A DNA stretch of 64,000 nt from Pseudomonas putida (GTDB lineage: Bacteria; Pseudomonadota; Gammaproteobacteria; Pseudomonadales; Pseudomonadaceae), in the NCBI RefSeq assembly GCF_001976065.1, contig NZ_MNAH01000012.1:1-64000 (forward strand). Reading direction: 5' to 3'. Positions 1-64,000 of this stretch are shown here, piece by piece. The notes under the pieces were generated by a model. That model was given only the letters and a program-made list of their open reading frames with translations. It had not been told where the DNA came from and did no database searches. The position numbers and the translations under genes were made by a program. Every line of letters begins with the position of its first letter. The stretch's first letter is position 1.

Positions 1-297
1 CAGTACGCGCGGGGCGTTGGCGTGGGTCTTGAACACGCCGACCGGCTTGCCGGATTGCACCAGCAGGGTCTCGTCGTCGTTCAGGTTGGTCAGGCTCTCG
101 ACGATCTTGTCGTAGCACTCCCAGTTACGCGCCGCCCGACCGATACCGCCATAAACCACCAGTTCCTTAGGGTTCTCGGCGACTTCAGGGTCGAGGTTGT
201 TCATCAGCATGCGCAGCGGCGCTTCGGTCAGCCAGCTCTTGGCGGTCAGCGTGTTACCGCGGGCAGCGCGGATTTCAACGTCACGAAATTTAGTCAC
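1..297 (-). CDS. hutU: Urocanate hydratase, N-terminal part (runs off the window start)
   Basis: Urocanate hydratase turns urocanate into imidazolonepropionate using NAD+, the second step of histidine breakdown, in the cytoplasm. Only the first 99 codons are present. They contain stretches characteristic of Hut[39 protein letters not shown] and [16 protein letters not shown] chose the GTG start at 297 because AGGAG lies 8 nt upstream and the protein then opens [14 protein letters not shown], as in other pseudomonad HutU proteins. The gene is preceded by a sigma-54 promoter and a HutC operator, so its expression should need an activator and be relieved by urocanate. The rest of the gene, and probably the other hut genes, lie outside the window. 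Confidence 0.95.
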
Positions 298-428
298 GAA
301 CAGAACTCCTCAGCAATCAATCCAAAACCAACCCAGGCAGTGGGCGAGCAAGCCAATGGGCATCAGTGCACACCGGCGAATCAGTGGACGATGGTCGAGT
401 CCTCGTGACTCATACGCATACGTCTTTA

Positions 429-442
429 CTTGTACATACAAG
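429..442. promoter_or_regulatory. HutC operator upstream of hutU
   Basis: The 14 bp inverted repeat CTTGTACATACAAG lies about 130 bp before the hutU start. Its core TGTA-N2-TACA is shared with the site between hutC and hutF. It covers the start point expected from the adjacent sigma-54 promoter, so a bound repressor would block initiation. This fits HutC, the urocanate-responsive GntR repressor encoded nearby; assignment to HutC is an inference from the motif and position. Confidence 0.75.
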
Positions 443-446
443 CATA

Positions 447-462
447 TGCAATCAAGCGGCCA
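447..462 (-). promoter_or_regulatory. Sigma-54 promoter of hutU
   Basis: Read on the minus strand, TGGCCGCTTGATTGCA has the GG-N10-GC arrangement of RpoN promoters (consensus TGGCAC-N5-TTGC). The GG is at 461-460 and the GC at 449-448, placing the start near 436, inside the HutC operator. RpoN dependence of hutU with CbrB/NtrC activation is established for P. fluorescens. The rest of the 440 bp gap holds a possible activator site (574-619) and a palindromic repeat (652-727), but no convincing gene. Confidence 0.72.
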
Positions 463-573
463 ACTTCTTGGATAGGCATTCAAGAAAAATCCTGAAAGGG
501 CTGGAGGGCGCCTGGAACAAGGGTTCTGGCGCAGATGAAAATTTACCGGAGGATTTTTGTGGCGAGGGAGTTT

Positions 574-619
574 TGTTACTTGAGCGTGGTTTTGCGCCAC
601 GCTGGGGCGTTCGGTAACA
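574..619. promoter_or_regulatory. Possible activator site: TGTTAC / GTAACA inverted pair
   Basis: TGTTAC (574-579) and GTAACA (614-619) form an inverted pair around a nested repeat GCGTGG (584-589) / CCACGC (597-602). The pair lies about 110-160 bp upstream of the hutU sigma-54 promoter, where enhancer-binding proteins usually sit. The half-sites resemble those I recall for CbrB, but the 34 bp spacing is wider than I recall for that factor. Tentative. Confidence 0.4.
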
Positions 620-651
620 AAGTGGTGCGCAATGGGGAACGTTTAAAAGCG

Positions 652-727
652 AAAGATCGCAGCCTTCGGAAACTCCTACATTAGGATGTGGTACATCCTG
701 CAGGAGCTGCCTAAGGCTGCGATCTTT
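652..727. repeat. Palindromic extragenic repeat (AAAGATCGCAGCC type)
   Basis: AAAGATCGCAGCCTTCGG at the left pairs with the complementary GGCTGCGATCTTT at the right, with an inner CTCCTACA / GGAG(C) pairing. It lies 13 bp beyond the hutD stop codon and may end the hutC-hutD transcript. A second copy of this family is at 13849-13905. Confidence 0.75.
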
Positions 728-740
728 TAAGGGTTTTGGA

Positions 741-1310
741 TCAGCGTGCGATCAGTTCGATCACGCAGCAGGCACTATTGCTGGAGACTTCCAGCAACCC
801 GATGTTACCGACCAGTTGCAGGCAATCATGACGACCGAGTTGCGAAGCACTGGTACCGACCTTCAGTTCCAGCGCATCGCTGATGCTGAACACCAGCACC
901 GTGCCCGCCGAACTGAAAAACCGCTGCTCGCCCGACAACCACTGCAACCGCGCGCTGTAACGCTGCGGCGAATAGATCAGGTTGAAATCGCGAATCGGCC
1001 CACCCAGCAATGTGCAGGAAACCTGGCTTTCACCACTGAAGGCAAACGGGTCCAGCGGTAACAGTGGTCGAGCGTCCTGGCCATCCACTGTCAGGGTCAT
1101 GCCGTCGCCCTGTAAAACGGTGATCACTCGCTCGTAACCGGCAAACGTGGAAAACCCACCCGACTCGCCGATGTCGGCAATCGACAGGCGCCAGCCAAAG
1201 CCATCCAGACCGGTGCCAGCATCGCGGGTGATTTCTTCGGTGCTGCCGCCGCCATTTTTCCACGGCATGCGCGGGTAATCCTTGGCGCGTAAAACTTTCA
1301 GCTCACTCAT
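741..1310 (-). CDS. hutD: HutD family protein
   Basis: HutD is a small cytoplasmic cupin-like protein, 189 aa here, that belongs to histidine utilisation loci. In P. fluorescens it has been proposed to set an upper limit on hut expression, possibly by binding a pathway intermediate. The sequence opens MSELKVLRAKDYPRMPWKNGGG and contains the W-K-N-G-G-G-S-T-E-E-I segment typical of the family. It is the second gene of a hutC-hutD unit: hutC ends 10 bp before the hutD start. A palindromic repeat follows the stop. Family assignment is firm; the exact biochemical role is not known. Confidence 0.92.
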   Translation of the reverse strand: MSELKVLRAKDYPRMPWKNGGGSTEEITRDAGTGLDGFGWRLSIADIGESGGFSTFAGYERVITVLQGDGMTLTVDGQDARPLLPLDPFAFSGESQVSCTLLGGPIRDFNLIYSPQRYSARLQWLSGEQRFFSSAGTVLVFSISDALELKVGTSASQLGRHDCLQLVGNIGLLEVSSNSACCVIELIAR

Positions 1311-1320
1311 TTATGGCTCT

Positions 1321-2070
1321 CTATTTATGGAACCGACCTTCCAGACGATGACGGGAACCGGGGTGGATCAAGCGAGCGGCGGTCACCGGCTGGCGGCCAG
1401 ACCAGGTTCGGCGACGGATCAGCAGGCACGGCTCGCCTTTTTCAATCTGCAGCAACTTGCATTCGGACGGCTCGGCCAGGATCGCCTCCACCACGTGCTC
1501 GCCTTCGGTTAGCGGCGCGACCTGGTTCAGGTAGGCGTACGGCGTTTGCAGGGTGAAGTCCTGCTTGAGGTAGTCGGGCGCCACCAGCGCGTTGACGAAA
1601 CGGTCTTCGATTTGCACCGGAATGTCGTTTTCGAAATGCACGATCAGCGAGTGGAACACTTTCTGGCCTTCGCGCATGTCCAGCGCCAGGGCACGCTCGG
1701 AGCCAGCGGCCTCTTCTTCAAGGGTGATCACCTTGCAGGTGTGGCGATGGCCACGGGAGGCGATTTCGTCGGCAATGTTGTGCACTTCGAACAGGGCGGA
1801 CTGGCTTTTTGGCTCGGCGACGAACGTGCCGACACCTTGCATGCGCACCAACAGACCGTCGGCGGTCATCTCGCGCAGGGCGCGGTTGATGGTCATGCGG
1901 CTGAAACCCAGCTGGCTGACCAGCTCGCTTTCCGACGGAACGCGGTAATGCGGCGGCCAGTTTCCACTGTCGATTTGCTGGGTGATCATCTGTTTGACGC
2001 GGGCGTACAAGGGCGCCGGACTGTCGCCCATGTTCGCGGCCAACGGAGAGACTGGAGGCGGAGTCGGCAC
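1321..2070 (-). CDS. hutC: Histidine utilisation repressor, GntR family
   Basis: HutC represses the hut genes and is released by urocanate. The 249 aa protein has an N-terminal winged helix-turn-helix (about residues 18-85, with the GntR pattern YRVPSESELVSQLGFSRMT) followed by a C-terminal UTRA ligand domain (about 105-240). The start is a GTG at 2070 with AGGA upstream. It is divergent from hutF, and the 107 bp between them carries an operator-like palindrome, so HutC probably controls both itself and hutF. It is followed 10 bp later by hutD. Confidence 0.95.
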   Translation of the reverse strand: MPTPPPVSPLAANMGDSPAPLYARVKQMITQQIDSGNWPPHYRVPSESELVSQLGFSRMTINRALREMTADGLLVRMQGVGTFVAEPKSQSALFEVHNIADEIASRGHRHTCKVITLEEEAAGSERALALDMREGQKVFHSLIVHFENDIPVQIEDRFVNALVAPDYLKQDFTLQTPYAYLNQVAPLTEGEHVVEAILAEPSECKLLQIEKGEPCLLIRRRTWSGRQPVTAARLIHPGSRHRLEGRFHK

Positions 2071-2135
2071 GGTTATTCCTTGGTCGTTAAGTGAATATCG
2101 CTAGCTTGCCGGAGTTTACCGGGCAGGCAAACGTC

Positions 2136-2151
2136 TGTATATGTATATACA
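2136..2151. promoter_or_regulatory. HutC operator between hutC and hutF
   Basis: TGTATATGTATATACA contains the palindrome TGTATATACA (2142-2151), which fits both the GT-N-TA-N-AC rule for HutC-subfamily GntR regulators and the TGTA-N2-TACA core of the site at 429-442. It lies 27 bp before hutF and about 65 bp before hutC, placed to control both directions. Confidence 0.72.
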
Positions 2152-2177
2152 AATAACACACGATGGGGTGCTGAACC

Positions 2178-3542
2178 ATGTCCGCCTTCTTTGCCGAACG
2201 CGCGCTGCTGCCTAACGGATGGGCCAACAATGTACGTCTTGAGGTCAACGCCGACGGCGTCTTGACTCATATCCAGGCCGATTCCCATGCAGATGGCGCC
2301 GAACGGTTGAGCGGTCCACTGCTGCCGGGCATGCCGAACCTGCACTCCCACGCGTTCCAGCGGGCCATGGCCGGGCTGGCCGAAGTGGCGGGCAACCCGA
2401 ACGACAGTTTCTGGACCTGGCGCGATTTGATGTATCGCCTCGTCGGAAAAATCAGTCCGGAGCAACTGGGCGTCATCGCCCGTCAGCTGTACATCGAAAT
2501 GCTCAAGGCCGGCTACACCTCGGTTGCGGAATTTCATTATGTGCATCACGACACCACTGGCCAGCCTTACGCAGATCCAGCCGAACTGGCCCTGCGTATC
2601 AGCCAGGCAGCGAGTTCCGCGGGTATCGGCTTGACCCTGTTGCCGGTGCTCTACAGCCACGCCGGTTTCGGCGGTCAAACGCCGAACGACGGTCAACGCC
2701 GTTTTATCAACAGCACTGAAAACTACCTCAAGCTGCAATCGCGCCTGCAGCCGATACTGGCGCAGCAACCGGCGCAGTCCCTGGGTTTGTGTTTCCACTC
2801 TTTGCGCGCGGTCACGCCGCAACAGATCAGTGAGGTGCTGGCGGCCAGCGACAAGCAATGCCCCGTGCACATCCACATTGCCGAACAGCAGAAGGAAGTG
2901 GACGACTGCCTGAGCTGGAGCGGTCGTCGCCCGCTGCAATGGCTGTACGAAAATGTCGACGTCGACCAACGCTGGTGCCTGGTCCACGCCACCCACGCCA
3001 ACCCGGAAGAAGTCACGTCGATGGCCAAGAGCCGCGCCATCGCCGGTTTGTGCCTGACCACCGAGGCCAACCTGGGCGACGGGATTTTCCCGGCCGTGGA
3101 CTTCCTCGCCCAGGGCGGGCGCATGGGCATCGGCTCCGACAGCCATGTATCACTGAGCGTGGTGGAAGAGTTGCGCTGGCTGGAATACGGCCAGCGTCTG
3201 CGTGATCAACGGCGCAATCGCCTGTATGGCGCGGACCAGCCGATGGTCGGCCGCACGCTGTTTGACGCGGCGCTGGACGGCGGCGCCCAGGCCCTGGGGC
3301 AACCGATCGGCGCACTGGAAGTTGGCAAGCGTGCCGATTGGCTGGTGCTGGACGGCAACGATCCGTACCTGGCGACCGCCAGTGGTGACGGGATTCTCAA
3401 TCGTTGGTTGTTCGCCGGTGGCGATCGTCAGGTGCGCGATGTGCTGGTCAATGGCCAGTGGGTCGTGCGTGACGGGCGGCATGCCGGGGAAGAGGAAAGC
3501 AATCGCGCCTTCACGCAGGTCCTGCGCGAACTCCTGGGCTGA
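2178..3542 (+). CDS. hutF: Formimidoylglutamate deiminase
   Basis: HutF hydrolyses N-formimino-L-glutamate to N-formyl-L-glutamate and ammonia, the entry to the five-step branch of histidine degradation used by pseudomonads. The 454 aa protein is an amidohydrolase-superfamily TIM barrel: metal ligands are in NLHSHAFQRAMAG (about residue 55), HIHIAEQ (about 230), a later His in LVHATHA, and the Asp of GIGSDSHVS (about 320). The family's usual length is about 450. It is divergent from hutC and shares its operator. A palindromic repeat follows the stop. Confidence 0.95.
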   Translation: MSAFFAERALLPNGWANNVRLEVNADGVLTHIQADSHADGAERLSGPLLPGMPNLHSHAFQRAMAGLAEVAGNPNDSFWTWRDLMYRLVGKISPEQLGVIARQLYIEMLKAGYTSVAEFHYVHHDTTGQPYADPAELALRISQAASSAGIGLTLLPVLYSHAGFGGQTPNDGQRRFINSTENYLKLQSRLQPILAQQPAQSLGLCFHSLRAVTPQQISEVLAASDKQCPVHIHIAEQQKEVDDCLSWSGRRPLQWLYENVDVDQRWCLVHATHANPEEVTSMAKSRAIAGLCLTTEANLGDGIFPAVDFLAQGGRMGIGSDSHVSLSVVEELRWLEYGQRLRDQRRNRLYGADQPMVGRTLFDAALDGGAQALGQPIGALEVGKRADWLVLDGNDPYLATASGDGILNRWLFAGGDRQVRDVLVNGQWVVRDGRHAGEEESNRAFTQVLRELLG

Positions 3543-3554
3543 CCCAAAACACAA

Positions 3555-3644
3555 TGTGGGAGCGGGCTTGCTCGCGAAGAGGGCGTGTCAGTCAATAGAT
3601 TTGTTGACTGATACACCGCTTTCGCGAGCAAGCCCGCTCCCACA
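3555..3644. repeat. REPIN-type inverted pair (GTGGGAGCGGGCTTGCTCGCGAA)
   Basis: TGTGGGAGCGGGCTTGCTCG on the left is matched by its complement at 3619-3644, with an inner GTCAGTCAA / TTGACTGAT pairing. The pair sits between the convergent hutF and lipocalin genes. Related copies with diverged centres occur at 25882, 27301 and 30318. Confidence 0.88.
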
Positions 3645-3662
3645 TTGGTTATGCGCTAGTCG

Positions 3663-4232
3663 TTAGTTCGAGGTCTTGGCCATCTGCGTATCCGACGCCC
3701 GCCAGATCAGCCGCGTGGTGTCATACCCCTGCTGACGCGCCTTGCTCAGCAATTCTTCACGCACTACGCCATTGACGGTAGGGGTGCGCGACAACAGCCA
3801 CAGGTAACGACGGCTCGGATCGCCAACGATGGCTGTCTTGTAATCATCGCTGACGTACAACACCCAGTATTCGCCCTTCGCCACACCTGGAATCAGCCTG
3901 GAAAACCAGGTATCGAATTCGACCCACAATTTGTCGCTCTTGCCTGGCACTTGCGGATACGCCGTGCCCTTGACCTCTTCCCATTGCCACTGCGCCGTCA
4001 GGCAGCGATTCAACACCGCGACGTTACCGTCCGGCTTGAGCGTGTAATGGGCTTCGGATTGCGCGCAGTCGCGCTGGAAATACATCGGCAAGCGCGCCAA
4101 CTCGTACCAGGTACCTTGATAGCGCTTGAGATTGACACTGTTGACGGTCTTGGGCGCCAACGGATCCTGGCCAGAACTGGCACAGCCGGCCAATACCAGG
4201 CCGGCAAAAAGCATGATCAATAACCGCTTCAT
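3663..4232 (-). CDS. blc: Lipocalin family outer-membrane lipoprotein (Blc-like)
   Basis: A bacterial lipocalin that binds fatty acids or lysophospholipids at the outer membrane. The 189 aa precursor has a lipoprotein signal ending LVLAGC (Cys 16), then the lipocalin GTWYELAR motif (about residues 40-50) and the conserved D-x-x-Y-K-T-A-I-V-G and SRTP segments near the end. Length matches E. coli Blc (about 177). A good ribosome site (GGGAG, 8 nt) precedes the ATG at 4232. The gene upstream on the same strand, also a lipoprotein, is 31 bp away, so the two may be co-transcribed. Confidence 0.9.
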   Translation of the reverse strand: MKRLLIMLFAGLVLAGCASSGQDPLAPKTVNSVNLKRYQGTWYELARLPMYFQRDCAQSEAHYTLKPDGNVAVLNRCLTAQWQWEEVKGTAYPQVPGKSDKLWVEFDTWFSRLIPGVAKGEYWVLYVSDDYKTAIVGDPSRRYLWLLSRTPTVNGVVREELLSKARQQGYDTTRLIWRASDTQMAKTSN

Positions 4233-4263
4233 TGTTTTTCTCCCGTGGGCGCGTGGCCCCGGT

Positions 4264-4518
4264 TTACTTCAGGCCTTGGCCGGAAAACATCAACACTTTG
4301 TCACCGGCGAACTGCACGCTGATAAAGCTATTCTTGTCGCCCCATGTGCAACTGGACATGCCGAGCGCGCCTGAGCAATCGGCGGGTTTGCCCAACAGAG
4401 ACTCAACCTCGGCCTTGGCCATTCCTGACGACAGCTTCGAGTAGTTTTCCTGGTTGACCTTGCTGCACGCAGCCAACAACACGCAAAACGACAGCAGGGC
4501 GATGGATCGCAGCGACAT
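4264..4518 (-). CDS. Small lipoprotein with a BamE/SmpA-like fold
   Basis: An 84 aa precursor beginning MSLRSIALLSFCVLLAAC; the lipobox LLAAC gives a mature lipidated protein of about 68 aa. The segment YSKLSSGMAKAEVESLLGKPADC looks like the conserved part of the SmpA/OmlA (BamE) and DUF3862 small lipoproteins. I chose the ATG at 4518 rather than one 13 codons upstream because GGAG lies 6 nt before it and the signal peptide then starts correctly. It is 31 bp upstream of the lipocalin gene. Specific role unknown; two further Cys residues could form a disulphide. Confidence 0.75.
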   Translation of the reverse strand: MSLRSIALLSFCVLLAACSKVNQENYSKLSSGMAKAEVESLLGKPADCSGALGMSSCTWGDKNSFISVQFAGDKVLMFSGQGLK

Positions 4519-4798
4519 GTAAAACTCCACGGACGAAGGGATTGGCATGACTGCCAAGCTGAACCTTAGAAGAGAAAACCCCTGTCTGGTTCCCTGCCCG
4601 ACAGGCTATTTGTCAGGCCGCTCGTCTACCTGTGCGCAAATTATCAAGCACCTTGTTCGGCTATCGGGTATTTCGTCGTTTTTTGCACAAAGCGCCTAAT
4701 CTTTGGCGCCGTCCAGTCGACATACATGCAACGCAATGCCACGTCCGTGGCACTTGCCTCCCCTTTTGTTGACCCGATCTCCTGCGGTAGCTCATCCA

Positions 4799-6691
4799 AT
4801 GACCAGAAACATGAAATTCAGCCACAAGATCCTGTTGGCTGCCGCACTCGTGGTGGCCGTCGCATTCGCTTGTTTCATCCTGTTCAACGACTATCGCCAG
4901 CGTCAGACCTTGCGTAGCAGCACCGAAGCCTCGATGCAGGAGCTTGGCAGCCTGACCACCAGCAACATCCAGACCTGGCTGGAAAGCCGCATGCAGTTGC
5001 TGCAGTCAATGGCCCAGCAAGTCAGCGCCGACGGCAATGCCCCTGCCAGCCTGAAGCGGATCATCGACCTGCCCGCCTACACCGGGAATTTCCAGCTGAG
5101 TTACTTCGGTGGCGCCGATGGCGTGATGTTCTCGGTCCCGGCGGGCAATCGTGCTTCAGATTACGACCCCCGTGCCCGCGGTTGGTACAAGGCTGCCAAC
5201 AGCGCGCAACAGACCGTCGTCACCGAACCGTACATCGCCGCCTCCTCCGGCAAACTGGTGATCACCGTTGCCACACCGGTTCAACGCCAGGGCCAGATGA
5301 TTGGTGTTGCCGGCGCTGACATCGACCTGTCCAGCGTCAGTGCGATCATCAACTCGCTGAACTTCGGCGGCCACGGCCACGCCTTTATCGTGGGCGCCGA
5401 CGGCAAGATCCTGATTCACCCGGACAGCAAATGGGTGCTGAAAAACCTGACCGACGCTTACCCCAATGGCGCGCCGAAAGTCAGCCCGGGCATGAAAGAA
5501 GTCGAGATCGACGGCAAAAACCAGTTCATCTCCTTCACCCACGTCAACGGCGTGCCGTCCGCAGACTGGTACGTTGCACTGGTGCTGGATCAAGACACCG
5601 CGTTCTCGATGCTGAGCGAATTCCGCACCTCGGCGATCATTGCCATGGTGATTGCAGTGGTGATCATCATCACGTTGCTGGGCATGTTGATCAGCTTCCT
5701 GATGCAGCCGCTGCTGACCATGGGCCGAGCCATGCACGACATCGCCGAAGGCGAAGGTGACCTGACCAAACGCCTGACCATCCACGGCCATGACGAGTTC
5801 GGCGCACTGGGGCTGTCGTTCAACCGTTTCGTCGAACGCATTCACACGTCGATCAGCGAAGTGTCCTCGGCCACGGGCCAGGTCAACGAAGTAGCCCTGC
5901 GCGTTGTCGCCGCGTCCAACTCGTCGATGTTCAATTCCGACCAGCAAGCCTCGCGCACCAGCAGTGTGGCCGCGGCGATCAACCAACTCGGTGCCGCCGC
6001 CCAGGAAATCGCCCAGAACGCCGCCCTCGCGTCGCAGCATTCGAGCGATGCGCGCACGCTGGCCGAAGAAGGTCAGCAGGTTGTGGATAAAACCATTTCG
6101 GCAATGCACCAGCTGTCGGCAAAGATCAGCGACTCGTGCGGCAACATCGAGACACTCAACAGCAACACCGTCAACATCGGGCAGATCCTGGAGGTAATCA
6201 CCAGTATCTCCCAGCAGACCAACCTGCTGGCGCTCAATGCGGCGATCGAGGCCGCACGGGCCGGTGAAGCCGGTCGTGGTTTTGCGGTGGTTGCCGACGA
6301 AGTGCGCAACCTCGCCCACCGCACCCAGGACTCGGCGCAGCAAGTGCAGAAGATGATCGAGGAGCTGCAAGTCGGCGCCCGGGAGGCGGTCACCATCATG
6401 ACCGACAGCCAGCGCCAGAGCGAAAGCAGCGTCGGTATCGCCAACCAGGCCGGCGAGCGCCTGGGCAGCGTGACCCAGCGCATCGGCGAAATCGACGGCA
6501 TGAACCAGTCCGTGGCGACGGCGACGGAAGAACAAACGGCCGTGGTGGAATCGATCAACGTCGACATCACCGAGATCAACACGTTGAACCAGGAAGGCGT
6601 GGAAAACCTGCAGTCGACCTTGCGCGCGTGTGCCGATCTTGAGCAGCAGGCGGCGCGGTTGAAGCAGTTGGTGGGTAGTTTCAGGATCTAA
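4799..6691 (+). CDS. Methyl-accepting chemotaxis protein with dCache domain (amino-acid receptor type)
   Basis: An inner-membrane chemoreceptor. Using the ATG at 4799 it has 630 aa, the size of the PctA/PctB/PctC amino acid receptors. Order: first membrane helix (about 13-33), periplasmic double-Cache domain (about 40-275), second helix (about 280-305), HAMP (about 305-360) and a cytoplasmic signalling domain with the conserved hairpin tip ([19 protein letters not shown]). The Cache domain has the [11 protein letters not shown] pattern and a later GADIDL, residues that mark amino-acid-binding dCache domains, so an amino acid ligand is likely. A longer reading from a TTG at 4703 would add a non-signal N-terminus and is less likely. 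No C-terminal CheR-binding pentapeptide is seen. Confidence 0.9.
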
Positions 6692-6708
6692 GGCGCTCTC
6701 ACCGGCCC

Positions 6709-6780
6709 CTTCGCTGGCAAGCCAGCTCCTACAGTGATCTGCGGCGCGCATAGATCCTTGTAGGAGCCTGCTGGCGATGA
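6709..6780. repeat. Palindromic repeat (CTTCGCTGGCAAGCCAGCTCCTACA type)
   Basis: CTTCGCTGGCAAGCCAGCTC at the left pairs imperfectly with TGTAGGAGCCTGCTGGCGA at the right. It follows the chemoreceptor gene. Better-matched members of the same family are at 17117-17186 and 39382-39460. Confidence 0.7.
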
Positions 6781-6819
6781 CCGCATCCGTAACGCTGATG
6801 AATCATCGGTCAGCCCACA

Positions 6820-6855
6820 CTGACATAAGACTGAATAAAGACTAAACTCGGTCTT
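6820..6855 (+). promoter_or_regulatory. Promoter and operator of the toxin-antitoxin pair
   Basis: CTGACA (6820-6825), a 17 bp spacer and TAAACT (6843-6848) form a sigma-70 promoter. The inverted repeat AAGAC-N8-GTCTT (6838-6855) overlaps the -10, and AAGACT is repeated directly at 6827 and 6838. Such an arrangement is what autorepression by the antitoxin or its complex would need; binding itself is inferred. Confidence 0.62.
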
Positions 6856-6879
6856 ACTCATTCGGACGGGAGCCCCGCC

Positions 6880-7152
6880 ATGAAGCTTTCATCCCAAATC
6901 AAGCCAATCAGCTATTTGAAAAGTCATACCGCGGAAATCGTCAAAACACTCACAGAAAGCCGCGAGCCATTGGTAATTACTCAAAACGGTGAAGCGAAGC
7001 TTGTGGTCATGGACGTAAAAAGCTTTGAAGAGCTGGAAGATACAATGGCTCTGTTAAAGCTTCTTGCCATGGGCAATCGTGAAATTGAGGAAGGCAAGTT
7101 TCGCGATGCCGAGGATGTTTTCGCTGACATGGACAGGGCTGACCACCCATGA
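6880..7152 (+). CDS. Antitoxin, Phd/YefM family
   Basis: A 90 aa protein with the Phd/YefM pattern: an N-terminal DNA-binding part (KPISYLKSHTAEIVKTLTESREPLVITQNGEAKLVVM, read in two pieces) and an acidic, probably disordered C-terminus (EEGKFRDAEDVFADMDR) that would wrap the toxin. It should neutralise the toxin encoded next and repress the shared promoter. Its stop overlaps the toxin start by 4 bp (ATGA), the usual coupled arrangement. The pair has lower GC and more AT-rich codons than its neighbours, suggesting acquisition by transfer. Confidence 0.88.
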   Translation: MKLSSQIKPISYLKSHTAEIVKTLTESREPLVITQNGEAKLVVMDVKSFEELEDTMALLKLLAMGNREIEEGKFRDAEDVFADMDRADHP

Positions 7153-7481
7153 GTTCAAAGGTCGTCATTCTTCAGTCCGCAGAAACAGACTTGAAAGAAC
7201 TTCGCTCCTGTCTCATTAAAAATTTCTCAAACCAAACCTGGCAAAGCACTTACTCCAGCCTGAAGGCGGCCATCCGCCATTTGGGGGAGCAGCCCTATAC
7301 AGGGTCCATACCGGAAGAAATCGAAAAGCTGAACCTCAGCCAGTATCGACAGATCCTTTCAGGAATGAACAGAGTCATTTATGAGGTTCGTGAACAGACA
7401 GTCTTCGTCCATATCATTGCCGATACGCGAAAAAGCCTGCCAGCATTACTGATGAAGCGGTTGCTTCAAGGCAATCCTTAG
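7149..7481 (+). CDS. Toxin, RelE/ParE superfamily
   Basis: A 110 aa protein of the RelE/ParE fold: an N-terminal helix pair (VVILQSAETDLKELRSCL...), a middle P-Y-T-G-S-I-P-E-E segment and a C-terminal strand pair ending in YRQILSGMNRVIYEV and VFVHIIADTRKSLPALL. The QILSGMNRVIYEV part resembles the strand bearing the active or gyrase-contact residues in this superfamily. Whether it cuts ribosome-bound mRNA (RelE-like) or poisons gyrase (ParE-like) cannot be decided by eye. It overlaps the antitoxin gene by 4 bp and follows it in the same unit. Confidence 0.85.
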   Translation: MSSKVVILQSAETDLKELRSCLIKNFSNQTWQSTYSSLKAAIRHLGEQPYTGSIPEEIEKLNLSQYRQILSGMNRVIYEVREQTVFVHIIADTRKSLPALLMKRLLQGNP

Positions 7482-7488
7482 GCAGCGC

Positions 7489-8091
7489 TTAAAAGCGCGA
7501 CCCGGGTTTGCATAGAAACACCAATTCCTCAGCCGTACTCTCGCGCCCCAACACCGCATTGCGATGCGGAAACCGTCCAAACTGCGCGATCACTTTCTGA
7601 TGCCGCTCGGCAAAATCCAGGTAATCGGCAAACAACGGCCGATCAGTCTCCGGTTGTTGCGCCACCAGCTCGATGTAACGCGAGACGCCTTCGTTCTGCA
7701 CCGCGAGGTTCTCGCTGTGCTCGAACACCAGGTAGATGAACACTTGCTGGATCGGGGATAGTTGCCTATCGAAATCCGCGGCAATGCCCTGGGCGACCAG
7801 CTTCTGGGCACGCAAGTCACCGGAAAAGGCTTTGGGGGTGTCGCGAAAGATCATGCGCGGGAGTTGATCGAGTAACAGCACCAGTGCCAGCCAACCTTCG
7901 GGACGTTGCATCCACTCGGTCAATCCGCCGGTCAGTGCCTGCTCGACCTGGTCCCCGAAACGCTCTCGCGCCTCGAGGTCCTGGCTGTCACGCTTGCCGA
8001 ACCACAACTTGCCCCGGTCAGCCGCGATTGCCCTGGCTGTTTCGGCTGTACCGAACCACCAATCGAGCAACGGCTGCCAAGGCGCGTCCAT
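7489..8091 (-). CDS. DUF924 family protein
   Basis: A 200 aa soluble protein of the DUF924 family, which has an all-helical, TPR-like fold and no settled function. Diagnostic segments are LDWWFG near the start, LLLDQLPRMIFRDTPKAFSGD (shortened here to its core DQLPRMIFR) in the middle, and FGRFPHRNAVLGRESTAEE near the end. It lies 3 bp after the fbp stop on the same strand, so it is probably translated from the fbp transcript. It converges with the toxin gene, leaving 7 bp between the stops. Confidence 0.85.
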   Translation of the reverse strand: MDAPWQPLLDWWFGTAETARAIAADRGKLWFGKRDSQDLEARERFGDQVEQALTGGLTEWMQRPEGWLALVLLLDQLPRMIFRDTPKAFSGDLRAQKLVAQGIAADFDRQLSPIQQVFIYLVFEHSENLAVQNEGVSRYIELVAQQPETDRPLFADYLDFAERHQKVIAQFGRFPHRNAVLGRESTAEELVFLCKPGSRF

Positions 8092-8094
8092 GGT

Positions 8095-9105
8095 TTATTC
8101 CTTGTGGTAAGCCGTCACGCGTGCGACTTCTTCTTTCGAGCCGAGGAACACCGCTACGCGCTGGTGCAGGCCTTCAGGCTGGATGTCGAGAATGCGCTGG
8201 TGGCCGTCGGTGGAGGCGCCGCCCGCCTGTTCCACCAGGAACGACATCGGGTTGGCTTCATACATCAGGCGCAGTTTGCCCGGCTTCGACGGCTCGCGGC
8301 TGTCGCGTGGGTACATGAACAAGCCACCACGGGTCAGGATGCGGTGCACATCGGCGACCATCGCGGCAACCCAACGCATGTTGTAGTTCTTTTTCAGCGG
8401 GCCTTCATCGCCTGCCAGCAATTCGCCGACGTAGCGCTGTACCGGGGCTTCCCAGTGACGCTGGTTGGACGCGTTGATGGCAAATTCCTGGGTGGCTTCA
8501 GGAATGGTGATGTTTTCGTGGGTCAGTACGAAACTGCCCATTTCACGGTCCAGGGTGAAACCTTTAACGCCGTCGCCCAGGGTCAGGATCAACATGGTCT
8601 GTGGACCGTAGATCGCATAACCGGCGGCCACTTGCTGGGTACCTGGCTGCAGGAAGGCCTTTTCGTTCAAAGGCTCGTTCTGGCTCAGGTATTCGTTCGG
8701 GCAACGCAGTACCGAGAAAATGGTGCCGACCGGGGCGTTGATGTCGATGTTCGAGGAACCGTCCAGCGGATCGAATACCAACAGGTACGCACCTTTCGGG
8801 TATTTGCCCGGGATCTGGTAGGCATTGTCCATTTCTTCGGACGCCATGCCGGCCAGGTGGCCGCCCCATTCGTTGGCTTCGAGCAGGATCTCGTTGGAGA
8901 TCACGTCGAGTTTCTTCTGCACTTCGCCCTGGACGTTTTCAGTGCCCATGCTGCCCAGAACGCCACCCAGGGCGCCTTTGGATACGGCGTGGTTGATCTC
9001 CTTGCAGGCACGCGCCACCACTTCGATCAGGAAGCGCAGATCGGCAGGAGTGTTGTTGCTGCGGGTCTGCTCAATCAAATAGCGACTCAAGGTAACGCGG
9101 GACAT
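8095..9105 (-). CDS. fbp: Fructose-1,6-bisphosphatase, class 1
   Basis: Hydrolyses fructose 1,6-bisphosphate to fructose 6-phosphate, the committed step of gluconeogenesis, in the cytoplasm with Mg2+. The 336 aa length is normal for class 1 enzymes. The metal-binding core [20 protein letters not shown] is at about residues 110-130, and the substrate-binding [11 protein letters not shown] and [20 protein letters not shown] regions follow near 240 and 275. An ATG at 9105 has GGAGCC upstream. In an organism that uses the Entner-Doudoroff route this enzyme supports growth on organic and amino acids. It leads a short unit with the DUF924 gene. Confidence 0.96.
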
Positions 9106-9274
9106 GGAAGGCTCCGGTGGAATGGGGGACTAAAAACCCGCGCAGTTTAACGCGAGTCGGGGCGCATTTCCTCCTATCAGACGTGATCGGCCGAAGAGAG
9201 TTCATGCGCGGGGTTCAGCGTAGTTCGAAAAGCAGTGGTCATATCGGCATTTAATCGACTGATCGACCGCATTC

Positions 9275-10639
9275 TCAGGTATCGGCTGGCGGCTGGCGCA
9301 GCAGACTGAACGCCATCGCCGCCAGAAACAAAACACTGAGCAGCAGTACCGCCCACAAGCCGAATTTCTTCCAGTTGGTGCCTCCCGATACCGACACGGT
9401 GGACTCCATCGGGGCAACCTGTTCCCCACCATCAACCGACGCCTGGCCCAATGTCGCCAGCTTCGCCGGGACGTAATCGGGAATCAATGTCGACAACGGC
9501 AGACTCGCCGCCTTGACCGTCGCATTACCCAGTGCCAGCGTATAGGGCCCGGCTCCGCGCGCCAGAAACACCAATTGCGTCGCACGCACGGCGAACTTCA
9601 CCGTTGGCGCCTCTGCGCCCAGGCCACCGCCGCGCTCATCCACCGTCAGTTTCAACTGCTGCACGGCCTGCCCCGGCAACTGCAATTCGTTCTGCACCAC
9701 GTCCTCGCCATTCTGGTTCAAGCGATAGAGCAAGCCACTGCTCAACGGTTGCCAAGGCAAGCTGCTGTCGCGACGACCGGACAGGATGACCGGCGCCAGG
9801 CTGTTGGCCTGACTCAACTCGATCTGCAAACGCTCGACGTTCAGCAACCTCGGCAGCTGCCAGGTGTACTCACCCGCCTTCGGGCTGCTGCCGGCCAATG
9901 CGTGGGACCAGACCAACGGCAGCGGCAGGCTGCGCACGCTTTGCAATTGCGCCGAGGTCAGGATCGGCGCCGATTGCGGCGTGTCCCACAGCAAACGCAG
10001 ATAGCGTGCCGACTGCCCCGGCAGGCTGACCTCATGCTGCTCGACCCGCTCATCGGCAAACGTCAGTCGCGCCAGTTGCCCCTCGCCCCAGGATTGCCAA
10101 TGCTGCAAATCGTCGCTGGCCTCGATGCTGAACCGCTGGAAGCCATCACGCTCACTGGTCCAGTCAAGAATCAGCTGTTGCAACGGCGCCTTGATGGCGC
10201 TGGCATCCAACAGCCAGCCACGTAACGCTTCTTCGCCCACCTCCAGCTCAGTGGAAGGCTGCACCTGGACCAGGGTGCCATTGGCGCTCGATTGCACCCG
10301 CACGCTCGGCGCATGCCCGGTGGCGTCCGCCGAGTCGTAGAGCGGGAACCATTTGACGTCAGTCAGCGTGCGGTTGTCGTCCGCTTGCGTGGATCCCTGT
10401 GACAGGGCATAGGCTTGCGGTTCGCCCGCGGCGTTGAATACGCGCACATCGCTGAGGTCGGCCTGGCGTGCGCTCAGTTGCACGGCCAGGGGCAGCTCCA
10501 GGCGATACCATGGACCTTCGCCACTCACGGACAATGGCACATGCGTGGCGAAGTCCGCCGGTGCTTCCTGGGCAGAGACAGTAATTGCCATGCCCATTGC
10601 AACGAGCCCCAACCAGACCAGGTTCAGCTTCTGACTCAA
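9275..10639 (-). CDS. DUF3999 family exported membrane-anchored protein
   Basis: A 454 aa protein of the DUF3999 family. It has a signal peptide (first about 22 residues, ending ITVSAQ), a long periplasmic part rich in beta structure (LPLAVQLSARQADLSDVRVFN; repeated galactose-binding-like segments are possible), and one C-terminal membrane helix (LWAVLLLSVLFLAAMAFSLL). I chose the TTG at 10639: its bases overlap the stop of the DUF2339 gene (TTGA) and AAGGAG sits 7 nt before it, which implies coupled translation of the two. The frame remains open far upstream, but that reading lies within the DUF2339 gene and carries no signal peptide. Function unknown. Confidence 0.85.
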   Translation of the reverse strand: MSQKLNLVWLGLVAMGMAITVSAQEAPADFATHVPLSVSGEGPWYRLELPLAVQLSARQADLSDVRVFNAAGEPQAYALSQGSTQADDNRTLTDVKWFPLYDSADATGHAPSVRVQSSANGTLVQVQPSTELEVGEEALRGWLLDASAIKAPLQQLILDWTSERDGFQRFSIEASDDLQHWQSWGEGQLARLTFADERVEQHEVSLPGQSARYLRLLWDTPQSAPILTSAQLQSVRSLPLPLVWSHALAGSSPKAGEYTWQLPRLLNVERLQIELSQANSLAPVILSGRRDSSLPWQPLSSGLLYRLNQNGEDVVQNELQLPGQAVQQLKLTVDERGGGLGAEAPTVKFAVRATQLVFLARGAGPYTLALGNATVKAASLPLSTLIPDYVPAKLATLGQASVDGGEQVAPMESTVSVSGGTNWKKFGLWAVLLLSVLFLAAMAFSLLRQPPADT

Positions 10640-13600
10640 GACGACACTCCTTCGGTAGGCGGCGCCGGTTTCTCGGCCTGTGCCATAGTTTCGACGCGCC
10701 TGGGTGGCAACGGGGCGAAATAGCCCACCACCAGCAGCAACACGCCAACGCCGATAAACGACACGATCCGCGCCAGCCCGCCACGGTTGCTCAGTTCCAC
10801 GAAGAACAGTTTCGCCACCACCACGCCGATCAGTGCCGCACCGATCAACCAGACTTCGCGGCGATGGCGCAAATGGCCACCGATCATCAAACCCAGGGCC
10901 ATCAAGGTCCAGACGATGGACAGGCCGGCCTGGACCAGCATCGATTCGAGCAACGCATCGAGCTCGAACGGCACATCGCCCCAATGGTGAGCCGCGCGCA
11001 TCACCAGTGCGGTGAAAAAGGCGAACAGCGAGACACCAGTAACCACTTGCGAAGCGTTTGCGGCGTAGTCCTTGCGGATCGCAAGTTGCGTCACGGCGCT
11101 ACGCGACCACACATAAACGCCGAACAACGCAAACAACAAACCCAATTCCAGCGGGTTGATCAGCGGCACGTAAGGCAGAGGCTCGGCGTTGCCGTCACTG
11201 ATGCCATTAGCCAGCCAGAACCAGCCGAGCATCAGCACCGCCAATGGCGCGGCGGCATACAAGCGGTATTCACGCGGATAGGCCAATACCGGCCAAGGCC
11301 AGGCGCGCGGGGACGCCATCAGCACCAGATATAGGCCCGGCAGAATCGCCCAACCCAACCAGCGCCAGGCGTTGTACTGCTCGGACAACAGCAACAGGCC
11401 GTAACGCAACTCCAGGGCCAGCACACCGATCAGCAGCCAGCAACCGAAAACATGCGCGGCACCCAGCGCGAGCGCTGGCAGCAGCGGCGCCAGACGGCGC
11501 AGAGAAATGAAATGCACCACGAACACCGCCGTCCACACCAGCCAACCGAAATGGGCCGCCGGGTGATACCGCGAGTGCCAGGCCGCCAGCAGCACTAGCG
11601 CAGCAGCGGGTGTCAGCGAGGTGCAGAGAAGCCCGAGCGACGGCCATTTCAGACGCAGTGCCAACACCGTCCACAACGCAACGCTCGCGGTCGCGACAGC
11701 CAGCAGCCATGTCGCTTGCAGCGGCAATGGCGCAAAGCGCAGCACTTCACCGAGCCAGGCCAGTGTCCACCAAGCCGCGCCCCACGCCAGCCATGCCTGA
11801 GACAAACGCGGCAAATTCAATCCATCGAGCGCCACAGTGGCGTTGCCGAGATGCAATCGCCAGGAGCCGACCAAAGCAGACAGTCCCAACACCAGCGGCG
11901 CCCAGAATCCACCATGGGCCAATGGCCGCAGCGCTTCAGCCGAGGGTGACCCGGCCACCAGGAACATCGCACCCGCCAGCAACTGCACGGCACAGGCGGT
12001 GACCAGGAACGTGCGCGATGGCAGGCGCAGTCCCACCAACAAGGTCGCTAATCCGGCCAATGCCCAACTCATCGTCGTGCCAGGGATCAAGAAGAACAGC
12101 GGTGCCAGCAGATACAGGAACCCAAGGCCGAGACAGGCGAGCACCGGCAATCCCTGGCGCTCCCAAGGCTTTATTTGCCCGGGCGGCGCATTACGCAACT
12201 GATAGAAACTGAACAGCAGTGCGCCGCCCAGTAGCAACGCACCCAGCGGAACGCCGCTGATCAGGCTGTTTTGCGCGCCACGCAACTCGCTGAGAAATGC
12301 CAGCGCCGCACCCAGTTGCAGCAGCAAGGCAAAGGCCCGGGCCACTGGCCGTTGCTGACGTAGGCCGAGCCAGCAGATCCCTGCACCTTCCACGGCCCAC
12401 GCGGCGCTCGTCCAGCGCGCATCGAGCCCCAACGGAATCGCCAGGCTGGTGAAGATTACGCCCAAGGCCAGACAGGTTTCCCCCAGCAACAACGCACGGC
12501 CATGCATCAGCAGTCGTGCCAGGCCCAGATAAATCACGCCCAAGGCCAACGCACTGAATGCGGCAGCGAATTCCAGGTGCTGAACCAGGGCGAACTGCAG
12601 CCCGAAGCCAACCAGCGGCGGTCCGAACAGCAGCGTGCCGTCGACGTAGTCACCCTTTCGCGCGGACCAGCGCAACAACGCCTCACGGCTGTCGTCCTGG
12701 GGTGCTTCGCTCGTTTGCAGCAATTTACGCCGGGCGAACAACAAGCCGATGGCCAGGTACATCACGAAAAACAGAACCAGGAACGGCTCGGTGCTCCACA
12801 GCAAATCCGGCGTGTAAGAGCGCAAGCCCCAGGCGACCCCGATACCGAAGGTGCCGGTAAAGCCGATGACATTCAGCAAGCGCCAGGCCTTGAACCAGGC
12901 GATGACGAAGATGCCAGCATTGAGCAAGGCGAAGTAGCTGAACAGCGCGACGTGGCTGCCGGCCCCCGTGGACGCCAGCAGGGGCGCGGCGAATCCGCCC
13001 AGCGCTGCGGCGGCAGCCAGGCCCAGTGCATCCTGGGAAATGGCGAGAATCGCCGAAAATACCGTCACCGCCACCAACAGGCCAAACGCCGCCGAGGGAT
13101 CGAGCAACGGATGCAGGCGCATGGCGGCAAATACCGTCAGGTACAACACGGCGATACCGGCGCCTTGCAGTATCAAGGCGTAATCGCTGTTACGTGTTCG
13201 CAGCCACCAGCCGAGGCCGAGCAGACCCAACGCCGCCGCCGCGACGCTGGCGTAGCGCAACTCGATCGGAACCACCATGCCCTCGGTGGCGTAACGCAGC
13301 AGGAAGGCCAGGCCAAGGAACAACAGCAGCACACCAACCCGCAGTACGGCATTACCGCCCAACAGCCACGCGCGTGCCGCGTTGACGGCGCGCTCGACGA
13401 GGTTCGATTCAGAGGGTTTGGCGGGCGTTGATTTCCAGGCGTCGAAGGGCTGTGCTGCCGCGACCGGTTCAAGTTCGGGCGGCAGCTCCCAGATCAGTTC
13501 CGGGATTTCGGCAGGGGTTTGCGCGACAACGATGTCAGGAACTGGACCGACTTCGCGGGCTTCAGGCGGCTTCACTCCAGCCTGTTCCAGCATGGCCAAG

Positions 13601-13797
13601 CGTTGCTCGACTGTTTGCAGCGCAAGCTGCGCCTGTTCAAGCAGACGGCGCTGCTCATCGGCCTGTGATCCCAGCCTGCCGATGCGAACAGCCTGCCCGA
13701 CTCCCAGCCCGAGCAGCGCGCCCAGCAACGCATCGCTGAACGACTCGTCGAGTGTCCAGCCCAGCACCAGGCCCACAAGCATGAACATCCATTGCAT
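10636..13797 (-). CDS. DUF2339 family polytopic membrane protein
   Basis: A very large inner-membrane protein, 1053 aa from the ATG at 13797 (AGGGAT upstream; a TTG seven codons earlier is possible). After an N-terminal hydrophobic segment and a coiled, charged stretch (about 35-85) and a Pro/Ala-rich linker, more than 20 hydrophobic helices run to residue about 1030. This is the DUF2339 architecture. It overlaps the start of the DUF3999 gene by 4 bp, and the two families are commonly found together, so they probably form one envelope complex. No catalytic motif was recognised. Confidence 0.87.
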   Translation of the reverse strand: MQWMFMLVGLVLGWTLDESFSDALLGALLGLGVGQAVRIGRLGSQADEQRRLLEQAQLALQTVEQRLAMLEQAGVKPPEAREVGPVPDIVVAQTPAEIPELIWELPPELEPVAAAQPFDAWKSTPAKPSESNLVERAVNAARAWLLGGNAVLRVGVLLLFLGLAFLLRYATEGMVVPIELRYASVAAAALGLLGLGWWLRTRNSDYALILQGAGIAVLYLTVFAAMRLHPLLDPSAAFGLLVAVTVFSAILAISQDALGLAAAAALGGFAAPLLASTGAGSHVALFSYFALLNAGIFVIAWFKAWRLLNVIGFTGTFGIGVAWGLRSYTPDLLWSTEPFLVLFFVMYLAIGLLFARRKLLQTSEAPQDDSREALLRWSARKGDYVDGTLLFGPPLVGFGLQFALVQHLEFAAAFSALALGVIYLGLARLLMHGRALLLGETCLALGVIFTSLAIPLGLDARWTSAAWAVEGAGICWLGLRQQRPVARAFALLLQLGAALAFLSELRGAQNSLISGVPLGALLLGGALLFSFYQLRNAPPGQIKPWERQGLPVLACLGLGFLYLLAPLFFLIPGTTMSWALAGLATLLVGLRLPSRTFLVTACAVQLLAGAMFLVAGSPSAEALRPLAHGGFWAPLVLGLSALVGSWRLHLGNATVALDGLNLPRLSQAWLAWGAAWWTLAWLGEVLRFAPLPLQATWLLAVATASVALWTVLALRLKWPSLGLLCTSLTPAAALVLLAAWHSRYHPAAHFGWLVWTAVFVVHFISLRRLAPLLPALALGAAHVFGCWLLIGVLALELRYGLLLLSEQYNAWRWLGWAILPGLYLVLMASPRAWPWPVLAYPREYRLYAAAPLAVLMLGWFWLANGISDGNAEPLPYVPLINPLELGLLFALFGVYVWSRSAVTQLAIRKDYAANASQVVTGVSLFAFFTALVMRAAHHWGDVPFELDALLESMLVQAGLSIVWTLMALGLMIGGHLRHRREVWLIGAALIGVVVAKLFFVELSNRGGLARIVSFIGVGVLLLVVGYFAPLPPRRVETMAQAEKPAPPTEGVSS

Positions 13798-13848
13798 GGT
13801 CGATATCCCTAAGCGCAATCCAGAAAGATTAGCGCAGCCAGCTCCAAA

Positions 13849-13905
13849 AAAGATCGCAGCCCCGGCAGCGCCTACCTGTAGGCGCTGCCGGAAGCTGCGA
13901 TCTTT
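13849..13905 (-). terminator. Palindromic repeat acting as glgP terminator
   Basis: AAAGATCGCAGC and GCTGCGATCTTT flank an inner GGCAGCGCCTAC / GTAGGCGCTGCC pairing, giving a long near-perfect hairpin. On the minus strand it is followed by a run of six T (13851-13846), so it reads as an intrinsic terminator 33 bp after the glgP stop. It belongs to the same repeat family as 652-727. Confidence 0.8.
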
Positions 13906-13937
13906 GCGGCCGCCAGTATATCGAACCGCTGGAAGCG

Positions 13938-16388
13938 TTACTCCAACGCCTTCCAGATTTCCGTGGCGTACTCGCGAATCGTCCGGTCAGACGAAAACCA
14001 GCCCATCCGCGAGGTATTCAACACCGCCGAGCGCCACCATTCCTCGGAATCGTGCCAATGGGCTTCGACGCGCATTTGCGCATTCCAGTACGAATCGAAA
14101 TCGGCGCAAACCAGGAAGCGGTCGTAGTCCACCAACGAATCGATCAGCCCTGTGTAACGAGACGGATCATCCGGCGAGAACACCCCGCCGCGAATGGCTT
14201 GCAGTACGTCATTGAGTCGATGGGACGCGGCAATGTCCGGTACTGCGCTGAACTCGTGATTCAGCTTGCGCGCTTCAACCTGCTGGGCGCTGAGACCAAA
14301 GATGAACATGTTCTCCACGCCGATGCGCTCGGACATCTCCACGTTGGCACCGTCCAGCGTGCCGATGGTCAATGCACCGTTGAGGCCGAATTTCATGTTG
14401 CTGGTGCCCGAGGCTTCAAAGCCGGCGGTGGAGATCTGCTCGGACAGATCCGCTGCCGGAATGATGCTCTCCGCCAGGCTGACGTTGTAGTTGGGCAGGA
14501 ACACGACTTTCAGCAACCCGCGTACGGTCGGGTCGTTGTTCACCACCCGGGCGATGTCGTTGGTCAGCTTGATGATCAGCTTGGCCTGGTGATAACTGGC
14601 CGCCGCCTTGCCGGCGAAGATCTTCACCCGTGGCACCCAGTCGATTTCAGGTTCCGCACGAATCGCCTGGTACAACGCCACGGTGTGCATCAGGTTGAGC
14701 AGTTGGCGCTTGTATTCGTGGATCCTCTTGACCTGCACGTCGAACATCGCCGCCGGGTTGACCGCCACCCCCAATCGCTCATGAATCAGGTAGGCCAGGG
14801 CTTTTTTGCTGTGCAGGCGCTGTTCAGCGAAGGCCTTGCGGAACGCCGGCTTGTCGGCGAACGGCTGCAGGTCGAGCAAGCGCTCCTCGGGCTTGTCCAG
14901 CAGGTCCGGGCCAAGAGCATCGACCAGCATCGAGGTCAGTTCCGGGTTGGCCTGGTACAGCCAGCGGCGGAACGTGATGCCGTTGGTCTTGTTGTTGATC
15001 CGTTGCGGATAGAGCTTGTGCAACTCGGAGAACACGGTCTTGCGCATCAATTGCGTGTGCAATCCGGATACGCCGTTGACACTGTGGGAGCCGAGGAACG
15101 CCAGGTTGCCCATACGCACGCGGCGGCCGTTGTCTTCTTCGATCAACGACACCGCGCGCAGCACATCGAAATCGTGGATGCCTTTGGCCCGCAGCGAGTC
15201 GATGTGCTGCGCGTTGATCAGGTAAATGATCTGCATGTGCCTTGGCAGCATGCGCTCCATCAAGCCCACCGGCCAGGTTTCCAGCGCCTCGGGCAGCAAG
15301 GTGTGGTTGGTGTAGGAAAGCGTGTCGACCGTGACCTGCCAAGCCGCATCCCATGCCACGTCGTAGACATCGACCAGTTGGCGCATCAACTCGGCCACGG
15401 CAATCGAGGGGTGGGTGTCGTTGAGCTGAATCGCCGCATGATCGCCCAGGGTCAGCACCGAGGTGTGCATGTTGCGATGGCGACGCAGCAAATCCTGCAG
15501 CGACGCGGCGACGAAGAAATATTCCTGGCGCAGCCGCAGTTCCTGGCCGGCCTCGGTGCTGTCTGCCGGGTAGAGTACCCGCGAGATAGATTCAGCCCGG
15601 GCCACCTCTGCTACCGCCCCCAAGTGATCACCGGCATTGAAGCGTTCCAGGTGCAAATCTTCCATGGCCCGTGCGCGCCACAATCGCAAGGTGTTCACAC
15701 TCGCCCCGCGCCAACCGACCACCGGCGTGTCGTAGGCAATGGCCCGTACGGTTTCCGCCGGGTGCCAGACCTGCTTGGACTTGCCGGCTTCATCGGTCAC
15801 GGTCTCGACACTGCCACCAAAGCCGATCGGGTAAACCACTTCCGGCCGCTCGAACTCCCAGGGGTTACCGAAATCCAGCCAGTGCTCGGTCTGCTCCTGT
15901 TGCCAGCCGTCGACGACGGCCTGACGGAACAAGCCGTGCTCGTAACGAATGCCGTAGCCGTGACCGGCGATACCCAGGGTCGACATGCTTTCCATGAAGC
16001 ACGCCGCCAGTCGCCCGAGACCGCCATTACCCAATGCGGCATCGGGCTCCAGCAAGCGGATGCGTTCAAGGTCGACGCCGAGTTCGGTCAGGGCTTCGCG
16101 CGCCACGTCGAGCAGGCCCAGATTGCTCAGGCTGTCGTAGAGCAGGCGGCCGATTAGAAATTCCAGGGAGAGGTAATAAACCCGCTTCTGTCCCTTGCGG
16201 TAGATCTGCCGAGTGTGGTCCATCCAGTGCTCGACCATGTGATCACGCGCGGCCAGGGCGATGGCTTCGAACCAGTCATGGTCGAAGGCGTGATCCGGGT
16301 CTTTGCCCACCGCGTAGGTGAGTTTGGTCAAGACGGCGTCGCGGAATGCGGCCACCTCTGCTTCGCGAACAAGTGGTTCTTGAGTCAT
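13938..16388 (-). CDS. glgP: Glycogen/starch/alpha-glucan phosphorylase
   Basis: Releases glucose 1-phosphate from the ends of glycogen or maltodextrins, using pyridoxal phosphate. The 816 aa length fits family GT35. The N-terminal half has RVYYLSLEFLIGRLL and NGGLGRLAACFMESM (about 70-135), and the C-terminal half the PLP site EASGTSNMKFGLNGALTIGT (about residue 660, Lys being the Schiff base) preceded by QVKRIHEYKRQ. It appears as a single gene here, with a GAGG ribosome site and a terminator hairpin; other glycogen genes are not in the window. Confidence 0.95.
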   Translation of the reverse strand: MTQEPLVREAEVAAFRDAVLTKLTYAVGKDPDHAFDHDWFEAIALAARDHMVEHWMDHTRQIYRKGQKRVYYLSLEFLIGRLLYDSLSNLGLLDVAREALTELGVDLERIRLLEPDAALGNGGLGRLAACFMESMSTLGIAGHGYGIRYEHGLFRQAVVDGWQQEQTEHWLDFGNPWEFERPEVVYPIGFGGSVETVTDEAGKSKQVWHPAETVRAIAYDTPVVGWRGASVNTLRLWRARAMEDLHLERFNAGDHLGAVAEVARAESISRVLYPADSTEAGQELRLRQEYFFVAASLQDLLRRHRNMHTSVLTLGDHAAIQLNDTHPSIAVAELMRQLVDVYDVAWDAAWQVTVDTLSYTNHTLLPEALETWPVGLMERMLPRHMQIIYLINAQHIDSLRAKGIHDFDVLRAVSLIEEDNGRRVRMGNLAFLGSHSVNGVSGLHTQLMRKTVFSELHKLYPQRINNKTNGITFRRWLYQANPELTSMLVDALGPDLLDKPEERLLDLQPFADKPAFRKAFAEQRLHSKKALAYLIHERLGVAVNPAAMFDVQVKRIHEYKRQLLNLMHTVALYQAIRAEPEIDWVPRVKIFAGKAAASYHQAKLIIKLTNDIARVVNNDPTVRGLLKVVFLPNYNVSLAESIIPAADLSEQISTAGFEASGTSNMKFGLNGALTIGTLDGANVEMSERIGVENMFIFGLSAQQVEARKLNHEFSAVPDIAASHRLNDVLQAIRGGVFSPDDPSRYTGLIDSLVDYDRFLVCADFDSYWNAQMRVEAHWHDSEEWWRSAVLNTSRMGWFSSDRTIREYATEIWKALE

Positions 16389-16645
16389 CGATAGGACCTC
16401 GAGCGAGCTTGGAGTTGTCTGAGACTAGACGGTCTGACAGACGGTATAGACTCTGGTTCGGCGGTTTTTCCTGTTAATGCGCGTCAAGCCGGCAATACAT
16501 TGTCGTGTACCCGAATCAATGCAGGGGCCGTGCCGGATTAGTGGTGTTGCCGGGTGCCTGCGAAAAAAAACTGGCGAAAGGTTGTTCAAAAATCCACCAG
16601 TCCCGGTATGATCGCGCGCCCTGATGCACACGCTGGTAACAACCG

Positions 16646-17083
16646 ATGATGAAGCCCAACCTGATCGCCGCCGCGGAGATCGACCGACTCGATACCTGGG
16701 CCAAGTACTCTGCCCCAATGTGCGGCTCCTGCCTATCGAGCTGTTGCACCCTGCCGGTCGAGGTCAAGATCAAGGACCTGATCCGCATCGGCATCGTCGA
16801 TGAATTCGAACGCGGCGACCCGCCAAAGAACATCGCCAAGCGCCTGCAAAAGGAAGGGATCGTCGAGCGCTATAACCAGAAGTCCGAGATCTTCACCCTC
16901 CAGCGCATGAGCAACAACGATTGCCTGTACCTGGATCGTAAGAGCCGTCTGTGCACTATTTATGAAAAGCGCCCGGATACCTGCCGCAATCACCCGAAAA
17001 TCGGCCCGCGGCCGGGGTATTGCGCTTATAAGCCGAAAGAAGTGGTGCGCGAAACCAATTCGCGGTCGATTGAGCGGTTCTGA
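16646..17083 (+). CDS. YkgJ family cysteine-cluster protein
   Basis: A 145 aa cytoplasmic protein with the cysteine pattern of the YkgJ/Fli(CxxCxxxCC) family: CGSCLSSCC near residue 26, then CLYL, CTIYEKRPDTCRNHP and a final C near 128. The conserved cysteines are predicted to bind a zinc or iron-sulphur cluster. Function is not established. It is monocistronic and divergent from glgP; the start is at two adjacent ATG codons (16646, 16649) without a strong ribosome site. A palindromic repeat and the typA terminator follow it. Confidence 0.85.
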   Translation: MMKPNLIAAAEIDRLDTWAKYSAPMCGSCLSSCCTLPVEVKIKDLIRIGIVDEFERGDPPKNIAKRLQKEGIVERYNQKSEIFTLQRMSNNDCLYLDRKSRLCTIYEKRPDTCRNHPKIGPRPGYCAYKPKEVVRETNSRSIERF

Positions 17084-17116
17084 TATTTCCTGATTCTGCG
17101 GCGGCTGTCCGGCCGC

Positions 17117-17186
17117 CTTCGCTGGCAAGCCAGCGCCTACAGTGGCGACAACTCAAAACCCTGTAGGAGCTGGCTTGCCAGCGAAG
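17117..17186. repeat. Palindromic repeat (CTTCGCTGGCAAGCCAGCGCCTACAG type)
   Basis: CTTCGCTGGCAAGCCAGC at the left is matched at the right by CTGGCTTGCCAGCGAAG, with CCTACAG / CTGTAGG inside. It lies between the convergent ykgJ-like and typA genes. Confidence 0.85.
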
Positions 17187-17222
17187 AGGCCGGCACAAAC
17201 AGCAAATAAATCGCAGACAAAT

Positions 17223-17258
17223 AAAAACGCCCCCGGTCTCTCGACCGGGGGCGTTTTT
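17223..17258. terminator. Bidirectional intrinsic terminator (typA end)
   Basis: A 16 bp perfect stem, AAAAACGCCCCCGGTC with its complement, closes a TCTC loop. The A-run on one side and T-run on the other make it work on both strands; it is 19 bp past the typA stop. Confidence 0.93.
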
Positions 17259-17277
17259 GTTCAGCTTCGGCTAAATC

Positions 17278-19098
17278 TTATGCCTTGGCTTTCTTGGCAG
17301 CGCGGGTACGCTCGCTTTCGTCCAGGATCTTCTTGCGAAGACGGATGGACTTAGGCGTCACTTCACACAGCTCGTCGTCCTGGATGAATTCCAGAGCCTG
17401 TTCCAGGGTGAAACGAACAGGTGGAACCAGAGCGATGGTTTCGTCTTTACCCGAAGCACGCATGTTGTCGAGCTTCTTGCCCTTGGTAGGGTTAACGCCC
17501 AGGTCGTTGTCACGGCTGTTCAGACCAACGATCTGACCGTTGTAGATTTCCTGACCGTGTTCAACGAACAGCTTGCCACGCGCCTGCAGGGTTTCCAGGG
17601 AGTAGGTCAGAGCCTTGCCGGTTTCAACCGAAACCAGAACGCCGTTCTGACGACCGGACATGTCGCCGGACTTCATCACGTCGTAACGGTCGAAGATCGA
17701 GGTCAGGATGCCAGCACCGTTGGTCAGGGTCAGGAACTGGTTACGGAAACCGATCAGACCGCGAGCAGGGATGTTGTATTCCAGACGTACACGGCCCTTG
17801 CCATCCGGCACCATGTTGGTCAGGTCGCCCTTACGCAGGCCCATCTCTTCCATCACCTTGCCCTGGGATTCTTCCGGCAGGTCGATGGTGACGTTTTCGA
17901 ACGGTTCGTGCTTCACGCCGTCAACCAGACGGATGATCACTTCCGGACGGCCTACAGCCATTTCGAAGCCTTCGCGACGCATGGTTTCGATCAGTACCGA
18001 AAGGTGCAGTTCACCACGGCCGGAAACCTTGAACTTGTCAGCCGAGTCGCCTTCTTCAACGCGCAGTGCAACGTTGTACAGCAGCTCTTTGTCCAGACGT
18101 TCCTTGATGTTACGGGAAGTCACGAACTTGCCTTCTTTACCGCAGAATGGCGAGTCGTTTACCTGGAAGGTCATGGAAACGGTTGGCTCGTCAACGGTCA
18201 ACGGCTTCATCGCTTCAACGGTGTCCGGGTGGCACAGGGTGTCGGAGATGAACAGCGAGTCCATACCGCTGATGCACACGATATCGCCTGCAGCAGCTTC
18301 TTCAACGTCTACACGGTGCAGACCGTGGTGACCCATCAGCTTCAGGATACGACCGTTACGCTTCTTGCCGTCGGCGCCGATAGCGACAACCGGGGAGTTC
18401 GGCTTGATGCGACCACGAGCGATACGGCCAACACCGATAACACCCAGGAAGCTGTTGTAGTCCAGTGCGGAGATCTGCATCTGGAACGGACCGTCACGGT
18501 CAACAGCCGGCGCCGGTACGTTGTCGACGATCGACTGGTACAGCGGGGTCATGTCTTCAGCCATTTCGTTGTGGTCCAGACCGGCAATACCGTTCAGGGC
18601 CGAGGCGTAGACGACTTTGAAGTCCAGCTGTTCTTCGGTGGCACCCAGGTTGTCGAACAGATCGAAGATCTGGTCCAGAACCCAGTCCGGACGCGCGCCT
18701 GGACGGTCAACCTTGTTGATGCACACGATCGGACGCAGGCCGGCTTCGAAAGCCTTCTTGGTCACGAAACGGGTTTGCGGCATAGGGCCGTCCTGGGCGT
18801 CAACCAGCAGCAGAACGGAGTCGACCATCGACATTACGCGTTCAACTTCGCCGCCGAAGTCGGCGTGGCCCGGGGTATCCACGATGTTGATGTGGTAGCC
18901 GTTCCAGTTGATGGCGGTGTTTTTCGCCAGGATGGTAATACCGCGCTCTTTTTCCTGGTCGTTGGAGTCCATCACGCGCTCGTCGTTGAGCTCGTTGCGC
19001 TCCAGGGTGCCGGATTGACGCAGGAGTTTGTCTACCAGGGTGGTTTTACCATGGTCAACGTGAGCAATGATGGCGATGTTGCGTAGATTTTCGATCAC
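17278..19098 (-). CDS. typA: Ribosome-associated GTPase TypA/BipA
   Basis: A translational GTPase that binds the ribosome and helps subunit assembly and stress adaptation. The 606 aa protein shows the G motifs [10 protein letters not shown] (about residue 10), DTPGHADF (about 75) and NKVDRPGAR (about 130), followed by EF-G-like domains and the BipA-specific C-terminal domain ([18 protein letters not shown]). The start is a GTG at 19098 giving [10 protein letters not shown], the family's usual beginning. It is transcribed alone and ends at the terminator at 17223-17258. Confidence 0.97.
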
Positions 19099-19237
19099 TT
19101 GTGTATCTCGATCAGAGGATTCGGTGCGCTGACAAGTCTTGGCAGCGATTTACAGTAGAGTCAGGCCTTGCCGTTACAGCTTGACGGCGGCGTCGGGGGG
19201 CCGGTGACGCAAGCCACAGGCAAACAGCCCCGGGCAC

Positions 19238-20692
19238 TTAGCTCGGTCGATAAACGCGCACATTGGCATGCCCCTCACTGAGCAAATGGTGGGCATGCAG
19301 GCGACTCATCACGCCTTTGTCGCAATAAAGCAGGTACTGGCGAGTAGGGTCCAGTTCCTTGAAACGAGCGTTCAGTGCATAAAACGGCATCGTTTGTACC
19401 TCGATGCCAGCGAGGTCCAGCGGGTCGTCTTCAGCGGCATCCGGGTGACGGATATCGATGACGATCTGACCGGCCAGCGCTTCGCTGACTTCTTCAATTT
19501 GCAGATCCTGGCCCAATTCGTCGATTACACGATCGATCGGTACCAGTTTGGCGTTCTCGAGCGCACGCTCTAGGACTGCCATGTCGAATTCTTTCTCTTC
19601 GTGCTCCACGCGATGGCGCTTGGCAGCTGTCTTTGGGTTCACCGAGATGACCCCGCAGTACTCCGGCATGTGCCTGGCGAAGTCGGCGGTGCCGATTTCG
19701 TTGGCCAGGTCGATGATGTCCTGCTTGTGACTGGCGATCAGCGGACGCAAGACCAGCTTGTCGGTCACGCAGTCGATCACGGACAGGTTCGGCAGCGTCT
19801 GGCTCGACACCTGGGAGATCGCCTCACCGGTGACCAGCGCGTCGATGTGCAGTCGATCGGCAATTTGCGACGAAGCGCGCAACATCATACGCTTCAATAC
19901 TACGCCCATATGACTGTTATCGACTTTGCCGAGAATTTCTCCCAGCACTTCCTCGAACGGCACACTGACAAATAACACGCGTTGCGAGCTGCCGTACTTC
20001 TTCCAGATGAAATGCGCGACTTCCATGACGCCCAATTCGTGGGCACGTCCGCCCAGGTTGAAGAAGCAAAAATGCGCCATCAGGCCGCGGCGCATGATCT
20101 GATAGGCCGCGACGGTGGAATCGAAGCCACCGGACATCAGAACCAGCGTCTGCTCCAGCGCACCCAGCGGATAACCGCCGATACCATTGTGCTGGCTGTG
20201 GATTACGAACAACCGTTGGTCGCGAACTTCGATGCGGACTTCGATTTCGGGCTTTTTCAGGTCAATTCCGGCGGCACCGCACTGACGGCGCAACTGGCTG
20301 CCGACATATTTCTCGATATCGATCGAGCTGAACGGGTGCTTGCCGGCACGCTTGCAACGTACCGAAAAAATCTTCCCGGCCAGTGCATCGCCGTAGTGCT
20401 GCTTGCACTTCTCGACGATGTCATCGAAGTCGCCCAACGGGTACTCGTCGATCTGCAGGAAATGCGCGATGCCCGGCATGCAGCTCAGGCGCTCGCCCAT
20501 CTCCTTCAGGGCCTTGGGCTCGCTGACGCGGGTTTCCAGCTCGAGGTTGTCCCACACACCGTTCACCACCACAGCCGGGTCCAGGTCACGGAGCACGGCA
20601 CGGATGTTCTTGGCCAATTGGCGGATGAAACGCATCCGGACCGGGCGGCTCTTGATGGTGATCTCGGGAAAGACTTTTACGATTAATTTCAT
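19238..20692 (-). CDS. thiI: tRNA 4-thiouridine synthase / thiamine sulphur transferase ThiI
   Basis: ThiI adenylates U8 of tRNA and transfers sulphur to it, and in gammaproteobacteria also supplies sulphur to thiamine-thiazole synthesis. The 484 aa protein has a ferredoxin-like plus THUMP region (about 1-165), the PP-loop [18 protein letters not shown] (about 185), the conserved Cys in EYCGVIS (about 345) and a C-terminal rhodanese domain with the persulphide-forming Cys in [12 protein letters not shown] (about 456). I used the ATG at 20692 ([15 protein letters not shown]); a longer reading starts 21 codons earlier but adds sequence not seen in the family. The full-length rhodanese form implies the dual role. 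Confidence 0.95.
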
Positions 20693-20788
20693 GGAAACAG
20701 CGCGCGCAGGGCCTGCCGAAAAAGGGGGGCGCGGATTATAGCGGAAATTGCTCAAGGTTTAACCAGTTTATGTGCAGAAGGTTTTGCG

Positions 20789-20878
20789 TGCACTAAAACA
20801 GGTCATTTTCCGTTTTGGACGCTACATTAAGGGGCGCTATTTTCCGCTTTTATACGCTTTGCACCTCTATAAGCGTGA
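20789..20878 (+). promoter_or_regulatory. Possible NtrC-binding half-sites upstream of glnA
   Basis: TGCACTAAAACAGGTCA (20789-20805) and a TGCACC half-site (20860-20865) resemble the NtrC consensus TGCACC-N5-GGTGCA on one side only. They lie about 120 and 50 bp before the -24 element, as NtrC enhancers do. The right halves are poor, so this is a tentative call. The remainder of the 328 bp thiI-glnA gap shows no gene. Confidence 0.4.
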
Positions 20879-20908
20879 AATTGGGGCAAAAAACCCATGG
20901 TGGGGCAC

Positions 20909-20924
20909 TGGCATGCAATTTGCT
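20909..20924 (+). promoter_or_regulatory. Sigma-54 promoter of glnA
   Basis: TGGCATGCAATTTGCT has the exact GG-N10-GC spacing of RpoN promoters (GG 20910-20911, GC 20922-20923). It predicts a start near 20935 and an 85 nt leader before glnA. NtrC-activated sigma-54 transcription is the known mode for glnA. Confidence 0.88.
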
Positions 20925-21020
20925 CCCTTGTGAGGCAGGTTGCCTTGGCAGAGTATTCGCGCCGGCATCACCAACTATTAAGGGCATCCACTACCAGCCC
21001 TAAGCCACCCGGAGGACACT

Positions 21021-22427
21021 ATGTCGAAGTCGGTTCAACTCATTAAAGATCATGACGTCAAGTGGATTGATCTGCGCTTCACGGACACCAAAGGCACTCA
21101 GCACCACGTGACCATGCCGGCTCGCGATGCGCTGGATGACGACTTCTTCGAAGTCGGCAAGATGTTCGACGGTTCGTCCATCGCTGGCTGGAAAGGTATC
21201 GAAGCCTCCGACATGATCCTGATGCCGGACGACTCCACCGCTGTTCTGGACCCGTTCACCGAAGAGCCGACCCTGATCCTGGTCTGCGACATCATCGAGC
21301 CTTCGAGCATGCAAGGCTACGACCGCGACCCACGTGCGATCGCCAAGCGCGCTGAAGAGCACCTCAAAGCCACCGGTATCGGTGACACCGTATTCGCCGG
21401 TCCAGAGCCAGAATTCTTCATCTTCGACCAGGTGAAGTTCAAGTCCGACATTTCCGGCTCCATGTTCAAGATCTACTCCGAACAAGGTTCCTGGATGTCC
21501 GACCAGGACATCGAAGGCGGCAACAAGGGCCACCGTCCAGGCGTCAAAGGCGGCTACTTCCCTGTTCCACCGTTCGACCACGACCACGAAATCCGTACCT
21601 CCATGTGCAACGCACTGGAAGAAATGGGCCTGACCGTCGAAGTTCACCACCACGAAGTGGCAACTGCCGGCCAGAACGAAATCGGCGTCAAGTTCAACAC
21701 CCTGGTGAAGAAAGCCGACGAAACCCAAACCCTGAAATACGTTGTACACAACGTTGCCGACGCCTACGGCCGCACCGCTACCTTCATGCCTAAGCCGCTG
21801 TACGGCGACAACGGTTCGGGTATGCACGTGCACATGTCCATCTGGAAAGAAGGCAAGAACACCTTCGCTGGCGAAGGTTATGCCGGCCTGTCCGATACCG
21901 CCCTGTACTTCATCGGCGGCATCATCAAGCACGGTAAGGCCCTGAACGGCTTCACCAACCCGGCTACCAACTCCTACAAGCGTCTGGTTCCAGGCTTTGA
22001 AGCACCGGTAATGCTGGCCTACTCGGCTCGCAACCGTTCGGCTTCGATCCGTATTCCTTACGTGTCGAGCCCGAAAGCTCGCCGTATCGAAGCACGTTTC
22101 CCGGATCCGGCTGCCAACCCGTACCTGTGCTTCGCCGCACTGCTGATGGCTGGCCTGGACGGCATCCAGAACAAGATCCACCCTGGCGACGCAGCTGACA
22201 AAAACCTGTACGACCTGCCGCCTGAAGAGGCGAAAGAGATCCCACAAGTTTGCGGCAGCCTGAAAGAAGCCCTGGAAGAGCTGGACAAAGGTCGTGCGTT
22301 CCTGACCAAAGGCGGCGTTTTCAGCGACGACTTCATCGACGCTTACATCGCCCTGAAAAGCGAAGAAGAAATCAAGGTACGTACCTTCGTACACCCACTG
22401 GAATACGAGCTGTACTACAGCTGCTGA
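21021..22427 (+). CDS. glnA: Glutamine synthetase, type I
   Basis: Condenses glutamate and ammonia to glutamine with ATP; the central enzyme of nitrogen assimilation, a cytoplasmic dodecamer. The 468 aa length and sequence fit the GSI-beta class: [11 protein letters not shown] near residue 50, the metal site [10 protein letters not shown] (about 130), the ATP-binding [16 protein letters not shown] (about 260-275), and the adenylylation site [10 protein letters not shown] (Tyr about 398), so activity is tunable by GlnE. GGAGG lies 5 nt before the ATG. It starts a nitrogen island with ntrB and ntrC but has its own terminator. Confidence 0.98.
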
Positions 22428-22461
22428 TCCGGTAGCGCCTGCGCAAGCGGCGTGACAAGAG

Positions 22462-22485
22462 AGGCCTCCTTCGGGAGGCCTTTTT
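22462..22485 (+). terminator. glnA intrinsic terminator
   Basis: AGGCCTCC-TTCG-GGAGGCCT is a perfect 8 bp stem with a stable UUCG-type loop followed by TTTTT, 35 bp after the glnA stop. Confidence 0.93.
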
Positions 22486-22567
22486 CATGCCCGAATGTTA
22501 ACGGACTGGGCCAGCCACCTTTCCTGCCCTATGCTGCACCCCATCGCTTTCGTTTCCGGTCGATTTC

Positions 22568-23077
22568 ATGGGTCGTGGTCTTCTCTTCATCCTGCTGCTG
22601 ATCGCCCTGCCCGCCACAGCGCAGATCTACAAGTACACCGATGCCCAAGGCAACACGGCGTATAGCAATCAACCCCCTGATGGCGTCACCGCGCAGCCCG
22701 TCGAACTGCCACCGCTCAACCGCACCCAACCCCCGCCCACGCAAGCACCTCCCACACCCACCCCTGAACAAGGCCAGCCCCCTGTCGCCTACAACGTACT
22801 GGAACTCACCGGCCTGCCCACCAGCGAAGCCCTGCGCGCCAACAACGGCACCTTCACCGTCAGCGTGCTGATCGAACCGCGCCTGCAAGGCCCGCATCTG
22901 CTGCGACTGCTGCTGGACGGCCAGCCTTATGGCCAACCCGGCAACGTGCCGATCCTGCAATTGGTGAATATCGACCGCGGCATGCACCACCTCGCCGTGC
23001 AGGTCGTCAACGGCGACACCGTCGTGCAACAAAGTCCTACCGTCACCTTCACGTTGCAGCGGGTGCACAAGCGCTGA
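22568..23077 (+). CDS. DUF4124 domain exported protein
   Basis: A 169 aa secreted protein. The signal peptide (MGRGLLFILLLIALPATAQ) leads straight into a DUF4124 domain (IYKYTDAQGNTAYSNQPP, residues about 20-40), then a Pro/Thr-rich linker (about 50-75) and a compact C-terminal beta domain (VLELTGLPTSEAL... to VTFTLQRV). DUF4124 proteins are small periplasmic or envelope proteins without a known activity. The gene is regularly found between glnA and ntrB in pseudomonads; no terminator separates it from ntrB, but an NtrC site does lie between. Confidence 0.85.
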   Translation: MGRGLLFILLLIALPATAQIYKYTDAQGNTAYSNQPPDGVTAQPVELPPLNRTQPPPTQAPPTPTPEQGQPPVAYNVLELTGLPTSEALRANNGTFTVSVLIEPRLQGPHLLRLLLDGQPYGQPGNVPILQLVNIDRGMHHLAVQVVNGDTVVQQSPTVTFTLQRVHKR

Positions 23078-23103
23078 GGGACTACTTACCCCGTTCAGCT
23101 TTG

Positions 23104-23120
23104 CGCACTATATTGGTGCG
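23104..23120. promoter_or_regulatory. NtrC-binding site upstream of ntrB
   Basis: CGCACTATATTGGTGCG matches the NtrC consensus TGCACC-N5-GGTGCA at all but three positions and is itself a near palindrome. It lies about 200 bp before ntrB and overlaps a possible -10 (TATATT, 23109-23114). In E. coli a site of this type represses the ntrBC promoter; autoregulation here is inferred by analogy. A further TGCACC half-site is at 23128. Confidence 0.72.
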
Positions 23121-23319
23121 ATTGGTTGCACCATGCGCACATTGCAGCCCATTTTGGTTCGAAACTACCCGCAAAAGCTGGCAGAACGCCACGCAATCGA
23201 GCGTCAAACGCCTGTTTCAGGGGTTAAGCGCTTCTTTTCGGAGCCTTGGTTTGTTTTTTGCATTTTCCTCGCATCAGCGCTTTATCCATGCGCGCGCCCT
23301 GCTCCAAAAGAGGTCCTGA

Positions 23320-24405
23320 ATGACCATCAGTGACGCACTGCATCGTTTGCTTCTCGACAACCTGACCACCGCCACCATCCTGCTCAATGCCGACTTGCGC
23401 CTTGAGTACATGAACCCCGCGGCGGAAATGCTCCTGGCCATCAGCGGCCAGCGCAGCCATGGGCAATTCATCAGCGAGTTGTTCACCGAATCCACCGAGG
23501 CGCTCAACTCATTGCGCCAGGCGGTGCAGCAGGCACATCCGTTCACCAAGCGCGAAGCCATGCTCACCGCCCTCACCGGCCAGACCCTGACGGTTGATTA
23601 CGCGGTAACGCCGATCCTGAGCAATGGCGACACCCTGCTCCTGCTCGAAGTGCACCCCCGGGACCGACTGCTGCGCATCACCAAGGAAGAGGCCCAGTTG
23701 TCGAAGCAGGAAACCAGCAAGATGCTGGTGCGCGGCCTGGCCCATGAAATCAAGAATCCCTTGGGCGGTATCCGCGGCGCAGCGCAGTTGCTGGCCCGTG
23801 AGCTGCCGGAAGAAAGCCTGCGCGACTACACCAACGTCATCATTGAAGAGGCCGACCGCCTGCGTAACCTGGTCGACCGCATGCTCGGCTCGAACAAGCT
23901 GCCCTCGCTGGCCATGTGCAACATCCACGAAGTGCTGGAGCGTGTCTGCCACTTGGTCGAGGCCGAAAGCCAGGGCTGCATCACATTGGTGCGTGACTAC
24001 GACCCGAGCATTCCGGACGTCCTGATCGATCGCGAACAAATGATCCAGGCCGTGTTGAATATCGTGCGCAACGCGATGCAGGCCATCAGCAGCCAGAACG
24101 AGCTGCGCCTGGGCCGCATCAGTCTGCGCACCCGCGCCATGCGCCAGTTCACCATTGGCCACGTGCGCCATCGCCTGGTGACCAAGATCGAAATCATCGA
24201 CAACGGCCCGGGCATTCCTGCGGATCTTCAGGAAACCATCTTCTTCCCCATGGTCAGCGGACGTCCGGATGGTACCGGGCTGGGCCTGGCCATTACCCAG
24301 AACATCATCAGCCAGCACCAGGGCTTGATCGAATGTGACAGCCACCCCGGCCACACCACGTTCTCGATCTTTCTGCCACTGGAACAAGGAGCCACATCGA
24401 CATGA
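23320..24405 (+). CDS. ntrB: Nitrogen regulation sensor kinase/phosphatase NtrB
   Basis: NtrB phosphorylates NtrC when nitrogen is short and, bound to PII (GlnB), dephosphorylates it when nitrogen is plentiful. The 361 aa soluble protein has an N-terminal PAS domain (about 5-110), a HisKA domain with the phosphoacceptor His142 in RGLAHEIKNPLGG, and an HATPase domain with the N box (VLNIVRNAMQA, about 245), G1 (DNGPGIP, about 290) and G2 (GTGLGLAITQ, about 325). It lacks membrane segments, as expected. AGAGG precedes the ATG. It overlaps ntrC by 4 bp, giving coupled expression. Confidence 0.97.
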   Translation: MTISDALHRLLLDNLTTATILLNADLRLEYMNPAAEMLLAISGQRSHGQFISELFTESTEALNSLRQAVQQAHPFTKREAMLTALTGQTLTVDYAVTPILSNGDTLLLLEVHPRDRLLRITKEEAQLSKQETSKMLVRGLAHEIKNPLGGIRGAAQLLARELPEESLRDYTNVIIEEADRLRNLVDRMLGSNKLPSLAMCNIHEVLERVCHLVEAESQGCITLVRDYDPSIPDVLIDREQMIQAVLNIVRNAMQAISSQNELRLGRISLRTRAMRQFTIGHVRHRLVTKIEIIDNGPGIPADLQETIFFPMVSGRPDGTGLGLAITQNIISQHQGLIECDSHPGHTTFSIFLPLEQGATST

Positions 24406-25838
24406 GCCGTAGTGAAACCGTGTGGATCGTCGATGACGACCGTTCTATCCGTTGGGTCCTGGAAAAAGCCTTGCAGCAGGAAGGCATGACCACGCAAAGC
24501 TTCGACAGCGCCGATGGCGTGATGAGCCGCCTGGCGCGCCAGCAGCCGGACGTGATCATCTCCGACATCCGCATGCCCGGTGCCAGCGGCCTGGACCTCC
24601 TGGCGCGGATTCGCGAGCAACATCCACGGCTGCCAGTGATCATCATGACCGCGCACTCCGATCTGGACAGCGCTGTCGCGTCCTATCAGGGCGGCGCCTT
24701 CGAATACCTGCCCAAGCCGTTCGATGTCGACGAGGCGGTGTCCCTGGTCAAGCGCGCCAACCAGCACGCACAGGAACAGCAAGGCCTGGAAGTCCCGGTC
24801 GCACTGACCCGCACCCCGGAAATCATCGGCGAAGCGCCGGCGATGCAGGAAGTGTTTCGCGCCATCGGGCGCTTGAGCCACTCCAACATCACCGTGCTGA
24901 TCAACGGCGAATCCGGCACCGGTAAAGAACTGGTGGCCCACGCCCTGCACCGCCACAGCCCGCGGGCCGCTTCGCCGTTCATCGCACTGAACATGGCAGC
25001 GATTCCCAAGGACCTGATGGAATCCGAACTGTTCGGCCACGAAAAAGGCGCCTTCACCGGTGCCGCCAACCTGCGTCGCGGGCGTTTCGAGCAGGCAGAC
25101 CGCGGCACGCTGTTCCTTGATGAAATCGGCGACATGCCGGCCGACACCCAGACCCGTTTGCTGCGAGTCCTGGCCGACGGCGAGTTCTACCGGGTCGGTG
25201 GTCACGTCCCGGTCAAAGTCGATGTGCGGATCATCGCCGCCACGCACCAGAACCTGGAAACCCTGGTGCATGCCGGGAAATTCCGTGAAGACTTGTTCCA
25301 TCGCCTCAACGTCATTCGCATCCACATACCGCGCCTGTCGGACCGTCGCGAAGATATCCCGACCCTGGCCAAGCACTTCCTCAGCCGTGCCGCGCAGGAG
25401 CTGGCCGTCGAGCCCAAGCTGCTGAAAACCGAAACCGAGGAATACCTGAAAAACCTGCCATGGCCGGGCAACGTGCGCCAGCTGGAGAACACCTGCCGCT
25501 GGATCACCGTGATGGCTTCGGGTCGCGAAGTGCATATCAGTGACCTGCCACCGGAGCTGCTGAGCCTGCCGCAGGATTCGGCGCCGGTGACCAACTGGGA
25601 ACAGGCGCTGCGCCAATGGGCCGACCAGGCGCTGGCTCGCGGTCAATCCAGCCTGCTGGACAGTGCGGTGCCGACCTTCGAGCGGATCATGATCGAAACC
25701 GCTCTCAAGCACACCGCCGGCCGCCGCCGCGATGCCGCCGTCTTGCTCGGCTGGGGGCGTAATACCCTGACTCGCAAGATCAAGGAATTGGGAATGAAGG
25801 TTGATGGTGGGGATGATGATGAGGGGGATGAGGGTTAA
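24402..25838 (+). CDS. ntrC: Nitrogen regulation response regulator NtrC
   Basis: A sigma-54 enhancer-binding activator. The 478 aa protein has a receiver domain with acidic pocket DDD (11-13) and phospho-acceptor Asp55 (SDIRMPG), an AAA+ domain with Walker A GESGTGKE (about 168), the sigma-54-contacting loop GAFTGA (about 217), Walker B (TLFLDEIGDMP, about 240) and an arginine-finger region, and a C-terminal Fis-type helix-turn-helix (RRRDAAVLLGWGRNTLTRKIKELG). The short Asp/Glu/Gly tail after the helix-turn-helix is a little unusual but outside the fold. Its start codon lies within the ntrB stop overlap, with AAGGAG upstream. It should activate glnA and the RNA gene just downstream. Confidence 0.98.
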   Translation: MSRSETVWIVDDDRSIRWVLEKALQQEGMTTQSFDSADGVMSRLARQQPDVIISDIRMPGASGLDLLARIREQHPRLPVIIMTAHSDLDSAVASYQGGAFEYLPKPFDVDEAVSLVKRANQHAQEQQGLEVPVALTRTPEIIGEAPAMQEVFRAIGRLSHSNITVLINGESGTGKELVAHALHRHSPRAASPFIALNMAAIPKDLMESELFGHEKGAFTGAANLRRGRFEQADRGTLFLDEIGDMPADTQTRLLRVLADGEFYRVGGHVPVKVDVRIIAATHQNLETLVHAGKFREDLFHRLNVIRIHIPRLSDRREDIPTLAKHFLSRAAQELAVEPKLLKTETEEYLKNLPWPGNVRQLENTCRWITVMASGREVHISDLPPELLSLPQDSAPVTNWEQALRQWADQALARGQSSLLDSAVPTFERIMIETALKHTAGRRRDAAVLLGWGRNTLTRKIKELGMKVDGGDDDEGDEG

Positions 25839-25881
25839 GCGGGACATCACTCTTCTGATTTAGATGATTCACACCGAAAAA

Positions 25882-25971
25882 TGTGGGAGCGGGCTTGCTC
25901 GCGAAGAGGCCATCACATTCAACCTCCATGTTGAATGGGACACCGCTTTCGCGAGCAAGCCCGCTCCCATA
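25882..25971. repeat. REPIN-type inverted pair after ntrC
   Basis: TGTGGGAGCGGGCTTGCTCG and its complement enclose a middle with CATTCAAC / GTTGAATG pairing. Same family as 3555-3644. Confidence 0.88.
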
Positions 25972-25983
25972 TTCAGGGCCGAG

Positions 25984-26000
25984 TGCACCGCACCAATGCA
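25984..26000 (+). promoter_or_regulatory. Likely NtrC enhancer site for the nrsZ-like RNA
   Basis: TGCACC-GCACC-AATGCA matches the NtrC consensus TGCACC-N5-GGTGCA except for AA in place of GG. Two more GCACC half-sites lie at 25999 and 26019. It is about 150 bp before the -24 element of the sigma-54 promoter, a normal enhancer distance. Confidence 0.6.
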
Positions 26001-26078
26001 CCGTGACCCGCAATCGCGCACCGCGACTGATCGCAAATTCCGCGTACGTTCGCAATCGAACCCCTATCGAAAAAACAC

Positions 26079-26103
26079 GAAAGCCCCGGATTCCGGGGCT
26101 TTC
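26079..26103. terminator. Hairpin terminator after ntrC
   Basis: GAAAGCCCCGG and CCGGGGCTTTC form a perfect 11 bp stem around an ATT loop. A and T runs flank it only weakly. It separates ntrC transcription from the RNA promoter at 26144. Confidence 0.72.
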
Positions 26104-26143
26104 AACGTCTGCAGACGACTTTCTGTTTCAACTTGTTAAAACC

Positions 26144-26159
26144 TGGCACGCCCCCTGCA
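26144..26159 (+). promoter_or_regulatory. Sigma-54 promoter of the nrsZ-like RNA
   Basis: TGGCACGCCCCCTGCA fits the consensus TGGCAC-N5-TTGC with the required GG-N10-GC spacing (26145-26146, 26157-26158), differing at one T. The start should be near 26170, immediately before a hairpin AGTGAT-TCAG-ATCACT (26171-26186). Confidence 0.85.
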
Positions 26160-26169
26160 ATAGTCTCAT

Positions 26170-26394
26170 CAGTGATTCAGATCACTACCCAGTTTCGGGG
26201 ACCTTGGTACAGGCAGGCCGGGGATTCCCCTCTTTACACCGGGCTCACACCGCATAGCGACGAGCCCCCCAGTTTTGGGGTCCTTGGTACAGGCAGGCCG
26301 GGGATTCCCTCTTTACACCGGGTTCAGGCGCGATGCGTGAACCCTCCCGTTTTGGGGACCTTGGTACAGGCAGGCCGGGGATTCCCCTCTTTTA
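26170..26394 (+). ncRNA. nrsZ: NrsZ-like nitrogen-regulated small RNA with three repeated modules
   Basis: Three direct repeats of about 48 bp start at 26188, 26268 and 26346, spaced 78-80 bp. Each has a hairpin (CCCCAGTTTTGGGG in module 2), the invariant unpaired segment CCTTGGTACAGGCAGGCC, then GGGGATTCCCC and TCTTT. The linkers between modules form their own hairpins (GGGCTC/GAGCCC and GGGTTC/GAACCC), and the third module ends in TCTTTT as a terminator. In P. aeruginosa the sRNA NrsZ follows ntrC, is induced by NtrBC with RpoN, and is processed into three similar modules, the first of which acts on rhlA. Position, promoter and three-module layout all match, so I assign it as the homologue; ends are estimated and the target here is unknown. 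Confidence 0.87.
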
Positions 26395-26832
26395 TTGCTC
26401 CCGGAGATGGATCTCCAGCCGCCAGCGGTCATCGACCTCGCTGCCGGTCCACTCCCCCTGCAGGGGCCGGGCTGCCACCAGCGTCAGCAACAACCCCCCA
26501 TCACTCAAACGCACGCGCCAGTTCACGTCCTTGTCGTGGAGCTTTAGCTGGCCCTTCCGTGCCGCGCCTTGAGCCTCGAACAGCAACGCTACGCTACCCT
26601 CGACGATCTCGCCGTGGGTCTTGGGTTCGTTGTTGAACCACACCACCAGTCCGTCGCCGGTCACCTCGACCTGCTGCAATTGACTGGGCTCGGGGGTGGT
26701 CAGGCGACCGATCATCAGCCCCACCATGACTCCGACAATCGCCAGTGAAGCCATCACACGTGGGAATAGTTTCGAACGAGGGTCGGCTTGCGGCGTAGAA
26801 TGCCGCTCATCTTTACCTTCGGAGCCGTGCAT
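26392..26832 (-). CDS. Hypothetical membrane-anchored protein
   Basis: A 146 aa protein of unrecognised family. After a polar N-terminus comes one hydrophobic helix (VMASLAIVGVMVGLMIG, about 26-43) and a C-terminal domain of about 100 aa rich in predicted beta strands (VEVTGDGLVVWFNNEP..., VRLSDGGLLLTLVAARPLQGEW, RWRLEIHLRE), probably in the periplasm. The given ATG overlaps the trmL start codon on the other strand, and a possible trmL -10 lies within its first codons, so the true start may be further in (Met27 is an option). It converges with the nrsZ-like RNA. Confidence 0.68.
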   Translation of the reverse strand: MHGSEGKDERHSTPQADPRSKLFPRVMASLAIVGVMVGLMIGRLTTPEPSQLQQVEVTGDGLVVWFNNEPKTHGEIVEGSVALLFEAQGAARKGQLKLHDKDVNWRVRLSDGGLLLTLVAARPLQGEWTGSEVDDRWRLEIHLREQ

Positions 26833-54145: not shown

Positions 54146-54598
54146 ATGGCCTCCCTGAACAAGCAACAGAAACGCGCCAAACGCGCAAAAGCCAAAGCCA
54201 AGCAGATCAATATCCACGGCCGCAAGCCCGCCGCGCTGGACGATGACCTAGGCCACCTCGCCGAGCCGATCCCGGAATACACCCTGGCGATGTTCAGCAA
54301 AATGCGCGACGCGGAAGCCGTCAGCCGCAGCGAAATGCTCTCGGTGTTGCTGACGAACCTGGCCTTCATCATCATCGACCATCCAGAACTGCTGGACATG
54401 GAAAACGCCGACGACGAAGGCATGGCCGCTACCCACCTGGCCGCCGACATGCTGATCGACTACCGCATGTGGGCCGACGGCATGGACCGCGAAACCGCCC
54501 AGGCATGGCTCAGCGAGCCACAGTTCATCGCCGATTTCAGCGCTGCACTGGATGTCTACCGCGAGTCGCTGGAAGCGCCGGAAGAAAAAGCCGAGTAA
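54146..54598 (+). CDS. Basic-tailed hypothetical protein, second of two paralogues
   Basis: A 150 aa protein that starts MASLNKQQKRAKRAKAKAKQ, sharing 17 of 20 residues with the start of the preceding gene. The body differs more but keeps the same plan: K-M-x-D-A-E-x-x-S-x-x-x-M in the first helix, a hydrophobic middle (VLLTNLAFIIIDHPELLDME) and IDYRMWADGMDRETAQAWLSEP aligning with IEYRQWSTETDEAGALAWIESP (each over about 22 residues). Tandem duplication followed by divergence is the simplest reading. It ends just before the first copy of a repeated terminator. Function unknown. Confidence 0.78.
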   Translation: MASLNKQQKRAKRAKAKAKQINIHGRKPAALDDDLGHLAEPIPEYTLAMFSKMRDAEAVSRSEMLSVLLTNLAFIIIDHPELLDMENADDEGMAATHLAADMLIDYRMWADGMDRETAQAWLSEPQFIADFSAALDVYRESLEAPEEKAE

Positions 54599-54604
54599 GG
54601 GTTA

Positions 54605-54656
54605 CGACTCAAACAAAAAACGGCCGCTCGTCATCACTGACAGCGGCCGTTTTTTT
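54605..54656 (+). terminator. Terminator, copy 1 of a duplicated ~50 bp element
   Basis: CGGCCGCT (54621-54628) and AGCGGCCG pair around a 13 nt loop, flanked by AAAAAA and TTTTTTT. The 29 bp hairpin core and the preceding CGACTCAAACAAAAA are repeated at 55420-55469. Confidence 0.9.
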
Positions 54657-54769
54657 GGCTCTGAATCGAGCGCACTCCTTCCGTCAGCCCCAACGTATAT
54701 CCCATTGACATATCCAACACAAAACCTATCCTTTGGACTCATCACGCTAAAAAAGCGCAGGAGGCCCCT

Positions 54770-55000
54770 ATGGAACAGACAACTCTTTTCATGAGCAATC
54801 GAAGCCAGGCCGTTCGCCTGCCGAAAGCTGTAGCGATGCCGAACGACGTGAAACGAGTCGACGTCGTCGCCGTCGGTCGAAGCCGCATCATCACGCCCGC
54901 CGGCGAGACCTGGGATAGTTGGTTCGATGGCGAAAGCATCACGCCAGATTTCATGGCCGATCGCGAGCAACCCGCCGATCAGGAGCGCGAGTCGTTCTGA
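54770..55000 (+). CDS. vapB: Antitoxin VapB
   Basis: A 76 aa AbrB-type antitoxin. MEQTTLFMSNRSQAVRLPKAVAMP is the N-terminal swapped-hairpin DNA-binding domain (first 16 residues and RSQAVRLPK core), followed by VKRVDVVAVGRSRIITPAG and a C-terminal toxin-binding tail (SWFDGESITPDFMADREQP). AGGAGG lies about 9 nt upstream. Its stop shares one base with the vapC start (TGATG). The pair sits between two copies of one terminator. Confidence 0.93.
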   Translation: MEQTTLFMSNRSQAVRLPKAVAMPNDVKRVDVVAVGRSRIITPAGETWDSWFDGESITPDFMADREQPADQERESF

Positions 55001-55407
55001 TGATCAAGTACATGCTCGATACCAACATCTGCACCTTCACCATCAAGAACAAACCACAAATGGTACGGGAGGCATTCAACCGTCATCACGGCCAACTGTG
55101 CATCAGTGCGGTCACGTTGATGGAGCTGATTTACGGAGCGGAAAAGTCGGCAGCCCCCGAAAGAAACCTGGCGGTCATAGAAGGCTTCGCCGCCCGACTT
55201 GAAGTCCTTCCCTTCGACAACGAAGCAGCAGCACACACTGGAATGATTCGATCCGAACTGGCAAAGGCAGGCAAACCCATAGGTCCATACGACCAGATGA
55301 TTGCCGGTCACGCACGCTCACGCGGGTTTATCGTGGTCACCAATAACTTGCGGGAGTTTGAGCGTGTTCCAGGGTTACGCGTAGAAGACTGGGTTCATGC
55401 CGAATGA
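55000..55407 (+). CDS. vapC: Toxin VapC, PIN-domain ribonuclease
   Basis: A 135 aa PIN-domain ribonuclease, likely cutting tRNA or rRNA when freed from VapB. Acidic active-site residues are in place: Asp7 (MLDTNI), Glu42 (TLMELIYG) and Asp98 (GPYDQMIAGHAR), with the usual TNNLREFERVPGLRVEDW ending. ATG at 55000 overlaps the vapB stop by one base. The active centre is intact, so the system is probably functional. Confidence 0.94.
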   Translation: MIKYMLDTNICTFTIKNKPQMVREAFNRHHGQLCISAVTLMELIYGAEKSAAPERNLAVIEGFAARLEVLPFDNEAAAHTGMIRSELAKAGKPIGPYDQMIAGHARSRGFIVVTNNLREFERVPGLRVEDWVHAE

Positions 55408-55419
55408 ACATAAAGCAAT

Positions 55420-55469
55420 CGACTCAAACAAAAACGGCCGCTCGTCATCACTGACAGCGGCCGTTTTTT
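55420..55469. terminator. Terminator, copy 2 of the duplicated element
   Basis: Identical to copy 1 (54605-54656) except for one A fewer and one T fewer in the runs. The hairpin is bidirectional: it can end the vapBC transcript and the permease transcript that comes from the right. Confidence 0.9.
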
Positions 55470-55484
55470 ATTACGCGCTACGAA

Positions 55485-56876
55485 TCAGCTCAGCACGACC
55501 GTGCCACGCTGCTCCAGTTTGCGACGACGTGCTACCAGCAAGCCGGCAGCAACGACCAGAACGGCCAGCAAGCCAGTCGCGAGGATCTCCACGCGGTGAG
55601 CCTCCTGGAACAACATGATGGTCAGGGCCGCGACGATGAACACGATCACCGCGTAGGTCAGGCCCGGGAACAACCACATGCTGAACACGATTTTCTCACC
55701 GCGAGCCATGCGCTGCTTGCGCATGCGCAGTTGCGAGATTGCAATCACCAGGTACACCAGCAGCGCAATGGCGCCGGAGCTGGCCAGCAGGAATTCGAAC
55801 ACCGCAGCCGGGGCCACGTAGTTGGCGAAAGTGGCCAGGAACGCTGCGCCAGTCGACAGCATGACTGCCCAGTAAGGCGTGCCACTTTTGTTGGTGCGGG
55901 TAGACATGGCCGGTGCGTCACCGCGCTTGCCCAGGGAAAACAGCATGCGCGACGAGGTGTAGAGCGCCGAGTTCAGGCAGCTGGTCACGGCGACCAATAC
56001 CACGATGTCGACGATCATCTTGGCGTTCGGGATACCCATGCGTTCAAGCACAGTCTGGTAGGAGCCGAGGCTGGCCAGGACCGGGTCGTTCCATGGCACC
56101 AGGGCCACGACGATGAAGATCGAGACGAGGTAGAACAAGCCGATCCGCCAGATCACCGAATTGGTGGCCTTGGAGATTTGCTTGCCTGGGTTCTTCGATT
56201 CCGCGGCCGCGATGGTCACGATCTCGGTACCCATGAAGGAGAACATGGTGGTCAGGATGGCACCCAGCACCGCGCCCATGCCGTTAGGCAGGAAACCCTG
56301 GGTGTCGAACAGGTGTGAAACGCCGCTGACCTGACTGTTTGGCAGGAAGCCGAAGATCGCCATCACGCCGAGCACAATAAAACCGATGATCGCCAGGACC
56401 TTGATCAGGGCGAACCAGAACTCGAACTCGCCGTAGTTCTTCACGCTGAAGAGGTTGGTCACGGTCAGCAGCATCGTGATCACCAGGGCGAAGGCCCAGA
56501 TGTCTACGCCAGGGAACCAGGCATGCAGGATGGTAGCGGCGGCGTTGGCTTCCAACGGGATGACGAGCACCCAGAACCACCAGTACAGCCAGCCGATGGT
56601 GAAGCCGGCCCAGTGACCGATCGCGCGATCGGCGTATGTCGAGAAGGAGCCCGTGTCCGGCGAGGCAACAGCCATTTCACCAAGCATGCGCATCACCAAC
56701 ACCACCAGCATGCCGGCAGCGGCGTAAGCCAGGAGCACGGCCGGGCCTGCTGCAGCGATAGCGTGGCCCGAACCAACGAACAGGCCGGCGCCGATAACCC
56801 CGGCAATCGACAGCATGGTGACATGCCGCGGTTTGAGCCCCTGTTCGAGGCCGTTAGAGCTTTGGGTACTGCTCAT
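55485..56876 (-). CDS. gabP: Amino acid permease, GABA permease type
   Basis: A 463 aa inner-membrane transporter of the APC amino acid family with about 12 helices. SIAGVIGAGLFVGSGHAI near residue 23, LGEMAVASPDTGSFSTYA (about 65-82), and FSFMGTEIVTIAAAESKNP (about 220) match the GabP group. Substrate is probably 4-aminobutyrate or a close omega-amino acid. AAGG before the ATG. It ends 16 bp from the duplicated terminator. I am confident of the family; the substrate is inferred. Confidence 0.86.
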   Translation of the reverse strand: MSSTQSSNGLEQGLKPRHVTMLSIAGVIGAGLFVGSGHAIAAAGPAVLLAYAAAGMLVVLVMRMLGEMAVASPDTGSFSTYADRAIGHWAGFTIGWLYWWFWVLVIPLEANAAATILHAWFPGVDIWAFALVITMLLTVTNLFSVKNYGEFEFWFALIKVLAIIGFIVLGVMAIFGFLPNSQVSGVSHLFDTQGFLPNGMGAVLGAILTTMFSFMGTEIVTIAAAESKNPGKQISKATNSVIWRIGLFYLVSIFIVVALVPWNDPVLASLGSYQTVLERMGIPNAKMIVDIVVLVAVTSCLNSALYTSSRMLFSLGKRGDAPAMSTRTNKSGTPYWAVMLSTGAAFLATFANYVAPAAVFEFLLASSGAIALLVYLVIAISQLRMRKQRMARGEKIVFSMWLFPGLTYAVIVFIVAALTIMLFQEAHRVEILATGLLAVLVVAAGLLVARRRKLEQRGTVVLS

Positions 56877-57439
56877 TGAAACTACCTTTGTAAGGAAAAG
56901 CGAATGCGTTCATCCCGCTCGTGTTCCCTCTTGTAAAAAGAAACAAACGGGGCGTTCCGGAATCTGCACGCAATATTTGCGCCAAAATGTTTCAACACCG
57001 TCTACCACGGTGATCTCGCCTGGACCGGACAGTCATCGCAAGCCATTGATATTAATGGCACTTTGCCAGAACGTTACCCTGCGACTCACTTTAAGGACGA
57101 AACAGCGCACCGGAAACACACGCAGAAATCCTGCGATGCACGATAAAAGGGCAGATCCGCCACCTTTGGCCGGTTAGCGCTTCCAACCCCCCGCCAAAGC
57201 TGGCAACATCGCGCCCTTTTTTACGCGACAGCCACCGCGCTTTTGTCTGAAAGCAGGGTTCAAACGGCTGTTCGGTTGTTGATGGGGCGACAGTCTGCTG
57301 CGCCGATGCGACAACCTGCCACATGCCACCCGTTTACTGCCCGTAGCGCTGTTGGCTGCCTTTGAAACGCTATGCTAGCTTGGCCGCCTCGCCAGGAAGG
57401 CCACCAACAGCAGGAGCGAATACATAATGAGGAACGCAC
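56877..57439. other. Long divergent intergenic region, gabP / ABC transporter
   Basis: This 563 bp stretch holds the promoters of two divergent units. The main structure is a hairpin ending in TTTTTT at 57145-57222 (see that entry). No gene with a family signature was found on either strand, and the short frames across it lack ribosome sites. A -10-like TATGCT is at 57371. Confidence 0.5.
57145..57222 (+). ncRNA. Candidate small RNA end: long hairpin with T-run
   Basis: AAAAGGGC (57145-57152) pairs with GCCCTTTT (57213-57220), and inside it TTTGGC (57165-57170) pairs with GCCAAA (57193-57198); the outer stem runs into six T. On the plus strand this reads as the 3' end of an RNA starting within the 270 bp after gabP. 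There is no plus-strand gene for it to terminate, hence the suggestion of an sRNA. Evidence is structural only; it could be an unused or minus-strand element. Confidence 0.38.
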
Positions 57440-58213
57440 ATGGCTGAGGCCACGCCCGCGCTTGAAATCCGCAACTTGCACAAACGCTACGGCTCGCTGG
57501 AGGTGCTCAAGGGCATCTCGCTGACCGCCCGCGACGGCGACGTGATCTCGATCCTCGGCTCATCCGGCTCCGGCAAGTCCACGTTCCTGCGTTGTATCAA
57601 CCTGCTGGAAAACCCGCACCAGGGCCAGATCCTGGTGGCCGGCGAAGAACTCAAGCTCAAGGCCGCGAAGAACGGCGAACTGGTCGCTGCCGACGGCAAG
57701 CAGATCAATCGCCTGCGCAGCGAAATCGGTTTTGTGTTTCAAAACTTTAACCTGTGGCCGCACATGAGCGTGCTCGACAACATCATCGAGGCCCCGCGCC
57801 GTGTGCTCGGCCAGAGCAAGGCCGAAGCCATCGAAGTCGCCGAAGCCCTGCTGGCCAAGGTCGGCATCGCCGACAAGCGCCACGCCTACCCGGCGCAATT
57901 GTCCGGCGGCCAGCAACAACGCGCGGCCATCGCCCGCACCCTGGCCATGCAGCCCAAGGTCATCCTGTTCGACGAGCCCACCTCCGCGCTTGACCCGGAA
58001 ATGGTCCAGGAAGTACTTAATGTCATCCGCGCACTGGCCGAAGAAGGCCGCACCATGCTGCTGGTTACCCATGAGATGGGCTTTGCCCGTCAGGTCTCCA
58101 GCGAAGTGGTGTTCCTCCACCAGGGCCTGGTAGAAGAGCAAGGATCGCCACAGCAGGTGTTCGAAAACCCGCTTTCGGCGCGCTGCAAACAATTCATGTC
58201 CAGCAACCGCTAA
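57440..58213 (+). CDS. hisP: Polar amino acid ABC transporter, ATPase
   Basis: The energy-coupling subunit of a polar amino acid importer. The 257 aa protein has Walker A GSSGSGKST (about residue 40), Q-loop VFQNFNLWPH (about 100), signature LSGGQQQRAAIARTLAM (about 155), Walker B VILFDEPTSALDPE (about 175) and the H-loop VTHEMGFARQV. A short insert with ELKLKAAKNGELVAADGKQI is typical of the HisP subgroup. It leads the order ATPase, binding protein, two permeases. The specific symbol is by resemblance to histidine/lysine/arginine carriers. Confidence 0.92.
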   Translation: MAEATPALEIRNLHKRYGSLEVLKGISLTARDGDVISILGSSGSGKSTFLRCINLLENPHQGQILVAGEELKLKAAKNGELVAADGKQINRLRSEIGFVFQNFNLWPHMSVLDNIIEAPRRVLGQSKAEAIEVAEALLAKVGIADKRHAYPAQLSGGQQQRAAIARTLAMQPKVILFDEPTSALDPEMVQEVLNVIRALAEEGRTMLLVTHEMGFARQVSSEVVFLHQGLVEEQGSPQQVFENPLSARCKQFMSSNR

Positions 58214-58226
58214 CGGAGCTAACCGC

Positions 58227-58973
58227 ATGCAGAATTTCAAGAAGGTCTTCCTGGCCGCCGCCGTTACCCTGGCGTTCAGCGCCGGTGCCATGGCTGAAAC
58301 CCTGAAGATGGGCATCGAAGCGGCCTATCCGCCGTTCAACAACAAAGATGCCAGCGGCAATGTCGTCGGCTTCGACAAGGAAATCGGCGACGCCCTGTGC
58401 GCCAAGATGAAAGTCGAGTGCACCGTCGTGACCTCCGACTGGGACGGCATCATCCCGGCCCTGAACGCCAAGAAGTTCGACTTCCTGATCTCCTCGATGT
58501 CGATCACCGACGAGCGCAAGCAAGCGGTGGACTTCACCGACCCGTACTACTCCAACAAGCTGCAGTTCATCGCGCCTAAAAGCGTCGACTTCAAGACCGA
58601 CAAGGACTCGCTGAAAGGCAAAGTGATCGGCGCACAGCGCGCGACGCTGGCGGGTACCTGGCTGGAAGACAACATGGAAGGCGTAGAGGTCAAACTCTAC
58701 GACACCCAGGAAAACGCTTACCTGGACCTGACTTCCGGCCGTCTGGACGGCATCCTGGCCGATAAGTACGTCAACTACGAGTGGCTCAAGAGCGATGCAG
58801 GCAAATCCTACGAGTTCAAAGGCGACCCTGTGGAAGAAAGCGACAAGATCGGCATTGCTGTCCGTAAAAACGACCCGATCCGCGAAAAGCTGAACGTCGC
58901 GCTGAAAGAAATCGTTGCTGACGGCACTTACAAGAAGATCAACGACAAGTACTTCCCTTTCAGCATCTATTGA
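58227..58973 (+). CDS. Basic amino acid ABC transporter, periplasmic binding protein
   Basis: A 248 aa periplasmic protein. The signal peptide runs to AMAE (about residue 22); mature sequence begins TLKMGIEAAYPPFNNKDASG, a family hallmark. WDGIIPALNAKKFDFLISSMS (in part), DFTDPYYSNKLQF and GTWLEDNMEGVEVKLYDT follow the lysine/arginine/ornithine- and histidine-binding (HisJ/ArgT/AotJ) pattern. It is 13 bp after the ATPase gene, and the permeases come next. Ligand is probably a basic amino acid or histidine. Confidence 0.92.
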   Translation: MQNFKKVFLAAAVTLAFSAGAMAETLKMGIEAAYPPFNNKDASGNVVGFDKEIGDALCAKMKVECTVVTSDWDGIIPALNAKKFDFLISSMSITDERKQAVDFTDPYYSNKLQFIAPKSVDFKTDKDSLKGKVIGAQRATLAGTWLEDNMEGVEVKLYDTQENAYLDLTSGRLDGILADKYVNYEWLKSDAGKSYEFKGDPVEESDKIGIAVRKNDPIREKLNVALKEIVADGTYKKINDKYFPFSIY

Positions 58974-59045
58974 TCCTGACCTGCCTGGCCGGCGCCTGAA
59001 GGCGCCGGTTCACGGTATTGCCTGCCGCAATTTGAAAAGAAACCC

Positions 59046-59741
59046 ATGATTATCGACCTCTACGGATTCGGCCCGGCGCTCGCCGCTGGCGCGCTGATGA
59101 CTGTGAAACTGGCACTCTCGGCCTTGTGCCTGGGGCTGGTGCTCGGTCTGCTGGGCGCCTTGGCCAAGACTTCCCCGTACAAGCCGCTGCAATGGCTTGG
59201 CGGTACATACTCGACACTGGTGCGCGGCATCCCGGAATTGCTCTGGGTGTTGTTGATCTACTTCGGCACGGTCAACTTGATGCGCGCCCTGGGCGAGTTT
59301 TTCGGTAACCCGGACCTTGAACTCAATGCCTTCGCCGCCGGCGTGATCGCACTGGGCCTGTGCTTTGGCGCCTACGCCACGGAAGTGTTTCGTGGCGCGA
59401 TCCTCGCGATCCCCAAAGGCCATCGAGAAGCCGGCGTGGCGCTGGGCCTGTCGAAATTTCGCATCTTCACCAAGTTGATCATGCCGCAGATGTGGCGCAT
59501 CGCCCTGCCGGGCCTGGGCAACCTGTTCATGATCCTGATGAAGGACACCGCACTGGTCTCGGTGATCGGCCTGGAAGAAATCATGCGTCACGCGCAAATC
59601 GGCGTGACCGTGTCCAAACAGCCGTTCACCTTCTATATGGTCGCTGCGTTCATGTACCTGAGCCTTACCATCCTGGCCATGACCGGCATGCACTTCCTGG
59701 AAAAACGCGCCGCTCGCGGCTTCGCGAGGAGCACCCAATGA
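59046..59741 (+). CDS. Polar amino acid ABC transporter, permease 1 (HisQ-like)
   Basis: A 231 aa inner-membrane permease with five probable helices and the coupling motif EVFRGAILAIPKGHREAGVALGLSKF (about residues 112-137; key E-A-G-x9-G form). It pairs with the next permease, whose start overlaps its stop by 4 bp (ATGA). It shares the gene order of HisQ in histidine-type systems. Confidence 0.92.
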   Translation: MIIDLYGFGPALAAGALMTVKLALSALCLGLVLGLLGALAKTSPYKPLQWLGGTYSTLVRGIPELLWVLLIYFGTVNLMRALGEFFGNPDLELNAFAAGVIALGLCFGAYATEVFRGAILAIPKGHREAGVALGLSKFRIFTKLIMPQMWRIALPGLGNLFMILMKDTALVSVIGLEEIMRHAQIGVTVSKQPFTFYMVAAFMYLSLTILAMTGMHFLEKRAARGFARSTQ

Positions 59742-60427
59742 ACTGGGAAGTCATCATCAAGTGGCTGCCGAAACTGGCCCAGGGCGCAACCCTGACTCTG
59801 GAGCTAGTCGCCATTGCCGTCATCGCCGGCCTGCTGCTGGCGATTCCATTGGGTATCGCGCGCTCGTCACGGCTGTGGTGGGTGCGGGCGTTTCCCTACG
59901 GCTACATCTTCTTTTTCCGTGGTACGCCATTGCTGGTGCAGCTGTTCCTGGTCTATTACGGGCTGGCGCAGTTCGACGTGGTCCGTAACAGCTCCATGTG
60001 GCCTTACCTGCGCGATCCGTTCTGGTGCGCAACGGCGACCATGACCCTGCACACCGCCGCCTACATCGCAGAAATCCTGCGCGGCGCCATCCAGGCAATT
60101 CCACCGGGTGAAATCGAAGCGGCACGGGCGCTGGGCATGTCCAAAACCAAGGCGCTGATCTACATCATGCTGCCCCGTGCCGCGCGTATCGGCCTGCCGG
60201 CCTACAGCAACGAAGTGATCCTGATGCTCAAGGCCAGCGCCCTGGCCAGCACCGTGACCCTGCTGGAATTGACCGGCATGGCCCGCACCATCATCGCCCG
60301 GACCTACTTGCCGGTGGAGATCTTCTTCGCCGCCGGCATGTTCTATCTGCTGATGGCTTACGTGCTGGTACGCGGCTTCAAGCTGCTGGAGCGCTGGTTG
60401 CGCGTCGATGCCTGCCAAGGGCGTTGA
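59738..60427 (+). CDS. Polar amino acid ABC transporter, permease 2 (HisM-like)
   Basis: A 229 aa inner-membrane permease, partner of the preceding one: YIFFFRGTPLLVQLFLVYYG (about 52-71) and EILRGAIQAIPPGEIEAARALG (key E-A-A-x-A-L-G), five or six helices. It overlaps the upstream stop by 4 bp and its own last 20 bp overlap the next gene, a methyltransferase. Confidence 0.92.
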   Translation: MNWEVIIKWLPKLAQGATLTLELVAIAVIAGLLLAIPLGIARSSRLWWVRAFPYGYIFFFRGTPLLVQLFLVYYGLAQFDVVRNSSMWPYLRDPFWCATATMTLHTAAYIAEILRGAIQAIPPGEIEAARALGMSKTKALIYIMLPRAARIGLPAYSNEVILMLKASALASTVTLLELTGMARTIIARTYLPVEIFFAAGMFYLLMAYVLVRGFKLLERWLRVDACQGR

Positions 60428-61637
60428 TCCCCAGGTGCTGACGGGCGAGGAACTGCTCGCCCGCTTCACCGCGCTGGACACTTTTCTGACAGTGCATCAA
60501 GCGCTGTGGAAACCACGGCCGTTCACCCATCTGCAGCTGCCCTGGGAAACCTCCTGCCCCGAACTGGCCGCCTGGTTACGCGGGCGGTCGCTGGAAGAGG
60601 CGGAAAGCGCTCACAACCACCCTGCCCTTGTGGATGCGCCGCAGCCATTTGCTTCGTTGGCGGCCATGTCCCTGGCGTTGAGTGCGCTGGACGAAGTGCC
60701 TGCCCATGCGCTGAAAGCGCCAGCCCATCGACTGAATGTGGATGTACCGGGGCGCAAGTGGCAGCAAATCGAAGCTTTTGCCAGCCGACTGCAATTTGCC
60801 GATGCCTCCAGGCACTGGCTGGACTGGTGCTCGGGCAAAGGACACCTGGGTCGACGCCTGCTGCAAACCGGTCAACAACTGACCTGCCTGGAATACGATC
60901 CCGCGCTGGTTGCCAGTGGCCAGGCCCTCAGCCAGCGCCATCGACTGAACGCACTACATGTCGAACAGGACGTCCTGGCGGCCGATGCCGCAGCGCTGCT
61001 GGAAGCTCAGCACACTCCCGTGGCCCTGCATGCCTGCGGCGATTTACATGTGCGACTGATCCAACTCGCCAGCGCAGTCGGCTGCAAGCAACTCGCCATT
61101 GCCCCTTGCTGTTACAACCGAATCAGCCTGACCCCGTACTCGCCGATGTCCGCCGCCGCCCAACGCTCTGACCTGCAGCTGTCCCTGGATGACCTGGGCC
61201 TGCCGATGAGTGAAACCGTCACCGCCGGCGCACGCGTGCGACGCCAACGCGACACATCGATGGCCCGCCGCCTGGGCTTCGACCTGCTGCAAAGACAATT
61301 GCGCGGCGTCGACGAATACCTGCCGACCCCATCCCTGCCCAGCGCCTGGCTGGAAAAACCCTTTGCCGATTACTGCCAGCACCTGGCCGATCTCAAGGAG
61401 TTATCCACAATCGGCACCGAGAATTGGCCCGCACTCGAAGCCGCCGGTTGGCAGCGCCTGGCGCAGGTGCGCAATCTAGAGCTTCTGCGCGGGCTTTTCC
61501 GACGCCCGCTGGAGTTATGGCTGGTGCTGGATCGAGCCTTATTCCTGCAAGAAAAGGGTTACACCGTTCGCCTGGGCACCTTCTGCGAAACCTCGCTCAC
61601 ACCGCGCAACATCCTGCTGCTGGCCGAACGCTCCTAA
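60408..61637 (+). CDS. S-adenosylmethionine-dependent methyltransferase, class I
   Basis: A 409 aa protein with a Rossmann-type methyltransferase core: motif I HWLDWCSGKGHLGRRLLQ (about 138-155), the acidic end of strand 2 (CLEYDP, about 165) and VALHACGDLHVRLI (about 205), a signature of a group that includes the GSTCD-like methyltransferases. The first 120 residues and last 140 residues are less conserved. Substrate unknown. The ATG at 60408 lies inside the end of the permease gene (20 bp overlap, different frame), so co-transcription with the transporter is likely but the functional link is unclear. Confidence 0.82.
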   Translation: MPAKGVDPQVLTGEELLARFTALDTFLTVHQALWKPRPFTHLQLPWETSCPELAAWLRGRSLEEAESAHNHPALVDAPQPFASLAAMSLALSALDEVPAHALKAPAHRLNVDVPGRKWQQIEAFASRLQFADASRHWLDWCSGKGHLGRRLLQTGQQLTCLEYDPALVASGQALSQRHRLNALHVEQDVLAADAAALLEAQHTPVALHACGDLHVRLIQLASAVGCKQLAIAPCCYNRISLTPYSPMSAAAQRSDLQLSLDDLGLPMSETVTAGARVRRQRDTSMARRLGFDLLQRQLRGVDEYLPTPSLPSAWLEKPFADYCQHLADLKELSTIGTENWPALEAAGWQRLAQVRNLELLRGLFRRPLELWLVLDRALFLQEKGYTVRLGTFCETSLTPRNILLLAERS

Positions 61638-62012
61638 CACAGCAAAGCCTGTGGATAACTCTGTTGATGAAATATTCATGGATCCAATCTTTACAGCTGC
61701 TTCAGCCCTGAAACAACGCTGATCAAAATTCGTACACTGAATAAAAAACCCGAAAAACAGGCATTTGCGAACTAATGAGAACGGATCCACAAAAACACTG
61801 TAAACCGGGTGAATCGAAAATCGCGTTGTGCATAAGCATTCGAGCAAAAGACATAACCGAGTGACGAAGGGACAACAACACACGCATGAAGCAGCGGTTC
61901 TGCCACCTCGTTTTGCACCACGCAATGACGCTCGGCAAGCATTGGAAACACTCGATCAAGCCCCAGTCAAAAATAGTCTGAATTCAGGGGTTTACAGAAC
62001 CTTCCCACTCGC
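61638..62012. other. AT-rich intergenic region before tRNA-Thr
   Basis: About 375 bp without a gene I can support. It contains a 9-mer TGTGGATAA (61650-61658), a DnaA-box-like word, and the tRNA promoter at its right edge. A frame across it would run into the tRNA and shows no family. Confidence 0.5.
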
Positions 62013-62018
62013 TATAAT
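61991..62018 (+). promoter_or_regulatory. Promoter of tRNA-Thr
   Basis: TTTACA (61991-61996), a 16 bp spacer and a perfect TATAAT (62013-62018) lie 15 bp before the tRNA. Confidence 0.83.
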
Positions 62019-62032
62019 CGTCGCCCTGACAC

Positions 62033-62108
<76 letters not shown>

Positions 62109-62171
62109 TACAAAACAAAGGCTCGCAGCGATGCGGGCCTTTTGTTTATCTGCGATAAAGCAAAGCGCACC

Positions 62172-62939
62172 TCATCTATCGTGCAGATGCTTCTTCAAGA
62201 ACGACCGGGTTCGTTCGTGGACTGGGTTCTGCAAGATCTCTGCTGGCGCCCCTTCCTCTACAACAACTCCACCGTCCATAAAGACAATCCGGTCTGCCAC
62301 TTCGCCTGCAAAACGCATTTCATGGGTGACGATCAGCATTGTCATATGCTCGGCCGCGAGCTGCTTCATGACCTGATTGACCTCTTCGACGAGTTCAGGG
62401 TCCAGTGCCGATGTGGCCTCATCGAACAGCATGACTTTTGGCTGCATCGCCAGCGCCCTGGCGATGGCAACGCGCTGCTTCTGCCCCCCTGACAGTCGAG
62501 AAGGATACTCATCGAATTTGTTGGCTAGCCCAACTTTTGACAAATATTCCATTGCCAACTCACGAGCTTCTTTCTTCGAAAGCCCTTTAAGCTTGATCGG
62601 GCCAAGGGCTATATTTTCATACACGGTCAAATGCGGGAATAAATTGAAGTGCTGGAATACCATGCCCATCTGCTGGCGCACAGCGTTTATATGCTGTTCA
62701 AACGCACGACCTTTCAACGCCCGATTGACTTGCTCACCCTCTAGCCAGATCTCGCCATCGTTCAAAACTTCCAGGTGGTTGATTGACCGCAGGAGCGTAC
62801 TTTTGCCAGAGCCACTGGGGCCTATGATAGCGATGATTTGCCCGCGAGTTACGCAGAGATCGATTCCCTTGAGTACTTCAAGTGCTCCGTAGGCCTTACG
62901 AGCGCCCTTCACCTCAACCATGAATTCATTTCTGGTCAT
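62172..62939 (-). CDS. Polar amino acid ABC transporter, ATPase (GlnQ-like)
   Basis: A 255 aa ATPase with Walker [10 protein letters not shown] (about residue 39), Q-loop [11 protein letters not shown] (about 93), signature [17 protein letters not shown] (about 149), Walker [15 protein letters not shown] (note Glu-Ala in place of Glu-Pro) and the H-loop [11 protein letters not shown]. Its start overlaps the end of the permease gene by 4 bp (ATGA). Transcribed from a unit that continues beyond the window: permease, permease, ATPase. Base composition is a little lower in GC than the transporter at 57-60 kb, so the two systems are not recent duplicates. Confidence 0.92.
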
Positions 62940-63595
62940 CGTGACATCTCTACCTTACTTTCGAGAAGATGCAAGCCAGCCTCGAGAACAAGATTGGCTG
63001 CATAATAAATAACCGCGACCGTCAGATAAAACTCAAACGGGCTATAGGTCTCGCTTACTGCAAGTTGCGCGCTATATACCAATTCGGCAATTCCGATGAT
63101 AGAAACCAGTGAAGTATCCTTGAGCAGGACAATCATGTTATTTCCAAGCGGCGCAATAGTCCTGCGCAGCGCTTGCGGCACGATGATGTAGCGCTGAGTC
63201 TGTCCACGACTGAAGCCTATGGACCGGGCACCTTCAATTTGACCAGGGTCTACTGACATCACACCAGCACGAATGACGTCGGCATTATAGACGGCGAAGT
63301 GCAGGCTAAGGCCTATGATGCCAGCCACCAGTGCAGGAATATCGATCCCCACTTGCACAAGGCCGTAATAGATCAAATACAACTGAAGCAGGAGTGGGGT
63401 CCCCATGAGCAGCCAGGTCATAAAGCGCACGGGTAGCGCCAGGATTTTAGGCGCATAAAGAACGATCAGTGCAAAGGCTACCCCGGCGATCAAGCTCAAT
63501 ACGCTTGAGCTTAGAAACATCACGACCGTCCACCAAAGGCCCGTCGCCAGTAATTCGGAATAGGGAGTAACGATACTAAGATCCAGGTTTTGCAT
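62936..63595 (-). CDS. Polar amino acid ABC transporter, permease
   Basis: A 219 aa permease from the ATG at 63595 ([16 protein letters not shown]), with five or six helices, the [22 protein letters not shown] segment (core R-x-x-P-L-L-L-Q) and the coupling motif [17 protein letters not shown]. It lies 10 bp after the other permease and overlaps the ATPase gene by 4 bp. A longer frame to 63643 exists but overlaps the upstream gene. Confidence 0.9.
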
Positions 63596-63605
63596 CTGAA
63601 TGCTC

Positions 63606-64000
63606 TCACCTTGCCGCGAAGCGATTATCGAGGTAGTCAACAATAAATCTAACCGAATAGACCATCACGATATAAAGCAATGCAGACACCATGAAAATCT
63701 CAAAAGGCTTGTACGTTGAACTGATAAAACGTTGCGCTGTATAGGACAGTTCAACAACGGAGATCGTCGACACCAACGCAGACCCTTTTATAAGCGCGAC
63801 AGCATTTACGCCCAACGGCCTTATCATCAGTTTTGCCGCTTGTGGCAGCTTGATAAGCCATAAAGTTTGCCCGCGCCCAAAACCAATTGAACGTGCGGCT
63901 TCTTCCTGACCAGGATCAACGTTGATGATTGCGCCACGGATCGATTCCGCCATGTAGGCCGCGATGTTCAGGCCCAAGCCGATCACGCCGGCGGCAAACG
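63606..64000 (-). CDS. Polar amino acid ABC transporter, permease (runs off the window end)
   Basis: The C-terminal about 131 residues of a second permease. It includes FAAGVIGLGLNIAAYMAESI, the coupling motif NVDPGQEEAARSIGFGRGQT and two final helices ending DYLDNRFAAR. Sequence similarity in plan to the following permease suggests a heterodimeric pair. The 5' end and probably a binding-protein gene are outside the window. Confidence 0.9.
   Translation of the reverse strand, partial: FAAGVIGLGLNIAAYMAESIRGAIINVDPGQEEAARSIGFGRGQTLWLIKLPQAAKLMIRPLGVNAVALIKGSALVSTISVVELSYTAQRFISSTYKPFEIFMVSALLYIVMVYSVRFIVDYLDNRFAAR

Follow-up and report, generated by a model that had tools for sequence, protein, structure and literature searches.

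Several Pseudomonas RNAs carry repeated motifs, among them CrcZ/CrcY and RsmY/RsmZ; CrcZ is also under the control of a two-component system, and CrcZ and RsmZ act as protein decoys. These RNAs titrate proteins, whereas the reported action of NrsZ is on rhlA mRNA, and the comparison with them made here goes through an Rfam scan of the window (the whole stretch of 64,000 nt analysed, from Pseudomonas putida contig NZ_MNAH01000012.1) alone. Excerpts of two reviews describe NrsZ as made in Pseudomonas under nitrogen shortage, place it between ntrC and PA5126, and give main forms of approximately 40 and approximately 140 nt in PAO1, the first 60 nt being functional (PMC8395346, PMC9308961). The loop motif ACAGGCAG is reported in an excerpt of one of them (PMC9308961) and, in P. 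aeruginosa, is linked in the excerpts to rhlA, the outcome being more rhlA translation (PMC8395346, PMC9308961). NfiS and NfiR of P. stutzeri A1501 are, like NrsZ, nitrogen-related RNAs of pseudomonads, but according to the excerpt available they act on nitrogenase genes, and NrsZ is cited there as a separate RNA (PMC6606865); they are set apart here by description.

The locus that follows ntrC in the window is, on the evidence of covariance-model matching, nrsZ, and thus an added member of the family of a Pseudomonas regulatory RNA that has already been described. The Rfam NrsZ model (RF02695) matches 26186–26403 over its full length (1–236 of 236) with 147.9 bits and E 2.6e-37, about twice the family cut-off of 76.9 bits. 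NrsZ and two tRNAs were all that the Rfam scan of the window returned, and one NrsZ was found in the 6.96 Mb genome. A sequence-only reading of the same DNA had proposed an NrsZ-like RNA right after ntrC and had named a covariance search as the check; the full-length match upholds the identification, and a TIGR01818 equivalog match directly upstream upholds the position. The gene order found is ntrC, nrsZ and a convergent gene that is of the PA5126 type by position, and the locus has repeated hairpins with the loop ACAGGCAG (three module matches) and, as read from the sequence only, a sigma-54 promoter with NtrC-type sites upstream. Because the place after ntrC, the sigma-54 site, the NtrC-type sites and the loop agree with published NrsZ, they support this reading. 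The features of the locus are as follows.

24402–25838, + strand: ntrC, response regulator and sigma-54 activator (TIGR01818 equivalog, 790.1 bits, cut-off 558.6; Sigma54_activat and HTH_8 domains)
25984–26000, + strand: NtrC-type dyad 1, TGCACCGCACCAATGCA, 9/10 scored positions
26004–26020, + strand: putative NtrC-type dyad 2, TGACCCGCAATCGCGCA, weaker; the second block found to be conserved when 23 chosen upstream regions were aligned
26144–26158, + strand: putative sigma-54 promoter TGGCACGCCCCCTGC, sole exact match to TGGCACG-N5-TGC in 64 kb
26171–26186, + strand: 5' hairpin AGUGAU-UCAG-AUCACU, from +1/+2; covariation in 26 leaders, one clade on the ntrC tree
26190–26237, + strand: NrsZ module 1 (module model R1, 69.4 bits; Rfam NrsZ), loop ACAGGCAG at 26209–26216
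26241–26267, + strand: spacer hairpin 1, −12.8 kcal/mol
26270–26317, + strand: NrsZ module 2 (R1, 64.9 bits), loop at 26289–26296
26320–26344, + strand: spacer hairpin 2, −16.2 kcal/mol
26347–26394, + strand: NrsZ module 3 (R1, 71.4 bits), loop at 26366–26373, terminal U-run, probable terminator
26392–26832, − strand: convergent 146-aa gene in the place of PA5126, an open frame with a homologue at the same place in many relatives

The likeness to P. aeruginosa NrsZ, as far as the review excerpts describe it (RF02695; PMC8395346, PMC9308961), extends to the place, the sigma-54 and NtrC-type sites, the loop and a similar length. Three modules are present here and also in G511, the best-scoring genome for NrsZ (259 bits). 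The window differs from P. aeruginosa NrsZ in that an insertion of approximately 13 nt adds a hairpin at +1, and from G511 in that the core begins 64 nt past the promoter start, compared to 50 in G511, and the internal U-runs are shorter; no close rhlA was found in the window genome.

The convergent 146-aa gene matches no Pfam or NCBIfam family, and its equation with PA5126, next to which NrsZ is placed in the review excerpts (PMC8395346, PMC9308961), is by position. Its stop codon (26392–26394) lies within the terminal U-run of nrsZ. Beyond this frame is a TrmL-type gene (216.2 bits, below the NCBIfam cut-off of 282; SpoU_methylase in Pfam), and the order ntrC, nrsZ, convergent gene, TrmL-type gene is kept in many relatives. 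The gap between ntrC and nrsZ also contains a leftward terminator-like hairpin (26078–26104; 12 pairs followed by TGTTTTTT on the minus strand) that is shared by most of the 23 aligned relatives. Transcription running on from the convergent gene could end there, once it has produced an antisense RNA covering the whole of nrsZ, which is a possible form of antisense control. REP-like inverted repeats of the GGGAGC..GCTCGCGA type lie in the same gap (25882–25971) and past the TrmL-type gene (27301–27390).

The three repeats of approximately 48 bp at 78–80 bp spacing that the sequence-only reading described are present as direct repeats of 47 nt each, starting at 26189, 26269 and 26346 with spacings of 80 and 77. 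The module model R1 (48 nt, 12 pairs), which was built from 33 modules of 27 loci including the three in the window, matches the window exactly three times, and no further match up to E 1 was found over the 6.96 Mb genome. A single module consists of 12 pairs, the 8-nt loop ACAGGCAG and a 2-nt bulge on the 3' side, and is followed by CUCUUU. The invariant segment had been placed between two hairpins, but this did not hold: CCUUGGU is in the 5' arm and ACAGGCAG is the loop of the same hairpin and, as each module is one hairpin, the segment is part of the 5' arm plus the loop.

UACAGGCAGG is invariant in a model-based alignment of the best 150 of 228 module matches (from 79 chosen loci), though this invariance arises partly by selection because the aligned modules were chosen for score; in 11 of the weakest 17 matches the loop is changed or shifted, often at its first bases. 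In the stem, five of the 12 pairs change on both sides, which none of 500 shuffles reached, and eight cells are doubly changed, at least as many occurring in 75 of the 500 shuffles. The covariation score is higher when the partner is shifted by +3 (0.208, compared to 0.183 unshifted), yet only 56 % of cells then pair as opposed to 94 %. The loop is predicted to be unpaired with a mean probability of 0.98 in isolated 43-nt modules and 0.75–0.89 in the whole RNA. The fold of the whole 231-nt RNA has an ordinary energy (z −1.24; 22 of 200 shuffles did as well), and in the minimum-energy fold pairing takes place between modules. Whole-RNA folding was rejected as evidence on this score and, hence, the structural case rests on the single modules and on covariation. 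Family membership, anatomy, conservation and covariation are established for this nrsZ.

There was no sign of homogenisation of modules within arrays, mean identity being 0.808 within 108 arrays and 0.801 between genomes at the same position. In the seven-module array of L002, an inner pair alternates between A-U and G-C from the second to the last module. Several loci of genus g12 (L055–L061 and L065) carry an extra ACAGGCAGG that lies not in the usual hairpin but in the spacer directly behind module 1, and by eye this copy is changed in L062, L063, L064 and L067; the motif may be usable without its hairpin.

Both the sigma-54 promoter and the upstream NtrC-like site proposed earlier were recovered, the first as the single exact pattern match in the window and the second as two NtrC-type dyads upstream of it. 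When two mismatches were allowed, TGGCACG-N5-TGC was found 101 times in the window against 118.6 expected and, as there is thus no enrichment, the case for the promoter rests on the exact match and on its conserved place. Counting from GG (−25/−24) and GC (−13/−12), +1 is predicted at approximately 26170. The 220 nt upstream of the promoter were scanned for TGCAC-N7-GTGCA in 205 loci, and the best match has at least nine of the ten letters in 83 loci, compared to 1.7 expected from single-base shuffles, although the loci are related and so not independent. The site starts 158–160 nt before the promoter start in 53 of these 83, as does dyad 1 of the window. Related upstream blocks occur in other groups (the P. 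putida group, for example, has two dyads in tandem) but, among the alignment rows listed, not in all groups.

The conservation of promoter and modules was examined in 238 loci, of which 119 had been picked by a pattern that includes promoter and core and 119 were taken regardless of the promoter. Promoter and intact core are jointly present in 231 (213 unique); among the loci taken regardless of the promoter, 112 pass and seven fail. No sigma-54 site was found within the 70 nt read in L110. Some loci in which ntrC was not detected within the 1.7–1.9 kb taken, for example L109, likewise have a single module with its own sigma-54 site.

Of 398 genomes drawn from the genus, 389 have an NrsZ match with E 0.001 or better and 274 have one above the cut-off; in the family, matches with E 0.01 or better occur in 86 of 138 genomes drawn, representing 14 of 19 genera. 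At the level of the class NrsZ was found in two of 274 genomes drawn, this genome and G411, both from the same family; the large genome searches used stricter filters, with which weak matches are lost. A scan of an 84,980-species collection for the promoter and core pattern produced at least 120 stretches, and is hence a sample. One match from an archaeal bin (L258) was taken as chance and dropped. Two stretches labelled Pantoea sp. Cy-639 (L254) and Paucimonas (L236) are typical Pseudomonas nrsZ leaders, and these labels look wrong because both fall among the P. putida, P. entomophila and P. soli tips of the ntrC tree.

The 213 unique loci contain from one to seven modules (one in 81, two in 24, three in 66, four in 22, five in 14, six in 1 and seven in 5). 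The range is unchanged in the 110 unique loci taken regardless of the promoter (36, 7, 37, 14, 10, 1 and 5 loci, respectively), where long arrays are over-sampled because approximately 30 of the 110 are best-scoring genus matches. Worn modules were missed by these counts because an exact TACAGGCAGG was required; among those missed are the second module of L068 and that of L203, which carry GTTCAGGCAGG, and copies with ACCAGGCAGG in L038 and L044. Enough ntrC sequence lay upstream in 122 of the 213 loci to build a tree of this gene, on which Fitch parsimony requires 37 changes in module number. Judged from these comparisons, the loop and the promoter are kept while module number, spacers and 5' end change fast.

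The spacers between modules form stable hairpins whose sequences are unrelated, and 240 unique spacers of at least 25 nt, from related loci, have a mean fold z of −2.84. Behind the stem, the longest run of T has length 3 for 223 of 313 internal modules but 4 for 104 of 131 last modules and for 73 of 80 single modules; the P value for internal versus last modules, 3e-22, overstates the difference since the modules are related. In the window, UUU follows modules 1 and 2 and UUUU follows module 3, whereas all three modules of G511 end in UUUU. Because the internal U-runs tend to be shorter, the modules resemble terminator hairpins of which all but the final one are weakened; in many species, the last module looks like the terminator and the internal ones like weakened copies of it. 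The short NrsZ forms could therefore come partly from termination at each module, beside RNase cleavage, such that one start gives RNAs of one, two and three modules. The U-run often weakened in internal copies would favour this, as would the functional first 60 nt described for PAO1 in the review excerpts (PMC8395346, PMC9308961). However, the same excerpts describe the short species as processed (PMC8395346, PMC9308961), and at least the form of approximately 40 nt requires cleavage, being shorter than the approximately 65 nt that separate +1 and the first U-run. The grading is also not universal, being absent from G511, the genome that matches NrsZ best; the length of the last run may owe something to its overlap with the convergent gene's stop codon, and a terminator scan of the window listed none of the three modules. 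Partial termination is for these reasons a tentative and rather doubtful contributor. The 40-nt form could correspond to a 43-nt stretch that runs from UUUCGGGG to CUCUUU, and the AGUUU that precedes many stems resembles an RNase E site.

The hairpin that had been noted at the predicted start is present one base past it (26171–26186). The core begins 47–51 nt past the promoter start in 168 of the 213 loci and 63–66 nt past it in 42, including the window; L207, one of these 42, has a leader duplication in place of the hairpin, and in L117 the distance is 70 nt. The insertion, approximately 13 nt relative to relatives, looks by eye like an inverted duplication of a pre-existing ATCACT. Among 26 distinct leaders, which include two misfits to this hairpin (L010 and L117), 83.3 % of hairpin cells are paired, the innermost pair being missing in 20. 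Both sides change in three of the six pairs, which 39 of 500 shuffles reach, and the 13 doubly changed cells and the covariation score of 0.176 were each reached by none of 500. On the ntrC tree the common form makes up one clade of 36 tips (local support 0.81), and hairpin presence changes four times. Other stems occupy the same place in three tips outside this clade, namely GAGCG/CGCTC in L010 and L037, which share one stem sequence but form no clade of their own, and TGAGC/GCTCA in L117. As read from these alignments, the 5' hairpin is an insertion confined to one clade and shows compensatory changes, with unrelated hairpins in its place in three other tips. The leader of L259 (P. azerbaijanoccidentalis SWRI74) is identical to that of the window.

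The 5' hairpin sequence could instead be a DNA binding site that controls the promoter, with no role in the RNA. Its sequence in the window matches the dyad form GTGA-N6-TCAC, which resembles a CRP/Vfr site, and in the 26 leaders the GTG/CAC pairs are near-invariant while the innermost pair is mostly gone. The outer pair, however, goes from A-U to G-C in nine of the 26, more double changes are found at two inner pairs, and unrelated stems take the same place in L010, L037 and L117. This reading is very improbable. RppH and RNase E usually act more slowly on a triphosphate end that is folded into a hairpin, and the likeliest role of the 5' hairpin as an RNA element is probably protection of the 5' end. 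Neither a clade-specific 5' hairpin nor graded U-runs were met in the excerpts of the NrsZ literature searched, and a literature search for NrsZ together with modules gave matches that appear, by title, unrelated to the subject.

It had been suggested that rhlA may be absent from this strain group and, as far as a search with a threshold of E 1e-20 or better goes, this was correct: RhlA at 63–67 % identity was found in 11 of 59 genus genomes searched, whereas the only match in the window genome is 43 % identical. In G511, the rhlA leader includes TTGCCTGT at −33, an 8-nt loop complement with one G-U pair, which is consistent with the published effect on rhlA. The last 110 nt of the 11 genus RhlA leaders contain no intact loop complement and one weakened near match (TTGCCTGC in L335), and a target in rhlA conserved in the genus is thus disfavoured.

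A new NrsZ target was sought in this genome and its relatives; none was established, and exact anti-loop patterns yielded none that was convincing. The exact anti-loop CTGCCTGTAC occurs at 20 places in this genome (11 for the backwards control), of which three are nrsZ itself and the other 17 mostly lie inside long coding frames, one of them at codon 16 of a gene that we take to be hpt. In 12 genomes, the anti-loop CTGCCTGT beside GGA/AGGA and ATG gave 102 and 62 matches (forward and reverse counts together), of which at least one of each kind is nrsZ itself, compared to 27 and 6 for the pattern backwards; this is not a fair control, since genes favour CTG-rich letters. Among the few recurrent cases inspected, the rejected candidates include the start of a polyamine-type ABC permease gene, where CTGCCTGT at −23 in nine of 13 close orthologues has a variable last T and is accounted for by upstream-gene codons for Ala-Cys-Leu, and a presumed lapD-like start and ttcA-like site, which fall on amino acids with common codons.

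The best candidate found is phaG, which is a weak but testable guess. The 43 % RhlA relative is presumably PhaG, judging by sequence features; its NCBIfam matches are all below cut-off, and Pfam assigns an alpha/beta hydrolase. Its leader in the window genome has GCCTACCTGT at −67, complementary in nine of ten letters to ACAGGCAGGC of the loop. Among 39 genus homologue loci with <60 % identity to RhlA, 38 had a 300 nt leader (L376 was dropped), and these possibly include other rhlA relatives, such as L339, L340 and L345. GCCTGCCTGT with at most one mismatch is present in 27 of the 38 leaders and GCCTACCTGT in 25, 23 of them at −66 to −72; one of 1500 permuted 10-mers performs equally well. Against phaG, a site of this kind occurs in 11 of 600 equal-length stretches of the window, 122 of 500 shuffles equal the duplex energy, and the leader sites are inherited together. 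In 24 further loci (17 of them from other genera, one locus being rhlA itself), a site with one mismatch is at that place in two (L378 and L381); in other genera the phaG leader block drifts whereas the NrsZ loop does not, and the block may be a promoter element. Perfect anti-loop 8-mers (CTGCCTGT) lie upstream of phaG-like genes in L359 (one) and L370 (two), and many relatives of these have CTACCTGT at that leader place.

In P. putida, nitrogen limitation raises phaG, also in an rpoN mutant though less so, and polyhydroxyalkanoate (PHA) accumulation is independent of RpoN, according to an excerpt (PMC7801951) in which the word NrsZ is absent; in P. aeruginosa, rpoN deletion inhibits phaG expression, again from an excerpt (PMC9049629). 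These data would fit a link between NrsZ and phaG but have other explanations. The literature search, limited to excerpts, returned no paper joining NrsZ to phaG, and a review of post-transcriptional control of PHA synthesis (PMC8401924) was not among the NrsZ-containing papers in the matches listed. A broader proposal is that phaG is the older and wider target of NrsZ, directing carbon to polyhydroxyalkanoate such that nitrogen shortage leads to carbon storage, that rhlA in P. aeruginosa is a later target, inherited or re-made, and that one to seven modules with graded internal terminators tune the loop dose in each species; we regard this as speculative and unlikely to be right as a whole.

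Induction, processing, pairing, dose and protection are what we infer for this nrsZ. Under nitrogen shortage, phosphorylated NtrC would bind the upstream dyads and drive RpoN polymerase from 26144 to give an RNA of approximately 225 nt that begins with the short hairpin, which probably protects the 5' end. Three near-identical hairpins would follow, each with the loop ACAGGCAG exposed and a pyrimidine-rich tail behind it. Cleavage between the modules or partial termination behind them would release short RNAs that pair via the loop with mRNA leaders, the loop being the working part and the module number setting the dose. Variable numbers of near-identical hairpins with an invariant loop would also suit a protein decoy, the loop then acting chiefly by binding protein rather than by pairing, and an excerpt places NrsZ in an Hfq cross-linking study in P. 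aeruginosa (PMC6890931). However, the G511 rhlA leader contains a loop complement, and pairing with the rhlA leader is reported in a review (PMC8395346). The modules include no A-rich Hfq/Crc motif and their GGA stretches lie within stems. An action chiefly through protein binding seems very unlikely. Taken whole, nrsZ with the mechanism proposed for it is almost certainly the best explanation of the locus.

The identity, control and loop of NrsZ were already known, and the finding itself is ordinary, while the comparative pattern is modestly interesting. It offers a comparative system for an RNA whose function, in the literature excerpts seen, is reported in P. aeruginosa, and opens the questions of how loop number relates to regulatory strength, whether termination or cleavage makes the short forms, and whether it is carbon storage, rather than rhamnolipid, that NrsZ mainly targets outside P. 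aeruginosa.
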